Source: Apilactobacillus apinorum
GTDB lineage: Bacteria; Bacillota; Bacilli; Lactobacillales; Lactobacillaceae
DNA: 64,000 nucleotides
Assembly (NCBI RefSeq): GCF_001281175.1
Contig: NZ_KQ440396.1
Span: forward strand, 62,001 to 126,000
Reading direction: 5' to 3'
Under the pieces are notes generated by a model. It saw only the letters and a list, made by a program, of their open reading frames with translations. It was not told the DNA's origin and did no database searches. Positions 1 to 64,000 of this stretch are shown here, piece after piece. Position numbers and translations under genes: made by a program. Each line of letters opens with the position of its first letter. Positions within the stretch are counted from its first letter, which is position 1.

Positions 1-603
1 ATCAAATCATCTATTTATGAAATTAATAGAATGAAGAGTTTAGTTCAAGAAATGTTAGATTTATCAAGAGCTGAACAAGTCGAAATAAACTATGGTAATA
101 AGACTACTGACGTACAAGACGTTGTTCATCAACAATACAATGATTTTAAGATGATCCATCCAGATTATGAGTTTATCTTAGATGATGATATTGATGAAGA
201 AACAATTGTACAAATCTATCGAAATCATTTAGAACAAATCTTAATTATCCTATTGGATAACGCGGTTAAGTATTCTAAACAACGAAAAGAAATTCATATT
301 TCTCTTTCTAGAAAGTATCGTTACGTAGATATTGCCGTTCAAGATTTTGGTGAAGGATTAAGTCAAGAAAGTATCAATAAGATATTTAATCGTTTCTACC
401 GTGTAGATAAGGCTAGAAGCCGTAATCAAGGTGGAAATGGACTTGGATTATCAATCGCTAAACGTTTAGTAGAAGCATATAATGGGCAAATTAATGTTGA
501 AAGTTCTGCAGGATATGGATCAATATTTACGATTTCATTCCCAATATTATCAAAAGATAAAGTAGAACATTTGAAACGATTAGATGCTAAAAACACAAAA
601 TAA
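1..603 (+). CDS. Sensor histidine kinase, C-terminal part (5' truncated by window edge)
   Basis: This is the end of a two-component sensor kinase; the reading frame is open through base 1, so the input domain, membrane segments and most of the HisKA domain lie outside the window. The visible part opens in the second dimerisation helix (EMLDLSRAEQ), then shows the HATPase_c boxes: N box (LLDNAVKYSKQ), G1 (DFGEGLS), F box (FNRFYRVDKARSR) and G2 (GGNGLGLSIAKRL). The EMLDLSRAEQ stretch and general layout resemble ArlS-type kinases of Firmicutes, but the cognate regulator is not in view, so I give no symbol. A bidirectional terminator follows the stop. Confidence 0.9.
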   Translation: MKSSIYEINRMKSLVQEMLDLSRAEQVEINYGNKTTDVQDVVHQQYNDFKMIHPDYEFILDDDIDEETIVQIYRNHLEQILIILLDNAVKYSKQRKEIHISLSRKYRYVDIAVQDFGEGLSQESINKIFNRFYRVDKARSRNQGGNGLGLSIAKRLVEAYNGQINVESSAGYGSIFTISFPILSKDKVEHLKRLDAKNTK

Positions 604-632
604 AAAAGAGCTGTCATTGACAGCTCTTTTTA
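602..632. terminator. Bidirectional intrinsic terminator between the kinase and plsY
   Basis: The stem GAGCTGT (608-614) pairs with ACAGCTC (620-626) around a 5-base loop. It is flanked by an A run on the left and a T run on the right, so it can end the rightward kinase transcript and the leftward plsY transcript. Confidence 0.85.
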
Positions 633-638
633 TTTTGT

Positions 639-1247
639 CTATTTATTACGACGTTTATACACAAGACCAAAAGGAACTAAGTTTTCATTTCCATTTTTAA
701 TTCTTGTAATGTTGCTGCGATGTCTTACAAAGATAAAGACAGTTAAGATAATTCCGATTAACCCTAACCAATAGTCACCATCCATTAATATTAAGATGGT
801 AATAAGTGGGAATGAAATCATGCTAGCAAGACTCACCATACTTGTTAAGTAAGTAAAAATAATTTCAAAAGCGAATGCACATAAGAATAAAATAGGGTGA
901 ATTGCTAATAACATCCCTGCACTTGTTGCAACAGCTTTACCACCTTTAAAGTGAGCAAAAACTGAGAAAGTATGACCTAACACGGCAAATAAACCGAATA
1001 TAATAGGTGATACGTGTGAAATATTAAAGAATGCTGGAAGTAATGTAGCGATTGTTCCTTTTAGAATATCTAGAATCATTACAACTGCTCCGGCAGTCTT
1101 TCCTAATTCTCTAAATGTATTTGTGGTTCCCATATTTCCAGAACCTAATTTAGTGATATCTTTATTGAAAAATAACTTTCCAACCCAGATTCCACTAGGA
1201 AGTGCCCCTAATAAGTAAGCCACTATTAATAATATTATAAGTTTCAA
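639..1247 (-). CDS. plsY: Acyl-phosphate:glycerol-3-phosphate acyltransferase PlsY
   Basis: PlsY transfers the acyl group from acyl-phosphate to glycerol-3-phosphate at the membrane, the first step of phospholipid synthesis; acyl-phosphate comes from PlsX, encoded at 54165-55205. The 202-residue protein is almost entirely hydrophobic, with several predicted membrane spans. It carries the family motifs GALPSGIWVGK near the N terminus, GSGNMGTTNTFRELG, and the glycine-rich HFKGGKAVATSAG segment. Length is normal for the family. It is divergent from parE-parC, an arrangement common in Firmicutes. Confidence 0.95.
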   Translation of the reverse strand: MKLIILLIVAYLLGALPSGIWVGKLFFNKDITKLGSGNMGTTNTFRELGKTAGAVVMILDILKGTIATLLPAFFNISHVSPIIFGLFAVLGHTFSVFAHFKGGKAVATSAGMLLAIHPILFLCAFAFEIIFTYLTSMVSLASMISFPLITILILMDGDYWLGLIGIILTVFIFVRHRSNITRIKNGNENLVPFGLVYKRRNK

Positions 1248-1280
1248 AAAACGTTCCTCCCCAAAAATAACTATCTATTA

Positions 1281-1308
1281 ATTTTACCATTTTTACTAAT
1301 TTAGACAA
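1281..1308 (-). promoter_or_regulatory. Candidate promoter of plsY
   Basis: Read on the minus strand: TTGTCT (1308-1303), 16 bases, then TAAAAT (1286-1281), about 35 bases before the plsY start codon. Hexamers match the housekeeping consensus only partly. Confidence 0.45.
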
Positions 1309-1394
1309 CCTGGTATCATAATTCCTAAATTAAAGCCCTTTCAAAACGTTTTTAAATAATGTAATATATTATATTGTATGAAAGGGAGTGCGTA

Positions 1395-3368
1395 ATGATG
1401 GCTAATAAGTCAGAAAACTATAATGATGACTCCATTCAAGTCCTTAAAGGATTGGAAGCAGTTAGAAAACGTCCTGGTATGTACATCGGGTCTACCGATA
1501 GTAAGGGATTACATCATTTGGTATACGAAATTGTGGATAATGCGGTCGATGAAGCATTAGCCGGTTATGGTGACGAAATTAACGTTACTATACATAATGA
1601 TAATAGTATTACAGTGGTGGATCACGGACGTGGAATGCCTGTAGGAATGCATTCATCTGGTAAACCCACTCCAGAAGTAATCCTAACTGTATTACATGCT
1701 GGTGGTAAGTTTACAGAAAATGGTGGATACAAGACCTCTGGTGGTTTGCACGGGGTAGGTTCCAGTGTTGTTAATGCACTTTCAAACAGTTTAAGTGTAA
1801 CTATTGTTAGAGATGGTTACAAATATGAAGAAGATTTCGAAAATGGTGGTCAACCAATTGGCACTCTTAAGAAAATAGGTAAAACAAATGAACATAGTGG
1901 AACTACTGTCACTTTCAAGCCTGATAGTAGTATTTTTACAACCACTATTTATAACTACGATATTTTAAGACAACGTTTAAGAGAATCAGCATTCTTATTG
2001 AACGGAATTAAAATTACTTTAACTGACGAACGAGTGGGACAAGAACGTAGCGAAGAATTCCATTTTAAAGATGGAATTAAAGAGTTTGTTCAATACTTGA
2101 ACGAAGACAAGCATACTCTTGGTAACATCATGTATTTTGATGGATCAAAAGATGGTGTTGAAGTTGAAGTAGCTGCTCAATATAATGACGGTTATACAGA
2201 AAATACACTTTCATTCGTTAATAACGTTAGAACTAAAGATGGTGGAACACATGAATCTGGATTTAGAAGTGCTTGGACTAAGTCATTTAATGATTTCGCT
2301 CGTAGAGTAAAGCTATTAAAGGATAAAGAAAAGAACTTAGATGGAACTGATGTTAGAGAAGGTCTATCTGCAGTGATTTCAATTAAAGTTCCTGAAGAAA
2401 TGCTACAATTCGAAGGTCAAACTAAAGAAAAACTAGGTAGTCCAGAAGTTCGTTCTATTGTTGATAATATTGTTTCTGAACAATTAGGTTACTTCCTATT
2501 AGAAAACAATGATTTCGCTCAAGAATTAGTTCATAAGTCATTAAGAGCGCGTAAGGCTAGAGAAGCTGCACGTAAAGCTCGTGATGAAAGTCGTAATGGT
2601 AAGAAGAAACACAAGAAGGAAAGATTACTATCTGGTAAATTAACACCAGCGCAATCTAAAGATGTTTCTAAAAATGAACTATTCCTAGTCGAAGGGGATT
2701 CTGCGGGTGGTTCTGCAAAGCAAGGACGAGACCGTAAGCATCAAGCAATTTTGCCATTACGTGGTAAAGTTTTAAATACTGAAAGAGCAAAACTAGATGA
2801 TATCTTGAAGAACGAAGAAATAAGTACCATGATTTATACAATTGGTGCTGGTGTTGGTGCTGACTTTAATATTGAAGACGCCAACTATGATAAAGTCATT
2901 ATCATGACCGATGCCGATGATGATGGTGCCCATATTCAAATTCTGTTATTAACATTCTTCTACAAGTACATGCGTCCAATGGTTGAACAAGGTAGAGTGT
3001 ACATTGCACTTCCACCTTTATATAAGATTCAACAAAAGTCTGGTAAGAAGAACCAAGTTGATTATGCTTGGACTAACGACGAATTAACCGACAAGTTAAA
3101 AGCGTTTGGCCAACATCCTGCTTTACAAAGATTTAAAGGGCTTGGTGAAATGAACGCTGATCAATTATGGGAAACTACTATGGACCCAGATAACAGAACT
3201 TTAATTCAAGTTCAAATTGATGATGCTGCACTTGCTGAAAAGCGTGTAACTACTCTTATGGGTGATAAGGTTGAACCAAGACGTGAATGGATCGAAGAAA
3301 ACGTTAAATTCACACTAGAAGAAGACGGCAGTATTCTAGATACAGCTAAAGAAACAGAAATTGAATAG
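1395..3368 (+). CDS. parE: DNA topoisomerase IV subunit B
   Basis: ATPase subunit of topoisomerase IV, which decatenates daughter chromosomes together with ParC, encoded 15 bases downstream. GHKL ATPase motifs are present: EIVDNAVDEA, VVDHGRGMPV and GGLHGVGSSVVNALS. The TOPRIM metal site is intact, with EGDSAGGSAKQGRD and the DADDDGAH acidic cluster. The downstream ParC partner favours ParE over GyrB. The frame extends upstream to a TTG at 1374, but the ribosome site AAAGGGAG (1381-1388) is 6 bases before ATG 1395, with a second ATG at 1398, so I start at 1395. Confidence 0.95.
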   Translation: MMANKSENYNDDSIQVLKGLEAVRKRPGMYIGSTDSKGLHHLVYEIVDNAVDEALAGYGDEINVTIHNDNSITVVDHGRGMPVGMHSSGKPTPEVILTVLHAGGKFTENGGYKTSGGLHGVGSSVVNALSNSLSVTIVRDGYKYEEDFENGGQPIGTLKKIGKTNEHSGTTVTFKPDSSIFTTTIYNYDILRQRLRESAFLLNGIKITLTDERVGQERSEEFHFKDGIKEFVQYLNEDKHTLGNIMYFDGSKDGVEVEVAAQYNDGYTENTLSFVNNVRTKDGGTHESGFRSAWTKSFNDFARRVKLLKDKEKNLDGTDVREGLSAVISIKVPEEMLQFEGQTKEKLGSPEVRSIVDNIVSEQLGYFLLENNDFAQELVHKSLRARKAREAARKARDESRNGKKKHKKERLLSGKLTPAQSKDVSKNELFLVEGDSAGGSAKQGRDRKHQAILPLRGKVLNTERAKLDDILKNEEISTMIYTIGAGVGADFNIEDANYDKVIIMTDADDDGAHIQILLLTFFYKYMRPMVEQGRVYIALPPLYKIQQKSGKKNQVDYAWTNDELTDKLKAFGQHPALQRFKGLGEMNADQLWETTMDPDNRTLIQVQIDDAALAEKRVTTLMGDKVEPRREWIEENVKFTLEEDGSILDTAKETEIE

Positions 3369-3383
3369 ATAGGAGGAAACAAA

Positions 3384-5849
3384 GTGGCTAATCATTCAGT
3401 GATTGAAAAATTAACGCTTGAACAAATCATGAGTGAAAGATTTAGTAGATACTCTAAATCAATCATTCAAGAAAGAGCGTTACCAGATGTTCGTGACGGA
3501 CTAAAGCCTGTTCAACGAAGAATTCTATATGCGATGAACAAAGATGGAAACACCTTTGATAAAGGTTTCAGAAAGTCAGCTAAGTCAGTTGGTAATGTTA
3601 TGGGTAATTTCCATCCCCATGGTGATAGTTCCATCTACGAAGCATTGGTAAGAATGAGTCAAGAGTGGAAAATCAGAGAACCATTAATCGAAATGCACGG
3701 TAACAATGGTTCAATGGATGGAGATCCTGCTGCGGCGATGCGTTATACCGAAGCTAGATTGAGTAAAATTGCATCAGAAATGCTAAGAGATATTGATAAA
3801 GATACAGTTGATTGGGTGCCAAACTTTGATGACACTGAAAATGAACCAACTGTACTTCCATCACGTTTCCCTAACTTATTGGTAAACGGTGCAACTGGTA
3901 TTTCTTCAGGATATGCAACTGAAATTCCACCTCACAACCTAACAGAAGTATTAGATGCTTTAATGCACTTGCAAAAACATCCAGATGCTTCATTAGAAGA
4001 ATTAATGGAATTCATTAAGGGTCCTGACTTCCCAACCGGAGGAATCGTACAAGGCCTAGATGGTATTAAAAAAGCATATGAAACTGGTCGTGGAAAGATT
4101 ATTATTCGTTCTAAGACTAGTGTTGAAGAACTACGTGGTAATAAAACTTTAATTAGGGTAAGTGAATTACCATATGAAGTGAATAAGCTTCAATTGGTAA
4201 AACAAATTGATGAAATCAGAATCAATAAGAAAATTGATGGTATTGCTGAAGTTAGAGATGAAAGTGATCGTAATGGTTTATCTATTGCTATCGAATTAAA
4301 ACGAGATGTAGATGCTACCGGAATCTTAAATTACCTATTTAAGAATACCGACTTACAAATTAACTATCACTTTAACGTTGTTGCAATCAACAAAATGCGT
4401 CCAGAAAGATTATCTTTAAAGGAAATCTTGGACTCATATCTTGATTATCAAAGATTAGTGGTTTCTAAACGTACTCAATACGATTTAGATAAAGCAATGG
4501 CTAGACAACATATTGTTGATGGCTTAATTAAAGCTTTATCTATCCTAGATGATGTAATTAAGACAATTAGAGCTAGTGATAATCGTAAAGATGCATGTAA
4601 TAACTTGATTACTAAATTCGATTTCTCTGAAAAACAAGCAGATGCAATCGTTAAGTTACAACTATACCGTTTAACTAATACAGATGTGGTTGAACTAGAA
4701 ACTGAAAAGGCCAAATTAACTGCTGATATTTTAGAATTCAATAAGATCTTAAACGATGATAGTGAATTGAATCGTGTTCTTACTAATGAATTTAAGGCAA
4801 TTAAAAAAGCATATGGTAATAATCGTTTGACTAAGATTGAAGCTGAAGTGGAAGAACTAAAGATCAGTAAGACAATTACTGTTCCAGAAGAAGATGTTGT
4901 TGTGATGGTTAGTCATGATGGCTATCTAAAACGTAGTAGTGTTCGTTCATACAAAGCTTCAGATGTTGATGATGATGGTCTAAAAGAAGATGACTATCCA
5001 ATCTTTTTAGAAGAATTAACCACATTACAACATTTATTCATGTTTACTAATAAAGGTAACTTAATTTACCGTCCAGTTTATGAAATCACTGATGCGAAGT
5101 GGAAGGAAACTGGTGAACATATTTCTCAAACAATTGGTTTAAGTGATGATGAAGCAATTATTAAGGTCATGTCATTTAAGACGCTTAAAGAAACTGGTAA
5201 GTTTGTTATTTCGACTAGTGACGGTTATATCAAACAAACCGAATTTGATAAATTAGCACCAGGACGTAATTATCGTTCTAGACCTGCTGTTTATGAAAAG
5301 CTAAAAGATGATAGTGCTTATGTATTAAATGTGGAATATGTAGAAAAACAAGATGATAATCCATTAGTGTTTATTGCTTCAAATGTGGGATTAGCAACAT
5401 GCTTTGAATTAGATGAAGTATCTTATTCAGGTGCTCGTTCAACTGGTGTTAGATCAATGGATATTAGGGATGATGAATTTGTCGCTAATGTTGCATTGGT
5501 TAGAGAAGATGATGTCGTGGGGATGATTACCCAACGTGGATTCTACAAGAATATGAAGGTTAGTGAAGTTCCATTGGCTAGTCGTGCACGTAGAGGAGTT
5601 CAAGTTCTAAAACCACTTAAGAAGAATCCACATGAATTAGTAGATTTAGTTAAACTTGAAGAATCTAACGACAGTTACAATCCAATCCAAGTTGTTACTG
5701 ATAGACGTCGTACTCATGACATTATGCCTTCTGAACACCCAATTAATGACAGACAATCAAATGGATCTGCATTATTAGATGTTGATGCTGAAGGACAACC
5801 ATTAAAAATGATGGTTTTGCATCCTGAAGTAGTGGCAAACATTAAGTAA
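3384..5849 (+). CDS. parC: DNA topoisomerase IV subunit A
   Basis: Breakage-reunion subunit of topoisomerase IV. The catalytic tyrosine is Tyr121 in AMRYTEARL. The quinolone region reads HPHGDSSIYEA with Ser82 and Glu86 in the wild-type, sensitive form (family knowledge). The C-terminal half carries the repeated beta-pinwheel blades that bind DNA. At 821 residues it has normal length. The start is GTG at 3384, preceded by a strong AGGAGG (3371-3376) 7 bases upstream, and the gene forms an operon with parE. Confidence 0.95.
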   Translation: MANHSVIEKLTLEQIMSERFSRYSKSIIQERALPDVRDGLKPVQRRILYAMNKDGNTFDKGFRKSAKSVGNVMGNFHPHGDSSIYEALVRMSQEWKIREPLIEMHGNNGSMDGDPAAAMRYTEARLSKIASEMLRDIDKDTVDWVPNFDDTENEPTVLPSRFPNLLVNGATGISSGYATEIPPHNLTEVLDALMHLQKHPDASLEELMEFIKGPDFPTGGIVQGLDGIKKAYETGRGKIIIRSKTSVEELRGNKTLIRVSELPYEVNKLQLVKQIDEIRINKKIDGIAEVRDESDRNGLSIAIELKRDVDATGILNYLFKNTDLQINYHFNVVAINKMRPERLSLKEILDSYLDYQRLVVSKRTQYDLDKAMARQHIVDGLIKALSILDDVIKTIRASDNRKDACNNLITKFDFSEKQADAIVKLQLYRLTNTDVVELETEKAKLTADILEFNKILNDDSELNRVLTNEFKAIKKAYGNNRLTKIEAEVEELKISKTITVPEEDVVVMVSHDGYLKRSSVRSYKASDVDDDGLKEDDYPIFLEELTTLQHLFMFTNKGNLIYRPVYEITDAKWKETGEHISQTIGLSDDEAIIKVMSFKTLKETGKFVISTSDGYIKQTEFDKLAPGRNYRSRPAVYEKLKDDSAYVLNVEYVEKQDDNPLVFIASNVGLATCFELDEVSYSGARSTGVRSMDIRDDEFVANVALVREDDVVGMITQRGFYKNMKVSEVPLASRARRGVQVLKPLKKNPHELVDLVKLEESNDSYNPIQVVTDRRRTHDIMPSEHPINDRQSNGSALLDVDAEGQPLKMMVLHPEVVANIK

Positions 5850-5879
5850 TATTATCTATAGAATAATTGTTATAAAAAG

Positions 5880-5903
5880 CATAAAATTTATTGTTATTTT
5901 ATG
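5880..5903. repeat. Inverted repeat upstream of the LysR gene
   Basis: CATAAAAT (5880-5887) and ATTTTATG (5896-5903) form a perfect 8-base inverted repeat around an 8-base spacer, 70 bases before the regulator gene. No T run follows, so it is a poor terminator for parC. An operator for the LysR-type regulator is possible but unproven. Confidence 0.4.
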
Positions 5904-5973
5904 ATGATTAGGTTATTATATCTTAATGAAGAATTTATTATATGATAATTTTATGGATAAACAGGGGTAAAAA

Positions 5974-6942
5974 ATGAAAAAAACTAAGCAAGAAAATATT
6001 TTCTCTTCAAAAACACTTTCATACTTTTTGCAATTAGCAGAAACTATGAATTACACTCAAGCAGCACAAATTTTGGGGATTACTCAACCAGCTCTTACTC
6101 AACAAATTAAAAAGCTTGAAAAGACTGTTGGGGCACCATTATTTTATTCAATTGGTAAGAAATTGAAGTTATCATCAGCTGGTAACATCATGCTAAAGTC
6201 TACAAAAGACATTTATGAAATCTTAAACCAAACTGCTGACGAAATTGAACAATCAAACAGTGCTTCAACTGGTGATATTAACATTGGGGTTTTATCATCT
6301 ATTCAAGTTAAAGTATTTGAAAAGTTCATCGCTGAATTGTACAAAAAGAATCCTGAATTAAAGATTAACTTAAGAATGTTAACTCGTAAGGAAATTTGGG
6401 AAAGTTTAGAAAACAACCGTATTGATTTAGCAATTATGTACTTACCAGATTCATCAATTAAGAACTGGAAGCCATATGAAGCACAAAAGATTATGAGTGA
6501 TGATTTAATGTACATTCACCATAATGAAAAATTTGCTGGAAAAGATAAGATTAAGTTTAAGGATACATTGGATAGACCATGGGTTACTTATCCAGAAGAT
6601 TACTTCTTAGATTCAATTCTAAAAACAGAATACAAGGATCAATTGTTAGATAATCCTAAGAGTGGTGCTTGTTTCTCAACTCCAGAACAAATTTTACGTT
6701 TTGCAGTTAGCACTGGATTAAATACTGCACTTCCAAGTTCATTTATGATTGACAAAGATGTTAAAAAATTGGAAGATAATAATACATGGGTTGCCCGTTT
6801 GAATCCAAACATTAATTTTGATTTAGCATTCGTCTACAGATCAAACAAGAAGATGATTCCTCGTGTAGGTTCATTCCTAGAAGAATTCAATGCTTTCTTA
6901 GATGAAAGAGACTATCTATCAAGATTAAAGGACAACTACTAA
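5974..6942 (+). CDS. LysR family transcriptional regulator
   Basis: One-component DNA-binding regulator of 322 residues. The N-terminal winged helix-turn-helix is clear at about residues 13-72 (YFLQLAETMNYTQAAQILG, then TQPALTQQIKKLEK). The remainder matches a periplasmic-binding-protein-like effector domain. The ligand and target genes cannot be read from the sequence. The start ATG has the ribosome site CAGGGGT (5962-5968). The downstream ppaC begins 21 bases after the stop, so the two are probably cotranscribed. An inverted repeat at 5880-5903 may be its own operator. Confidence 0.9.
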   Translation: MKKTKQENIFSSKTLSYFLQLAETMNYTQAAQILGITQPALTQQIKKLEKTVGAPLFYSIGKKLKLSSAGNIMLKSTKDIYEILNQTADEIEQSNSASTGDINIGVLSSIQVKVFEKFIAELYKKNPELKINLRMLTRKEIWESLENNRIDLAIMYLPDSSIKNWKPYEAQKIMSDDLMYIHHNEKFAGKDKIKFKDTLDRPWVTYPEDYFLDSILKTEYKDQLLDNPKSGACFSTPEQILRFAVSTGLNTALPSSFMIDKDVKKLEDNNTWVARLNPNINFDLAFVYRSNKKMIPRVGSFLEEFNAFLDERDYLSRLKDNY

Positions 6943-6963
6943 AAAGATAAAGGAAGTTTTATC

Positions 6964-7890
6964 ATGGCTAAAGAATTAGTTTTCGGACACCAAAGTCCAG
7001 ATACTGATGCAATTTGTGCAGCTATCGAATATGCATATTTACAAAACAAATTAGGTTACGACGTTGAAGCAGTAGCTTTAGGTACTCCTAATGAAGAAAC
7101 TAAGTTTGTTTTAGACTACTTCAAACAAGATGCGCCACGTGTAATTAGTGAAGCTTCATCAGAAGTTGAATCTGTTATGCTAGTGGATCACAATGAACCT
7201 CAACAAAGTGTTTCAGATATCGATAAATTAACTGTAACTCATGTTGTTGATCATCATAGAATTGCAGACTTTAATACTGAAAAACCAGTATTTTATCGTG
7301 CAGAACCTGTTGGTTGTGTAAGTACTGTAATTTTCGAAATATTCAATGAAAAAAATGTTGAAATTCCTGAAAAGTTAGCAGGTTTAATGTTATCAGCAAT
7401 CATTTCTGATACATTATTACTAAAATCACCAACAACTACAGATGTTGATAAGAAAGCAGTTGAAGCCTTAGCTAAAATTGCTAATGTTGATTACGAAGAA
7501 TACGGTATCAAGATGCTAAAAGCTGGTACTAACGTTGATGCTAGATCTGATAAAGATCTAATTGACGGTGATGCTAAGTCATTCACTATGGGTGGCAAAG
7601 CCGTTCGTATTGACCAAATTAACACTGTTGATGTTAACGACGTCTTAAAACGTAAAGCTGATTTACTAAAAGCTATGGAAGAAGAAGCAAAGGCTGAAGG
7701 ATATGATTTATTCTTAGTTATTGCTACTAATGTTTTAGACAGCAACTCAGAAGCCATTGTATATGGTGAACCTAAAGATGCTGTTGAAAAAGCATTTAAC
7801 CAAACTATTTCAGATGATACAATCGCCTTACCAGGTGTTGTATCAAGAAAGAAACAAGTTGTTCCTCAATTAACTGATGTTTTAGATTAA
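6964..7890 (+). CDS. ppaC: Manganese-dependent inorganic pyrophosphatase (family II)
   Basis: Cytosolic enzyme hydrolysing pyrophosphate to two phosphates, pulling biosynthetic reactions forward. It belongs to the DHH superfamily. The metal and substrate residues are all visible: His9, Asp13 and Asp15 in [10 protein letters not shown], Asp75 in LVDHNE, His97 and His98 in VVDHHR, and Asp149 in ISDT. The C-terminal DHHA2 domain ends with the SRKKQ substrate motif. The 308-residue length is typical. It follows the LysR gene closely and ends at an intrinsic terminator. Confidence 0.97.
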
Positions 7891-7903
7891 ATATTAGGAC
7901 GGT

Positions 7904-7934
7904 AAAAAGCACATCCTAGAGGTGTGCTTTTTAT
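7904..7934 (+). terminator. Intrinsic terminator after ppaC
   Basis: AAAAAGCACA (7904-7913) pairs with TGTGCTTTTT (7923-7932), followed by further T/A bases. Confidence 0.85.
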
Positions 7935-7949
7935 TTATATAAAATATCT

Positions 7950-7978
7950 GACAGCGTTGCATCCGGAATACGGCTGTC
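7950..7978 (+). promoter_or_regulatory. Structured leader hairpin upstream of the pnuC-like gene
   Basis: GACAGC (7950-7955) pairs with GCTGTC (7973-7978); GT and AC extend the stem past a bulged G, leaving a loop containing TCCGGA. An A-rich stretch and the ribosome site AGGAG (7994-7998) follow. This segment is markedly more GC-rich than its surroundings. It could be a small riboswitch or a regulator site for a vitamin transporter. I could not match it to the NAD+-II (pnuC) or preQ1 consensus as I remember them. Confidence 0.4.
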
Positions 7979-8007
7979 TCAAATAAAAACAATAGGAGAT
8001 TTTCAAA

Positions 8008-8724
8008 ATGGTAAAAGTATTTAGAAATTTAGCAACTTCAAGAGTAATGGATTTATTAGGAATTGTAATTATATTTATTTGTGCATTTCTATCAGGATAT
8101 CTATTTGAATCACTTAATGATGTGACTCATTGGGGACATTGGGCAATCTTTGTTCCGTTTGGTTTAATTAGTGCATTTGATGCTTGTATGTCTATTATGT
8201 CTACTAGATTGGTTGGTAGATTTAGTAATTGGGGGAATTGGATAGGGGTACCTGAGATTATCTTGGGTTGTATTATTGATTACTTACTAGGTAATCATGG
8301 TGCAATTTTAACTTATCCAATTAGTTTTATTATTCAGATCTGGGCAATTAAGACATGGACTAATTCTGATAAATTTAAGAAATCAAACTTAATGAATACT
8401 GCTAAGGGAAAAATACTTTTTGTTATTTTATCTCTATTATCATTGTTATTTAGTTTTGGTATCAATTACATTGGATACGGTCAACTAAATTCATCTGATT
8501 CTGTCCTATATGTATTAACTAGTTTTGTATTTGGAATCTCATTAATCGCAAATATTATGAATGCCATGAAGATTTCAACACAATGGAAATTCTGGCTATT
8601 ATACGACTTTATTCAATTAGCTAAGGCATTTAGTCAATTTAATTTTGCAAACGTAGGAAAGTACATTTATTACATCATAATGGCACTTGCCGGTAATGCA
8701 TATTGGGGTAAGGATGCTGAATAA
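8008..8724 (+). CDS. pnuC: Probable PnuC-type nicotinamide riboside transporter
   Basis: An integral membrane protein of 238 residues with about seven hydrophobic segments. The size, the tryptophan-rich segment WIGVPEIILGCIIDYLLGN, the central YPISFIIQIWAIKTW and the C-terminal Trp/Asn/Gln-rich helices fit the PnuC family, which imports nicotinamide riboside for NAD synthesis by facilitated diffusion. The WxxW-type motif in WKFWLLYDF supports this. The assignment is by overall pattern. It sits alone, between a terminator and msrBA, behind a structured leader. The ribosome site AGGAG lies 9 bases before the ATG. Confidence 0.65.
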   Translation: MVKVFRNLATSRVMDLLGIVIIFICAFLSGYLFESLNDVTHWGHWAIFVPFGLISAFDACMSIMSTRLVGRFSNWGNWIGVPEIILGCIIDYLLGNHGAILTYPISFIIQIWAIKTWTNSDKFKKSNLMNTAKGKILFVILSLLSLLFSFGINYIGYGQLNSSDSVLYVLTSFVFGISLIANIMNAMKISTQWKFWLLYDFIQLAKAFSQFNFANVGKYIYYIIMALAGNAYWGKDAE

Positions 8725-8773
8725 TATATTGTGCTAATGAGTTGCAATATTTTCAATATTCGTTATCATTATA

Positions 8774-8795
8774 GATATGTCGTGTACGATATATC
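8774..8795. promoter_or_regulatory. Operator-like palindrome upstream of msrB
   Basis: GATATGTCGT (8774-8783), a 2-base centre, then ACGATATATC (8786-8795) form a 22-base palindrome with one mismatch pair. A partial copy of one arm (GATATGTC) recurs at 8803-8810. It lies about 40 bases before msrB and has no T run, so a protein-binding operator is more likely than a terminator. Confidence 0.4.
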
Positions 8796-8836
8796 AGCAT
8801 TTGATATGTCATAATTAAGCAAAGGAGCTGTTAATT

Positions 8837-9274
8837 ATGAAAAAATACAGTGAAGAAGAATTAAGAAGTCGTTTAACAGACGAACAATATGAAGTTACTC
8901 AAAACGCTGGTACTGAAAGACCATTTACAAATGAATTCGATGATTTCTTTGAAGATGGATTATATGTAGATATTGTTTCAGGTGAACCATTGTTTACATC
9001 AAAAGATAAATACAATTCTGGTTGTGGATGGCCAGCATTCACTAAACCAATCGAACAAAGCAGTATTAAGAGCAATCTAGATACTTCTCACGGAATGATT
9101 AGAAATGAAGTTAGAAGTAGTGAAGCAAACTCACATTTAGGACATGTTTTCCCAGATGGACCACAAGATAAGGGTGGATTGAGATACTGCATTAACTCAG
9201 CTTCATTAAGATTTATTCCAGTTGATAAATTAGAAGAAGAAGGCTACGGTAAATACGCAGCTGAATTTAAATAA
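8837..9274 (+). CDS. msrB: Peptide-methionine (R)-S-oxide reductase MsrB
   Basis: Repairs methionine R-sulfoxide in oxidised proteins using thioredoxin. The SelR domain fills the 145-residue protein: [12 protein letters not shown], the GHVFPDGP loop, and the catalytic Cys118 in [11 protein letters not shown]. The two CxxC zinc motifs of some MsrB proteins are absent ([13 protein letters not shown] lacks them), as in many Firmicute enzymes. Cys63 in SGCGW is the candidate resolving cysteine. It forms an operon with msrA, 15 bases downstream, so both sulfoxide diastereomers are repaired together. Confidence 0.96.
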
Positions 9275-9289
9275 AAGGGGGATTTTATA

Positions 9290-9811
9290 ATGAGTAAAGA
9301 AACAGCAATTTTTGCGGGTGGTTGTTTCTGGTGTATGGTTGAACCATTTGATCAACAACCAGGAATCGAAAGTGTAATCTCAGGTTATACCGGAGGACAC
9401 GTAGAAAACCCAACATACGAACAAGTATGTAGCCATACTACTGGTCATACTGAAGCGGTTGAAATCACATTTGATCCAGAAATTATTTCATACAAAGAAC
9501 TTGTTGAAATTTACTGGAGACAAACTGATCCAACTGATGCTGCTGGTCAATTCCAAGACCGTGGTGACAGTTATCGTCCAGTAATCTTCGTAAATAGCGA
9601 AGAACAAAGAGAAGTGGCAGAAGCTTCTAAAAAAGCTTTAGCTGAAAGTGGCATGTTTGATGATCCAATTGTTACTTCAATTGAAGATGCAAAGCCTTTC
9701 TATCCAGCTGAAGATTATCACCAAGATTTCTATAAAAAGAACCCATTACGAGCACAAATTGAAGAATTAGGTGGTCGTCAACAATTTAAAGATACAAAAT
9801 GGGCTAGATAA
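9290..9811 (+). CDS. msrA: Peptide-methionine (S)-S-oxide reductase MsrA
   Basis: Reduces methionine S-sulfoxide, complementing MsrB. The catalytic Cys12 is in the GGCFWCM motif, with family signatures [18 protein letters not shown] and YHQDFY. The 173-residue length is normal. It is the second gene of the msrBA operon. The ribosome site AAAAGGGGGA precedes the ATG and an intrinsic terminator follows. Confidence 0.97.
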
Positions 9812-9812
9812 T

Positions 9813-9843
9813 AAAAAAGATTGCCAATAGGCAATCTTTTTTT
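9813..9843. terminator. Bidirectional terminator between msrA and rqcH
   Basis: GATTGCC (9819-9825) pairs with GGCAATC (9830-9836) around AATA, flanked by A and T runs, so it works in both directions for the convergent genes. Confidence 0.9.
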
Positions 9844-11551
9844 ATTTGTTCTTTCTTAAGTTATCAACGAATTCTTTGCTAGGAGTGACATAAACGGTTT
9901 GTTGACCTTCATATATAACGAAACCAGGTTTTGCCCCGTTAGGTTTTCTAATTTTTTTAACTTGAACATAGTCAACTGGAACGGTTGCTGAATCACGTGC
10001 TTTAGAGAAATATGCTGCAAGCATAGCCGCGTCTTCAATCGTTTTATCATCCGGATCAAAGTCTTTAATAATAACATGTGATCCATGAATCTTTTGAGTA
10101 TGCAACCAAGTGTCACGTTTATCAGCATCTTTCATTGTTAATTTATCGTTTTGCAAATTGTTTTTACCAACAAGAATATGAACACCTTCATCAGTAATAA
10201 ATTCTTCAGGCTTACTAATTTTCGTATTGGTACCTTTTTTGTTTGAATGATTATTATGATGTTTTAAATAACCTTCATTTTCAAACTCAACTTTTATGTC
10301 GTCTAAGTCAGATGGATTAGCAAGTTCAATTTGGGATAAGATGTTATCAAAATAATTGATTTCATTAATCGTCTTTTCAAGTTGATCAGTAACATAAGAT
10401 ACAGCATTCTTTTCTTTTTGATATCTTTTGAAATACTTTTGTGCATTTTCTGATGGAGAAATTTGGTTAGAAATACTAATTTCAATCGGATTACCATTAT
10501 CATAAAAGTTAGGAAGGGTAATTTTAGTCATCCCTTTTTTAATTTCATGTAGATAGGTCGTTAAAATTTCTCCTTTAACTCTATAATCATCAGCGTATTT
10601 CGTGTTTTCTAAAGTCTTTTCCAACTTTTTCTTTTTAGTTTTGTTTTTCTTAAGTTCAGATTTAGCCACTTTGATTAAAACACTACCTTGTTGCTTAACG
10701 CGATCTAATCTAGCTTTTGTTTCATAAAAATGATCAAGAAGTTCACTTAAAGAGTTAAAGTTTGTATCTTCTTCTTCAAAAGGATAAACTGTAAAAATTG
10801 CTGATCCATTATGTTCAATAAGTGTAGGATTTGGATTATCAAAAAATGAAAAGAATTCACTGAATCCATCTCTATGATTTGTACTAACATGCATCATTTT
10901 TGCTAAAAATAGTGATGTATCCTTTCCTAATCCTTGGAATGTTTTACGAAATTCAGTAGCCAAAACTTCTTGGTTAGGATAGTTAGAAAGCAATGTTTCC
11001 ACTATGTTAAAGTCAAAGTCATCACTAAATGGATTAATCATATTTTGGTTTGGAGGAGTGATGTAGGTATCTCCTGGTAAAATGGTTCTATATCTATTCT
11101 TATCAGCACCAATGCGTTTAATAGCGTCAATAATACGCATATCATCTTGAGTATCTACTAAAATAATATTACTATGACGAGCCATAATTTCTACAACTAA
11201 CATCATTTCTTTGAGATCACCAATTTCATTGCGTGTTGTAAAATGAAAAACCATTACTCGATCATTATCAATTTGAGTAACTTTTTTTAAAATTGATCCG
11301 CTTAGATGTTTTCTCAATGTCATTGTAAAATTAGTTGGAACCTTGGGATTAACATATGAAGTTCTTGAAACTTGTACACGTGCATAGTTAGGGTTCGCAG
11401 AAATTAAAATAGGATAATTTTCGTGGTTAGATCTAATTGTGATAACGACTTCATTATCATAAGGTTGATTAATTTTTGAAATTCGACCACCAGCAACTAG
11501 GTTATTTAATTCAGCGACCATAGCATGTGTGAATGAACCATCAAATGACAT
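9842..11551 (-). CDS. rqcH: Ribosome quality control protein RqcH (NFACT family, FbpA-like)
   Basis: RqcH binds stalled 50S-peptidyl-tRNA complexes and directs addition of C-terminal alanine tails, marking the nascent chain for degradation (family knowledge). The 569-residue protein begins with the NFACT-N signature MSFDGSFTHAMVAEL. It then has a lysine-rich coiled-coil middle region (about 290-430) and ends with the NFACT-R domain (TWLHTQKIHGSHVIIKD, AAMLAAYFSKARDS, VIYEGQQTVYV). Homologues are often annotated as fibronectin-binding proteins; a secretion signal is absent here, which fits the cytosolic role. It is a single gene, convergent with msrA. Confidence 0.92.
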   Translation of the reverse strand: MSFDGSFTHAMVAELNNLVAGGRISKINQPYDNEVVITIRSNHENYPILISANPNYARVQVSRTSYVNPKVPTNFTMTLRKHLSGSILKKVTQIDNDRVMVFHFTTRNEIGDLKEMMLVVEIMARHSNIILVDTQDDMRIIDAIKRIGADKNRYRTILPGDTYITPPNQNMINPFSDDFDFNIVETLLSNYPNQEVLATEFRKTFQGLGKDTSLFLAKMMHVSTNHRDGFSEFFSFFDNPNPTLIEHNGSAIFTVYPFEEEDTNFNSLSELLDHFYETKARLDRVKQQGSVLIKVAKSELKKNKTKKKKLEKTLENTKYADDYRVKGEILTTYLHEIKKGMTKITLPNFYDNGNPIEISISNQISPSENAQKYFKRYQKEKNAVSYVTDQLEKTINEINYFDNILSQIELANPSDLDDIKVEFENEGYLKHHNNHSNKKGTNTKISKPEEFITDEGVHILVGKNNLQNDKLTMKDADKRDTWLHTQKIHGSHVIIKDFDPDDKTIEDAAMLAAYFSKARDSATVPVDYVQVKKIRKPNGAKPGFVIYEGQQTVYVTPSKEFVDNLRKNK

Positions 11552-11710
11552 TTTATCATCTCTCTTTCGTTAAAAATCTTATAATATAGTATAACTTAAA
11601 TAAGCTATACTTAGCAAAAATAACAGAGTTCTCATGATATAAAACTGGTTTAATGTTATAATTTTTATATAAATTAAAAGATCGTATTAAGATTAAAAGG
11701 ATGATAAATA

Positions 11711-12577
11711 ATGAAAATTGCAATCGTAACAGATAGTACTTCTTACTTATCAAAAGAAGAGCAAGGAAAATATGGCATTCATATTATTCCAATGCCTGTC
11801 ATGATTGATGGTAAGAGTTATGAAGAAGGGGTAAATATCTCAACCGAGGAATTCTATGAAAAATTGAAGAATTCGCAATCATTCCCAAGTACTTCTCAAC
11901 CTGCTATGGGAGAATTAATCAATATGTACAATAGTCTAGCTGAAGAGGGATACGATGCAGTTATCAGTATTCATTTAGCAAGTACTATTTCTGGGTTCTT
12001 TAATTCACTATCCGCGTTAGCACCGACTATTGAAAATATTAAAGTAATTCCTTACAATTCAAAAATTACAGTAAAATTAATGGGGAACTTGGTAATTGAA
12101 GCTGCTAAACAGGTTGAAGCAGGTAAATCAATTGAAGAAGTTATTGAACACTTAGATATGGTTAGAGATACCATTGATGAAATTTTTGTTGTAGATGATT
12201 TGCAAAACTTAGTTAGAGGTGGAAGACTGTCAAATGCTTCTGCGTTTTTAGGTAGTTTGTTAAAGATTAAACCGCTTCTAACATTTGATAAGCAATCAAA
12301 CGAAATTGTAGCTTTTGAAAAAGTTCGTTCTCGTAAAAAAGCATTAAAGAGAACTGAAGAACTATTTAAAGAAGCAATTGATAAAGTCGATTATCCAGTA
12401 AAAGCCATCGTTATTAATGGAAATGATCCTGAAGCTGGACACGAATGGAAAGAAAGTATTCAGTCTATTTATCCTGATATGAAGATTGAAGAAAGTTATT
12501 TTGGTCCAGTTATTGGAACTCATTTAGGAAATAAATCATTAGCATTAGCCTGGATGATTGATACAGAAACCAAATAA
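11711..12577 (+). CDS. DegV family fatty-acid-binding protein (FakB-like)
   Basis: DegV proteins hold a fatty acid and present it to the kinase FakA, which phosphorylates it so that PlsX/PlsY can use exogenous fatty acids (family knowledge). Motifs visible in this 288-residue protein are AIVTDSTSYL at the N terminus, TSQPAMGE, HLASTISGFFNS, the central VVDDLQNLVRGGRLS, and the C-terminal FGPVIGTHLG. The partner candidate fakA is at 57313-58989 in this window. It is a single gene, with start ATG preceded by AAAAGGA, and is terminated at 12658-12692. Confidence 0.92.
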   Translation: MKIAIVTDSTSYLSKEEQGKYGIHIIPMPVMIDGKSYEEGVNISTEEFYEKLKNSQSFPSTSQPAMGELINMYNSLAEEGYDAVISIHLASTISGFFNSLSALAPTIENIKVIPYNSKITVKLMGNLVIEAAKQVEAGKSIEEVIEHLDMVRDTIDEIFVVDDLQNLVRGGRLSNASAFLGSLLKIKPLLTFDKQSNEIVAFEKVRSRKKALKRTEELFKEAIDKVDYPVKAIVINGNDPEAGHEWKESIQSIYPDMKIEESYFGPVIGTHLGNKSLALAWMIDTETK

Positions 12578-12657
12578 GTTAATATTTTACATCAAATAAA
12601 CGGACTTAATTAGAATTTTAGGGTTATTATTCATCAAAACACAAACATTAATTGAAC

Positions 12658-12692
12658 AAAAGTATAAAACGTTAGTTGTTTTATGCTTTTAT
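12658..12692 (+). terminator. Terminator-like hairpin after degV
   Basis: AAAAGTATAAAAC (12658-12670) pairs with GTTTTATGCTTTT (12678-12690) with one G-T wobble; the 3' arm itself supplies the T-rich tail. The region 12578-12657 otherwise shows nothing I can name. Confidence 0.6.
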
Positions 12693-12735
12693 AAATGATA
12701 ATATAGATGTTGCAAGTTATTTTGCAAAAAAATTT

Positions 12736-12824
12736 AGGAGTAGGGTTATATGCGTAAAGTGCTAGTGGAACGGAATGTGAACGCTAGACGAAAACTACGG
12801 TTGCGATGTATATCCCGCATTCGC
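12736..12824 (+). ncRNA. Tetrahydrofolate (THF) riboswitch aptamer upstream of folT
   Basis: The segment follows the THF-I riboswitch pattern in order: GGAGTAG at the 5' end, GCGTAAAGTG (12752-12761), a hairpin CTAGTG/CGCTAG (12762-12767 with 12782-12787) whose loop carries CGGAATGTG, then ACGAA, a CGGT element, and the 3' block GCATTCGCC. A helix GGTTATAT with TATATCC can form as the second stem. The location directly before a folate-type ECF S component is the classic genomic site. The closing helix P1 looks weak, so the exact ends are approximate. Confidence 0.8.
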
Positions 12825-12858
12825 CACAACGTTTTTATAATATCGTTTTTATAATGAT

Positions 12859-12880
12859 TTAGTGGCAGCTCCACTAGGAG
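12859..12880 (+). promoter_or_regulatory. Expression platform hairpin overlapping the folT ribosome site
   Basis: TAGTGG (12860-12865) pairs with CCACTA (12871-12876), directly abutting and sharing a base with the ribosome site AGGAG (12876-12880). The same CCACTAG can instead pair with CTAGTGG (12762-12768) inside the aptamer. This gives two mutually exclusive structures that could switch translation of folT. Confidence 0.55.
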
Positions 12881-12893
12881 ATGTCTTGTTTTT

Positions 12894-13439
12894 ATGAATG
12901 CTTCAACTTTATTTAGAGTTCCACGTATTAACGTTAGGGACGCATCAACAATTGCTATTTTAATGGCATTGTCATATGTATTAGGAAAATTTGGAATACA
13001 CACTCCAATCGTTGTATTTACTTTCTCATTCCTAGTTACAGCTGTAATGGCATCCATGTATGGACCAATCATTTCAGCAGTAGTAGCAGGGGTCTGTGAT
13101 GTAATGTTTACACTATTGAGTGGACAAATGTACTTACCAGGTTTTACTCTATCAGCAATGACTGCAGCATTTATCTTTGGACTATTTTTATACAAAAATG
13201 AAAAATTCAGTCCATGGAAAGCAATTGTAGCTCAATTAATTATTACCTTATTGGTAAACACATTTATGAATACTTTATTCTTAACTTTATCACCATTAAC
13301 ATCAGGATACAGTTTTAAAGTATTTATCATGACTAGACTAGTAAAACAAGTTATTACAACACCAATTCAAATGGTATTACTTGTTGTTGTTCTAGGTAAC
13401 CCAATCATGCAAAAACTAATTAAGTCTCGTTGGAAATAA
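12894..13439 (+). CDS. folT: ECF transporter S component, folate-specific (FolT)
   Basis: Membrane-embedded substrate-binding subunit of an energy-coupling factor transporter for folate; the ATPases and EcfT would be encoded elsewhere. The 181-residue protein has about six hydrophobic helices. It has the S-component features of an N-terminal alanine-rich helix (TIAILMALSYVLGKFGI) and the loop MYGPIISAVVAGVCDVMFTLL. Folate specificity is inferred mainly from the THF riboswitch upstream. The start ATG 12894 is 13 bases after AGGAG, longer than usual, and no better in-frame start exists. gpx follows 25 bases later. Confidence 0.85.
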   Translation: MNASTLFRVPRINVRDASTIAILMALSYVLGKFGIHTPIVVFTFSFLVTAVMASMYGPIISAVVAGVCDVMFTLLSGQMYLPGFTLSAMTAAFIFGLFLYKNEKFSPWKAIVAQLIITLLVNTFMNTLFLTLSPLTSGYSFKVFIMTRLVKQVITTPIQMVLLVVVLGNPIMQKLIKSRWK

Positions 13440-13464
13440 TAAATTCGATTGAGAGTGAAGTTAT

Positions 13465-13938
13465 ATGATTAAAAATTTTTACGATTTTAAGTTAACTGAA
13501 ATGAATGGATCAAACATTGATTTTAATGATTTAAAAGGTAAGGTAGTACTTGTTGTTAATACAGCAAGTAAGTGTGGTCTTGCAGGACAATTAAAAGATC
13601 TACAATACTTATACGATAAATATAAAGATGATAATTTTGTTATCATTGGCGTTCCATCAAATCAATTCCATATGGAGTTAAAAGATGATCAAAAGACCAG
13701 TGAATATTGCCAATTACACTACGGTGTAACTTTCCCAATGAGCAAACAAGCGAAAGTTAACGGTAAAGATGAATTACCATTATTTACTTACTTGAAAAAT
13801 GCTTCAGGTAAAGGCCGTATAAAGTTTAACTATACTAAATTTTTAATTAATAAGAATGGCGAATTTATTAAAAGATATTCACCATTAAAAAATCCTCGTA
13901 AGTTCGAACAAGATATTGTTAGTGAACTTAATCAATAA
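13465..13938 (+). CDS. gpx: Glutathione peroxidase family protein (cysteine type)
   Basis: A 157-residue thioredoxin-fold peroxidase. The peroxidatic Cys37 lies in NTASKCGLAGQ and the resolving-type Cys82 in SEYCQLHYGVTFP. This two-cysteine layout uses thioredoxin rather than glutathione in known members. The usual catalytic Gln loop is present as PSNQF. The usual WNFTKF motif reads FNYTKF, so the catalytic tetrad tryptophan is replaced by phenylalanine. It probably shares the folT transcript and ends at an intrinsic terminator. Confidence 0.88.
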   Translation: MIKNFYDFKLTEMNGSNIDFNDLKGKVVLVVNTASKCGLAGQLKDLQYLYDKYKDDNFVIIGVPSNQFHMELKDDQKTSEYCQLHYGVTFPMSKQAKVNGKDELPLFTYLKNASGKGRIKFNYTKFLINKNGEFIKRYSPLKNPRKFEQDIVSELNQ

Positions 13939-13940
13939 TT

Positions 13941-13972
13941 AAAAGCATTCATTAATTTGGATGCTTTTTTAT
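13941..13972 (+). terminator. Intrinsic terminator after gpx
   Basis: AAAAGCATTC (13941-13950) pairs with GGATGCTTTT (13959-13968), followed by more T residues. Confidence 0.8.
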
Positions 13973-14020
13973 TTTTACTATTAATTAATTGCAAATATAT
14001 AAAGGGGGAATATGTGAAAT

Positions 14021-14119
14021 ATGTCTCTGTTTAATTTTATTTATCTACTTTACATAATATATATTATGCGAAGTAGATATAAAATAAGAAAAAATAGCAC
14101 TTTTAGTTCATTGTCTTAA
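14021..14119 (+). CDS. Possible 32-residue membrane peptide (uncertain)
   Basis: A strong ribosome site AAAGGGGG (14001-14008) precedes three candidate starts: ATG 14012, immediately followed by TGA; GTG 14014, a six-codon frame; and ATG 14021. The last encodes 32 residues with a hydrophobic core FNFIYLLYIIYIM followed by a basic tail RSRYKIRKN, the shape of a small membrane peptide or type I toxin. The reading frame runs through a large palindrome. The spacing of 12 bases from ribosome site to ATG 14021 is long, and no homology is recognised. It may be a non-functional remnant. Confidence 0.3.
   Translation: MSLFNFIYLLYIIYIMRSRYKIRKNSTFSSLS
14042..14079. repeat. Large perfect-arm palindrome in the gpx-GNAT intergenic region
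   Basis: TATCTACTT (14042-14050) pairs with AAGTAGATA (14071-14079). Inside it CATAATAT/ATATTATG (14053-14068) is a perfect 16-base palindrome, with one 2-base mismatch (TA/CG) between the two helices. No T run follows, so it does not look like a terminator. Confidence 0.6.
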
Positions 14120-14176
14120 TTATTGATTTCTTACATAATATGTTAAACTTATATAAAATATTGAAAGGATTTATTT

Positions 14177-14704
14177 ATGATTTCTTTTTCTGAAATTAGC
14201 AATATCGATGAATCAAACTATTGGATGAACTTATATGATGCTTCATTTCCAGAATACGAAAAAACGCCATTTAATGATTTAGTTCAAATGTCTAATTCTG
14301 ATCATCGTATAAAGATGTATTTAATTAAATATAATGATAACAAAGCTGGTATTATCTATTTAGTAGATATGAATACTAAAGCGTTTATTTTCTACTTTGC
14401 TATCGATTCAAGTATTCGTGGTCAAGGACTTGGGAAACTGGTTATTAATGCTTTAAATAAAGAATTTAAGGATGGATTTATATTAGAATGTGAATCCACT
14501 ATTGGTAATTTCCCTAATTCTGAGCAACGTGATGCTAGATATCGATTCTACATGAAGAACGGTTTAATCGATACTAACTTATTTTCAAGGGATTCGGGAC
14601 AAAAGTTCCACCTACTCACTTCAAATGAAAAATGTACTAAAGATAATTACCTTTATGCCAATAAATTGCTGGGAATATCGGTTGATGTATTAAAGCGTAA
14701 ATAG
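14177..14704 (+). CDS. GNAT family N-acetyltransferase
   Basis: A 175-residue protein with the acetyl-CoA binding motif A of GNAT enzymes (SSIRGQGLGKLVINAL, about residues 79-94). It also has a C-terminal segment with the YRFYMKNGL pattern common in motif B. The acceptor substrate is unknown, and the context gives no hint. ATG 14177 has the ribosome site GAAAGGA. It is followed immediately by an unusually long hairpin terminator. Confidence 0.85.
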   Translation: MISFSEISNIDESNYWMNLYDASFPEYEKTPFNDLVQMSNSDHRIKMYLIKYNDNKAGIIYLVDMNTKAFIFYFAIDSSIRGQGLGKLVINALNKEFKDGFILECESTIGNFPNSEQRDARYRFYMKNGLIDTNLFSRDSGQKFHLLTSNEKCTKDNYLYANKLLGISVDVLKRK

Positions 14705-14715
14705 ATACAAATATA

Positions 14716-14796
14716 GGGCGCTCTGTGCTGCAAGTTTTTATATTCATGTGTATAGTTATACATTAACTTGCAGTGTAAAGCGCCCTTTTTATTTTT
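14716..14796 (+). terminator. Exceptionally long three-helix hairpin with T tail
   Basis: Nested helices: GGGCGCT (14716-14722) with AGCGCCC (14779-14785); CTGCAAGTT (14728-14736) with AACTTGCAG (14765-14773); ATGTGTA (14746-14752) with TATACAT (14757-14763). TTTTTATTTTTT follows. It can terminate the GNAT transcript but is over twice the size of the other terminators here. A stable small RNA is an alternative. Confidence 0.75.
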
Positions 14797-14879
14797 TATG
14801 AAAATTACAAGTCAAAATAATCAGAATTTTAAGTTTCATATGATAGAATTCAAACATATTATGGAATTGGAGAGTTATT

Positions 14880-15365
14880 ATGAAGATATTTAAACAAAGC
14901 AGAAAAGTTTATCTGTTTGCTTTTATAGTGATTGTTTTAATTGGTTTAGGAATTAGAAATACAATTGATAATGGAAAATTTTATCAATTTACCAATAATA
15001 ATGCTAACTTACTAGTTAAGGCTGATCAGAAAAGTAAAGTAATTTGGAAACTAGAAAGTGGAGATTCAAACGTTACATATTTATTCTTTAACAAACATAA
15101 TCAAGTATTAATTGCTGAAGATAAATCAGATTTAAATGGAATCTACAAGAATCCTAATAATTACAGTGATGATGTTGGAACATATCAAAATAACAGCGGA
15201 GAAATCACGTTTAACATCAAATATGATGAAGAACAAGTTAATATTAAGATATATAACTTAAAGAAGGTTAACAGTAATAAATTTAAAGGTGTTATTGAAA
15301 CTGATTCTGAAAGTACATCATTTAAGCAAAATGCGACAATTACTAAAGATGGATATATCAAATAA
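14880..15365 (+). CDS. Hypothetical membrane-anchored extracytoplasmic protein
   Basis: I do not recognise this 161-residue protein. It starts with a short basic stretch (MKIFKQSRKVY) and one hydrophobic segment (about 12-25), suggesting an N-terminal membrane anchor or signal peptide without a lipobox cysteine. The remaining 130 residues are polar, rich in Asn, Lys and Asp, and read like a beta-rich secreted domain. It has its own ribosome site (GGAGAG) and a strong terminator, so it is a monocistronic unit. It is convergent with the carB-like gene. Probably lineage-specific. Confidence 0.7.
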   Translation: MKIFKQSRKVYLFAFIVIVLIGLGIRNTIDNGKFYQFTNNNANLLVKADQKSKVIWKLESGDSNVTYLFFNKHNQVLIAEDKSDLNGIYKNPNNYSDDVGTYQNNSGEITFNIKYDEEQVNIKIYNLKKVNSNKFKGVIETDSESTSFKQNATITKDGYIK

Positions 15366-15371
15366 TTAAAT

Positions 15372-15410
15372 AAAAATACCCTTTTCAATTAATATGAAAA
15401 GGGTATTTTT
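15372..15410. terminator. Bidirectional terminator between the hypothetical gene and carB-like gene
   Basis: AAAAATACCCTTTTC (15372-15386) pairs perfectly over 15 bases with 15396-15410, with T runs on both strands. Confidence 0.92.
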
Positions 15411-17905
15411 TAATCGTTAATTTTAAATTTAATTTTAGCTCCGACTTCTTGGGAACTATTAGCATGATCAACTTTGACGTTTAATTGTTTAAATGGGAAG
15501 GTTGCTTGCATCTGAGTAGTTATATTTGAAATATCAGGCATAGAAGCCATAAGGGCGTCTATATCTAACTTCTTAGTATAGAATCTGACAAGGGCGCGTA
15601 CCCAATTAATTCCTGTCGCCCTGCTTAGGAAAATTGTTTCAGTAAGTCTTAGTGGTCTAATTCCAACATATTCTGATTCACCATTCTTATTTTGATTAAA
15701 CAAGATTTGGACTAAACCAATCCAATTAGAACTCGCGATATGCTCTTTAGATAACTGAATATCTTGTTCTAAAGTACTTTCGTCTAAAACATATGGTGTT
15801 TCATAGGCAGTTACATAATCTAAATCACTCTTATTATTGCTAATAAGCTTTTCAGTAGATATGAAGTAACTGTCTTCTTTAGTAACAAAGAAGTTCAATG
15901 CATAAGTAACATCTTTCGGTAAAACAACCCCTGTTTCTTGATCAGGTGGAAGCACTTGAACATTTAAATTGGTGTATTGTTTCAATTGTTTTAATAAGAA
16001 ATGACGATTTCCAGGAATAAATACCCTAACCGGTTTTTCCAGTTCAATTATATTAAGAATTGCTCCTAATTGAATTGGTTCAATGTATTGTTTATCACTG
16101 ATTTGAGGGCTCAATGATAAAGCATTGGGATTATTATTCATTACAATTGTCTTGTAACCAATTTTATGAAGTTGAATTAGCATCTCAGCTGTATAATAAT
16201 CAGCCGCAGTATTTGGTCCGAGTTTATTTCCCCCACGTCCAATTACCAAAGCTGTCTTTTCAGATTCTCGATGGGATTCGTTTTCAACTTCATAACTACT
16301 GTAAAACGATCTAATATTTTGATCAAATTCACCAGCTGAAGGTTCAATTGTTTTATAAGTTGGATATTCATTTTCAGCATGATATAAAGCTCTAACTGAT
16401 TCAATTGGTTCTTGCCAAGTTTCAGCCATCATACCATCACCAAAGCCAAAGTCATGTGCTACTTCGATAGTACTGAGTTTCATTGGTTCTTTAATGATTA
16501 ACTCTTCAACATCCAACAATGCCTTTAATTTATAGAAATAGAATTGGTTAATCTTTGTTAATTCTTCTAATTCATCAATTTGATAACCACGTCTAAGTGC
16601 TTCGATTAACACTAGTAAACGATCAGATTTAGGATGAATTAATTGACTAATCAATTCATCATTACTAATTTCTTTCATACTTGGTAATACATCTCTAGGT
16701 GAAAACTGTGAACTTCTAAGCGCTTTTAGTAACGCTTCTTCAACAGTTCTTCCCACACCAATGGTAGAACCCACAGATTTCATTTTTGTACCTAAATGCT
16801 GATCTGCTTCTCGAATATTATCAAAAGGCCATACTGGCATTTTAACAACAACATGGTCTAATGTTGGCTCCATAATTGGGGTTAAATGATGATAGTTATT
16901 GTGCAATTTAATTTCGTTTAATGAATTGCCTAACAATAAGTTCGTACATACATAAACCAATGGATATCCTGTAGAACGTGCAGCTAATGCAGTACTACTA
17001 TTAATGATTGGATTGATTTTAGTTACGTAATAGTTCGAACCATCGTTTGTATCTAGAGCAAATTGAATATGACATGCTCCGATTATGTTTAAGTAATCCA
17101 TAATTTTGAATGTTGCTGTTCTGATATTTTGGTATTCAATATCATTTAATGTCTGAACCGGGGTGATAATCATTGAATCACCAGAATGGACTCCAACAGC
17201 ATCAATATTTTCCAAACCAGCAATTAAAATTTTAGTGTTAGTTTGATCTCTAACCCCTACTGTTTCAACTTGTTTGTATCCAACAATGCTCTTTTCAATT
17301 ACGCATACGCTGTCATCCTTAAATTCATCTTCAAGTAAATCGGATAAGTCTTCAGCATTGTTACAAATGATTCTTTCAGTGCTTTCTCTTTGGTTAACTT
17401 TTTTGATGTTAACGGGGAAACCAATATCTCTAACCACCGCAAAAGCTTCAGATTCACTTCTAATTATTTTGGAAGGAACGGCTGGTTCAGAAACACTATT
17501 AATTGCGGCTTTCATTTTATCAGGACTATTTAGAACCTTTAATGATTCCTTGGAAATACCCAATACTTTCACATTTAAATCTTCTAAAATACCTTGATTA
17601 ATTAATTCCTGAGCAACATGAACAGCCCTTAGTCCTCCTGTAATCGGAATAAGAGCGTCTGGTTGTTCTTTATTTAAAACATCAATTACGTTTTTGACAT
17701 TAATTTCTTTGATAAAAATATTAGCGGGTTGAACTTCAGAAAGAGTTAATGAAAATGGATTATTATCCATCACTAGTACTGAAATACCTAACTTTTTTAA
17801 GGCTACCATCATTTGAAATGCTGATGCATCTAGCTCAGTTTCACTACCAATTTTAGAAGGTCCCCCACCTAGAATTAATACCTTTTTTATTTCATTATCG
17901 ATCAT
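15410..17905 (-). CDS. Degenerate carbamoyl-phosphate synthetase large-subunit-like protein (pseudoenzyme)
   Basis: Homologous to CarB but 831 residues instead of about 1060. In the first synthetase half the glycine-rich ATP loop is replaced by residues 168-178 (KKVNQRESTER). The metal-ligand Glu is Lys296 and the following Arg is Ile300 in KINPIINSSTALA, although Gln281 and Asn298 remain. The oligomerisation domain is well kept (SDRLLVLIEALRRG; GEFDQNIRSFYSSYEVENES). The second half keeps a pre-ATP-grasp fold (about 550-660). It has lost most of the ATP-grasp domain and all ligands in the EVNPRASR equivalent, here GIRPLRLT (748-755), and lacks the C-terminal allosteric domain. The frame is intact, with no frameshift. 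The carA stop is 3 bases upstream and supplies its ribosome site AAGGAGA. Confidence 0.85.
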   Translation of the reverse strand: MIDNEIKKVLILGGGPSKIGSETELDASAFQMMVALKKLGISVLVMDNNPFSLTLSEVQPANIFIKEINVKNVIDVLNKEQPDALIPITGGLRAVHVAQELINQGILEDLNVKVLGISKESLKVLNSPDKMKAAINSVSEPAVPSKIIRSESEAFAVVRDIGFPVNIKKVNQRESTERIICNNAEDLSDLLEDEFKDDSVCVIEKSIVGYKQVETVGVRDQTNTKILIAGLENIDAVGVHSGDSMIITPVQTLNDIEYQNIRTATFKIMDYLNIIGACHIQFALDTNDGSNYYVTKINPIINSSTALAARSTGYPLVYVCTNLLLGNSLNEIKLHNNYHHLTPIMEPTLDHVVVKMPVWPFDNIREADQHLGTKMKSVGSTIGVGRTVEEALLKALRSSQFSPRDVLPSMKEISNDELISQLIHPKSDRLLVLIEALRRGYQIDELEELTKINQFYFYKLKALLDVEELIIKEPMKLSTIEVAHDFGFGDGMMAETWQEPIESVRALYHAENEYPTYKTIEPSAGEFDQNIRSFYSSYEVENESHRESEKTALVIGRGGNKLGPNTAADYYTAEMLIQLHKIGYKTIVMNNNPNALSLSPQISDKQYIEPIQLGAILNIIELEKPVRVFIPGNRHFLLKQLKQYTNLNVQVLPPDQETGVVLPKDVTYALNFFVTKEDSYFISTEKLISNNKSDLDYVTAYETPYVLDESTLEQDIQLSKEHIASSNWIGLVQILFNQNKNGESEYVGIRPLRLTETIFLSRATGINWVRALVRFYTKKLDIDALMASMPDISNITTQMQATFPFKQLNVKVDHANSSQEVGAKIKFKIND

Positions 17906-17908
17906 ATG

Positions 17909-18982
17909 TTATCTCCTTTGTGAGCTAACGTTTTCTAGAAATTCTTCAAATGTATCCGCACTATCCTGTGGTCCAGGACCTCCATCTGGAGAAAATTGTA
18001 CTGAAAAAGCTGGATAATCACGATGTCTAATCCCTTGTACAGTTCCATTAACTAAATCAACGTATGTGATTAATAATTGGTCATGAATAATGGACTTAGG
18101 ATCAACAGCGTATCCCTCACTTTGTGAAGCATAAATAATTTGATTAGTAATAATTTGTCGAATGGGATGATTGCTACCGTGGTGTTCACCATCTAGTTTA
18201 TAGACATTAGCACCATTGGCCAATGCAAATAATTCATGACCTAATCCCATTGAGAACATTGGAATTTCCTTTTGAACATCCTTAATCATGTCTAAAACAG
18301 AACTAGGTAAGTCTAAAGGTGATCCTGGTCCAGTAGATAAAACTACTCCATCAGGATCTAGGTCAAAAATGGCCTTGCTAGAAGTATCCCAAGGCATGAC
18401 GATAACATTACAGTCAAGGTCTGCTAACTTTCTTAAAATACCGTATTTTAGCCCAAAATCAATTAGTACAATATTGTTACCATCACCAGTGTTTGGAAAT
18501 GGTGATGTTGTAGAAACTTGCTTAACTTGTTGATTGGTTAAAACAGTTGCATGTAATTGATCAAAAGCATGTTCGTCATCAATATCAACAATACTTGCCT
18601 TCATTGTTGGCTTTTTATTTAGTCTACGGGTTAATTCACGGGTATCAATTCCAGCAATTCCTGGGATGTTATGTTGTTTTAAGAAAAGATCTAAATTAAG
18701 GTTCCCTAATCGATTAGTAGAAACATTAGAATATTCCTTTACCACAACACCCTTAGTATTAGTTACAATTGCTTCAAAACTTTTGTGATTAATCCCAGTA
18801 TTACCAATTGATGGTTGGGTGAAAACGATGATTTGATTATGGTAAATTTGATTTGTTATAACTTCTTGATAGCCTAACATATTAGAATTTACAATAATTT
18901 CACCAGTGGTGGTAGCTTCTGCACCAAAGCCTTTTCCCTTATATGATGTTCCATCTTCTAATATTAAATATCTAGTGGTCAT
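17909..18982 (-). CDS. Catalytically dead carbamoyl-phosphate synthetase small-subunit-like protein
   Basis: Homologous to CarA over its full length (357 residues): an N-terminal CPSase_sm domain (GEIIVNSNMLGYQEVIT; GIAGIDTRELTRRL) and a class I glutamine amidotransferase fold (LSTGPGSPLD; EHHGSNHPI). The triad is gone. In the nucleophile elbow, usually GICLGHQ, the sequence reads SMGLGHE with Gly246 at the Cys position. In the usual HPE motif it reads SPD, with Ser331 for His and Asp333 for Glu. It therefore cannot hydrolyse glutamine by the known mechanism. It lies 32 bases after pyrR and is translationally coupled to the carB-like gene. Purifying selection is inferred from the intact frame. 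Confidence 0.87.
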   Translation of the reverse strand: MTTRYLILEDGTSYKGKGFGAEATTTGEIIVNSNMLGYQEVITNQIYHNQIIVFTQPSIGNTGINHKSFEAIVTNTKGVVVKEYSNVSTNRLGNLNLDLFLKQHNIPGIAGIDTRELTRRLNKKPTMKASIVDIDDEHAFDQLHATVLTNQQVKQVSTTSPFPNTGDGNNIVLIDFGLKYGILRKLADLDCNVIVMPWDTSSKAIFDLDPDGVVLSTGPGSPLDLPSSVLDMIKDVQKEIPMFSMGLGHELFALANGANVYKLDGEHHGSNHPIRQIITNQIIYASQSEGYAVDPKSIIHDQLLITYVDLVNGTVQGIRHRDYPAFSVQFSPDGGPGPQDSADTFEEFLENVSSQRR

Positions 18983-19014
18983 AACAATGTCTCCTTAAAT
19001 GAATTATTTAAGAG

Positions 19015-19542
19015 TTACTTTTCATCAATTTCTACTGAATCTTGATCATCAATTTCATCTACTTGAACTTGAATGATTTCTTGTTTAGAAGTTGGAATGT
19101 TTTTACCAACAAAATCAGCTCTAATTGGTAATTCACGATGACCACGGTCAACCAAAACAGCTAAACGAATGTTATTAGGTCTTCCCAATTCAGCAATCGC
19201 TGATAAAGCTGCATTGATAGTTCTACCAGTAAATAATACGTCATCTACTAAGATGATGTTTTTATCTTTCAATGAAACTTCATTATCAGATAGGACTTCT
19301 GGTTCATTATTAGTGTGTTGGATGTCATCACGATACTTAGTAACATCAATTCCAACTACAGGAACTTCTTTGTTTTCTAATTTTTGTAAACGATTAGCGA
19401 TACGTTTAGCAAGATAAATTCCACGAGTTTTAATACCAACTAAAACTAGGTTATTTACCCCTTTATTCTTTTCGATAATTTCATAAGTAATTCTGGTTAA
19501 TGCTCTTTGCATTGCCATTTTATCTACAACTACTTTACTCAA
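19015..19542 (-). CDS. pyrR: Bifunctional pyrimidine regulator PyrR / uracil phosphoribosyltransferase
   Basis: PyrR binds pyr mRNA in response to UMP and has weak uracil phosphoribosyltransferase activity. The PRPP-binding motif is intact ([12 protein letters not shown]), as is the conserved [24 protein letters not shown] block; length 175 is normal. The start is TTG at 19542, with AGGAGG 7 bases upstream. It sits 11 bases after rluD and just before the degenerate carA-like gene. I see no anti-antiterminator leader in the 32-base gap, so it may act on other transcripts or serve the dead CarAB pair. Confidence 0.95.
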
Positions 19543-19553
19543 TACAGTTCCTC

Positions 19554-20471
19554 CTATTTAATCTTATATTTATTTCTTAATTTATTGATTGTTTGTTCAA
19601 AAATTTCAGGTAATGGTGTTTCAAAAACAAGTTGTTCATTGGTTACTGGATGAACGAAACCTAACTTTTTAGCATGTAAAAATTGGCCGTTTCCTTTGAT
19701 GGTGTTTTTAGGTCCGTATAACGGATCGCCTACTAGCGGATGACCAATGTATTTCATATGCACTCTAATTTGATGGGTTCTACCAGTTTCTAAAATGCAA
19801 GATACTAATGTATATTCTCCACCAAATCTTTCTAAGACTTTAAAATGGGTTACTGCGTTCTTACCGTCATCAACAATCCCTTGTTTCTTTCGATCTTTTT
19901 TTGATCTACCAATCGGTGCATTAATTACTCCACTATTTTCTTTTATATTTCCATGGACTAATGCAATGTATTCACGAATGTTAGACTTATCTTTCAATTG
20001 TTGTGAGAGACTTTCATGAGCATAATTATTCTTAGCAATCATCAATAAACCAGAGGTATCCTTATCAATTCGATGAACGATTCCAGGTCTATATGTACCA
20101 TTAATTGTTGATAATGGGCTATGAAATAATAGCGCATTTACTAAAGTATGATTGGGATGACCAGCTGAGGGATGAACTACCATTCCCTGAGGCTTATTCA
20201 CTACTAAAACATCATCATCTTCGTAAACAATATCTAAAGGAATATCTTCTGGTTCAACATTCATTGTTTCCGGTTCAGGTATCTCAACTGTTATTTGATC
20301 ATCAATTTTTACATCATATTTAGGTTTTTTCTTCTCACCGTTAACAAGGACAAGTCCATCTTCAATTAATGATTTTGCTCTTGCTCGGCTTAAATCCTCA
20401 ACGTTATCAGTAAGAGACTTATCTAGTCTAACGCTAGACTCTGTTACTGTATAAGTTACTGTATTACTAAT
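19554..20471 (-). CDS. rluD: RluD-family pseudouridine synthase with apparent ATT start
   Basis: Isomerises uridines in 23S rRNA. The catalytic domain is clear: [22 protein letters not shown] with the catalytic Asp, and [10 protein letters not shown]. The frame stays open upstream of the internal ATG at 20264 and encodes a normal S4 RNA-binding domain ([20 protein letters not shown], then EDGLVLVNG), so the true protein is about 305 residues. No ATG, GTG or TTG lies between the upstream stop and the S4 domain. The only plausible initiator is ATT (20471-20469), overlapping the lspA stop, 8 bases after a GG of the ribosome-site-like GGTGAT. Start is inferred. Confidence 0.85.
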
Positions 20472-20919
20472 CTAAATCACCATCTCTTAATATTGCAATG
20501 AATAGAATAACAATTCCAAAAGTGATACAAATGTCTGCAAAATTAAAAATTGGGAAATTAATAAAATCAACTTGGAACATGTCAACTACATATCCATCAA
20601 ATAATCGATTAATAAAATTACCAATAATTCCTGACAATAAAATTGTTAAACTAATTACATATAATTTTCTATCTTTTAATTTTATCATAAAGTAGATAAC
20701 CGCAACGACAGCAACAAATGTAATGATTGAAAATAACCATTGTTGTCCCTGCAAAATACTCCAAGCAGCACCACTGTTGTGAATGTTTGCAATAGATAAT
20801 ACTCCAGGGATGAATGTTCTAGCTGTATTTTCTAAAATATTCGCAGAAATCCAAATTTTAATAATTTGATCAATTCCTACCAAAGCGATAACACTTAATA
20901 TAATATACAAAATCGGCAT
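20467..20919 (-). CDS. lspA: Lipoprotein signal peptidase (signal peptidase II)
   Basis: Membrane aspartyl protease that removes signal peptides from prolipoproteins. The 150-residue protein has four hydrophobic helices and the family boxes NIHNSGAAWSILQG, GNFINRLFDGYVVDMF and NFADICITFG. The two catalytic Asp residues are in VVDM and FADI. It follows fhs by 10 bases and overlaps the start of rluD by 5 bases. Confidence 0.95.
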   Translation of the reverse strand: MPILYIILSVIALVGIDQIIKIWISANILENTARTFIPGVLSIANIHNSGAAWSILQGQQWLFSIITFVAVVAVIYFMIKLKDRKLYVISLTILLSGIIGNFINRLFDGYVVDMFQVDFINFPIFNFADICITFGIVILFIAILRDGDLD

Positions 20920-20929
20920 GCTTTAACTC

Positions 20930-22585
20930 CTAAAACAATCCAGTAATCTTTCCATCATTATCAATGTCCATGTTTAAGGCAGCTGGATGAGATGGAAGAC
21001 CCGGCATTGTAAGTATTTTTCCGGTTAATGCAACAATGAAACCAGCACCTAATTTAGGTTGAAGTTCACTAACGTTGATAGTGAAATCTTCAGGTGCACC
21101 TAATTGTTTTGCATCATCAGAAAATGAATATTGTGTTTTGGCTACACAGATTGGTAATTTATCCCAACCATATTTTTCCATTGTTTTTAATTGACGTTTT
21201 GCTTTCGCACTTAAAACAACATTCTTACCATGATAAATCTTAGTAACAATAGATTCTAACTTCACCATAAATTCATCATCATCTTCGTATAATGGTTTGA
21301 ATTCATCGTTATTTTCACAAAGTGCAACTAATTCATTTGCTAAATCAGTAGCACCTGCCCCGCCGTTTTCCCAAACGGTTGTATTAAATGGCTTTACACC
21401 TTGTTTGGTAATGTAGTCATTCAATGCATTAATTTCTTTTTCTGTATCGCTTGAAAATTCGTTAATTGCAACAACTACAGGTTTGTTATATTGCTTCATG
21501 TTAGCAATATGTCTACCTAAGTTCTTAGCACCTGATAGTAAAGCATCAACGTTTTCTTCGTCGAGATCGTTTTTGTTAACTCCACCGTTTAACTTTAATG
21601 CTCTCACAGTTGCAACGATTACAATTGCATCTGGACGATGTCCCAATTTCTTTGAAGTGATATCTAAGAATTTTTCTCCACCTAAATCAGCACCAAATCC
21701 AGCTTCAGTAATTGCATAATCAGCATGTTGCATTGCAGCTTTAGTTGCAAGAATACTGTTACAACCATGTGCAATATTAGCAAAAGGACCACCATGAATA
21801 AATGCTGGTGTATGTTCTAGTGTTTGAACTAAGTTAGGTTTAATAGCATCTTTTAATAATAATGCTAACGCACCCGTAACACCTAAATCATTTACTGTTA
21901 CAGGTTCTCTATCATAGTTGTATCCAATTAAAATTTTACCTAATTTGTTTTTTAAATCTGCTAAATTTTCACTTAGACATAAAACAGCCATAATTTCGCT
22001 AGCAACTGTAATGTCAAAACCGTCTTCTCTAGGAACACCCGATGTTCTACCACCTAATCCAATAACAACCTTTCTAAGTTCACGGTCATTAATATCTACG
22101 ACACGTTTCCATGTAATAGTTCTAGGATCAATATTTAGTTTGTTACCATGATGAATATGATTATCAATTAATGCTGATAAAGTATCATGTGCTTCAGTAA
22201 TCGCTGGAAAATCACCTGTAAAGAACAAGTTAATATCTTCCATTGGTGCTACTTGTGAATATCCACCACCTGTAGCTCCACCCTTAATTCCCATGACAGG
22301 TCCTAATGATGGTTCTCTTAGTGCAATTGCACATGATTGATTAATACGATGGAATGCGTCTCCTAATCCAATTGTTAAAGTTGTCTTACCTTCTCCTGCA
22401 GCAGTTGGATTAATGGAAGTAACTAAAATTAGTTTTCCATTTTTTTCACCCTTAAAAGGTAAATTTAATTTTGCTTTATATTTACCGTATGGTTCGTATT
22501 CGTTGATTCCAATGTTTAATTGTGAAGCAATATCATTAATGTTAACTAAATCGGCTGATTGTGAAATTTCAATATCTGTTTTCAT
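20930..22585 (-). CDS. fhs: Formate-tetrahydrofolate ligase
   Basis: ATP-dependent synthesis of 10-formyl-tetrahydrofolate from formate, feeding purine and fMet-tRNA formation. The 551-residue length is typical. Signatures include the phosphate loop [11 protein letters not shown], the [14 protein letters not shown] segment and the THF/formate region [16 protein letters not shown]. It is preceded by ebsA (22-base gap) and followed by lspA (10-base gap). Folate supply by the riboswitch-controlled FolT at 12894 is a sensible functional link. Confidence 0.97.
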
Positions 22586-22607
22586 GGTAAGAACATCTCC
22601 TAGTTAA

Positions 22608-22991
22608 TTATTTATTAATTAAATTACTTAATTCAATTACAGAATTAGATGGTAATAATAAGTCAAATTTCCTATTATTAACTACTATAGTAGCACGATG
22701 CTTAGTGAAATTAACAGAGTCAATATCAGAAATTTTGACATCTAGCCATTTTGGATTTAATAGTCTGCTAATAATGATTCTGTCATCTACTACTGTTATT
22801 TTTCTAAATATAATTTGAAATAATGTAAATAAACAAAAAACTAAAAAGAAAAAGATGGTAATCCACTGTATAACAGTTACTTCTAGCCAGAAAATTATCG
22901 CGATAAATAACAATGCGAACGTCCAGGTCCAGTCGATTACCGTATGTAGTGGTTCCGGTTGGTATAAAAATGTTCGTTTTTGGGTTATCAT
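22608..22991 (-). CDS. ebsA: EbsA family membrane protein
   Basis: A 127-residue protein with two adjacent membrane segments (about residues 20-60, WTWTFALLFIAIIFWLEV and on), followed by a cytosolic PH-like beta domain (ITVVDDRIIISRLLNPKW). The N-terminal pattern RTFLYQPEP and the neighbourhood of an RNase HI-like gene match Lactobacillales EbsA. That protein was originally described as pore-forming, and its true role is unclear. It heads the leftward operon that includes fhs, lspA, rluD and pyrR. Confidence 0.7.
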   Translation of the reverse strand: MITQKRTFLYQPEPLHTVIDWTWTFALLFIAIIFWLEVTVIQWITIFFFLVFCLFTLFQIIFRKITVVDDRIIISRLLNPKWLDVKISDIDSVNFTKHRATIVVNNRKFDLLLPSNSVIELSNLINK

Positions 22992-23018
22992 TAAATAAAA
23001 CCTTCCTTTGGAGAATTT

Positions 23019-23414
23019 ATGATTATGTTTAAATTATACACTGATGCAGCCACTATGAACAATTCCGGAAACAGTTCTTGCGGAATATTAATTGTTCATG
23101 AAAACCAACAATATCAATATAAGCTTAAATTAGAGTCAAAAAATAATCATGAAGCTGAATTTGAAGCTTGCTTGTTGGGATTTAAACAACTAGAAAAACT
23201 AATTAAATCCGATGATATTGTTGTTTATTATACGGATAGTAAAATCGTTCATGAAAGTTTAGAAAAACAATATGCTAAACATTTTCAAGATTACGTTGAT
23301 AAAATTTTAAATGAACAAAGTAAATATAGTTTAGTTATTAATAATTGGATTGAGGATACAAAAAATGAAGGTGCCCACAATCTTGCGACGCAGGCCCTTC
23401 ATTTATTTTATTAG
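23019..23414 (+). CDS. RNase HI family protein
   Basis: A small (131-residue) RNase H fold protein. Acidic residues of the active site are visible in YTDAAT, HEAEFEAC and YYTDSK. The fourth position, usually Asp in an ADxLA motif, is His in GAHNLATQAL, a variant I recall for the EbsB-like/reverse-transcriptase-like RNase HI subgroup. It may degrade RNA in RNA-DNA hybrids, but activity is not certain. The gene is divergent from ebsA. Its end overlaps the convergent oxidoreductase gene by 12 bases, and no terminator separates them. Confidence 0.85.
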   Translation: MIMFKLYTDAATMNNSGNSSCGILIVHENQQYQYKLKLESKNNHEAEFEACLLGFKQLEKLIKSDDIVVYYTDSKIVHESLEKQYAKHFQDYVDKILNEQSKYSLVINNWIEDTKNEGAHNLATQALHLFY

Positions 23415-24527
23415 TTTAATATAATTTTCTATTGGCTTTCTATATTTATCGATATCTGTTGATAGGTTGTCTGTTGCCATTTCAGCTAAAATCTTTCCTA
23501 CTAACGGTCCTGTAGTTAAACCTGATGATCCTAGTCCACTACCGACTAGGATTTTTTCGTATCCAGGAATTTCACCAAAAAATGGAGCAAAGTCACTAGT
23601 ATAAGCTCTAGTCCCAATTTTAACGCGAATTAGATTTTCAGCAGAAAGGGATGGTAATAATGATGTTGCACTGTTCAATAGGTCATCTATTACGTCAGAG
23701 TCTGGGTTTAGATCGAAATCCTTATCGTTTTCATGACTAGCACCAACAATCAAACGTCCATTACCTAATGGAATAAAGTCAGATTCTCCTTCAGGCATTA
23801 AAACTGGCATGTCTTCATCAGACATATTTATATGATTGATTGATAATTCGATTAATTGTCCCTTTTGAGGTCTTACGTCTACTTCTAGAGGTAATTCTGC
23901 TAAAACATTTTTTGTCCATGCCCCAGTAGCTAAAATGATTTTATCAAACTGAATTTCTTCACCATCACAGACTACATTAGTTTTTTCATTAATAGTAATT
24001 TCTTTATTTACTACAGAAACACCATTATTTTTAGCGATTTTTAACAAATGGTCAGTATACTTATCACCTTTGATTCTTGCCCCACCGGTTACTAATAACC
24101 CTGGAATATTAGAATCTATAATTGGAATATGTCTTTTAACCTCATCGGGTGTTAACTTATATATTTCACCAATTGTATCAGTATCATTACTTCGTTCAAT
24201 TGCTAAATCGTATAGATTTGAGATATCTTCTAATTTATTTCTAGTAATGATAGTTCCACATTGATTGTAAATACCTTTAGACATATTTGTTTTTTCAGCG
24301 ATAGAGCTTAAAAGTGTTGCACCATCTTTGGATAATTCATACCAAGATTTGTTTCTTCTCTTTGATAACCAAGGAGAAATTATTCCAGCAGCAGCTTTAG
24401 TAGCTTGACCAACTCCATAATCAAACACTGTAATGTCTAAATCATCTTTTTTATTAAATTCACTGAGATAATACGCAGCAGTTGATCCAACTATTCCGCC
24501 ACCAATTATTGCAATGCTTTGAGTCAA
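23403..24527 (-). CDS. FAD-dependent oxidoreductase, D-amino-acid/glycine oxidase (DAO) family
   Basis: A 374-residue flavoprotein starting with the dinucleotide-binding motif IAIIGGGIVGSTAAYYLSE. It ends with the DAO-type FAD segment (LVGSGLGSSGLTTGPLVGK). Substrate is unclear: members oxidise glycine, D-amino acids or secondary amines. The C-terminal GSGLGSSGL is typical of glycine/D-amino acid oxidase-like proteins of lactobacilli. It is directly downstream of the rRNA methyltransferase gene (13-base gap), probably one transcript. Confidence 0.85.
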   Translation of the reverse strand: MTQSIAIIGGGIVGSTAAYYLSEFNKKDDLDITVFDYGVGQATKAAAGIISPWLSKRRNKSWYELSKDGATLLSSIAEKTNMSKGIYNQCGTIITRNKLEDISNLYDLAIERSNDTDTIGEIYKLTPDEVKRHIPIIDSNIPGLLVTGGARIKGDKYTDHLLKIAKNNGVSVVNKEITINEKTNVVCDGEEIQFDKIILATGAWTKNVLAELPLEVDVRPQKGQLIELSINHINMSDEDMPVLMPEGESDFIPLGNGRLIVGASHENDKDFDLNPDSDVIDDLLNSATSLLPSLSAENLIRVKIGTRAYTSDFAPFFGEIPGYEKILVGSGLGSSGLTTGPLVGKILAEMATDNLSTDIDKYRKPIENYIKLIK

Positions 24528-24540
24528 TATATAACATCCT

Positions 24541-25674
24541 TTATTTTCTTATCTTTTTACCCCAAAATTGGAAGTAATCGGTTCTCAAGTTACCGTTAAA
24601 TAATTTTCTAGTTTTTGTTGCTGGTTGGCCATAAAATTTTTCGAATTCTAAATCTGAAGTTAAGAAATATTTAGACCAACTAGTCATAGGTTTAAATATT
24701 CTACCTAACCCTTTATATAACTTTCTAACTTCTTGTTTATCACTTAAACGTTCACCATATGGTGGATTAGAAACTACAACACCGTTAATTTTATCAGTCT
24801 TGAAATCTAAAACGGATAATTGTTTGAATTGAATGTCATGTAAAAGACCTACTTCCTGAGCATTTACCTTCGCTATCTCAATCATATTTCCATCTACATC
24901 AGATGCCATGATATCAATTTCTTTATCATAATCAGCTTGCTCATCAGCTTTATTACGAACATCTTCAATCATCTTCTTATCCATCCATTCCCATTTTTCG
25001 CATGAGAACTCTCTATTGAATCCAGGTGCAATATTTCTAGCAATCATAGCAGCTTCAATTGGAATAGTTCCAGAACCACACATTGGATCTAAAAATGGCA
25101 TATCAGGATACCAACTAGTTAAAAGAATTAGTGCTGCTGCCATGTTTTCTTTAATTGGAGCCGGTCCTTTAGCGACACGATATCCACGTTTGAATAAACT
25201 TTCACCGGTTGTATCTAGAGTAACGATAACATGGTCTTTATTAATTCTTGTTTCTAGTTTATATAATTCTCCAGTTTCAGGTAATCTAGTACGACGATGG
25301 TAAGTTTCATTTAGTTTATTTACAACAGCTTTTTTAGCAATAGCTTGCACGTCAGGAACACTGTGTAATATAGAATTATGAGATCTTCCATTCATTGGGA
25401 AATTAGCATCCATTGGAAGTAATTCGTCCCATGGCAATGCTTTTACATTTTGAAATAGATCTTCAAAAGTTTTTGCATCAAATTCTCCAACGATTATTTC
25501 AATTCTATCAGCGGTTCTTAACCATAAATTTGTGTTGATTATATCTTCAGCGGTTCCTTCGAATCTAACACGTCCATTTTCTACTTGAACTTCATATCCT
25601 AAATTACGTAGTTCTTTACCTACAAGTGCTTCAATTCCGGCGGCACAAGTGGCCATTAATTTAAATTTATTCAT
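24541..25674 (-). CDS. ypsC: THUMP-domain class I rRNA methyltransferase (RlmL N-terminal / YpsC type)
   Basis: Predicted 23S rRNA guanine-N2 methyltransferase. The 377-residue protein has an N-terminal ferredoxin-like/THUMP region (MATCAAGIEALVGKEL, residues about 1-160) and a Rossmann methyltransferase domain with SAM motif FLDPMCGSGTIPIEAA. The catalytic NPPY motif is in VVSNPPYGERL. Neighbours rnpB, gpsB and ypsA reproduce the Bacillus subtilis ypsC-gpsB-ypsA region, supporting the assignment. Confidence 0.92.
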   Translation of the reverse strand: MNKFKLMATCAAGIEALVGKELRNLGYEVQVENGRVRFEGTAEDIINTNLWLRTADRIEIIVGEFDAKTFEDLFQNVKALPWDELLPMDANFPMNGRSHNSILHSVPDVQAIAKKAVVNKLNETYHRRTRLPETGELYKLETRINKDHVIVTLDTTGESLFKRGYRVAKGPAPIKENMAAALILLTSWYPDMPFLDPMCGSGTIPIEAAMIARNIAPGFNREFSCEKWEWMDKKMIEDVRNKADEQADYDKEIDIMASDVDGNMIEIAKVNAQEVGLLHDIQFKQLSVLDFKTDKINGVVVSNPPYGERLSDKQEVRKLYKGLGRIFKPMTSWSKYFLTSDLEFEKFYGQPATKTRKLFNGNLRTDYFQFWGKKIRK

Positions 25675-25711
25675 TTAATTCTTCCTTTTCACGAATCAAA
25701 AATATTTCAAT

Positions 25712-25744
25712 AAAAAAAGGGAGGAAGAAAACTTCCACCCTTTC
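25712..25744 (-). terminator. Terminator of rnpB
   Basis: On the minus strand AAAGGGTGGAAG pairs with CTTCCTCCCTTT around a short T loop and is followed by a run of T. This marks the 3' end of the RNase P RNA transcript. Confidence 0.85.
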
Positions 25745-25750
25745 CTGATT

Positions 25751-26138
25751 GGTGTACATTCCTGTAAGCCATGTTTTGTGCTTTATATTTAAGTCAGGCC
25801 TTAAAATATAAAGTAGTAATCATCTATCTGAGAATTAAATTCTCCCCCACACTTAGTTCAATTTCCGTGTGTGAAGCTCCCCTACCAAAGTTTGGGTTTC
25901 CCGCTCGTGGGGTTTACCGCGTTCCACCAATACCGTTTCCAATATTGTATCGTCTCTGTGGCACTTTCAGGAGTACTGAAGCATAGTAAAACCTTAGCTA
26001 TTTTCTCCGCCGTTACTACAAAGTAGTCCCCCGGCTTATTTTTTCACCGAGCACGAACACTACAAGCATCGCAGCCTGTGCGAGAGTGGACTTTCCTCAG
26101 CCAACAAAAGTTGACCGCGATTACTCAGAATGTACACC
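25751..26138 (-). ncRNA. rnpB: RNase P RNA, class B (Bacillus type)
   Basis: Catalytic RNA that matures tRNA 5' ends. Read on the minus strand: GAGGAAAGTCCACTCTCGCA (CR-I region), CTGAAAGTGCCACAGAGACG, GGAACGCGGTAAACCCC and the 3' block CAAAACATGGCTTAC are hallmark conserved pieces in correct order. The ends pair through GGTGTACATT (25751-25760) with AATGTACACC (26129-26138), the P1 helix. Total length is about 390 bases. The organisation matches class B RNAs of Firmicutes. A terminator follows on the minus strand. Confidence 0.97.
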
Positions 26139-26151
26139 AGTTGTTAATTAA

Positions 26152-26535
26152 TTAAAATCTATCAATGCTACTTGGTCCTTCAGTTGAACCAAATACACGT
26201 TGTTCAAGATTTGAAACACGTTTTAATAATTCATTTTCAATACGTGTTCTTCCTAATGTATCTTGACTTGATGGTGTTGAATTTGAATCATCAAAGTATC
26301 CTGATGGAGCAACTCTTGGTTCATTGAATGAGCCACCAGATTGTTTTAATCTTTGGATTTCCATCTTTAGTTGATCGTTTTCATTTTTTAGATTAGTTAA
26401 TTCGCTATCAAAAGCTTGGTAATCTTTAATAATTCCGTCCAAAAAAGTATCAACTTCGTTTGGATCGTACCCTCTCATCTTTTGAGTAAATGCTCTTTCT
26501 AAGATGTCTTTAGGGGTAAATTGAATGTTGTTCAT
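26152..26535 (-). CDS. gpsB: Cell division protein GpsB (DivIVA-like)
   Basis: Cytosolic membrane-associated adaptor that couples cell-wall synthases such as PBP1A to the division cycle. The N-terminal DivIVA domain reads FTPKDILERAFTQKMRGYDP (about 6-25), followed by NEVDTFLDGIIKDYQ. A coiled coil follows to about residue 65, and a short C-terminal trimerisation helix (ENELLKRVSNLEQRVFG) closes the protein. Length 127 is typical. A possible partner, PBP1A, is encoded at 27900-30203. Confidence 0.95.
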   Translation of the reverse strand: MNNIQFTPKDILERAFTQKMRGYDPNEVDTFLDGIIKDYQAFDSELTNLKNENDQLKMEIQRLKQSGGSFNEPRVAPSGYFDDSNSTPSSQDTLGRTRIENELLKRVSNLEQRVFGSTEGPSSIDRF

Positions 26536-26604
26536 TATTCACACCTCATATTCATAAATAATCTCAAACAAATATAATTCTACCAGAATTTCAAATATTT
26601 TCAA

Positions 26605-27171
26605 TTAATCATCTGAATTATTTAAATTATTTTGGTATTCATTTGCCGCTTCTTGTAATTCATCAAAATCAACTAAACGATATTCATAATCATTTTGTTC
26701 TGAAAATCTTTTAATCTGCTCATAATCATATTGTGTTTTACCTGGATTGTCAACATCATAGATTAGTATTGCCTTGTCTGTATGGGTAAGCATAAATTCT
26801 TGATAAGCGCGCAATTGCATCGGTGACTTGTAAGGATCATTTGAAACGCTCGCTGAAAAATCAACATTACTTAATATTGTTGATAGTCTGGCTTGATTTT
26901 GTTCATTCCATTGATTACCAAACTCCTTAAAAGGAAGCATTACTGATAATTGAAACTCTCCAGGAAGTTCTTCTTTTAATTCATTGGCAACTTCTGCTGT
27001 CCATTGCTCTACTCCCATTTGTCCTCCGGTAATGATCCAATCCGCTCCATCAATAACTTCTTGTTTTATATTATTTTCAATCACACTTTTAATAACTAAT
27101 TCCTTAGGATCTTTATTCCCAAATACGCCAAGTTCGTAGCTTCTATATCCAGTTATCCATACACGAGACAT
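26605..27171 (-). CDS. ypsA: YpsA family SLOG-domain protein (DUF1273)
   Basis: A 188-residue protein of the SLOG superfamily, predicted to bind a nucleotide-derived ligand. Signatures are VWITGYRSYELGVF at the N terminus, the ITGGQMGVEQW glycine loop, and FGNQWNEQNQ. Overexpression of the B. subtilis and staphylococcal homologues affects cell division (established in the literature), which fits the neighbouring gpsB. It is divergent from recU. Confidence 0.92.
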   Translation of the reverse strand: MSRVWITGYRSYELGVFGNKDPKELVIKSVIENNIKQEVIDGADWIITGGQMGVEQWTAEVANELKEELPGEFQLSVMLPFKEFGNQWNEQNQARLSTILSNVDFSASVSNDPYKSPMQLRAYQEFMLTHTDKAILIYDVDNPGKTQYDYEQIKRFSEQNDYEYRLVDFDELQEAANEYQNNLNNSDD

Positions 27172-27273
27172 AAGATGCCCTCCCTTCTAATTACTATCTT
27201 TTTATCACTAATGGTATAATATCATTAATATTTATGATGTTAATAATGTATTGTTTGCTGAAAGGTGGTTGCA

Positions 27274-27879
27274 ATGGTAATTAAATATCCAAATGGAAAA
27301 TCCTTTAATGCTAACAGTAATAATAATGTTCCAAAGAATAAATACGTAAAACCTACCTCATATGGTGGACGTGGGATGACTTTGGAAGAAGAATTAAATA
27401 GAAGCAATGAATTCTATTTAGCAAAAAACGTTGCTGTTATACATAAAAAACCAACTCCAGTTCAAATTGTCAAAGTTGACTATCCAAAACGAAGTGCTGC
27501 TACAATCAAAGAAGCATATTTCAGAAGAGCTTCGACAACGGATTATAATGGAGTCTACAAAGGTAAGTATATTGATTTTGATGCCAAAGAAACCAAAAAT
27601 AAAACATCATTTCCATTAGCTAATTTTCATGAACATCAAATTAATCACATGAAAAAATGCGTCGAAAATGGTGGTATCTGTTTTGCAATTATAAAATTTA
27701 TATCAAGTGATGAAGTATATCTATTTAAGGCTTCTGACCTATTTACTTACTGGGATAATCAATTTAATGGTGGTAAAAAGTCAATAAAAAAGGATATAAT
27801 TGAGGAACTTGGTTATAAAATTAATTATTCAATTAACCCTACAATTCCTTATTTAAGTGTTGTAGATGAATTAATCTAA
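27274..27879 (+). CDS. recU: Holliday junction resolvase RecU
   Basis: Resolves four-way DNA junctions in recombination and chromosome segregation. Motifs: VIKYPNGKSF, GGRGMTLEEELNRSNEFYL, RRASTTDYNGVY and YIDFDAKETKNKTSFPL. The metal-binding set is Asp90, Asp103 and Lys105; the middle position is normally Glu (FEAK), so this is a conservative change. A longer frame from GTG 27265 exists, but AAAGGTGG (27261-27268) fits ATG 27274 best. pbp1A starts 20 bases after the stop, the standard recU-ponA operon. Confidence 0.95.
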   Translation: MVIKYPNGKSFNANSNNNVPKNKYVKPTSYGGRGMTLEEELNRSNEFYLAKNVAVIHKKPTPVQIVKVDYPKRSAATIKEAYFRRASTTDYNGVYKGKYIDFDAKETKNKTSFPLANFHEHQINHMKKCVENGGICFAIIKFISSDEVYLFKASDLFTYWDNQFNGGKKSIKKDIIEELGYKINYSINPTIPYLSVVDELI

Positions 27880-27899
27880 ACCGTAAAGGAGAATATTAC

Positions 27900-30203
27900 A
27901 TGTCTCAGAACAACCCAAACCTCGGAAGTAGAGTACAAAGAAATCAAAAGAAATATAAATCTTCCAAACGTGCTAGCTGGATTAAGAAAGTTATCGTTGG
28001 TGGACTTGGTTTTATATCTCTATTAATTGTATTAGGTAGTATCGTTTTCGTTTTCTATGCGTCAACTGCTCCTGATATTTCCTATCAATCACTTTCCAGT
28101 GATAATTCAACAAAAATCTATGATAATAAAGGCCATGTTATTTCAAGACTTGGTGTTCAAGATAGAGATTATATAAAATCTAATAAAATCCCATCTGAAT
28201 TAAAAAACGCGATTGTTTCTATTGAAGATCGACGTTTCTATAAACATCATGGGGTCGACCCTATCAGAATTTTAGGTGCTTCCTTATCAAACATTACGTC
28301 TGGAAGCTTAAATCTACAAGGTGGTTCAACATTAACTCAACAATTAGTTAAGTTATCTGTCTTTTCAACGGCAGCTTCAGATAGAACATTTAAGCGTAAG
28401 GCTCAAGAAGCATGGTTAGCTTTAAAAGTTGAAAAAACATATTCAAAACAACAAATCCTTGAATTCTATATTAATAAGGTTTACATGGGTAACAATGTTT
28501 ATGGTATGGAAACAGCTTCTGAATATTACTTTGGAAAATCATTAAGTAAATTAACACTTGCCCAAACTGCTTTACTAGCAGGAATGCCACAATCACCAAG
28601 TTACTATAATCCATATATTTATCCAAAATATGCTCAACAAAGAAGAGACGAAGTTCTAAATGCGATGGCATCATATGGTGCAATTACACAAAGCCAAGCC
28701 AACGCTGCTAAGAAAACTAGTGTAAAAACAGGATTAGTAAGCAGTCATAAAAGCAGTAGCTTCAGTTCTGTTAATGAAAAATACATTGATGCTTATCTAA
28801 AACAAGTAATCCAAGAACTAAAAGCTGAAGGATACAATACTCAATCAGGATTAAAAGTTTATACTAACCTTGATTTATCAGCTCAAAAGAAACTATACGA
28901 TTTAGCAAATAACGATGCTGCTGTTGGATTCCCTAATAGCACAATGCAAATTGGTGCTACCCTAGTAAATCCTAAAACTGGTGCCGTTAACGCTATGATT
29001 GGAAGTAGAAAGAGTGATATTCAATTTGGTTTGAATAGAGCCGTACAAACTGATCGTTCTAGTGGTTCAACTGCTAAGCCTTTAATGGATTACGGTCCAG
29101 CTATTGAGTATCTAAACTACCCTACTTATCAATTAGTTCATGACACTCCATATACCTATGGAGGAACAAGTATCTCTCTAAAAGATTTTGATAATAAGTA
29201 TCAAGGTACAATTTCAATGCATAAAGCACTAGTTGAATCTAGAAATATTCCCGCTATTAGAACTCTTGAAAATGTTGGTGTCAGCAAAGCAACTAGTTTC
29301 TTAAACTCATTAGGAATGACATTTAGTAGTGACCTATCACTTCAAAATGGTATTGGTTTATATATTTCTACTGAACAAGAAGCAGCTGCATACTCTGCAT
29401 TCGCTAATAATGGTGTTTACCACAAACCTTACCTAATCAGTCGTGTTGTTACTCCAGATAAAGTTTCTCATGACTTTACATCCGAAGGTACTCAAGTTAT
29501 GAGTCCTGCAACAGCATTTATGATGACATCAATGCTAAAAGGTGTCATGAACTCAGCTAACGGTTCAGGAACAGCAGCATATATTCCTGGTTTATATCAA
29601 GCTGGTAAGACTGGTACTACTCAATACCCTGACAACACTTACAATGGTGTTCTCCCTGCTTATGCAGCAATGGATTCATGGTTCACTGGGTACACCCAAA
29701 ATTATGCCCTATCGGTTTGGACTGGTTATGATAAACCATATGAAACAGGAAATTACATTTCCGCCGCACAAACTAATATTGCACAATTGATTTACAAATA
29801 TGAAATGCAATACATTTCTCAAGGAAAGTCTAATACTGATTGGACAAAACCTAGTGGTGTTACAGCAGTTAAATCTGGTGGACAAACTGAATACTACAAG
29901 AATGGGTATTCCGCAATTCAACCTGATAAAACCACAGGTTATAAAGGTGCTAGTTTATCAACTGTCTTAGATAGTACAAAGAAAGCTACAAAAGATTCCA
30001 AGACTAACAAAGACAATGAAGATGATGATAAGGATTCACAAAAAGATAAGAACAACGCAACTCAAAGTTCAGGATCCGGTTCAGGATCTGGTTCTAATAA
30101 CAATGAATCCAATCAACAAACTTCTCAAACTAACAACAATAATAACCAAACTACAAACACTCAAAACAATAGTAATCAAAGTAGTAGTCAACAAAATCAT
30201 TAA
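27900..30203 (+). CDS. pbp1A: Bifunctional class A penicillin-binding protein (PBP1A)
   Basis: Peptidoglycan glycosyltransferase/transpeptidase anchored by one membrane segment (residues about 28-53) after a basic cytoplasmic tail. The GT51 domain has catalytic Glu109 in SIEDRRFYKHHG and QGGSTLTQQLVK. The transpeptidase motifs are STAK (Ser390, Lys393), SRN in VESRNIPA, and KTGTT (570-574). The C terminus, from about residue 690, is a low-complexity tail rich in Lys/Asp and then Gly-Ser, Asn and Gln, probably extended in the wall. Length is 767. The gene is cotranscribed with recU and ends at a strong terminator. Confidence 0.95.
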   Translation: MSQNNPNLGSRVQRNQKKYKSSKRASWIKKVIVGGLGFISLLIVLGSIVFVFYASTAPDISYQSLSSDNSTKIYDNKGHVISRLGVQDRDYIKSNKIPSELKNAIVSIEDRRFYKHHGVDPIRILGASLSNITSGSLNLQGGSTLTQQLVKLSVFSTAASDRTFKRKAQEAWLALKVEKTYSKQQILEFYINKVYMGNNVYGMETASEYYFGKSLSKLTLAQTALLAGMPQSPSYYNPYIYPKYAQQRRDEVLNAMASYGAITQSQANAAKKTSVKTGLVSSHKSSSFSSVNEKYIDAYLKQVIQELKAEGYNTQSGLKVYTNLDLSAQKKLYDLANNDAAVGFPNSTMQIGATLVNPKTGAVNAMIGSRKSDIQFGLNRAVQTDRSSGSTAKPLMDYGPAIEYLNYPTYQLVHDTPYTYGGTSISLKDFDNKYQGTISMHKALVESRNIPAIRTLENVGVSKATSFLNSLGMTFSSDLSLQNGIGLYISTEQEAAAYSAFANNGVYHKPYLISRVVTPDKVSHDFTSEGTQVMSPATAFMMTSMLKGVMNSANGSGTAAYIPGLYQAGKTGTTQYPDNTYNGVLPAYAAMDSWFTGYTQNYALSVWTGYDKPYETGNYISAAQTNIAQLIYKYEMQYISQGKSNTDWTKPSGVTAVKSGGQTEYYKNGYSAIQPDKTTGYKGASLSTVLDSTKKATKDSKTNKDNEDDDKDSQKDKNNATQSSGSGSGSGSNNNESNQQTSQTNNNNNQTTNTQNNSNQSSSQQNH

Positions 30204-30240
30204 TAAAAAGAGCCTAGAATTTAATTCTAGGCTCTTTTTT
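30204..30240. terminator. Bidirectional terminator between pbp1A and dnaD
   Basis: AGAGCCTAGAAT (30209-30220) pairs with ATTCTAGGCTCT (30224-30235), flanked by A and T runs, between convergent genes. Confidence 0.92.
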
Positions 30241-30955
30241 ATTTATCTATTTTAAAGATTGGTATTTCTGGTTTATCGTTATTATTAGTAGAAACGCTAT
30301 TGTTTTTATTTCTTCTAATTTCACGCTCATGTCTATTTTTTTCAACGTCAGCAGGAGTTTTAATATTAGCTTTCTCCCAATTAACTAGTATTCTATCAAT
30401 ATACTTTAAGCTATAAACTTGATTCAATACTGATTCGCGGAGAGCTAACTGAATCATTTTTGTATCGTAATGATCATCATTAATCCATTGGTTAATCGTT
30501 TCTATTTCAATTGGAGAAAGTGGACGACCAAATTCTGATTCAATTTTATTAAAGGTTTCTTTTCTATCTGATTCTTTTGTTTCGACATTAACATCTTTAT
30601 TATCGAAATGTTCATCCTCAATATTTTGATTTAATTCTGATAATTTATCGTACATTAAAGAGAAGTCATATATATCGAATGACTGGCCTCTTTTATCAGT
30701 TAATGTCTTTATCTTCATTAATTTATTTTGAATTAATTCGTGAAGTATTTGATAAATTTTTGCACTAGACATTCCAGTTGAATCAGTTAATTCATTAATA
30801 TCTGGGAAATAACTGCCCATATCAATGCTTCTCTTAATTTGTAGGTACAATACTAATTGATCACTATTCATACCTAGTTTGGGATAGTTTTTTAAAAGTA
30901 TATTGGAAATGGTTGTGTTACCAGATTGCAAAAGTGACTTAGCAAATTTATCCAT
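30239..30955 (-). CDS. dnaD: DNA replication initiation/restart protein DnaD
   Basis: Loads the replicative helicase together with DnaB/DnaI in Firmicutes. The 238-residue protein has a winged-helix N-terminal domain (QLVLYLQIKRSIDMGSYFP; MSSAKIYQILHELIQNKLM) and a C-terminal DnaB_2 domain (EFGRPLSPIEIETINQW; LKYIDRILVNWEK). A longer frame from GTG 30964 is possible, but AAGGGGTG 6 bases before ATG 30955 decides the start. ypmB and dinG are upstream in the same direction. The aspB and asnS genes often found between ypmB and dnaD are missing here. Confidence 0.93.
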   Translation of the reverse strand: MDKFAKSLLQSGNTTISNILLKNYPKLGMNSDQLVLYLQIKRSIDMGSYFPDINELTDSTGMSSAKIYQILHELIQNKLMKIKTLTDKRGQSFDIYDFSLMYDKLSELNQNIEDEHFDNKDVNVETKESDRKETFNKIESEFGRPLSPIEIETINQWINDDHYDTKMIQLALRESVLNQVYSLKYIDRILVNWEKANIKTPADVEKNRHEREIRRNKNNSVSTNNNDKPEIPIFKIDK

Positions 30956-30969
30956 AAAAAACACCCCTT

Positions 30970-31473
30970 CTATACATTATCTATAAATCTTATTATTTTA
31001 CCTGTTTTAAAATCAACAACGGAATAAGTTAACCCATTTTTGTTGTTAAAGTAACTAACCGCCCATGCTGGTTTACCATTAAACATTGTTGGAGCAACAC
31101 TTATCAGTTTACCAATTGATTGCTTCTCATTTGTGATATTTTTAGCCTTATCAGAAGAAATTCCGTCAGAAGTCTTAACAATGTTAATGTTACCTGTTTT
31201 CTTTTCAATTATGGCTAAAACGTTTTGCTTCTCTTTATTAGTTCCTTGAATGGTGTAATATGTTCTATTTAAATCAGACATGTAGAATCTATCTACTTTT
31301 GTTATTCCGGCCTTTTTTTCGGCCAAATCAGTTGCTTGACTTTTAGCTGTAGAAATTGGCAATCTTGCCCACAATAATAGACCAATCATCATTATGATTA
31401 AAAGAATAATGATTGCAATTAACCATTTAATAAGTCTAAAATAATTAAATTTTTTTGATAAAGAATAATCCAT
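30970..31473 (-). CDS. ypmB: YpmB-like membrane-anchored PepSY-type protein
   Basis: A 167-residue protein with a single N-terminal membrane helix (about residues 14-37, LIKWLIAIIILLIIMMIGLL) and an extracellular part. That part contains two PepSY-like repeats (AEKKAGITKVDRFY..., then APTMFNGKPAWAVSYFN and YSVVDFKTGKII). The function is unknown. Position between dinG and dnaD matches B. subtilis ypmB. The 12-base gap to dinG and 14-base gap to dnaD indicate one operon. Confidence 0.82.
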   Translation of the reverse strand: MDYSLSKKFNYFRLIKWLIAIIILLIIMMIGLLLWARLPISTAKSQATDLAEKKAGITKVDRFYMSDLNRTYYTIQGTNKEKQNVLAIIEKKTGNINIVKTSDGISSDKAKNITNEKQSIGKLISVAPTMFNGKPAWAVSYFNNKNGLTYSVVDFKTGKIIRFIDNV

Positions 31474-31485
31474 TGTATCACCTCA

Positions 31486-34194
31486 CTAATTCTTCTTAAA
31501 TTTTTCAATAATTTTTCTTTTTTCTAAATATTCTGGTTTTATATGATTAGGCAATAAATCAATTAAATTATTACCATAAGGTCCATCAATGACTTCTTTA
31601 TCCCTGAAATAGATGAGTGCCTTACGATTGGATGTCTTTATTACATCCTTAATTGCATCTTTAATACTTAATATGCTTAAAGGAATTGATAATCCATCGT
31701 TTGGATTACCATGCTGACTATTAATCAAATCATATTGAGCTTGTAGATATACATCATCAAATTCATTTAGTGGGAATGAATCTATAACTAAGTTATCAAT
31801 TTTCTTTCCCTTTTGGCAAATTAAATCCATTAATTCATTATTACCAATGATTATATTTTTAGAATCATTGACGATTTTCTTAACTATCTTATCATTATTA
31901 CCAATAAAATCTTGAATTAAAATCACATTTTCGTCATATACATCTGTATCACGTAAAGATTTTAGAATGTCTTTTGACCTTTTTTTAGAGTTTGTAAGAA
32001 TAAACGAATTACCATTATTATATTTCATTAACTTATTAACTTTCATTGGAATTTGTAAAGATTCATCCAAAATCAAATTAACCGAATCACTTAGATCTAA
32101 TTCGTCTTCAAACTTAATCATTCTAGTATTGCTACGGTTCAATTCTAGTTCATCATAGAAATATTGTGATCTCTTTGATGAATATATGGAACTATCCATA
32201 AAAACAATATTTTTAAACTTTTGATACAAACCATTAGATAAGATATTCGTATTTCTAATGAATCCACCAATAAATCTTCCATTATTGATATCTTTGTCGT
32301 CATTAGTTACAAAGGCAAAAGTTCTTTCTTGGTTATAAGACATAAGCTTAAATAACCTATAAACATTGTTTTCAATAAATTTACTAAATTCATTGATTTG
32401 ATCAAAAAAAGCATAAAGAATTGCTTTATCTTGTCCAGTAAAATGATTAATCGATCTTTTTAAATCATCAGCAATATCTAAAATAATTTGGTTGTTTCTA
32501 GAAATTAAATTAAATAAACTCTTTTTACTTTTTATAAATTCTTCTAATTTTTCTGTATCTGGTTTCAATATAAAACCATCAACGATTTTCTCTAGCTTAG
32601 ATTTAGAATAAAAATAGTACAAGAACTCATCTTGAAGTTCTTCGATTTGCGTACAGTTTTTAGTAAATAGATTTTCTATTTTTTTAATTAAGCTATAGTG
32701 CTTCTTTGATTTAGTAAAAATATCGTACACATTTCTATTATGACTTTGATATAACAAGTTAGTAAGATGATTAGAAATAATTTTATTATCACTAAATTTA
32801 AAATCGACGCGATATTCATCTAATGCATGTTTATTTAACTTTCTGGCATCCTTAATAACTAAATATGGATTATCTTCAGATAAATCACTATAGTTGCTTA
32901 ATAAATATTCATGAGAAACTAAAACAACGTTTGCGTTTTTAAAATCATTAGATAATTTCTTTATATAGTATCCATGATTTTGCTCATCACTAACAACGTT
33001 CAAGAAATAATTTTGATTGTTATCTTTATCTAGTTTTAATTCCCTAATATCACCAGTTTTAGTGAACGTTAGCCAAATTAAAATCTTACACTTCAAAAAT
33101 TGTGTGTTTTTAGAATTACTTTTAACTTTTAGACTATCAGAAAATTTGTCGATGTCGATGTAGTCTGAAACAGATCTAACAATCAAACTTCTAACGTCAT
33201 TTGGAATTATTTTATTTAATTTATTAACTTGTTGGACGATTGATGAGTTAGAAAGAAACTCTTTATCAGCAGCTACTACAATTTTTTGGTTATTCGTTAG
33301 TAAGTAACTTAATGGAAATAAATAACTAAAGTCATAATTAAAATCACCACTAGTTTCAATAATTGTATTAGTACTGTCATTTTGTGAATGATAATTACCA
33401 TAAATTGAATTCATTAGTTTGTTTTCTGTTTCATTGAATTCAACAATTCCCTTAAACATTTTTTCTTTTTTTCGCTTGTTATTAGGATACTTTAGTTCTT
33501 CAAATGAAGAAGAAGATTTGTATTTAATTTTTCTTATTTTCAAATCCTTGATATTAATCATTTTAGGATTATCTTCATTCTTCTTGTTACTGTATACATA
33601 TTTAAATAAATCCAAAGTATTCATTGGTAACGAAGGATTTATATCTAAGATTTGTTTGATTGTCTTTTTGGGTAAATTATCTAATTGGTGTAATAAAATA
33701 ATTAATATTTTAGCAGTTGCTAGAGCATCACTACTTGATGAGTGTGGATGTTCATGGACAATATTAAGACTTTTACTTAAATCTGTTAATTTATAACTTG
33801 GTTCTGTAGGTAATAACAATTGACTTAAGGTTACTGTATCGATTGCTTTATTATGTAGTTCTTTATGGTTTACTCTTTGAAATTCTAAATTTAAAAATGG
33901 AAAATCAAAATTGACGTTATGCGCAACAAAAATTGTACCTTCTAGTAGCTCATATATTTTATTAGCTACTTCCGCAAATGTTGGTGCGTTAACGACTGTT
34001 TGATTTGATATTCCTGTTAGTTTTGTAATTTCAGTTGGAATGTTAATTTCTGGATTAATAAACGAATTGAATGATCCAATTATTTTAGCATTTTGAATGA
34101 ACGTACAACTAAATTGAATAATTCGATTTGTATCGTTAGATTGACTACTACCGGTAGTTTCAATATCCACCACTGAAAAAATGGTTTTACTCAT
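31486..34194 (-). CDS. dinG: DinG-family protein: intact DEDDh exonuclease, eroded helicase
   Basis: A 902-residue protein. The N-terminal 3'-5' exonuclease domain is complete: Asp10 and Glu12 in VVDIETTG, Asp97 in HNVNFDFPF, and HSSSSDA with His151 and Asp156. The superfamily 2 helicase part keeps length and some framework (YLFP; VVLVSHEYLLSN) but not its motifs. The Walker A position reads ETSGDFNYD (280-288) with Tyr287 for the essential Lys, and DEAH reads KDAR (448-451). The C-terminal arginine-finger region is also unrecognisable. It is therefore predicted to be an exonuclease without ATPase activity. It is the first gene of dinG-ypmB-dnaD. Confidence 0.88.
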   Translation of the reverse strand: MSKTIFSVVDIETTGSSQSNDTNRIIQFSCTFIQNAKIIGSFNSFINPEINIPTEITKLTGISNQTVVNAPTFAEVANKIYELLEGTIFVAHNVNFDFPFLNLEFQRVNHKELHNKAIDTVTLSQLLLPTEPSYKLTDLSKSLNIVHEHPHSSSSDALATAKILIILLHQLDNLPKKTIKQILDINPSLPMNTLDLFKYVYSNKKNEDNPKMINIKDLKIRKIKYKSSSSFEELKYPNNKRKKEKMFKGIVEFNETENKLMNSIYGNYHSQNDSTNTIIETSGDFNYDFSYLFPLSYLLTNNQKIVVAADKEFLSNSSIVQQVNKLNKIIPNDVRSLIVRSVSDYIDIDKFSDSLKVKSNSKNTQFLKCKILIWLTFTKTGDIRELKLDKDNNQNYFLNVVSDEQNHGYYIKKLSNDFKNANVVLVSHEYLLSNYSDLSEDNPYLVIKDARKLNKHALDEYRVDFKFSDNKIISNHLTNLLYQSHNRNVYDIFTKSKKHYSLIKKIENLFTKNCTQIEELQDEFLYYFYSKSKLEKIVDGFILKPDTEKLEEFIKSKKSLFNLISRNNQIILDIADDLKRSINHFTGQDKAILYAFFDQINEFSKFIENNVYRLFKLMSYNQERTFAFVTNDDKDINNGRFIGGFIRNTNILSNGLYQKFKNIVFMDSSIYSSKRSQYFYDELELNRSNTRMIKFEDELDLSDSVNLILDESLQIPMKVNKLMKYNNGNSFILTNSKKRSKDILKSLRDTDVYDENVILIQDFIGNNDKIVKKIVNDSKNIIIGNNELMDLICQKGKKIDNLVIDSFPLNEFDDVYLQAQYDLINSQHGNPNDGLSIPLSILSIKDAIKDVIKTSNRKALIYFRDKEVIDGPYGNNLIDLLPNHIKPEYLEKRKIIEKFKKN

Positions 34195-34353
34195 AATTAG
34201 TTCACCAATCTTTCAAAAAATACTTAACTTAATGATACTACATTTCATACCGTTATATCTATTAATTTAAAACCATAATCTACTAAATTTAAGTTATTTT
34301 TATTCTGTCACTTTTATGATAATATTAAAATCAAGAGAAAGTGAGCGATAACA

Positions 34354-35283
34354 TTGACAAATCAAGCAATCGGACATAGTCACGCTAAAATAATTTTAAT
34401 GGGTGAACACAGTGTTGTATATGGTCAACCTGCAATTGCCCTTCCTATACCCAAAATAGACTTAAACGTTAAAATTGTTGAAAAAAATAGCGGTATATTC
34501 GTAAATAGCAAATATTACGTTGGCGATATAAATAATATTCCTAATGATTTATTAGGAATCAAAAATTTAATCAATGATACTTTGCATAAGTTAAATAAAG
34601 AAGCTTCTTGTTTTGAAATGACAATTGAAAGTTCCATTCCATCAGAAAGAGGAATGGGTTCTTCAGCTGCGACATCAGTAGCGATTGTTAAATCCTTATA
34701 TAATTATTTCAATAAACCTTTAGATAAGGACACATTACTAGAATTAAGCAATATTGAAGAAACTATCACTCATGGTAATCCATCCGGATTAGATACTGCT
34801 ACTGCTGGATCAGACAATCCAGTTTGGTTTATTCGTAATCGTGTCTTAAATGAAATTGATTTCAATCTAAACGCTGTCCTAGTTATAGCAGATTCAGGAA
34901 TCAAAGGAAGAACAGATATTGCTATAAACTATGTTAAGCAACAATTAACACATAAGAATAAAGAAACAATGGGATCTATTAAACATATCGGTGAGCTAGT
35001 TACAAAAGCTAAGCACGATATTGAGAATGATAATCCATGCGAACTAGGACTTTTAATGTCTGAAAATCAAAAAGAACTAAAAAATCTAAAAGTAAGCAAT
35101 GATAAAATAGATGAATTAGTTGAAATCGCCAATCGTAATGGCTCTTTAGGAACAAAATTAACCGGTAGCGGATTAGGTGGTTGTATCATTGCACTAGCTA
35201 AAGATATGAATGATGCTAAAACAATTGAAAATGCCCTATTAAAAGCTGGAGCATTGGAAACATGGATTCAACCTTTTAATTAA
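34354..35283 (+). CDS. mvk: Mevalonate kinase
   Basis: Phosphorylates mevalonate in isoprenoid synthesis. GHMP kinase motifs: KIILMGEHSVVYGQPA near the N terminus, SERGMGSSAATSVA (the ATP loop, about 95-108), HGNPSGLDTAT, and the C-terminal KLTGSGLGGC. Length is 309. The start is TTG 34354 after AGAAAGTGAG. It is the first gene of the four-gene mevalonate operon and divergent from dinG. Confidence 0.95.
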   Translation: MTNQAIGHSHAKIILMGEHSVVYGQPAIALPIPKIDLNVKIVEKNSGIFVNSKYYVGDINNIPNDLLGIKNLINDTLHKLNKEASCFEMTIESSIPSERGMGSSAATSVAIVKSLYNYFNKPLDKDTLLELSNIEETITHGNPSGLDTATAGSDNPVWFIRNRVLNEIDFNLNAVLVIADSGIKGRTDIAINYVKQQLTHKNKETMGSIKHIGELVTKAKHDIENDNPCELGLLMSENQKELKNLKVSNDKIDELVEIANRNGSLGTKLTGSGLGGCIIALAKDMNDAKTIENALLKAGALETWIQPFN

Positions 35284-35302
35284 AATCATTATGGAGGATA
35301 AG

Positions 35303-36277
35303 ATGGAAAATATAGGACAAAAATACACAGCTAGAGCACATACCAATATTGCGTTAGTTAAATATTGGGGAAAAGAAAATGAAGAATTAATCATTCCTGC
35401 GAATAGTAGTATTTCTTTAACTCTAGATGAATTTTATACAGATACATCAGTAATATTTGACTCTACCCTTCAACAAGATATGATTACAATTAACAGTGAA
35501 ATAGTTAACGATGAAAAAATCAGCAAATTTTTAGACATTATTAGACATAAGTCTGGAATTAACTTATTCGCAAAAGTCGAATCAATAAACCATGTGCCAA
35601 ATTCAGCTGGGTTAGCTTCATCTGCTTCGGCTTATGCCGCTCTCGCAACAGCGGGAAGCAAAGCTGCAGGATTAGACCTGTCAGATAAAGAACTATCAAT
35701 GTTAGCAAGACGTGGGTCGGGTTCAGCAACAAGGTCTATTTTTGGAGGATTTGCTGCCTGGAATAAAGGTACTGATGACCAAACTTCATATGGATATAGC
35801 ATTGAAGATCCGGTAAAAATGGACATAAACATGATTGCTATCGTTCTAAATAATAGTCCCAAAAAGATAAGTAGTAGATTAGGCATGAAGATTTCTTATG
35901 AAACCTCCCCTTTTTACGATAGTTGGATAAAACAAACTAATGAAGATTTTGAAACAATTCAAAATGCCATTACAAACGGAGATTTCTCAACATTAGGACA
36001 AACTGCTGAACTTAACGCCATGAGAATGCATTCTTTAACTTTAAGTGCTAATCCTTCATACTTATATTTAAATAAAGATAGCTTACTTGTTATCGAAATG
36101 GTAAAAGGGCTTAGAGATAAAGGCATCGAATGTTACTACACTATGGATGCGGGGCCTAACGTTAAAATAATTTGTCAAAAGAAAAATATCAAAGCAATTG
36201 TCGATAATTTATCAAATCAATTTTCACAAGACCAAATCAAAGTATCCGGTCCTGGAGAAAAAGTTAAATTAATTTGA
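35303..36277 (+). CDS. mvaD: Diphosphomevalonate decarboxylase
   Basis: ATP-dependent decarboxylation of mevalonate diphosphate to isopentenyl diphosphate. Signatures: ARAHTNIALVKYWGKE at the N terminus, NSAGLASSASAYAALA (phosphate loop), GSGSATRSIFGGF and YTMDAGPNVK with the catalytic Asp. The frame opens at ATG 35291, but GGAGG (35293-35297) lies 5 bases before ATG 35303, so that start is chosen, giving 324 residues. It follows mvk by about 20 bases. Confidence 0.95.
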   Translation: MENIGQKYTARAHTNIALVKYWGKENEELIIPANSSISLTLDEFYTDTSVIFDSTLQQDMITINSEIVNDEKISKFLDIIRHKSGINLFAKVESINHVPNSAGLASSASAYAALATAGSKAAGLDLSDKELSMLARRGSGSATRSIFGGFAAWNKGTDDQTSYGYSIEDPVKMDINMIAIVLNNSPKKISSRLGMKISYETSPFYDSWIKQTNEDFETIQNAITNGDFSTLGQTAELNAMRMHSLTLSANPSYLYLNKDSLLVIEMVKGLRDKGIECYYTMDAGPNVKIICQKKNIKAIVDNLSNQFSQDQIKVSGPGEKVKLI

Positions 36278-36291
36278 AAGGACTAATTTCA

Positions 36292-37350
36292 ATGATTTCA
36301 GTAAAAGCACCAGGAAAATTATATATTGCTGGTGAATATGCCGTTGTAGAAAGTGGCACTCCCGCTATTATTGCTGCGGTTGATCAATACATAACTGCAA
36401 CAATAAAAGAATCAGAAAGTAAATATGGCCAAATCAATTCTGATCAATATGACAATCCAATCAAATGGAATATAGAAAATGATTCACTACATCTATTGGA
36501 TGATGATGAATCTTTTGCATATGTTATCTCAGCAATGAAGGTTATGAATGATTACATTTCAGAATTGAATATTAATAAAAAATTATTTGATATAGAATTA
36601 AATAGTACTTTAAACAGTACTGATGGAAAAAAATATGGCCTTGGATCATCTGCTGCTGTTACTGTTGTTATTGTAAAAGCAATTAATAAATTTTATGATT
36701 TAAACTTATCCCCACTACAAATTTTTAAGTTATCTGCAATTGCTCACTTAAAGGTGCAAGGGAACGGATCTCTTGGTGATGTTGCAGCTAGTAGCTTTGG
36801 TGGATGGATTTCATATAGCTCTTTTGATAAAGAATGGCTCAAAAACAGTTCTCTATCAATATTAGAAATAATAAATACATCTTGGCCGGATTTATTTATA
36901 TCTCCACTAACCCCACCTTCTGACTTAAAACTATTAATTGGATGGACAGGAACACCCGCTTCTACTCATAATTTGTTAGATCAGGTGAAAAAAGATTCTA
37001 ACGCTGGGACATATAATCAATTTATTGAATCCAGCAAAAAATGCATTTTAAAAATGATTGATGGATTTGAAAAGAAAGACATTGAAGTAATAAAACAACA
37101 AATAAGAGAAAACCGTAAAATCATTAAATCTCTATCTACCTCAACCGGAGTTGATATAGAAACAAATCAACTTTCTAATCTTTGTGAAATTGTGGAGTCA
37201 TATAATGGAGCAGGAAAATCATCAGGTGCCGGTGGTGGTGATTGTGGAATCGCAATTATTGAAGAAAATGATTCCATTAAATTGATTGAAAATGAATGGA
37301 GAAGAAATAATATTATTCCATTACATTTAAACATTGCTGAAAAGGAGTAA
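36292..37350 (+). CDS. mvaK2: Phosphomevalonate kinase
   Basis: Phosphorylates mevalonate-5-phosphate, the step between Mvk and MvaD. GHMP family: ISVKAPGKLYIAGEYAVVE, then YGLGSSAAVTVVIVKA, GWISYSSFD, and the C-terminal GAGKSSGAGGGDCGIA. Length is about 352. A TTG at 36274 begins a longer frame, but the ribosome site GAAAGGA (36276-36282) supports ATG 36292. It overlaps no neighbour and is followed by fni after 2 bases. Confidence 0.94.
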   Translation: MISVKAPGKLYIAGEYAVVESGTPAIIAAVDQYITATIKESESKYGQINSDQYDNPIKWNIENDSLHLLDDDESFAYVISAMKVMNDYISELNINKKLFDIELNSTLNSTDGKKYGLGSSAAVTVVIVKAINKFYDLNLSPLQIFKLSAIAHLKVQGNGSLGDVAASSFGGWISYSSFDKEWLKNSSLSILEIINTSWPDLFISPLTPPSDLKLLIGWTGTPASTHNLLDQVKKDSNAGTYNQFIESSKKCILKMIDGFEKKDIEVIKQQIRENRKIIKSLSTSTGVDIETNQLSNLCEIVESYNGAGKSSGAGGGDCGIAIIEENDSIKLIENEWRRNNIIPLHLNIAEKE

Positions 37351-37352
37351 AT

Positions 37353-38396
37353 ATGGTTAATAGACAATCACACAGAAAAGATGAACACGTATCTCTAGCA
37401 ATCAAATTTTATGATCCACAAAGCCATGCGGGGTTCGATCATTTACGATTTATTCATCAAGGAATTCCAGAAATAAATCTAAATGAAGTTAATCTAAACA
37501 GTCATATTGATAAAATTAAATTAGACTTACCCTTCTATATTGAGGCAATGACTGGTGGTAGTGAATACACTAAAAAATTAAACCAAAGTCTTGCTAAAAT
37601 TGCGAAAGAAACCGGTATTGCAATGGCTACTGGTTCTCAAAGTGTTGCTTTAAAGGATTCCAGCTTATCTGACTCGTTTAGTATTGTTAGAGAAACGAAT
37701 CCAAATGGAATCATTTTTTCTAATATTGGTGCTTCAGTTGACTTAAAAAACGCTAAGAAAGCAATCGATATGATGGATTCTAATGCATTGGAAATTCATA
37801 TCAATACTCCTCAAGAAATCATCATGCCAGAAGGAGATCGTGAGTTTAACTGGATTGATAATATTAAAGACATTAATCAAAATTTAGAAGTTCCTGTAAT
37901 CGTTAAGGAAGTTGGTTTTGGTATGAGTTACGAAACAATCCAACAATTGATTAACAACGGGATTAAGAATATAAATATTAGTGGCAAAGGTGGTACTAAT
38001 TTTAGTAAAATTGAAAATTACCGTCGTAAAGAACAAGAACTAACTTACCTTTCTGACTGGGGTCAAACTACTGTTGAATCACTTCTAGAAGTTAAAAAAG
38101 CTAAAGTTTCTAACGATGTAACAATAATTGCTTCAGGTGGTATTAGAACACCTCTAGATGCTGCAAAGGCAATCGCTCTAGGAGCAGATGCAATCGGTAT
38201 GGCCGCCCCTATCTTATATTCACTAATCAAAAATGGCGAAGACGAAACCATCAAGTTTATTAACGATTTTAAAGACGGACTAATAAATATTATGACAATG
38301 CTAGGATGCAATAATATTGAAGATTTAAAGCAGGTCAAAATGCTTGTAGATCCGCAACTTCAAAATTATATTAACCAACGAAACATTCCCTATTAA
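37353..38396 (+). CDS. fni: Isopentenyl-diphosphate delta-isomerase, type 2 (FMN-dependent)
   Basis: Interconverts IPP and DMAPP using reduced FMN. The 347-residue TIM barrel shows RKDEHVSLA near the N terminus, LPFYIEAMTGGS, ATGSQSVAL, the HINTPQEIIMPEGDR catalytic region with Gln and Glu metal site, ISGKGGTNF and ASGGIRTPLDAAKAIALGAD for FMN phosphate. It is the last gene of the mevalonate operon, starting 2 bases after the previous stop and ending at a terminator. Confidence 0.96.
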   Translation: MVNRQSHRKDEHVSLAIKFYDPQSHAGFDHLRFIHQGIPEINLNEVNLNSHIDKIKLDLPFYIEAMTGGSEYTKKLNQSLAKIAKETGIAMATGSQSVALKDSSLSDSFSIVRETNPNGIIFSNIGASVDLKNAKKAIDMMDSNALEIHINTPQEIIMPEGDREFNWIDNIKDINQNLEVPVIVKEVGFGMSYETIQQLINNGIKNINISGKGGTNFSKIENYRRKEQELTYLSDWGQTTVESLLEVKKAKVSNDVTIIASGGIRTPLDAAKAIALGADAIGMAAPILYSLIKNGEDETIKFINDFKDGLINIMTMLGCNNIEDLKQVKMLVDPQLQNYINQRNIPY

Positions 38397-38398
38397 TT

Positions 38399-38432
38399 AG
38401 CAAGCGGTTTTTGCTTGCTTTTTCTTTTTTAT
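38399..38432 (+). terminator. Terminator of the mevalonate operon
   Basis: AGCAAGC (38399-38405) pairs with GCTTGCT (38413-38419), followed by a T-rich run. Confidence 0.82.
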
Positions 38433-38470
38433 TTTTTAAGTTAAAGTAACTTTTTACTTGTAACCAATAA

Positions 38471-38503
38471 ATAAAAAAGAGAAGTACTTATTGCACTCCT
38501 CTT
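38471..38503 (-). terminator. Terminator of the rsmF-like gene
   Basis: Read on the minus strand AGAGGAGT (38502-38495) pairs with ACTTCTCT (38485-38478), one wobble pair, followed by six T residues. Confidence 0.75.
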
Positions 38504-38514
38504 AACATCTTTAT

Positions 38515-39855
38515 TTAAATATTAAATCTTAAACCTTTAGGGAAGAAATTCTTTACCGTTCCATTAACAACTTTTCCAAATGCTACTGGTTGTTTTTTAT
38601 AAATTAGTTGGTACCATCCCTTGCTTAAACTTTGATCACAACTAATCGTATCGCCATGGACATATTGTTTCCAATCATCTTCCGTTATCTCTAATCGATT
38701 AACTACTTCATCTGAATGTAATGCCAAAGCAAGTGCATAGCTAGGTTCAAAACGTTTCTTTTTAATAGTTCCTAGATGCAATCCTGGTCTCATTACCTTT
38801 AATCCCTTTAGGTCAGGTAAAGTATTATCAAAACTATATAATTGGTCTCCAAACAGGATTAAATGTTTGGGATCAAAATTAACTAGATTAGTCTGTTTGA
38901 ATTCATCCCATAACTTCTTATCATCTTGAGTTAAGTTTCCTTGTAATCGGTGTTTGATCTTTTTAGCACTACCATTGTCATTACTGGATAGCTTAGAAAT
39001 AAAGTGGCCTTCTCCTTTAAAATGATTAGGGAATAATCTAACTGTATTAGTTAAATCTTGATTGCCATTTGCCCAATCAGGCTTTCCATCAACCATCCCT
39101 TCATATTTGCGGATTGGTTCAATTGTGAAGTCAAATTCATCATGCATCCATTCAACAATTTGTTCATCTTCTTCTGGAGCAAAGGTACAAGTTGAATAAA
39201 TGATTTTACCGCCTGGTTTAAGCATCTTAACTGCTTGTTCAATGATTTCTTTTTGTCTAATTGCGCATTCCACTGGATATTCAGCATTCCAATATTTAAT
39301 AGCATCATTATTCTTTCTAAACATTCCTTCACCAGAACATGGTGCATCAATCAGAATTTTATCAAAGAATCTAGGAAAGTGTTTAGCTAGATTATTAGGG
39401 TTTTCGTTTAAAATTAAGGCATTGCGAATTCCAAATCGTTCAACGTTTTCAACTAATACTTTAGCTCGTTTATAATCAATTTCATTAGTGACTAATAAGC
39501 CTTGATTTTGCATGTAACTAGCAACGTGGGTGGTCTTTCCACCAGGAGAGGCACATAAATCTAGAACATAATCACCGGGGGTAATATCAGCAACTTCTCC
39601 TACATACATTGCACTGGGTTCTTGAGAATAAATGGCACCACTTTGATGTTCGACACTTTTTCCATTAACATCCCCATAATAGCCATATTGGCAATAATCA
39701 ATTGCGTCTTCGGCATTTTCTGTTACGACATATTCTTTTAATGGATTAACTCGATATCCTGGGTTAGTTTCTTGATCCAAACTCTTAAAAAAGGAGTCTG
39801 CATCATCACCCATTAATTTTTGATATTTATTTTTAAAATCTGCTGGTAATTCCAC
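38515..39855 (-). CDS. rsmF: RsmF-like rRNA (cytosine-C5)-methyltransferase, NOL1/NOP2/Sun family
   Basis: Methylates cytosine in 16S rRNA using SAM. The 446-residue protein carries the SAM loop DLCASPGGKTTHVA, DAPCSGEGMFRKN with the releasing Cys, and STCTFAPEEDE with the nucleophilic Cys. A C-terminal RsmF_methylt/PUA-like region follows (YALALHSDE; KGWYQLIYKKQPVAFGK). It is a single-gene unit between two terminators. Confidence 0.92.
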   Translation of the reverse strand: MELPADFKNKYQKLMGDDADSFFKSLDQETNPGYRVNPLKEYVVTENAEDAIDYCQYGYYGDVNGKSVEHQSGAIYSQEPSAMYVGEVADITPGDYVLDLCASPGGKTTHVASYMQNQGLLVTNEIDYKRAKVLVENVERFGIRNALILNENPNNLAKHFPRFFDKILIDAPCSGEGMFRKNNDAIKYWNAEYPVECAIRQKEIIEQAVKMLKPGGKIIYSTCTFAPEEDEQIVEWMHDEFDFTIEPIRKYEGMVDGKPDWANGNQDLTNTVRLFPNHFKGEGHFISKLSSNDNGSAKKIKHRLQGNLTQDDKKLWDEFKQTNLVNFDPKHLILFGDQLYSFDNTLPDLKGLKVMRPGLHLGTIKKKRFEPSYALALALHSDEVVNRLEITEDDWKQYVHGDTISCDQSLSKGWYQLIYKKQPVAFGKVVNGTVKNFFPKGLRFNI

Positions 39856-39942
39856 TTGGATACTCCTTTTTACATTGACTTACAATTTTTTATTAGTTAA
39901 CATATTACTATTATATTTTTTTACGTGAGGTGAAACAACTAT

Positions 39943-40748
39943 ATGGATAAGAAACTTATCGCAATTGATTTAGATGGAACTACTTTAAACAATAATTCCG
40001 AAGTTTCACAAAAAACTGTTAATACTCTAAATAAGGTAATGGATTTAGGACATGTTGTCAATATTGTAACAGGTCGTCCCCCTCGTTTAGTTACAGATAT
40101 CTATAACGAAATCGGCTTAGACAATCCGCTAATTAGCTTTAACGGAAGTCTTGGTTATAACCCATTAGCAAAGTGGAATCATGCATACGAATATAACATT
40201 GAAAAAGATGTCGTTTTTGATATCTTAAACCATGCTGACGAATTAGGTATTAACTTAATGGCCGTTGAGGGAAAACAACTATTTTTAGCTAATCGTGAAG
40301 CTGATGATGAAATTGGATTTTTCCCAACTCATTTAGCTCCTGAAGAATTTATAACAGAAGAAAACTTAACGGAAGATCCTGTCTGTTTAACATTACAAAT
40401 TAGCCCTGATAAAATGAGTAAATTTGTGGATTACATTAATGATAATTACGGTGATACATTACAAATTTCTCCTTGGGGGGGTCCTGATTCTATTGTAGAA
40501 TTAGCTGCTAAGGACATTTCTAAAAAGACTGGTTTAGAAGTACTATCTGATTATTATGGCATTAGCCAAGATAACATTATCGCCTTTGGTGATGAATTTA
40601 ATGATGAAACTATGCTGAAATATGCTGGATTAGGTGTTGCTATGAAAAATGGTCAACCTAAGATTAAAGCATTAGCTGATGACATCACTGAATATGATAA
40701 TGATCAAAATGGCTTAGCTAGATATCTAGAAAAATATTTTGAAATATA

Positions 40749-40749
<1 letters not shown>
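39943..40749 (+). CDS. HAD superfamily (Cof-type) phosphatase
   Basis: A 268-residue cytosolic phosphatase of the HAD IIB (Cof) subfamily. Motif I is AIDLDGTTLNN with nucleophile Asp8 and acid Asp10, motif II is VTGRP, motif III includes KDISKKTG, and motif IV is FGDEFNDETML. These enzymes dephosphorylate sugar phosphates or cofactor precursors; the substrate here is unknown. It is convergent with glpK. Confidence 0.9.
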
Positions 40750-42292
<1,543 letters not shown>

Positions 42293-42301
42293 TTAATCTA
42301 A

Positions 42302-42490
42302 TTAAGCTTCGTCACTCTTTAATTTTCCAGCAACACTGTAGTTATTCTTCTTCATTTCGTTCAATACGATATGAACATGTTCAGCTGGAGCACCAGTATT
42401 TTTAACAATTGCAGCAGTTACATCAGCTACAAGTCCTTTTAGTTGTTCTTCGTTTCTTCCTTCAATTAAATCAATATGTACTAATGGCAT
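42302..42490 (-). CDS. dmpI: 4-oxalocrotonate tautomerase family protein
   Basis: A 62-residue tautomerase-superfamily protein. The sequence begins MPLVHIDLIEGR, so Pro is exposed at position 1 after Met removal, as required for catalysis. A longer frame from an upstream ATG exists, but AGGAG 7 bases before ATG 42490 and the need for Pro1 fix the start. The physiological substrate in lactobacilli is unknown. It is followed by glpK after 18 bases. Confidence 0.88.
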   Translation of the reverse strand: MPLVHIDLIEGRNEEQLKGLVADVTAAIVKNTGAPAEHVHIVLNEMKKNNYSVAGKLKSDEA

Positions 42491-42521
42491 AATCATTCTC
42501 CTAACTCTGTATTTTAGTCTG

Positions 42522-42550
42522 ATTATACTTTAAATGCCTATATAGTTCAA
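42522..42550 (-). promoter_or_regulatory. Promoter of dmpI-glpK
   Basis: On the minus strand TTGAAC (42550-42545), 17 bases, then TATAAT (42527-42522), a near-consensus housekeeping promoter. Its -35 box overlaps that of the divergent pepD promoter. Confidence 0.75.
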
Positions 42551-42574
42551 TTTTTAACCTAGTTAATGTACAAT
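42546..42574 (+). promoter_or_regulatory. Promoter of the C69 dipeptidase gene
   Basis: TTCAAT (42546-42551), 17 bases, TACAAT (42569-42574), 34 bases before the start codon. The -35 box shares five bases with the divergent dmpI promoter. Confidence 0.6.
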
Positions 42575-42608
42575 AAATTAAATACATAAAAAAAGAGGAA
42601 GTGTAATA

Positions 42609-44039
42609 ATGCCTAAGTTTCCAGAATATGATGCTTGTACTAGTATTTTAGTTGGTAAAAAAGCATCTGTAGATGGTTCCACTATGATTGGTAGAAATGA
42701 AGATTGTAAAGCCACTTGGCCAAAACATTTTATTGTTCACCCACATAAAGAATATAAAGAAGAACAACAATTTAAAGCCAAAGAAAACGGCTTCTCTTGC
42801 ACTTTACCTAAAGTTAGATATAAATACACTGCAACTCCTGAATGGACCGATAAAGAAGGTTTATTTGAAGAAGAAGGTATTAATGAAAAAGGTGTTGCAA
42901 TGAGTGCAACAGAAAGTGCTTATTCTAATAGTTATGTATTAGGATATGATCCTTTACTTGAAGAAGGAATCTCAGAAGCGTCTATTGTTACCGTTGTTTT
43001 ACCCTATGCTGATTCAGCAAGGGATGCTGTTAATCGTCTTGGTGAAATTGTAAGTACTCATGGTGCTGCTGAAAGTAACGGAATCCTATTCTCAGATGCA
43101 GATGAAGTATGGTACTTTGAAATTGGTTCAGGTCATCATTGGGTGGCAATGAGAATTCCTGATGATTCTTATGCCGTTGTTTCAAATCGTTTAGCAATTC
43201 AAGAAATTGACTTTAACGATAACGAAAACTTCGCCTGGTCAGAAGATATTCTTACATTTGTTAACGATAACCAGCTAAATAAGTCTAATGACGGTACATT
43301 TAACTTCAGAGAAATATTTGGTACTAGAAGTGAATCTGATTTATACTACAACAATCCACGTGTATGGTATGGTCAAAGAATGTTTAATCCAGAAATCACT
43401 CAAGATCCAGAAGATTATGACCTGCCTTTCGTTAGAAAGCCATCTAAATTAATATCCGTTCAAGATGCAAAAGACTTCTTAGCATCACATTACGAAGGAA
43501 CAGAATTTGATCCTGTTGGAAAAGGTCCAATTGAATCACGCAAGAGATACAGACCTATTAGTTTAGCTAAAGCACAAGAATCACATGTTTTACAAATTAG
43601 ACCCAACTTACCAGTTGAAGTAAGCGGAATTCATTGGTTATCAATGGGTGTGGCTGCACAAAGTGTCTTTGTACCTTTCTTTGCAGGAATCAATGATACA
43701 CCAAAGGAATATAAAATCGGTGATATGACATATGATCCTAAATCTGCATATTGGATTTTTAAATTAGTGGGTGTTTTACTAGATCCGCACTATAACCATT
43801 TTGTTGATGTTGTTGGTGATGTTCAAGAAAGATTAAATATCTCATTCCAACAAAAAATCAATCAAGTTGATCTTAAATCTGCTGATTTAGATCATCACGA
43901 ATTAAGTGAATACACAACTAAAATTAGTAATGAATGTGCTGAATTAGCGATGAAGAGTTACCAAGACCTTGCTTACGAATTAATTGCATCTTCAACAGAC
44001 TTCTCAAAATTAAACTATAATACCGATGAAAATCTATAA
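42609..44039 (+). CDS. pepD: C69 family dipeptidase (PepD)
   Basis: Cytosolic Ntn-hydrolase that cleaves dipeptides with broad specificity. Autoprocessing exposes Cys10 in DACTSILVGKKAS, the catalytic nucleophile; GSTMIGRNED follows, typical of the family. Length is 476. Other family blocks are NEKGVAMSATES, AESNGILFSDADEVWYFEIGSGHHW and VSNRLAI. It is a single-gene unit with its own promoter and terminator. Confidence 0.95.
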   Translation: MPKFPEYDACTSILVGKKASVDGSTMIGRNEDCKATWPKHFIVHPHKEYKEEQQFKAKENGFSCTLPKVRYKYTATPEWTDKEGLFEEEGINEKGVAMSATESAYSNSYVLGYDPLLEEGISEASIVTVVLPYADSARDAVNRLGEIVSTHGAAESNGILFSDADEVWYFEIGSGHHWVAMRIPDDSYAVVSNRLAIQEIDFNDNENFAWSEDILTFVNDNQLNKSNDGTFNFREIFGTRSESDLYYNNPRVWYGQRMFNPEITQDPEDYDLPFVRKPSKLISVQDAKDFLASHYEGTEFDPVGKGPIESRKRYRPISLAKAQESHVLQIRPNLPVEVSGIHWLSMGVAAQSVFVPFFAGINDTPKEYKIGDMTYDPKSAYWIFKLVGVLLDPHYNHFVDVVGDVQERLNISFQQKINQVDLKSADLDHHELSEYTTKISNECAELAMKSYQDLAYELIASSTDFSKLNYNTDENL

Positions 44040-44041
44040 TT

Positions 44042-44071
44042 AAAAAGAGTGCTTATTAGCACTCTTTTTTT
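44042..44071 (+). terminator. Terminator after pepD
   Basis: AGAGTGCT (44046-44053) pairs with AGCACTCT (44058-44065), followed by a T run. Confidence 0.88.
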
Positions 44072-44076
44072 ATACA

Positions 44077-44112
44077 AAAAAACAGGTATGAAATTAAATT
44101 CAATACCTGCTT
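44077..44112 (-). terminator. Terminator of rplS
   Basis: On the minus strand CAGGTAT (44109-44103) pairs with ATACCTG (44089-44083), followed by seven T residues. Confidence 0.82.
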
Positions 44113-44134
44113 TTGTTTAGATATAAAGTTTATC

Positions 44135-44491
44135 TTAACGACGACGTGCTTCTTTAATACGAGCAGCCTTACCGTGACGTTCACGTAGGTAGTATAGCTT
44201 AGCACGACGAACAGCACCGCGACGAGTTACTTCTAATTTAGCAACACGTGGTGAGTGAAGTGGGAAGATACGTTCAACACCTACACCTGAAGTGATCTTT
44301 CTAACAGTGTAAGTAGCTTGAATACCTGAACCGTGACGTTTGATAACAACACCTTCAAATACTTGGATACGTTCGTTGCTACCTTCAACAACCTTAACAG
44401 ATACTTTAACAGTATCTCCGGCTCTAAATTCTGGAACATCACTCTTAAGTTGTTCCGCGTTAATCTTTGAGATTAATTCGTTTTGACGCAT
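44135..44491 (-). CDS. rplS: 50S ribosomal protein L19
   Basis: Structural protein at the 30S-50S interface. The 118-residue sequence starts [15 protein letters not shown] and has the L19 signatures [29 protein letters not shown], and [13 protein letters not shown] followed by a basic tail ending RIKEARRR. An ATG at 44503 in the same frame exists but overlaps the ribosome site GGAAGGATG (44509-44501), so ATG 44491 is chosen. It has its own promoter separate from trmD. Confidence 0.95.
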
Positions 44492-44501
44492 AAAAAATAA
44501 C

Positions 44502-44560
44502 ATCCTTCCAACTAGCATTCATGTCTTCCAAAGCAACAGCGGAATACCGTTTTATTTAAC
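44502..44560 (-). promoter_or_regulatory. Candidate L19 leader RNA
   Basis: The rplS mRNA leader read on the minus strand contains CGGTATTCCGCTGTTGCTTT, then GGAAGACATGAATGCTAG, then the ribosome site. These pieces resemble the L19 leader motif found before rplS in Firmicutes as I recall it, where L19 is thought to regulate its own synthesis. Boundaries are approximate. Confidence 0.5.
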
Positions 44561-44580
44561 TATAAAAATAGTCAATTAGA

Positions 44581-44609
44581 ATAATATCATAACCGTTATA
44601 GATTGTAAA
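44581..44609 (-). promoter_or_regulatory. Promoter of rplS
   Basis: On the minus strand TTTACA (44609-44604), 17 bases, TATTAT (44586-44581). It lies just before the leader RNA. Confidence 0.65.
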
Positions 44610-44615
44610 GGACTA

Positions 44616-45362
44616 TTATTCTTCCTCTATTTTTACTTCCGCTAATAATTTTTTCTGTAAATCAGTTAATTTACTATAATCAATTAAGTCCGGACGACGC
44701 TTATAGGTCTTTCTTAATGACTCTTTTTGTCGCCATTCTTCAATTTTTTGATGATTACCACTAGTTAATACATCAGGAACTTTCATACCTCTAAAATCAG
44801 CAGGACGTGTATACTGTGGATACTCTAAAAGTCCACTAGAAAAAGAATCTCCTGGTGCTGATTCATCATTTCCTAAAACATTGTCTAATAGTCTAGCAGT
44901 GGCATCAATCATTACCATTGCAGGTAATTCTCCACCAGTAAGAACAAAGTCACCTAAAGAATACTCATCAGTAACCAATGACTTAATTCTTTCATCATAT
45001 CCTTCATAATGACCACAAATAAAAGTCAAATGGTCTTCTTTTGCTAATTGTTCAGCTTCGTTTTGGTCGAACTTTTTTCCAGCAGGATCTAAAAGAATAA
45101 TTCTTCCCTTTGATAAACCACTTTCTAGTGCTTTATTTTGTGTGGCTTCTAAGGCATCAAAAATTGGTTGTGCTTGTAATAACATACCTGCACCACCACC
45201 AAAAGGATAATCATCCACATTTCCATGCTTATTAGTTGAATAGTCTCTAAAGTTGGTTATTTCAATATCTAAAGCACCTTTATCTTTGGCTTTTCCTAAG
45301 ATTGAATCACCTAATGGCCCCTCAAACATATCAGGAAAAAGACTTAAGACATCAATCTTCAT
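44616..45362 (-). CDS. trmD: tRNA (guanine37-N1)-methyltransferase
   Basis: Methylates G37 next to the anticodon to prevent frameshifting. The 248-residue SPOUT enzyme starts [17 protein letters not shown]. The trefoil-knot segments are [23 protein letters not shown] and [15 protein letters not shown]. The frame is open further upstream, but the GGAGG inside the end of rimM is 8 bases before ATG 45362 (another ATG at 45365). The gene overlaps rimM by 11 bases, implying translational coupling. Confidence 0.95.
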
Positions 45363-45876
45363 CATCAAGTCCTCCAGGAATTTCAACAGTAATAACACTA
45401 TCATCTAAATTAACATCTAAGATAACTGAATCAATCTTAGGTAATAATAAATCAGATTTGTTATCACGTTTTACCACCCACACGTCATTAGCCCCTGGTG
45501 ATAATATTTCCTTAACAGTCCCAATACTATTTCCATCAGTATCAATAACATTTAGACCAATAATTTGGTGATAATAATATTCACCCGGATTTAAATCGTC
45601 ATTATCAAGCTGATCTTCAGCAATTTTTAGAATTGATGGCTTTAAATATTCAACATCGTTAATAGTTGGCTTACCTTTAAAATGAAGCAAGATAAAGTTT
45701 TTATGACTTCTTACACCATCTATTTCAAGTTTTTCACTTTTATCTTCATTTAAAAATGCATAAACCTCATTACCAACTTGAAAACGTTTTTCCGGGAAGT
45801 CAGTAATTGACATAACTCTTACTTCACCACGTAGTCCTTGAGTATTTACAATTTTACCAATATTATAAAAATCCAT
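45352..45876 (-). CDS. rimM: 16S rRNA processing protein RimM
   Basis: Assembly factor for the 30S head, acting with ribosomal protein S19. The 174-residue protein has an N-terminal beta barrel ([18 protein letters not shown]) and a C-terminal PRC-barrel ([35 protein letters not shown]). It ends in an acidic stretch whose codons provide the trmD ribosome site. It follows khpA after a hairpin terminator. Confidence 0.94.
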
Positions 45877-45896
45877 TGCAATTCCCCTTTTTATGT

Positions 45897-45943
45897 TAAA
45901 AAACTCTTAAACAAAACACCAAGGTTTCATTTAAGAGTTTTTA
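45897..45943 (-). terminator. Terminator/attenuator overlapping the khpA stop codon
   Basis: AACTCTTAAA and TTTAAGAGTT (about 45902-45911 with 45930-45939) form a stem with an 18-base loop; on the minus strand it ends in a T run. The khpA stop codon lies inside the 5' arm, so ribosomes finishing khpA should affect its folding. It may partially separate rpsP-khpA from rimM-trmD. Confidence 0.7.
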
Positions 45944-46188
45944 TTTTTACTATCATCAATAATTAATCTAACGCGTTTTTCACCTGAAACACGAGCACTA
46001 TAAACAATCGTACGAATTGTTTGCGCTACATGGCCCTTTTTACCAATAATTCTACCAACGTCAGCAGAATTAGTAATTAGATGATATTCATAAAAACGAT
46101 CAGATTCACTATGTTCAATAGCAACATCCTCTGGATTTTCCACCAGTGGTTTTACGATTTTTTTAATCAGCTCATCAAAATTAGTCAT
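45931..46188 (-). CDS. khpA: KH-domain RNA-binding protein KhpA
   Basis: Small (85-residue) RNA-binding protein, partner of KhpB/Jag in controlling cell elongation in Firmicutes. The KH signature GRIIGKKGHVAQTIRT contains the GxxG loop (GKKG) and is followed by a short basic tail. The position directly after rpsP (14-base gap) is conserved. Confidence 0.93.
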   Translation of the reverse strand: MTNFDELIKKIVKPLVENPEDVAIEHSESDRFYEYHLITNSADVGRIIGKKGHVAQTIRTIVYSARVSGEKRVRLIIDDSKNKNS

Positions 46189-46202
46189 AACTAGCTATCA
46201 CT

Positions 46203-46478
46203 TTATTTCTTTGAGTATTTTGCTTCATGGTACTTCTTCATGATACCAGCTTCAGATAGTAAGTTACGAACAGTATCTGAAGGTTGAGCACCCTTGTTTA
46301 ACCATTCGAAGATATCATCTTCTTCAAGTTTAACAGTGCTTGGTTCAGTTAATGGGTTGTAAGTACCAACAGTTTGGATAAAACGACCATCACGAGGGCT
46401 ACGTGAATCAGCAACTACGACACGGTAGAAAGGACGTTTCTTTGAACCCATTCTCTTCAAACGAATTTTAACAGACAT
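46203..46478 (-). CDS. rpsP: 30S ribosomal protein S16
   Basis: Structural protein of the 30S body. The 91-residue sequence starts [20 protein letters not shown] and includes [19 protein letters not shown]. It is first gene of the rpsP-khpA-rimM-trmD group, with a strong AGGAGGTG ribosome site and its own promoter downstream of ffh. Confidence 0.97.
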
Positions 46479-46514
46479 TAATAAACACCTCCTGTATTTC
46501 TTTTAACGATATTA

Positions 46515-46543
46515 AATATAACAGTTATTTGGATGCTTGTAAA
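46515..46543 (-). promoter_or_regulatory. Promoter of rpsP
   Basis: On the minus strand TTTACA (46543-46538), 17 bases, TATATT (46520-46515), about 35 bases before the start codon. The match to the housekeeping consensus is good. Confidence 0.75.
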
Positions 46544-46588
46544 GGTTTTTTTCTTTACACCATCATTTTTTTGCTAAAAGTGAAGAAA

Positions 46589-48067
46589 TTAACGCTTTTT
46601 GTTTCGCTTACGTCTATTCTTATTCATCTTTTTGCTAATCTTACGGCTCATTCGTTTCATTGCCATTTCAGACAATTTACCACCAATTCCGCCGCCCATA
46701 CCAGGCATCCCAGGCATATTTGGCATTCCACCCATATTACCCATCATTTGTTCCATTCCTGACATGTTACCGTTAGACATCTTATTCATCATGTCTTTCA
46801 TTTGGTTGAATTGTTTAATCATTCGGTTAACTTCTTGAATTGGACGGCCACAACCTCTTGAAATTCTTCTTCTTCTAGAAGGATTTAATAAGTCAGGGTT
46901 GTTACGTTCCTCGTAAGTCATTGAATAAATAATTGCTTTAATATGTTCTAGATCCTTAGGGTCCATATTAACATTCTTTAAAGCTGGATTATTAGCCATC
47001 CCTGGAATCATTTTCATAATTTCATCCAAAGGACCCATCTTTTGAATTTGTTCCAATTGGTCAAGGAAATCTTCAAATCCAAAAGTATTATTTTGCATTT
47101 TTTCAGCTAATTGCTTAGCTTGTTTTTCATCATAATCGTTTTGTGTTTTTTCGATTAATGAAAGAATATCTCCCATTCCAAGAATACGAGATGCCATTCT
47201 ATCTGGATGGAATACATCTAGAGCTTCCATCTTTTCACCTTGACCAATAAATTTAATTGGCTTTTGAGTTACTTCTCTGATAGAAAGAGCTGCCCCACCT
47301 CGAGTATCACCATCTAACTTAGTTAGTACTACCCCGGTAATATCTAAAGCTTCATTAAATCCTTCTGCAGTGTTAACAGCGTTTTGACCAGTCATTGCAT
47401 CGACAACTAATAAGATTTCATCTGGATTAGTTAGTGCTTTAATTTCTTTTAACTCATACATTAATTTTTCGTCAATTTGTAGACGACCAGCTGTATCAAT
47501 TAAAACATAGTCATTATGTTCTTCTTGAGCTTTAGCCATCCCATTTTTTACGATTTCAACTGGATTAACATCTGTTCCTTGTTGGAAAACTGGAACATTA
47601 ATTTGTTTTCCCACAGTTTCTAATTGATCAATGGCAGCAGGACGGTAAACATCGGCTGCAATTAGAAGTGGTCGTGCATTTTCTTCTTTTTGAAGTTTTA
47701 ATGCTAATTTACCAACTGTAGTGGTTTTACCTGCCCCTTGAAGACCGGCCATCATAATCACAGTTGGAATTTTATCAGATTTATTAAGAGGAACAGCTTC
47801 TTCCCCCATTGTTTTTGTTAATTCTTCATTAACAATCTTAACAATTTGTTGTGCTGGGTTTAATCCTTCTAAAACTTCAGCTCCACGTGAACGTTCTTGT
47901 ACACGTTTAACGAAATTTCTCACAACAGTGAAGTTAACATCGGCTTCTAAAAGCGCTAATCTAATTTCACGCATTGTTTCTCTTAGGTCAGCTTCTGAAA
48001 CTTTACCCTTTCCACGTAAATTACGCATTGCTTTTTGAAGTCGTTCTGTTAATCCTTCAAATGCCAT
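46589..48067 (-). CDS. ffh: Signal recognition particle protein Ffh
   Basis: GTPase that binds signal peptides with 4.5S/6S RNA and docks with FtsY at the membrane. The 492-residue protein has an N domain (MAFEGLTERLQKAMRNLRGK), a G domain with GLQGAGKTTT, DTAGRLQ and TKLDGDTRGG, and a C-terminal M domain. The M domain has the RNA-binding SRRRRISRGCGR and a methionine/glycine-rich tail (GGMPNMPGMPGMGGG). It follows ylxM by 14 bases. Confidence 0.97.
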   Translation of the reverse strand: MAFEGLTERLQKAMRNLRGKGKVSEADLRETMREIRLALLEADVNFTVVRNFVKRVQERSRGAEVLEGLNPAQQIVKIVNEELTKTMGEEAVPLNKSDKIPTVIMMAGLQGAGKTTTVGKLALKLQKEENARPLLIAADVYRPAAIDQLETVGKQINVPVFQQGTDVNPVEIVKNGMAKAQEEHNDYVLIDTAGRLQIDEKLMYELKEIKALTNPDEILLVVDAMTGQNAVNTAEGFNEALDITGVVLTKLDGDTRGGAALSIREVTQKPIKFIGQGEKMEALDVFHPDRMASRILGMGDILSLIEKTQNDYDEKQAKQLAEKMQNNTFGFEDFLDQLEQIQKMGPLDEIMKMIPGMANNPALKNVNMDPKDLEHIKAIIYSMTYEERNNPDLLNPSRRRRISRGCGRPIQEVNRMIKQFNQMKDMMNKMSNGNMSGMEQMMGNMGGMPNMPGMPGMGGGIGGKLSEMAMKRMSRKISKKMNKNRRKRNKKR

Positions 48068-48081
48068 TTATTTCACCACTT

Positions 48082-48423
48082 TCATTTTTCTTCTGTATTT
48101 TCTAATTCATCAACAAGTTGATTTAATTTTGCGTCATCACTATATGCTTTTCTAACATAATTTCTGATTGAATCAGTCTGTTGATTTCTCTTTTGAAAAT
48201 CAGCATATAGATGTAATTGATCTTCATATTTTTCCAGAATAACTTCTGTCCGTCTTATATTATCATAAACCGCTTGACGGCTAACATTAAACTCCTCAGA
48301 GATTTCTCCTAAAGAATAGTCATCAGCATAATAAAGTTGAATATAGCTATCCTGTTTACTAGTTAATAAAGGTCTATAGAATTCAAATAAAGAATTAATC
48401 CGATAATTTTTTTCGATTTCCAT
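48082..48423 (-). CDS. ylxM: YlxM family helix-turn-helix protein (UPF0122)
   Basis: A 113-residue protein with a sigma-70 region-4-like helix-turn-helix ([20 protein letters not shown], then [13 protein letters not shown]). Homologues sit beside ffh and ftsY and are thought to modulate SRP assembly; YlxM of streptococci stimulates SRP GTPase activity (as I recall). The gene order ftsY-ylxM-ffh is conserved here with short gaps. Confidence 0.92.
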
Positions 48424-48444
48424 TAAATCAATCCTTTCGAAGGA

Positions 48445-49536
48445 CTACTTAATTAATCCTTTAAATAATCCATAAATAAAATCATTAGCATCAAATTTTC
48501 TCAAATCAGTAACTTTTTCACCCAATCCAACATATTTAACTGGTAGGTGTAATTCGTTTCTAATTGCTAGAACAATACCACCTTTAGCAGTTCCATCTAA
48601 CTTAGTTAAAACAATTCCAGAAACAGCGGTAGTTTCCTTGAATAACTTAGCTTGACTAAGTGCGTTTTGACCAGTAGTTGAATCTAAGACTAATAGTACT
48701 TCATGAGGTGCATCAGGAATTTCTCTAGTTAACACTTTTTTCATCTTAGCTAGTTCATTCATTAAGTTAACCTTATTTTGAAGTCTACCCGCTGTATCCA
48801 CGAATAAAATATCATAATTTTCATCTTTAGCCTTATGAACAGCTTCATAAACAACGGCTGATGGGTCACTTTGTTCTTCTTTTTTCACAATGTCGACACC
48901 ATCTCTTTTAGCCCATTCATCTAGTTGCTGAATAGCTCCGGCTCTAAATGTATCTGCAGCTGCAAGTAATACCTTTTTACCAGCATTTTTGTACATATTA
49001 GCCATCTTACCAATAGTAGTTGTCTTTCCAACTCCATTAACACCGACAAAAAGAATAACAGTAGGACCTTCACTTGCGAAATGAATGTCTGGATTTTCAT
49101 CATCACCGTTTTCATCATAAATGTTAATCATCCTTTGAATAATAACATTTTGAACTTCATCCCTACTTTTAGCATTTTGTAACTTAACTTCATCTCTTAA
49201 TTGATCAGTTAAATTAACCGCCATTTCAAAGCCAACATCTGATTCAATTAAAGTGTCTTCTAAATCTTCAAAAAATTCTTCATCAACACTTCTAAAATTA
49301 GCAAATAATTGGTTTAAACGGTCACCAAATGTAGTTCTAGATTTTTCCAACCCGTCAGTAAACTTTTCTTGTGAGACATCGTTGTCATCACTTGTTTCGA
49401 TATCAACTAATTTGGATTCATCAGAACTGACTTCATCTTCTTTTACAACATCTTGATTTTCATTCGCGTCATTAGTTGTATCTTTAATATTTTGTTCATC
49501 ATTACTTTTTTTCTTAAAAACATCAAATAATCCCAT
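48445..49536 (-). CDS. ftsY: Signal recognition particle receptor FtsY
   Basis: Membrane-associated GTPase that receives SRP-ribosome complexes. The 363-residue protein begins with a short acidic A region (about 10-65, rich in Asp, Glu and Ser), then the N domain and a G domain with GVNGVGKTTTIGK, DTAGRLQNK and TKLDGTAKGG. It starts 3 bases after smc, so the two are translationally coupled. Confidence 0.97.
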   Translation of the reverse strand: MGLFDVFKKKSNDEQNIKDTTNDANENQDVVKEDEVSSDESKLVDIETSDDNDVSQEKFTDGLEKSRTTFGDRLNQLFANFRSVDEEFFEDLEDTLIESDVGFEMAVNLTDQLRDEVKLQNAKSRDEVQNVIIQRMINIYDENGDDENPDIHFASEGPTVILFVGVNGVGKTTTIGKMANMYKNAGKKVLLAAADTFRAGAIQQLDEWAKRDGVDIVKKEEQSDPSAVVYEAVHKAKDENYDILFVDTAGRLQNKVNLMNELAKMKKVLTREIPDAPHEVLLVLDSTTGQNALSQAKLFKETTAVSGIVLTKLDGTAKGGIVLAIRNELHLPVKYVGLGEKVTDLRKFDANDFIYGLFKGLIK

Positions 49537-49539
49537 TGG

Positions 49540-52500
49540 TTATTCCTCCGATGCATTGTACTTGTTTAGATTTGCAGTAACCACTTTAGAAACTCCAGAG
49601 TTTTGCATCGTTACACCGTACAATGTATTTGCATAAACCATTGTTTCTTTTCTATGCGTAATAACAATAAACTGGGTTCCATCATCTAATTTTGTCATGT
49701 AATGAGCATATCTATCAACATTTTCAGCATCTAAAGCAGATTCTGCTTCATCCAAGATACTAAATGGAACTGGTTTAACCTTAAGCACAGCGAAAAGTAA
49801 TGCAATTGCAGTTAATGCTTTTTCTCCACCAGACAATAATGACATATGTCTGTACTTTTTACCAGGTGGCTGTGCCATAATCTCAATTCCAGTTGTCAAA
49901 AGATCATTTGGATCAGTTAAAACTAATTTAGCTTTTCCACCACCAAAAATTTCATTATAGACTTTTGAGAACTGATAAGCGATTGCTTCAAATGTTTCTG
50001 AGAATTTCTTCTCAACAGTTACATCGATTTTATTCATAGTATCAGTTAATTGTTGACTTGAATTTTTAAGATCATCAGATTGTTGCACTAAAAATTCATA
50101 ACGTTTAGATACTTCCTTGTATTCATCGATTGCTGAAACATTAACGATCCCTAAACTATCAATTTCTCGTTTTAATTGAGCAATTCTATTCTTGATATTT
50201 TCAACACTATCATCAATAACAATGTCATCAATATCCTTTATGTCTACTTCATACTTTCCAACTAATTGTTGTTTTAAATTAACAAGTTGACCTTTTAATT
50301 GATCAAATTTATTAACTTGCTTATTTAAGTAATTTTGTTGACTAATAGAATCTTTACTTAATTTATCAACCTTTTCTTCAATTTCTTTAATGCTTTCTTG
50401 ATGTTCATCAATCTCAGACTTACACTTTTCCAAATCGTCTTGAGTTTTTTGAATGTTTTCATTAACTTTCTTAATTTCACCATCTTGGTTAGCTGATAGC
50501 ATATTGTTACTAATTGCTTCATTCAATTCGTCAATGATATCTTTTTCATCATCAATTTCAGAACCAAGTCTATCGAAATCTTCAATTAAATTAGCTTTTT
50601 GATCCCTGAAATTAGAAAGCTTTTCTTTTTGAACAATTAATTTTTCTCTAGTGCTTTGAATTTCAGAAACGTTAGACTCTTTCATTTTTTCAAGCGTTTC
50701 AATCTTTTCAGAGACATCACGAGATTGAGATTGATTATTTAATAAATCTAAGTTCAATTGTTCTTTTAGTTTTTCATTTTGCTTTTTCTTTTCTTCGATA
50801 TCATCTTCAAAGAGACCACCAATTGATAATTTAACCGCTTTTAGTTCACGTTGTTTTCTTTCAAGAGTGTCCTTAGCAAAACTAACCTTATTCTTGCTAA
50901 TATCAACTAGTCCAGCAGCATCCCTTTGTTGTTGATAGTATTGTTCCATTTCATCGTTTATCGATTGAAGTTTGGCTTGCGCTTCGTTTAATTGTTTTTC
51001 AAGTCCTTCAGCGATTTCTTTACCCTTAGAGAATTCTTTTTCTAATTCAACTAAATTATTCTTTTGCGTTAAAACACCATCAAATTGTTTCTTATTAGTA
51101 CCACCAGTAATAGATCCACCAGCATTAACAACCTCACCATTCAAAGTCACAATTCGGTTAGAATGTCTAATTTGATTGCTAAGTTGGGTGGCAGAACTTA
51201 AATCTTTAGTAACAATCAAATTTCCTAGAAGATGTGCAGTAACTGCATCTAATTTAGGATCGATTGAAACTAATTGGTTACCAATACCGACAAATCCATT
51301 ATTTTGCTGACAGGCAGCCAGAACGTTATTGTTAACATTTCTTCTGCTAATCTCATTAATTGGTAAGAACGTAGCACGACCTAATCGATTATCATTTAAA
51401 AACTTAACCGCATTTCGAGCTGCTTGATTATTCGCAACAACAATTTGTTGTAGTTGATTACCAAGAGCTGTTTCAATAGCTTTAGTATATTCGGATGGAA
51501 CCTTAATAAAGTCAGATACTGAACCTAAAACTCCAGATAATTGATTTTTATTATTTAAAACACTTTGAGCACCCTTAAAGAAATTACTGTGATCATTTTG
51601 TAGATTGTTTAAACTATTGTATTTAATCTTAATGCTTTGATTTCTTTCAAGTGCTTTGTACCAATCATCTTGAATTCTTGCTGCATCAGTTTTTAGTTGA
51701 ACTTGTTCCTTATGATACTTATCAACGATTTTTTTGCTATCTTCATACTTAGCTAAATTAATTTGATATTCATGATCTAAAGATGACAAATTATCTTCTA
51801 ATTGATTAATCTCATCATTGATTCCAGCAATCTTTTGTCTGTTTGTATCGCTTTGAGCATCAGCTTGTTTTTGTGTCTTTTCTAAATACGTCCTTTCGTT
51901 ATTAACATTAGCAATCTTTTGCATAATTGCAACGTATTCACCACGAAGAGACTCATATTCTTCTCTTTTATCTGATATTGATTTATTAATATTTTCTTCA
52001 TCAAGAGAACTTAATTTTTCATTGATGATAGCAATTTCGCTATTCACTTTTTCAATTTCAGCATTAATTTCTTTTTCTTTTTTTTCTAAATTGCTTAATT
52101 GTGCCTTTAACTTTTCTAAGGAATCTTTATGTTCAACTAGACTACTCTTCTTAAATTCAATTTCTTGCTTAGAAAGATTTTGTTGTCCTGAAAGTTGTTC
52201 GATTTTTTTAGTGTAAGTTAGCAATGAATCTTGTTGTTGCTCTTTTTTCGACAACAATTCTGATAATTGAGTATTAAGTGATTTTTTCTGATTGCTTAAA
52301 ACATCTAAATCATTACTAATATTTTTAGCATTCTGTTCTTCTTCCTCAATAATCTTTTCAGTCGCATTGAATTCGACTCCCAAACTATTTAATTCGAGCG
52401 CAATTCTGGAAATATCATACTGCTTTAATTCCTTTTTTAAATCAAGGTATTTAACTGCCGTAGAACTTTGTTCTTTTAATTGATCATTACGATCTTTTAG

Positions 52501-53091
52501 TTCGAAAATAATATCTTCAACACGGTCTAAATTTTCATGTGTTTGTTGTAACTTAAGGTTGGCATCATGCTTTTGTTGCTTATATTTATAAACCCCTGCC
52601 GCAGTTTCGATAATTGATCTTCTATCTTCGGGTTTGCTGTTAAAGATATCTTCAACGCTTCCTTGAGAAATAATGGAGAAAGAACCAAGTCCCATCCCTG
52701 TATCCATAAAGAGATTATTAATATCCTTTAGTCTACATTCTGAGTTATTAATTAAGTATTGACTTTCACCGGAACGATATAGTCTTCTAGTAATAATTAT
52801 TTCTGAATAAGGACTATTGATGTATTGATCTGAATTATCTAGAGTTAATTTAACTTCTGCACGATTTACTGGATTATGTGTACTTGAACCTGAAAAAATA
52901 ACATCAGACATTTTAGTACCACGCAAAGTTTTAGATGACTGTTCACCTAAAACCCATCTAATTGCCTCAATTACGTTACTTTTACCACTACCATTAGGTC
53001 CTACGATTGCAGTTAAACCATCGGTGAAACTTATTGTTGTTTTATTTGCAAAGGACTTAAATCCAGCAATTTCCAATGATTTTAACTTCAA
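49540..53091 (-). CDS. smc: Chromosome segregation protein Smc
   Basis: Condensin ATPase that organises and segregates the chromosome with ScpA/ScpB. The 1183-residue protein has the Walker A GPNGSGKSNV at about 32-41, a long coiled coil and a hinge domain around residues 500-680 (ALGNQLQQIVVANNQAA; NAGGSITGG). A second coiled coil leads to the C-terminal head with signature SLLSGGEKALTAIALLFA and Walker B SILDEAESALD. Length is normal. It lies between rnc and ftsY as in most Firmicutes. Confidence 0.97.
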   Translation of the reverse strand: MKLKSLEIAGFKSFANKTTISFTDGLTAIVGPNGSGKSNVIEAIRWVLGEQSSKTLRGTKMSDVIFSGSSTHNPVNRAEVKLTLDNSDQYINSPYSEIIITRRLYRSGESQYLINNSECRLKDINNLFMDTGMGLGSFSIISQGSVEDIFNSKPEDRRSIIETAAGVYKYKQQKHDANLKLQQTHENLDRVEDIIFELKDRNDQLKEQSSTAVKYLDLKKELKQYDISRIALELNSLGVEFNATEKIIEEEEQNAKNISNDLDVLSNQKKSLNTQLSELLSKKEQQQDSLLTYTKKIEQLSGQQNLSKQEIEFKKSSLVEHKDSLEKLKAQLSNLEKKEKEINAEIEKVNSEIAIINEKLSSLDEENINKSISDKREEYESLRGEYVAIMQKIANVNNERTYLEKTQKQADAQSDTNRQKIAGINDEINQLEDNLSSLDHEYQINLAKYEDSKKIVDKYHKEQVQLKTDAARIQDDWYKALERNQSIKIKYNSLNNLQNDHSNFFKGAQSVLNNKNQLSGVLGSVSDFIKVPSEYTKAIETALGNQLQQIVVANNQAARNAVKFLNDNRLGRATFLPINEISRRNVNNNVLAACQQNNGFVGIGNQLVSIDPKLDAVTAHLLGNLIVTKDLSSATQLSNQIRHSNRIVTLNGEVVNAGGSITGGTNKKQFDGVLTQKNNLVELEKEFSKGKEIAEGLEKQLNEAQAKLQSINDEMEQYYQQQRDAAGLVDISKNKVSFAKDTLERKQRELKAVKLSIGGLFEDDIEEKKKQNEKLKEQLNLDLLNNQSQSRDVSEKIETLEKMKESNVSEIQSTREKLIVQKEKLSNFRDQKANLIEDFDRLGSEIDDEKDIIDELNEAISNNMLSANQDGEIKKVNENIQKTQDDLEKCKSEIDEHQESIKEIEEKVDKLSKDSISQQNYLNKQVNKFDQLKGQLVNLKQQLVGKYEVDIKDIDDIVIDDSVENIKNRIAQLKREIDSLGIVNVSAIDEYKEVSKRYEFLVQQSDDLKNSSQQLTDTMNKIDVTVEKKFSETFEAIAYQFSKVYNEIFGGGKAKLVLTDPNDLLTTGIEIMAQPPGKKYRHMSLLSGGEKALTAIALLFAVLKVKPVPFSILDEAESALDAENVDRYAHYMTKLDDGTQFIVITHRKETMVYANTLYGVTMQNSGVSKVVTANLNKYNASEE

Positions 53092-53111
53092 TGTATTTTC
53101 TCCATCCTATT

Positions 53112-53804
53112 TTATTCTGTAAGTTTATTAATCGCTTTTTTAGCAGCGCCTTGTTCAGCATTCTTTTTTGAATGGCCTTCACCAACACCTTTTTCAACAC
53201 CATCGATTGTAACTGAAACTTTAAAGCGACGATCATTTTCAGGTCCATTTTCATCGAGTAAGTTGTAAACTATTTCCACTGGTCCATTTGCTTGTGCCAA
53301 TTCTTGTAATTCTGTTTTGTGATCAAAGAATTCATCAAACCATCCTTCGTCTAATTTAGGAAAAATTACTTGATGACAAAACTTAACTACTGGTTCCATG
53401 CCTTGGTCTAAGTAAACTGCACCAATGAAAGATTCAAAAATATCACAAAGCAAAGAATCACGGCTTCTTGCTTGTGCTTTTTCTTCACCCTTACCAAGTC
53501 TAATATATTTATCGAAGTGACATTCTCTAGCAAAACTACTGAAGCTTTGTTCATTAACCATAGCTGCTCTTAGTCTTGTAAGTCTACCCTGTGGTAAATT
53601 AGGAAATCTCTTGTAAATATATTCTGATACGACTAATTCGTAAACCGCATCACCTAAAAATTCAATTCGTTCATAAAATTTTAGATTCTTACCTGGATGT
53701 TCATTAACATATGAAGCTTGTGTAAAAGCTTCGTCCAATAATGATTCATCTTTAAATTTTATATTAAACTTTTTTTCTAATAAATCATCAAACTCTTTTT
53801 CCAA
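53112..53804 (-). CDS. rnc: Ribonuclease III
   Basis: Double-strand-specific endonuclease for rRNA and mRNA processing. The 230-residue protein has the RNase III signature ERIEFLGDAVYELVVSEY, the second metal site DIFESFIGAVYLDQG, and a C-terminal dsRNA-binding domain (TELQELAQANGP; GEGHSKKNAEQGAAKKA). It precedes smc by 20 bases. Confidence 0.96.
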   Translation of the reverse strand: MEKEFDDLLEKKFNIKFKDESLLDEAFTQASYVNEHPGKNLKFYERIEFLGDAVYELVVSEYIYKRFPNLPQGRLTRLRAAMVNEQSFSSFARECHFDKYIRLGKGEEKAQARSRDSLLCDIFESFIGAVYLDQGMEPVVKFCHQVIFPKLDEGWFDEFFDHKTELQELAQANGPVEIVYNLLDENGPENDRRFKVSVTIDGVEKGVGEGHSKKNAEQGAAKKAINKLTE

Positions 53805-53832
53805 ACTAACTCCTCCAGTTATTAATACAACA

Positions 53833-53864
53833 AAAGACGATTACTATTGAGTAATCGCCTTTTT
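53833..53864 (-). terminator. Hairpin between acpP and rnc
   Basis: On the minus strand GGCGATTACT (53859-53850) pairs with AGTAATCGTC (53845-53836) around CAAT, with one wobble, followed by TTTT. It probably attenuates transcription from acpP into rnc-smc. Confidence 0.7.
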
Positions 53865-53866
53865 AA

Positions 53867-54115
53867 TTATTTGTTATCAGCGTTAGACATAACGTAGTCT
53901 ACGGCTTCATCAATAGTTTTAATATTTTCAGCATCTTCATCTGAAATATCAGTACCAAATGCACTTTCTAGAGACAATACAAATTCAACGAAATCAATTG
54001 AATCAGCATCTAAATCATTTTGAAAGTTTAAGTCACTCTTGATGGTAGTTCTATCAATTCCAAATTGTTCAGCTACTAAATCAGCAATTTTATTAAATAC
54101 TTCTTCTTTTGTCAT
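53867..54115 (-). CDS. acpP: Acyl carrier protein
   Basis: Carries acyl chains on a 4'-phosphopantetheine arm for fatty-acid synthesis and for PlsX. The 82-residue acidic protein has the attachment site Ser39 in DLDADSIDFVEFVLSLE. The plsX-acpP-rnc order is typical. Confidence 0.95.
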   Translation of the reverse strand: MTKEEVFNKIADLVAEQFGIDRTTIKSDLNFQNDLDADSIDFVEFVLSLESAFGTDISDEDAENIKTIDEAVDYVMSNADNK

Positions 54116-54164
54116 AACTTATCTCCTTCAAATCGTAAATAATATAATTAATTATAACAGATAT

Positions 54165-55205
54165 TTAGTTGTTTTTCGCGTTTTGTTTGATTTGTTGCAT
54201 ATCATCAGCATGCTTATCAAAATATTCAACAACGTTATCAATTGTTTTTGAATCAATCATTGTCTTGATTTGGAAAATAGTGTTTTTAATGGTTACTGCT
54301 TCACTACTACCATGAGCCTTAACAACAGGTGCTTTAGTACCCATTAAAACAGCTCCACCGTATTGTGAGTAATCCATTTCTTTACCAATCTTCTTAAATG
54401 TTGGCTTAAGCATTAGGGCACCAACTTTTGACTTAAGACCACCTGACATGATTTCGCCTTTAATCAAAGTAAGAAGTGATAATGCAGTACCTTCAATAGC
54501 CTTTAGAGCGGCATTTCCAGTAAATCCATCAGTAACAACAACATCGGCAGCACCATTTAATAGTTCTCTTGATTCAACGTTACCAATGAAGTTTAAGTTC
54601 TTATCGTTAGCTAATAATTCGTTTGCTGCCTTATGTAAAGCATCACCTTTATCAGCTTCAGTACCGTTATTTAATAATCCAATACGTGGGTTTTTAATAT
54701 TTCTAACGTTTTCTGCATAATATTTACCCATAAAAGCATATTGATAAAGGTTAAATAGTTTAGATTCAGCGTTTGCACCTACATCTAGCATTACAAAGTT
54801 ATCATGATATTCATCATTAACAATTGGTAAAGTAGTTGCTAAACCTGGACGATTGATTCCTTTAATTCTACCGATAATGAATAAACCAGCAGCTAAAATT
54901 GCACCAGTATTACCGGCTGAAAAGAATGCGTCGGCTTCTTTATCTTTAACAGCTTGAGCAGCCATATCTAAACTAGAGTTTTTCTTTTTCATTACTGCCT
55001 TAACAGGTTCTTCACCCATTTCAATAACTTCGTCAGATTGAATTAATTCAATTCTTTCGTCATTTTGAATTAAAGGCTTAACCTTATCAATTTGACCAAA
55101 TAGCTTAAATTCAATATCAGGATATTGATCTCTAGCCATTTCTACCCCTTTAACAACTTCTAACGGTGCATTGTCTCCACCCATAGCATCAATCGCAATT
55201 TTCAT
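54165..55205 (-). CDS. plsX: Phosphate acyltransferase PlsX
   Basis: Converts acyl-ACP to acyl-phosphate for PlsY. The 346-residue protein starts MKIAIDAMGGDNAPLEVV and contains ADAFFSAGNTGAILAAG and VTDGFTGNAALKAIEG. The frame is open upstream across the end of recG, but AAGGAG shortly before ATG 55205 and the family N terminus decide the start. It is located between recG and acpP. Confidence 0.95.
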   Translation of the reverse strand: MKIAIDAMGGDNAPLEVVKGVEMARDQYPDIEFKLFGQIDKVKPLIQNDERIELIQSDEVIEMGEEPVKAVMKKKNSSLDMAAQAVKDKEADAFFSAGNTGAILAAGLFIIGRIKGINRPGLATTLPIVNDEYHDNFVMLDVGANAESKLFNLYQYAFMGKYYAENVRNIKNPRIGLLNNGTEADKGDALHKAANELLANDKNLNFIGNVESRELLNGAADVVVTDGFTGNAALKAIEGTALSLLTLIKGEIMSGGLKSKVGALMLKPTFKKIGKEMDYSQYGGAVLMGTKAPVVKAHGSSEAVTIKNTIFQIKTMIDSKTIDNVVEYFDKHADDMQQIKQNAKNN

Positions 55206-55221
55206 CTTATAAAACTCCTTC

Positions 55222-57255
55222 TTAGTCAAACATTTTATTATTATTTTTTTGTTGAACGTAACTATATAATTTACTATATTCTGGGTCATTTTGCCAATTA
55301 TTAGTATTTACTACTAAAATTGCCTCTTGCTGAGCGATGCTTAACATCTTTAAATCAGCAACAGGATCACCAACTTTAAACTCAGGCAATCCAGACTGCG
55401 CTTTTCCCATAATATCACCTGGGCCACGTAATTCCAAATCTTTTTGGGAAATAACAAAGCCATCATTACTTTGTACCATTACATTCATTCGCTTAACACC
55501 AGTTTCAGTTTTTGGATCAGAAACCAATAAGCAATATGATTGGCTGCTTCCTCTACCGACTCTTCCTCGAAGTTGATGAAGCTGTGCTAATCCAAAATGA
55601 TCTGCGTTAAATACAATCATCATTGTTGCGTTGCTTACATCAACCCCAACTTCGATAACGGTTGTTGAGACTAGGATTTGAAACTCGTTATTTTCAAAAC
55701 TTTCCATGGTAGAATTTTTTTCTTCATCTTTCATTCTACCATGAAGTAAACCGACTTTGAAATCAGGCTCAAATAACTTCTGAAAGTTTTCATATATATT
55801 AACAGCATTTTTCATATCAACTGCTTCTGACTCTTCCACTAAAGGAGTTACTACATAAATTTGTTCACCACTATTTAGTCTTTCCTTAATAAATGGAATC
55901 GAATTTTTAAACTGACCTTCTTTAATCCATGCGGTTTTAACCGGTTGGCGTCCATTAGGTAATTCATCAATTATTGAAACGTCCATTTCACCGTAAGATG
56001 TAATTGCCAACGTTCTAGGAATTGGTGTCGCAGTCATTGCTAAAACATTCGTTCCATCATTTTTTTCACGAAGAATTTTTCTTTGGTTAACACCAAAACG
56101 ATGTTGTTCATCAATGATTGCAAGGCCTAAGTTATTATAAATCACGGTATCTTGGATTAACGCATGCGTACCAATAACCAGGTTAATTTCTCCAGAAGCA
56201 ATTCTTGGTAATAACTCTTTCTTAGCCGCTGCCTTTGTATCACCAGTTAACAAAGCAACATTCACCTTAGTGTTTTCAAACAACTTAGCTAATTTGTTGG
56301 CATGCTGTTCAGCCAAAATTTCAGTTGGTGCCATCAATGCTGCTTGATAGCCACCATCAATTGTCGCAAGAATAGATAATGCCGCAATAATTGTTTTACC
56401 TGAACCAACATCCCCCTGCAATAGTCTATTCATTTGTCGATTAGACTTTAAATCAGCATAAATTTCCTTAACAACTCTTAATTGTGCACCAGTAAGTTTA
56501 AAAGGTAATTCTTCAATAAACTTTTCCATGTCACTATCAGAATAATTAATTTCAATTCCCTTATCTTTTTGTTCTGCCATCTTAAGAGATTGTAATTGCA
56601 TTTGAAAAAGAAAAAATTCATTGAATTTAGCTGTTCTTCTTGCAAGCATTGCATCTTGATTATTAGTGGGGAAATGCATGTCATGAATTACTTTAACCTG
56701 CTTTTCTAATTTGTATTTATCAATAATTTTATCTGGAATAATGTCATCAATCGCATCTTTATATTCATCAAAGGCCAACTTAACTAAATCACTAATTGTT
56801 TTTTGGCGAATATGCTTGTTAGCAGGATAAATTGCATTCATTTCATTATTATCAACTGAAGATAATATTTTGATTCCAGCAAGCGAAGCCTTGGCTTTAT
56901 CAAAACGGCCATGAATTAATACTTCTTTACCAACTGGTAATTGTTTCTTTAACCAAGGTTGATTGAAAAAAGTAACCTTTATAACATCATTATCAACCAA
57001 TAGTCTTATATTTAAGATATTTCTTTTACGACCAAAATGAGCAATCACTGGATCAGCAGCAATCTTTCCTTTTAGAGTTACTTTTTCTTGATCGACAATT
57101 TGAGTCAAATCCTTAACTTGAAAATCATCATATCTAAATGGGTAATAGGTTAATAAATCATAAATACTTCTGATTCCTAATTCTTCAAGTGCTTCGACTT
57201 TTTTTGGTCCTACACCCTTTAGGACTGAAACCGAGTCATATAAATCTTTCAACAT
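55222..57255 (-). CDS. recG: ATP-dependent DNA helicase RecG
   Basis: Remodels stalled forks and Holliday junctions. The 677-residue protein has an N-terminal wedge/OB domain (about 1-200). It then has superfamily 2 motifs: LQGDVGSGKTIIAALS, MAPTEILAEQHA, IDEQHRFGVNQR, MTATPIPRTLA and QLRGRVGRG. Motifs are intact, in contrast to DinG in this window. Gene order fakA-recG-plsX is conserved. Confidence 0.96.
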   Translation of the reverse strand: MLKDLYDSVSVLKGVGPKKVEALEELGIRSIYDLLTYYPFRYDDFQVKDLTQIVDQEKVTLKGKIAADPVIAHFGRKRNILNIRLLVDNDVIKVTFFNQPWLKKQLPVGKEVLIHGRFDKAKASLAGIKILSSVDNNEMNAIYPANKHIRQKTISDLVKLAFDEYKDAIDDIIPDKIIDKYKLEKQVKVIHDMHFPTNNQDAMLARRTAKFNEFFLFQMQLQSLKMAEQKDKGIEINYSDSDMEKFIEELPFKLTGAQLRVVKEIYADLKSNRQMNRLLQGDVGSGKTIIAALSILATIDGGYQAALMAPTEILAEQHANKLAKLFENTKVNVALLTGDTKAAAKKELLPRIASGEINLVIGTHALIQDTVIYNNLGLAIIDEQHRFGVNQRKILREKNDGTNVLAMTATPIPRTLAITSYGEMDVSIIDELPNGRQPVKTAWIKEGQFKNSIPFIKERLNSGEQIYVVTPLVEESEAVDMKNAVNIYENFQKLFEPDFKVGLLHGRMKDEEKNSTMESFENNEFQILVSTTVIEVGVDVSNATMMIVFNADHFGLAQLHQLRGRVGRGSSQSYCLLVSDPKTETGVKRMNVMVQSNDGFVISQKDLELRGPGDIMGKAQSGLPEFKVGDPVADLKMLSIAQQEAILVVNTNNWQNDPEYSKLYSYVQQKNNNKMFD

Positions 57256-57283
57256 ATCACCTCATCTCAAAATATTATTAAAA

Positions 57284-57309
57284 TAAAAAAATCGGAACTA
57301 TGTCCGATA
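57284..57309 (-). terminator. Terminator between fakA and recG
   Basis: On the minus strand ATCGGA pairs with TCCGAT (57308-57303 with 57296-57291), followed by seven T residues. Confidence 0.75.
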
Positions 57310-57312
57310 AAT

Positions 57313-58989
57313 TTATTCGACGGAAATTAGGTATGGGTAAACCGGTTGACCACCTTCATGAACTTCAACTTCTAATTCATCGTCAATAGCTTCAACTTTC
57401 TCAGATAAATCATTAGCTTCATCTTCAGTGATACCGTCACCATAGATAATTGTTACTACTTCACTGTCTTCATCGATCATTTCTTTAATCATTTCAATAG
57501 CAGTTTCAGTTAAATCTGTTTTAACAATTTGAATCTTTCCATCGATAATTCCCATAAAGTCATCTTTATTAATTTTAACACCATCAATTTCTGTATCTCT
57601 AACAGCGTGTGTTACATCCCCACTAATTACAGTATTTAACATATCTTCCATTTCAGATACATTATCTTGTAAACTAGCATCAGGATTGAAGGATAACATT
57701 GAAGTTAATCCTTGTTGAATTGTTTTAGCATGAACAATTTCGACTGGAATTTCAGCAACATCAGCAGCTTGTTGAGCTGCCATAAAGATATTACCATTGT
57801 TAGGAATAATTAATGCATTTTTGGCGTTACTATTATTGATTGCATCCAAGATATCTTGGGTACTAGGATTCATAGTTTGACCACCCTTAATAACATCGGT
57901 AACCCCTAAACTAGTAAATAACTCACCTATTCCATCACCAGAAGCTACTGCAATTATTGCAATATCTTTAGGTTCTTGCTTAGTATCCTCTGCCTTATTA
58001 TCATCATTTTCAATGATTGTTTCTTGTTGAAGACGCATATTATCGATTTTAACATTAGCTAAATCACCGAATTTTTGTCCCCATGAGATAACTTCTCCTG
58101 GCTGTTCAGTATGAACATGAACCTTAACAATTTCATCATCATTAACAACTAATAGTGAGTCACCTATACCAGCTAGATGTTCATAAAACTTGTCATAATC
58201 AAAATCGTATTCAACTTCTTTACCACGACCAATTCTGACCATGATTTGGGTACAGTAACCGTATACTATGTCATCTGGATTCAATTTACCTTGAGCACTT
58301 TCGTGACTTTGTTCATGACTTGCATCAATCATTTGATCCATTTCACCAGTATTTGGTTGATGACTGGTTTCAATTTCTCGACCATTTAAAACATCAGCAA
58401 AAGCTTTAATTACAAATACCAAGCCTTGACCACCAGAATCGACAACTCCCACTTGTTTTAAAACAGGTAGCAAGTCGGGTGTGGATTGAAGTGCTTTTTC
58501 AGCTGCATCATATAAAGAATCAAATAATTTAGCTAAATCGTTTACATCAGATTTTTGTCCAGCTTCAGAGATGCCTCTAATTACAGTTAAAATAGTACCT
58601 TCTGTAGGCTTCATCACTGAACCATAAGCTGTTTTTTCACTATTTTGGAAAGCTTCTACGATGTCCTTTCCATTCAGAACATCCTTGTTTTCAACTGATT
58701 TAGAGAATCCTCTAAAAATTTGTGACAAAATAACACCTGAGTTACCACGTGCTCCCATTAACAATCCCTTAGCTAATGATTGTGCTAATTTCCCTACAGA
58801 TTCGCTAGTATCTTTACTTACATAATCAGCTCCACTTTGGAAAGACATGCTCATATTAGTTCCTGTATCACCATCGGGAACAGGAAATACGTTTAAAGAA
58901 TTAATAAACTCTGCATTACTATTAAGGGTTGTAGCAGCGGCTTGAACCATTTGATCAAATTTAGAACTATTTATATTTGAAATAGACAC
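57313..58989 (-). CDS. fakA: Fatty acid kinase ATP-binding subunit FakA (DAK/YloV family)
   Basis: Phosphorylates exogenous fatty acids bound to FakB/DegV proteins, giving acyl-phosphate for PlsX/PlsY. The 558-residue protein has an N-terminal DhaL domain with the Mg-ATP site NVFPVPDGDTGTNM and GARGNSGVILSQIFRG (about 1-200). A linker and a C-terminal EDD/DegV-like domain (IAIIAVASGDGIGELF; IPNNGNIFMAAQQA) follow. It is cotranscribed with the upstream asp23. A DegV partner candidate is at 11711-12577. Confidence 0.93.
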   Translation of the reverse strand: MSISNINSSKFDQMVQAAATTLNSNAEFINSLNVFPVPDGDTGTNMSMSFQSGADYVSKDTSESVGKLAQSLAKGLLMGARGNSGVILSQIFRGFSKSVENKDVLNGKDIVEAFQNSEKTAYGSVMKPTEGTILTVIRGISEAGQKSDVNDLAKLFDSLYDAAEKALQSTPDLLPVLKQVGVVDSGGQGLVFVIKAFADVLNGREIETSHQPNTGEMDQMIDASHEQSHESAQGKLNPDDIVYGYCTQIMVRIGRGKEVEYDFDYDKFYEHLAGIGDSLLVVNDDEIVKVHVHTEQPGEVISWGQKFGDLANVKIDNMRLQQETIIENDDNKAEDTKQEPKDIAIIAVASGDGIGELFTSLGVTDVIKGGQTMNPSTQDILDAINNSNAKNALIIPNNGNIFMAAQQAADVAEIPVEIVHAKTIQQGLTSMLSFNPDASLQDNVSEMEDMLNTVISGDVTHAVRDTEIDGVKINKDDFMGIIDGKIQIVKTDLTETAIEMIKEMIDEDSEVVTIIYGDGITEDEANDLSEKVEAIDDELEVEVHEGGQPVYPYLISVE

Positions 58990-59005
58990 TAAAATGAACC
59001 TCCTT

Positions 59006-59365
59006 TTAATCTAAAACTCTTACTCCTTGAACGACTACATTCACGGAACTTGCGGTAATACCCAGCATTGTTTCTAAATTATACTTAACCTTTGATTGAA
59101 CATTTTTACATACTTCAGAAATTTTAGTACCGTAGCTAACGATAATGTTAACTTCAATTGCAACATCATTATCATGTTGAGTAACAACTACACCACGTGA
59201 ATAATTATCTTTTTTTAGTATTTCATTGAAATTATCTCTAATTTGATTCTTACTTGCCATCCCTACTACACCGTAATTATCTGTAGCAGCACCACCGACA
59301 ACGGTTGAAATGACATTATTATCAATATCAATTAATCCATATTCTGTTTTCATTTTTACGGCCAT
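59006..59365 (-). CDS. yloU: Asp23/Gls24 family envelope stress protein (YloU-like)
   Basis: A 119-residue protein of the Asp23 family: EYGLIDIDNNVISTVVGGAA at the N terminus, then an alpha-beta repeat (GVVVTQHDNDVAIEVNIIV). Its role is unclear; homologues localise near the membrane and respond to envelope stress. Placement immediately before fakA is conserved, 16 bases apart. It is divergent from rpmB. Confidence 0.92.
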   Translation of the reverse strand: MAVKMKTEYGLIDIDNNVISTVVGGAATDNYGVVGMASKNQIRDNFNEILKKDNYSRGVVVTQHDNDVAIEVNIIVSYGTKISEVCKNVQSKVKYNLETMLGITASSVNVVVQGVRVLD

Positions 59366-59470
59366 AACGATAGCCTCCTTAAAAGATAGATTTCTTAATA
59401 TATTCGTAATATAATATTACCACATGTTAAATAAAAGCTAAAGTATTGTTATAATTAATGTTTGAGACTG

Positions 59471-59488
59471 TCAAGTATATTCACTTGA
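59471..59488. repeat. Small inverted repeat upstream of the rpmB promoter
   Basis: TCAAGT (59471-59476) and ACTTGA (59483-59488) are perfect complements around 6 bases, just before the -35 box of rpmB. It may be a chance occurrence or a minor operator. Confidence 0.3.
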
Positions 59489-59498
59489 AAGAAAACCA

Positions 59499-59527
59499 TT
59501 GCAAATTGGGCTTTAATATGCTAAATT
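59499..59527 (+). promoter_or_regulatory. Promoter of rpmB
   Basis: TTGCAA (59499-59504), 17 bases, TAAATT (59522-59527), with TATG just upstream of the -10 box. Confidence 0.55.
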
Positions 59528-59592
59528 ATTAAGGTGAGATGTAATAAAAGCAACGCTTTTGATTAGAAATCATTAAAAAGGAGGAATTTCCA

Positions 59593-59778
59593 ATGGCTAA
59601 AGATTTTATCAATGGTAAAAGAACTCATTTTGGTAACAAGCGTTCACACGCTTTGAATTCTTCACGTCGTAGCTGGAAGCCAAATCTACAAAAGGTTCGT
59701 ATCCTTGTAGATGGAAAGCCTAAAAAAGTTTGGGTTAGTGCCCGTACTCTAAAATCAGGTAAAGTTACTCGTGCCTAA
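59593..59778 (+). CDS. rpmB: 50S ribosomal protein L28
   Basis: A 61-residue basic protein with [40 protein letters not shown] and a C-terminal ALKSGKV-like segment ([10 protein letters not shown]). The paralogue type with zinc cysteines is not this one, as it has no Cys. A strong AAAGGAGG ribosome site precedes it. It is monocistronic, divergent from the asp23 operon. Confidence 0.97.
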
Positions 59779-59786
59779 TTATATTT

Positions 59787-59820
59787 AAGCTCAACTTACT
59801 TACAGTTGAGCTTTTTTTAT
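59787..59820 (+). terminator. Terminator of rpmB
   Basis: AAGCTCAAC (59787-59795) pairs with GTTGAGCTT (59805-59813), followed by a T run. Confidence 0.88.
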
Positions 59821-59822
59821 AC

Positions 59823-59859
59823 AAAAAAGAGATGACCATTTAAGGTCACCTCTTTTTAT
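59823..59859 (-). terminator. Terminator of the prkC-rsgA-rpe-thiN operon
   Basis: On the minus strand AAAAGAGGTGACC pairs with GGTCATCTCTTTT around a 6-base loop, followed by T residues. It overlaps the last bases of thiN. Confidence 0.85.
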
Positions 59860-60506
59860 TTTTGATCTTTGCTTTGAATTACACATAATATTCCCTCATC
59901 AAACCAAAAGTTACATTCATTGGTAACAAATTGATTACTAGAATATGCAAAAGCTCTTGGGACAAAATGATTGTCCAATGTGTATTCAGCATCGTAGATT
60001 GATAAATTCATCTGGTTCAAAGGAATAAAAGCAAGATAATGTTTATTATCCTCTTTCACTACCTTTCCGTCACCAGGTGTGTAATAAGTAATTGTATTTT
60101 GCTTATCAATAATTCTTATTTTATGAACTATACTTTTGTACTTAGGTTCTGTAGCCATCAAGAAATTAGAAATAAAGTGATCAATTCTACCACCCGTTGC
60201 ACCATAAATATTAATTATATCTGCATTTAACTCTTGATCAGCAATCGTAAGAGCTAATTGCGTATCAGTATAATCTTTATGTGGATCAAAAGTTCTTATA
60301 TCGCTAACGTGACTTGAAACAATCTTTTGTTCATCAGAACTCATTGAATCGAAGTCTCCAATAGCTATAATTGGAGTTTTACCCTTCTCAATTAGCCATA
60401 GGTTACCGCGATCAACTCCAATCCATTCCCCATCGATTTCCATACTATTCATTTCATCTGGCCATAAGTCAGTTGGTCCGCAGAGTAATAAATTGATTGT
60501 TTTCAT
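59856..60506 (-). CDS. thiN: Thiamine diphosphokinase
   Basis: Makes thiamine diphosphate from thiamine and ATP. The 216-residue protein shows the family motifs IGVDRGNLWLIEKG, AIGDFDSMS, DPHKDYTDTQLAL and GATGGRIDHFISN. It is the last gene of the operon, 2 bases after rpe. Confidence 0.94.
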   Translation of the reverse strand: MKTINLLLCGPTDLWPDEMNSMEIDGEWIGVDRGNLWLIEKGKTPIIAIGDFDSMSSDEQKIVSSHVSDIRTFDPHKDYTDTQLALTIADQELNADIINIYGATGGRIDHFISNFLMATEPKYKSIVHKIRIIDKQNTITYYTPGDGKVVKEDNKHYLAFIPLNQMNLSIYDAEYTLDNHFVPRAFAYSSNQFVTNECNFWFDEGILCVIQSKDQK

Positions 60507-60508
60507 AA

Positions 60509-61159
60509 CTATTTAGTAGCTTCTTTCATAGTTTGGATTCTTTCGGCTGGATTATCAGCACCAAATACATAAGAACCTGCAACAGCAACTGTGGCACCTG
60601 CTTCAGCAGCAGCCTTTACAGTTTCGTTATTAACTCCACCATCAATTTCAATGTCGAAGTCATAACCTTCGGCTTTTTTAATATCATCTAATTGCTTAAT
60701 CTTCTTAACAGTTTCATCTAGGAACTTTTGACCACCAAAACCTGGGTTAACAGTCATCACTAGAACTTGGTCAACCATGTATAAAACAGGTTTAATTGCT
60801 TCAACAGGTGTACCTGGATTGATAACAACTTCAGCCTTTACACCTTTGTTTTTGATCATTTGTAGAGCACGATGAATATGTGGAGTGGCTTCAACGTGAA
60901 CACCAATAATATCCGCACCTTTATCTGCAAATTCATCAACAAATCTTTCTGGATTTACAACCATTAAATGAACATCCAAAACAAGATTTGAGATTTTTTT
61001 GATTTGTGAAACCCAGTTAGGTCCATAAGAAATAGCAGGTACAAATGAACCATCCATTACATCAATATGTAATAGTTCTGCATCTGCTTCAACCTTAGCA
61101 ATGTCTCTTTCTAAATTTAAATAATCTGCGCTTAAAATTGATGGTGCTACCTTAATCAT
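60509..61159 (-). CDS. rpe: Ribulose-phosphate 3-epimerase
   Basis: Interconverts ribulose-5-phosphate and xylulose-5-phosphate, a key reaction in the phosphoketolase pathway of heterofermenters. The 216-residue TIM barrel has VAPSILSADYLNLERDI, LLHIDVMDGSFVPAISYGP, HLMVVNPE, VMTVNPGFGGQKF and EIDGGVNNET with metal and acid residues intact. It sits 10 bases after rsgA. Confidence 0.96.
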   Translation of the reverse strand: MIKVAPSILSADYLNLERDIAKVEADAELLHIDVMDGSFVPAISYGPNWVSQIKKISNLVLDVHLMVVNPERFVDEFADKGADIIGVHVEATPHIHRALQMIKNKGVKAEVVINPGTPVEAIKPVLYMVDQVLVMTVNPGFGGQKFLDETVKKIKQLDDIKKAEGYDFDIEIDGGVNNETVKAAAEAGATVAVAGSYVFGADNPAERIQTMKEATK

Positions 61160-61169
61160 CTATAATTCC

Positions 61170-62069
61170 TCATTTCTTTTTGTTATAAATTGGTTTTTTA
61201 TTTTTTAAAATGTCATACAACTGAACGTAATCATGATAACGTTCATGGGAAAGCTCATCATTTTCCAACATCGATTTAATCGCACATCCCGGTTCATTTA
61301 TATGAACACAACCTCGGAATTTACATTTGTTAGCATTTTCCCTAAATTCAGGGAAGTAATCTCGTAATTCTTCTGGTTTAATGTCAAATGCTTCATATGA
61401 TGAGAAACCTGGGGTATCTGCAACCAAACCGTTATTTATTTCAATAAAACTAACTTTTCTAGTAGTATGTTTACCTCTATTTAATGCAGCTGAGATTTCG
61501 CCAGTAGCTAGATTTAAATCTGGAGAAATTTTATTTAGAAGCGTAGACTTTCCAGCACCGGTTTGACCCATAAATACAGTTTCTTTATGTGCAAACAAGC
61601 TCTTGATTTCTTCAACAGATTTATTATTATCACCTTGATTACTAGGTAAGATAACTTTATATCCAGCATTTTCATAAACAGATTTTACATCTTTGAAATA
61701 ATCAAATTGTTGATCATCTAATAAATCAGTCTTAGTGAAATAGATAATTGGAGTAATCTTATTGATTTCTACAGCTACTAATTGACGATCTAGTAGATTG
61801 TAGGAAAAATCAGGCTGAACAGCTGATGTTACTACCACAGCTTGATCAATGTTAGAAATGGGTGGTCTTACCAAAGAATTTTTGCGATCAAAAATCTTCA
61901 ATAAGTATCCTTCTTTCGGAGTAGTAGATTCAAATTCAACATTATCACCTACTAAAGGAGTAATGCCCTTCTTTCTAAAATTACCTCTAGCCCTTGTTCT
62001 GTATATCTTTCCGTCACTAATAATATCATAAAATCCACTTAGGGATTGGAAAATTTTTCCTTCAGCCAA
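61170..62069 (-). CDS. rsgA: Ribosome small-subunit-dependent GTPase RsgA
   Basis: Late 30S assembly GTPase. The 299-residue protein has an N-terminal OB fold and a circularly permuted GTPase. The order is G4-like TKTDLL, then P-loop GQTGAGKSTLLN, then DTPGFSSYE. A C-terminal zinc site follows (NKCKFRGCVHINEPGCAI with Cys and His ligands). The gene is located between the Ser/Thr kinase and rpe, a common order. Confidence 0.95.
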   Translation of the reverse strand: MAEGKIFQSLSGFYDIISDGKIYRTRARGNFRKKGITPLVGDNVEFESTTPKEGYLLKIFDRKNSLVRPPISNIDQAVVVTSAVQPDFSYNLLDRQLVAVEINKITPIIYFTKTDLLDDQQFDYFKDVKSVYENAGYKVILPSNQGDNNKSVEEIKSLFAHKETVFMGQTGAGKSTLLNKISPDLNLATGEISAALNRGKHTTRKVSFIEINNGLVADTPGFSSYEAFDIKPEELRDYFPEFRENANKCKFRGCVHINEPGCAIKSMLENDELSHERYHDYVQLYDILKNKKPIYNKKK

Positions 62070-62111
62070 TATATCACCTCAACAACATTTCTATTATTAT
62101 TATACAATTCA

Positions 62112-64000
62112 TTACTTCATTATCAACTGGCCATCCCTATATACTTTATATTTAGCATGTTGATGTGCCTTCAAGCTATATGGAATTGTTATTTTTGTAC
62201 TTTGTTTAATATAAAAGGTTCGATAAACCTTTTCATCTTCACCGTTTTGATTAGCAAAAATGGTTATTTTATTTTTACCGTTTCCATTATCCTTAAATGG
62301 TATCGTTAAAGTAACGTCAACGCTATGGCTTAGATTTTTACTATTTTGAATTCCTTTAGAAATCCAAATTTCAATATTATCACCATACTTAGTTTCTAGT
62401 CCCGTCGTAGGATTTTGTTGATAAACTCGTCCTGCTTTTTGACTACTACTTTTTTCATAAAAATACTTAGCATTTAAATTATTTTGTTTAACATATCGTT
62501 TAACTTCTGCTTCTGTCATACCAATTAAATTAGCCATTTTAAATGTCTTGGTATTAATGGAAACAGTTAAAGTGATAATATCTTTTTGTGGGTTAGCCAC
62601 AGTCCGTGGTTGAATACTTTGTTGTAAAACAGTTCCAGACTTAAATTCAGTAGAGTATCGATAAGATTGTTGAACATGAAAACCTAATTTAGCTAATCTA
62701 CCAGCAGCTATATCAATCGACTCTCCAACATAATTATCAACCTTTACCTTTTTATATCCACTACTAACAGTTAGTGCGATACTTGAATGATTGATCATTT
62801 TTGTTCCAGTTCCTGGATTAGTTGAAATAACATGATTAGCTTTAACTTCGCTATCATAAACATATTTAACTTTGCTTACTAATAGATGTGAGTCTTTAAG
62901 CTCTTTTTTGGCCTGATTTAAAGTTAAATTCTCGACATTAGGAACAGATACCCTAGTAAAGAAAGTGTAGTTAAAGAAAAGAAATATTCCAGATAAAAAT
63001 ATCAAAAGAACTAAGATTAACGATAGTTGTTTCAACATCATATGATTGTTGTTACTATTATCTTCTTGATAATCATCGTCTTTATATTTTTTTAAATCGT
63101 TTAAGTTCAGCACTTTTGTTTCGCCATTATCAATTTCTCTTTTTGGCGATATAAAATGCAACTTGGGTTCATCAATTCTATCTTTATTCATTGAAGTAAG
63201 TAAATCATTTTTCATTTCTAAAACATTGTTATATCGATCATCTAGTTTTTTAGCTGTCGCTTTAATAACAACATTTTCCAAGGCTTGACTTACATTATGA
63301 TTTTGCTCAATCACAGACGGAATATCTTCATCCGTATGCTTCATTGCAATATTTAATGGAGATTCCCCGTCAAACGGAACTTTTCCTGTTAATAATTCAT
63401 ACAATATAATTCCTAAAGAATAGATATCCGATTGCTTGGTTGCTTTTTTTCCTAATGCCTGTTCAGGAGAAATATAATGTATCGATCCAACAACTGCATT
63501 TGTTTGCGTAAACGGAATCTGATTTTCAATTAAAGCAATTCCGAAATCAGTAACCTTAACCACTCCATTTTTATCAATTAACACGTTTTGTGGTTTTAAA
63601 TCACGATGAATAATACCATGTTGATGGGCTTCATTCACAGCATCTATTAACTGACTCATAATGGAAATAACCTCAGTAGTAGAAATAGGATTATGCTCTT
63701 GAATGTATCGTTTTAAGTCATATCCTTCAACATATTCCGTTACTAAATATTGGATATCATCAGAACGGTCTAAATCATAAACTTGAACAATATGATCGCT
63801 GTTTAGTTTATTAATAGCTAATTTTTCAAACTTAAAATGACGTTTTGCTTTCTGACTGCCTTGGAAATCAAGTCTAATAATTTTAATAGTAACTAATCGA
63901 TTTTCTTTAAGGTCTTTTGATAAATAAACATTTACCATCCCACCTTCACCAATTTTATCAATAATTTCGTAGCGATCACTTAGAATAAATCCTTTTTTCA
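62112..64000 (-). CDS. prkC: PASTA-domain serine/threonine protein kinase (start codon cut by window edge)
   Basis: Membrane receptor kinase that senses muropeptides or lipid II and phosphorylates cell-wall and translation factors. The frame stays open to base 64000; the last visible bases read TG-AAA-AAA, so the A of an ATG would be just outside the window. The kinase domain has IGEGGMVNVYLSKD, TIKIIRLDF, IIHRDLKPQNVLI, VTDFGIALI and SPEQALGKK. One membrane helix (LSLILVLLIFLSGIFLFF) is followed by three PASTA repeats, starting near VSVPNVENLTLNQAKKEL, and a C-terminal beta domain. Confidence 0.95.
   Translation of the reverse strand, partial: KKGFILSDRYEIIDKIGEGGMVNVYLSKDLKENRLVTIKIIRLDFQGSQKAKRHFKFEKLAINKLNSDHIVQVYDLDRSDDIQYLVTEYVEGYDLKRYIQEHNPISTTEVISIMSQLIDAVNEAHQHGIIHRDLKPQNVLIDKNGVVKVTDFGIALIENQIPFTQTNAVVGSIHYISPEQALGKKATKQSDIYSLGIILYELLTGKVPFDGESPLNIAMKHTDEDIPSVIEQNHNVSQALENVVIKATAKKLDDRYNNVLEMKNDLLTSMNKDRIDEPKLHFISPKREIDNGETKVLNLNDLKKYKDDDYQEDNSNNNHMMLKQLSLILVLLIFLSGIFLFFNYTFFTRVSVPNVENLTLNQAKKELKDSHLLVSKVKYVYDSEVKANHVISTNPGTGTKMINHSSIALTVSSGYKKVKVDNYVGESIDIAAGRLAKLGFHVQQSYRYSTEFKSGTVLQQSIQPRTVANPQKDIITLTVSINTKTFKMANLIGMTEAEVKRYVKQNNLNAKYFYEKSSSQKAGRVYQQNPTTGLETKYGDNIEIWISKGIQNSKNLSHSVDVTLTIPFKDNGNGKNKITIFANQNGEDEKVYRTFYIKQSTKITIPYSLKAHQHAKYKVYRDGQLIMK

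Follow-up and report, generated by a model that had tools for sequence, protein, structure and literature searches.

What can a gene pair related to carbamoyl-phosphate synthase (CPS) contribute to a cell once the residues needed for catalysis have disappeared from it? The question was raised by a locus of Apilactobacillus apinorum, located within a 64,000-nucleotide stretch of DNA that was analysed as a whole and is referred to here as the window. A sequence-only reading of the window had described a shortened CarB-like protein, encoded by carB', with both ATP-grasp sites disabled; the catalytic death of the neighbouring CarA' is an addition of the present analysis. We conclude with high confidence that carA'-carB' is a widespread CPS-derived pair whose catalytic sites have been lost. 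As to function, the reading that we favour, with confidence and doubt in equal measure, is that of an old, selected pseudo-CPS serving as a regulatory partner without catalytic activity in the control of pyrimidine supply by PyrR. The features of the locus are the following.

15372..15410, (-): terminator-like hairpin with a T-rich tail (16 pairs, 4 of them G-C), beginning at the final base of the carB' ORF; such hairpins come from a consensus scan only, in which 7 were found where shuffled sequences gave 3.7 on average
15410..17905, (-): carB', 831-aa CarB relative with catalytic sites lost (ORF, Pfam, residue counts, model and PDB match)
15641..15664, (-): GIRPLRLT, carB' codons 748-755, remnant of the second-site EVNPRASR (alignment, residue counts)
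17018..17020, (-): codon of carB' Lys296, at the position of E. coli Glu299, a metal ligand (residue counts)
17372..17404, (-): KKVNQRESTER, carB' codons 168-178, replacing the ATP-grasp glycine-rich loop (alignment)
17909..18982, (-): carA', 357-aa CarA relative, catalytically dead (ORF, residue comparison, model)
18245..18247, (-): codon of carA' Gly246, at the position of the E. coli catalytic Cys269 (residue counts)
18536..18577, (-): carA' residues 136-149 (D.HA.DQ....V.T), linker before the GATase domain (alignment of pseudo and canonical forms)
19015..19542, (-): pyrR, 175 aa
19554..20264, (-): rluD, conserved neighbour upstream
20467..20919, (-): lspA, conserved neighbour upstream

The order lspA-rluD-pyrR-carA'-carB', with all genes on the (-) strand in the window, recurs across Lactobacillaceae genera. 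The second, canonical carAB, for which the sequence-only reading had proposed a search, was located elsewhere in the same genome, where CarA and CarB (359 and 1058 aa) are encoded beside PyrB-, PyrC- and PyrD-like genes in the pyr operon. In another part of the window, a tetrahydrofolate riboswitch (12734-12828(+), 69.1 bits) is directly followed by the substrate-binding gene of an ECF transporter (12894-13439(+)), which suggests a folate transporter, and an RNase P RNA of bacterial class B was found at 25760-26132(-) (335.9 bits).

Active sites and predicted folds of CarB' and CarA'

The carB' gene is one 831-aa open reading frame at 15410-17905(-), as first described, and this single open frame rules out a frameshift as the cause of the short protein. 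Its Pfam matches comprised two pre-ATP-grasp stretches, one ATP-grasp domain (CPSase_L_D2) and one oligomerisation domain, so that the oligomerisation and pre-ATP-grasp regions are indeed preserved. Residues were counted, in E. coli numbering, over 98 core CarB' sequences (92 distinct, as some genome records overlap) and six distant ones; sequences shorter than 700 aa (the fragments of locus L093) and L062, which lies at a contig end, were left out. At the first ATP site, KKVNQRESTER (residues 168-178) stands where the canonical CarB of the same genome has its GGTGGG loop, and the Gly179 position within the loop was Arg in 26 of the 27 CarB' compared. Lys296 of the window's protein corresponds to the metal-binding Glu299; across the core this position was Lys (96/98) or Arg (2/98) and never Glu (0/98), and Glu299 was kept in four of the six distant forms. 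Arg129 and Asn283 were each retained in 0/98 core sequences and Asn301 in 20/98. At the second site, where the alignment places GIRPLRLT opposite EVNPRASR, Arg715 and Glu761 were deleted in 98/98, Gln829 and Asn843 were absent throughout (0/98 each) and Glu841 remained in 1/98. The replacements read from the window alone were therefore all recovered, and the disabling of both ATP-grasp sites extends across core CarB'.

The reported absence of the allosteric domain was likewise confirmed, as no counterpart of E. coli residues 935-1073 was found in the alignment of the window's CarB'. The second synthetase domain had been described as mostly deleted, but only 81 of its approximately 383 residues (E. 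coli 664-686 and 703-760) lack a counterpart. The rest of the domain, about 295 residues, was mostly modelled at fair to high confidence. With 81 residues missing and a superposition reaching E. coli residue 923, this domain is trimmed and not mostly deleted.

For CarA', the counts covered 100 core sequences (90 distinct, with overlapping genome records) and six distant ones. The position of Cys269, which was present in 24/24 canonical CarA compared, was occupied by Gly in 100/100 core and 6/6 distant CarA' (106/106), in 26/26 printed pseudo rows of one alignment and in 19/19 short-form loci of the family-wide genome sample. In the window's CarA', the changes were Cys269 to Gly, His353 to Ser, Gln273 to Glu and Ser47 to Ile. 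Across the core, Ser47 and His353 were retained in 0/100 each, Asn311 in 1/100 and Gln273 in 3/100, the Glu355 position being Asp in 100/100, and the glutaminase Cys-His-Glu triad is not present in CarA'. The pocket itself is conserved, G246, G248, H249, E250, E266, H268 and G269 being invariant in 13 sequences. His138, Asp141, Gln142 and Val147 of the linker were found in 27/27 core and 6/6 distant CarA', whereas the segment is variable in canonical CarA; residues 136-149 are a candidate contact site. When scored against curated NCBIfam cut-offs, CarA' was above both (405.6 versus 221 and 347.2 versus 307.35) and CarB' below both (525.2 versus 1027 and 502.5 versus 599).

The AlphaFold models of CarA' and CarB' had mean pLDDT values of 81.9 and 85.4. 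The former matched E. coli CarA (1c30_B) over 354 aligned residues (Z 43.3, rmsd 2.5) and the latter E. coli CarB (1m6v_A) over 788 aligned residues spanning E. coli 2-923 (Z 41.2, rmsd 3.1); as modelled, both subunits retain the CPS fold over most of their length. The loss across the core of the glutaminase nucleophile, the ATP site 1 ligands and ATP site 2 strongly supports, at the level of sequence, the earlier prediction that the pair would be unable to make carbamoyl phosphate. Given that the oligomerisation domain is retained, the assembly of a CarA'-CarB' complex, also predicted, is plausible. In comparison with CarAB (E. coli 1jdb, 1c30 and 1m6v, and the pyr-operon copy of the same genome), the pair has both subunits, the domain order, the fold and the adjacent carA-carB genes in common, whereas CarA' has lost Cys269 and His353, with Gln273 mostly replaced, and CarB' has lost ATP sites 1 and 2, the 81 domain-2 residues and the UMP-binding allosteric domain. 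Vertebrate CPS1 (5dot and 5dou among the structure matches) is similar in being a CPS with a nucleophile-less glutaminase-like domain. CPS1 depends on ammonia and its glutaminase is dead, yet its ATP sites remain functional and an effector domain is present; in contrast, CarA'B' has neither working ATP sites nor an effector domain.

A repurposed enzyme, catalysing another reaction either in its first ATP-grasp unit or in the glutaminase pocket that now contains Gly, would account for the conservation of the dead CarA' pocket, the nearly fixed Lys at position 299 of core CarB' and two first-domain residues, Gly241 and His243, that were invariant in 98/98 core and 6/6 distant CarB'. Such an enzyme would, however, have to work without the glycine-rich loop, Arg129 and Asn283, and without the second-site residues Arg715, Glu761, Gln829, Asn843 and, in all core sequences except one, Glu841, and we regard it as unlikely.

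Canonical CPS, PyrR and RluD in genomes with the pair

In many genomes, the pair is accompanied by a canonical carAB. This co-occurrence, like the conserved oligomerisation domain, would suit a modulator of the real CPS, with CarA' or CarB' swapping into or docking on canonical CarAB via that domain and, for example, tuning its use of bicarbonate. Nevertheless, full-length CarB was not found in four genomes in which the pair is present (G015, G028, G030 and G035, the last with an additional CarB match in a 263-aa frame), G015 and G028 being single-contig genomes. PyrB (aspartate carbamoyltransferase) was not found above the cut-off in 14 of 45 genomes, which include these four and 10 of the 11 g16 genomes (G030 among the ten). 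Moreover, in 15 of 71 family genomes the short form was, among the matches listed, the sole CarB-like match (E <= 1e-15). Since the pair is kept where neither full-length CarB nor PyrB was found, its function cannot generally lie in tuning a real CPS, and we give this explanation little credence. In some genomes the pair survives without its pathway of origin. On the CarA tree, the CarA' of the g16 genome G030 groups with Levilactobacillus, and we take g16 to be this genus.

The linkage to pyrR was followed in named genomes, where 209 loci were confirmed and the best 80 of them kept. In 79 of these 80, the gene immediately preceding carA' encoded PyrR; the exception, L071, has no single-frame PyrR, and the matching genome G008 shows pyrR over two frames. 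In both L034 (7284-7807, G008) and L071 (Apilactobacillus micheneri), carA'B' is open, and the split pyrR is either a real loss or a sequence error. PyrR is also the neighbour common to the pairs of Lactobacillaceae and of family f4, where the gene order was pyrR-pyrB-carA'-carB' in four of the five loci read and pyrR-SDR-carA'-carB' in the fifth. Among the observations against a PyrR partner is that in the genera g3 and g6 the adjacent pyrR was missing in 7/7 genomes examined and the pair remains beside rluD, with PyrR present elsewhere in both genomes checked. An RNA- or ribosome-related accessory factor acting with RluD, and not with PyrR, would explain this persistence of rluD after the loss of pyrR in Lactobacillaceae, but the five f4 loci, all read with PyrR, gave no RluD match, and such a factor appears highly unlikely.

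In the window's genome, we found one close PyrR (19015-19542); the other match (E 1.5e-9) is presumably a different phosphoribosyltransferase. Also against a PyrR partner, the separation of carA'-linked from unlinked PyrR on the tree was weak (70/50), and the PyrR RNA element (RF00515) had no match at the gathering score in the window, so the carA'B' operon is not visibly PyrR-attenuated. In the genome as a whole, the element had three matches, before a uracil permease gene (60.4 bits, above the gathering score of 54), and before pyrB and before pyrF, the latter followed by a phosphoribosyltransferase gene (45.7 bits each, below the gathering score). The pyrB-less G028 has two sites, before a uracil permease and a cytosine/uracil-type permease, and G030 has one before a uracil permease and another before a deoxyribosyltransferase-like gene followed by a cytosine/uracil-type permease; some of the sites in G028 and G030 score below the gathering score. 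In the f4 genome G054, the element lies just upstream of pyrR. With strict filters, none was found in G015, which keeps the pair, or in G016, G024 and G035, a further point against the PyrR reading.

Distribution, selection and age

The window's CarA' is matched at 100% by that of the named Apilactobacillus MAG L061. In each of the 15 other genomes searched within the genus, the best CarB' match was a short frame (814-844 aa), that of G001 being interrupted by a contig end. The full-length CarB at this locus that would have refuted the sequence-only reading was found in none of the 15 genomes, and an assembly error or recent loss is ruled out. The A. kunkeei locus L060 (G013) holds a second full carAB outside the pyr operon, with a CarB of 1019 aa and the Cys of CarA kept. 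At a distance of approximately 5 kb, the contig also has an OTC-like match scoring below the PyrB cut-off, and this second carAB is perhaps an arginine-type CPS.

Beyond the genus, the best 80 of the 209 loci came from Apilactobacillus, Philodulcilactobacillus, Lentilactobacillus, Secundilactobacillus, Levilactobacillus and Lactiplantibacillus, together with a few looser-named records, and the CarB' frame followed CarA' in 79 of the 80, L062 being at a contig edge. Open CarB-like frames of 643-901 aa were present in no fewer than 44 of 71 evenly drawn family genomes, and at least 25 of the 40 genera were represented, as counted by hand without the 65%-complete G100 and without G066, whose apparent short CarB was excluded as a canonical CarB split over two frames with the Cys kept in its CarA. 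The frame of 643 aa belongs to L220 (G060), with the order rluD-pyrR-carA'-carB', and its best BLAST query was a canonical CarB and not the short forms. In Secundilactobacillus similis (L093), carB' lies in four separate frames, representing a broken copy or sequencing errors. Family f4 is mixed: its CarB' is merely about 577 aa (L054, L055, L056, L222 and L223, genus g25) with a Gly-bearing CarA' partner, and full-length CarB occurs in other f4 genomes. In g25, seven genomes matched the CarB' of G039 at 93-97% and four other genomes had full-length CarB.

The dN/dS values, rough because several dS exceeded 1, were 0.011-0.044 for carA' and 0.024-0.10 for carB', in comparison to 0.086 and 0.066 for canonical carA and carB and to the yardsticks fhs (0.062-0.068) and lspA (0.122). 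Over 105 genome pairs, mean identity was 60.9% for CarA' versus 58.4% for canonical CarA, with CarA' higher in 68/105, and CarB' diverged across genera (39.7% versus 66.3% for canonical CarB). The core pseudo-CarA clade had full support on the CarA tree (100/100), which points to a vertical history of the pair. All pseudo forms fell on one side of a branch with a support of just 80/72, and a tree grouping f4 CarA' with canonical CarA gave a p-AU of 0.123, so that a separate f4 origin is not rejected; the f4 CarA' carries the same Gly and the same His/Asp/Gln/Val linker motif as the core pseudo forms. The carA'-carB' pair is old and is held by purifying selection. A decaying, functionless duplicate, as might be supposed from the fast divergence of CarB' and the four frames in S. 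similis, is refuted by the dN/dS values (0.011-0.10), the frames open in at least 25 of the 40 genera sampled and a CarA' as conserved as canonical CarA, and has next to no chance of being correct.

A possible role in PyrR-linked regulation

Our confidence in a role of the pair in PyrR-linked regulation, on which the favoured non-catalytic regulatory partner depends, is moderate. CarA' and CarB' would form a complex that makes no carbamoyl phosphate and takes a regulatory part in the response to pyrimidines that PyrR controls. The dead enzyme would read a small molecule or a partner and thereby modulate PyrR attenuation, the putative targets being the transcripts of pyrB, pyrF and the uracil/cytosine-type permeases.

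The closest known parallel comes from Lactobacillus plantarum, in which, according to the passages on the subject in PMC3582564, PyrR1 responds to pyrimidines and PyrR2 to inorganic carbon; a table in PMC7911632 lists pyrR2 as lp_1782 and pyrR1 as lp_2704. The relevant passages of these two papers and of PMC5712122 make no link between PyrR2 and carA'B', and no catalytically dead CPS pair in lactobacilli is described in the titles and abstract openings of the literature matches listed. In line with the PyrR2 system, the Lactiplantibacillus genome G285, placed next to L. herbarum on the tree, has two PyrR, one encoded in the pyr operon and the second beside carA'B'. The named loci comprise Lactiplantibacillus without L. 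plantarum itself, and we infer that the carA'-linked PyrR of this genus is probably L. plantarum PyrR2. From the work of Arsene-Ploetze in 2006, a pyrR2 deletion is said to require pyrimidines and arginine unless CO2 is high.

Inorganic carbon is one candidate for the signal that would be passed from the dead complex to PyrR, because PyrR2, probably the carA'-linked PyrR, reportedly mediates the inorganic-carbon response of L. plantarum. A more specific version, in which the emptied bicarbonate-using complex is a gauge telling PyrR the level of inorganic carbon or of the carbamoyl-phosphate precursor, is tentative and on the whole improbable. Arg303 and Arg306, which we take to be the bicarbonate-side residues of CPS, were retained in 0/98 and 77/98 core CarB', and their loss in 98/98 and 21/98 sequences weakens the case for an inorganic-carbon pocket of the usual type. 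If the gauge is real, it would supply the sensor still missing from accounts of CO2-dependent growth and of the PyrR2 phenotype in lactobacilli, and the downstream carA'B' pair could be the source of some of the effect reported for pyrR2.

With the catalytic residues gone from all three active sites and strong purifying selection nonetheless acting across many genera of lactobacilli, this CPS is an unusual pseudoenzyme. Since CarA' scores above the curated cut-offs for the small subunit of an active CPS, annotation and metabolic models may credit genomes with carbamoyl phosphate synthesis even where no further CPS was detected. For the regulation of pyrimidine supply in lactobacilli, carA'B' provides a concrete gene pair to which the reported CO2 dependence may be related.
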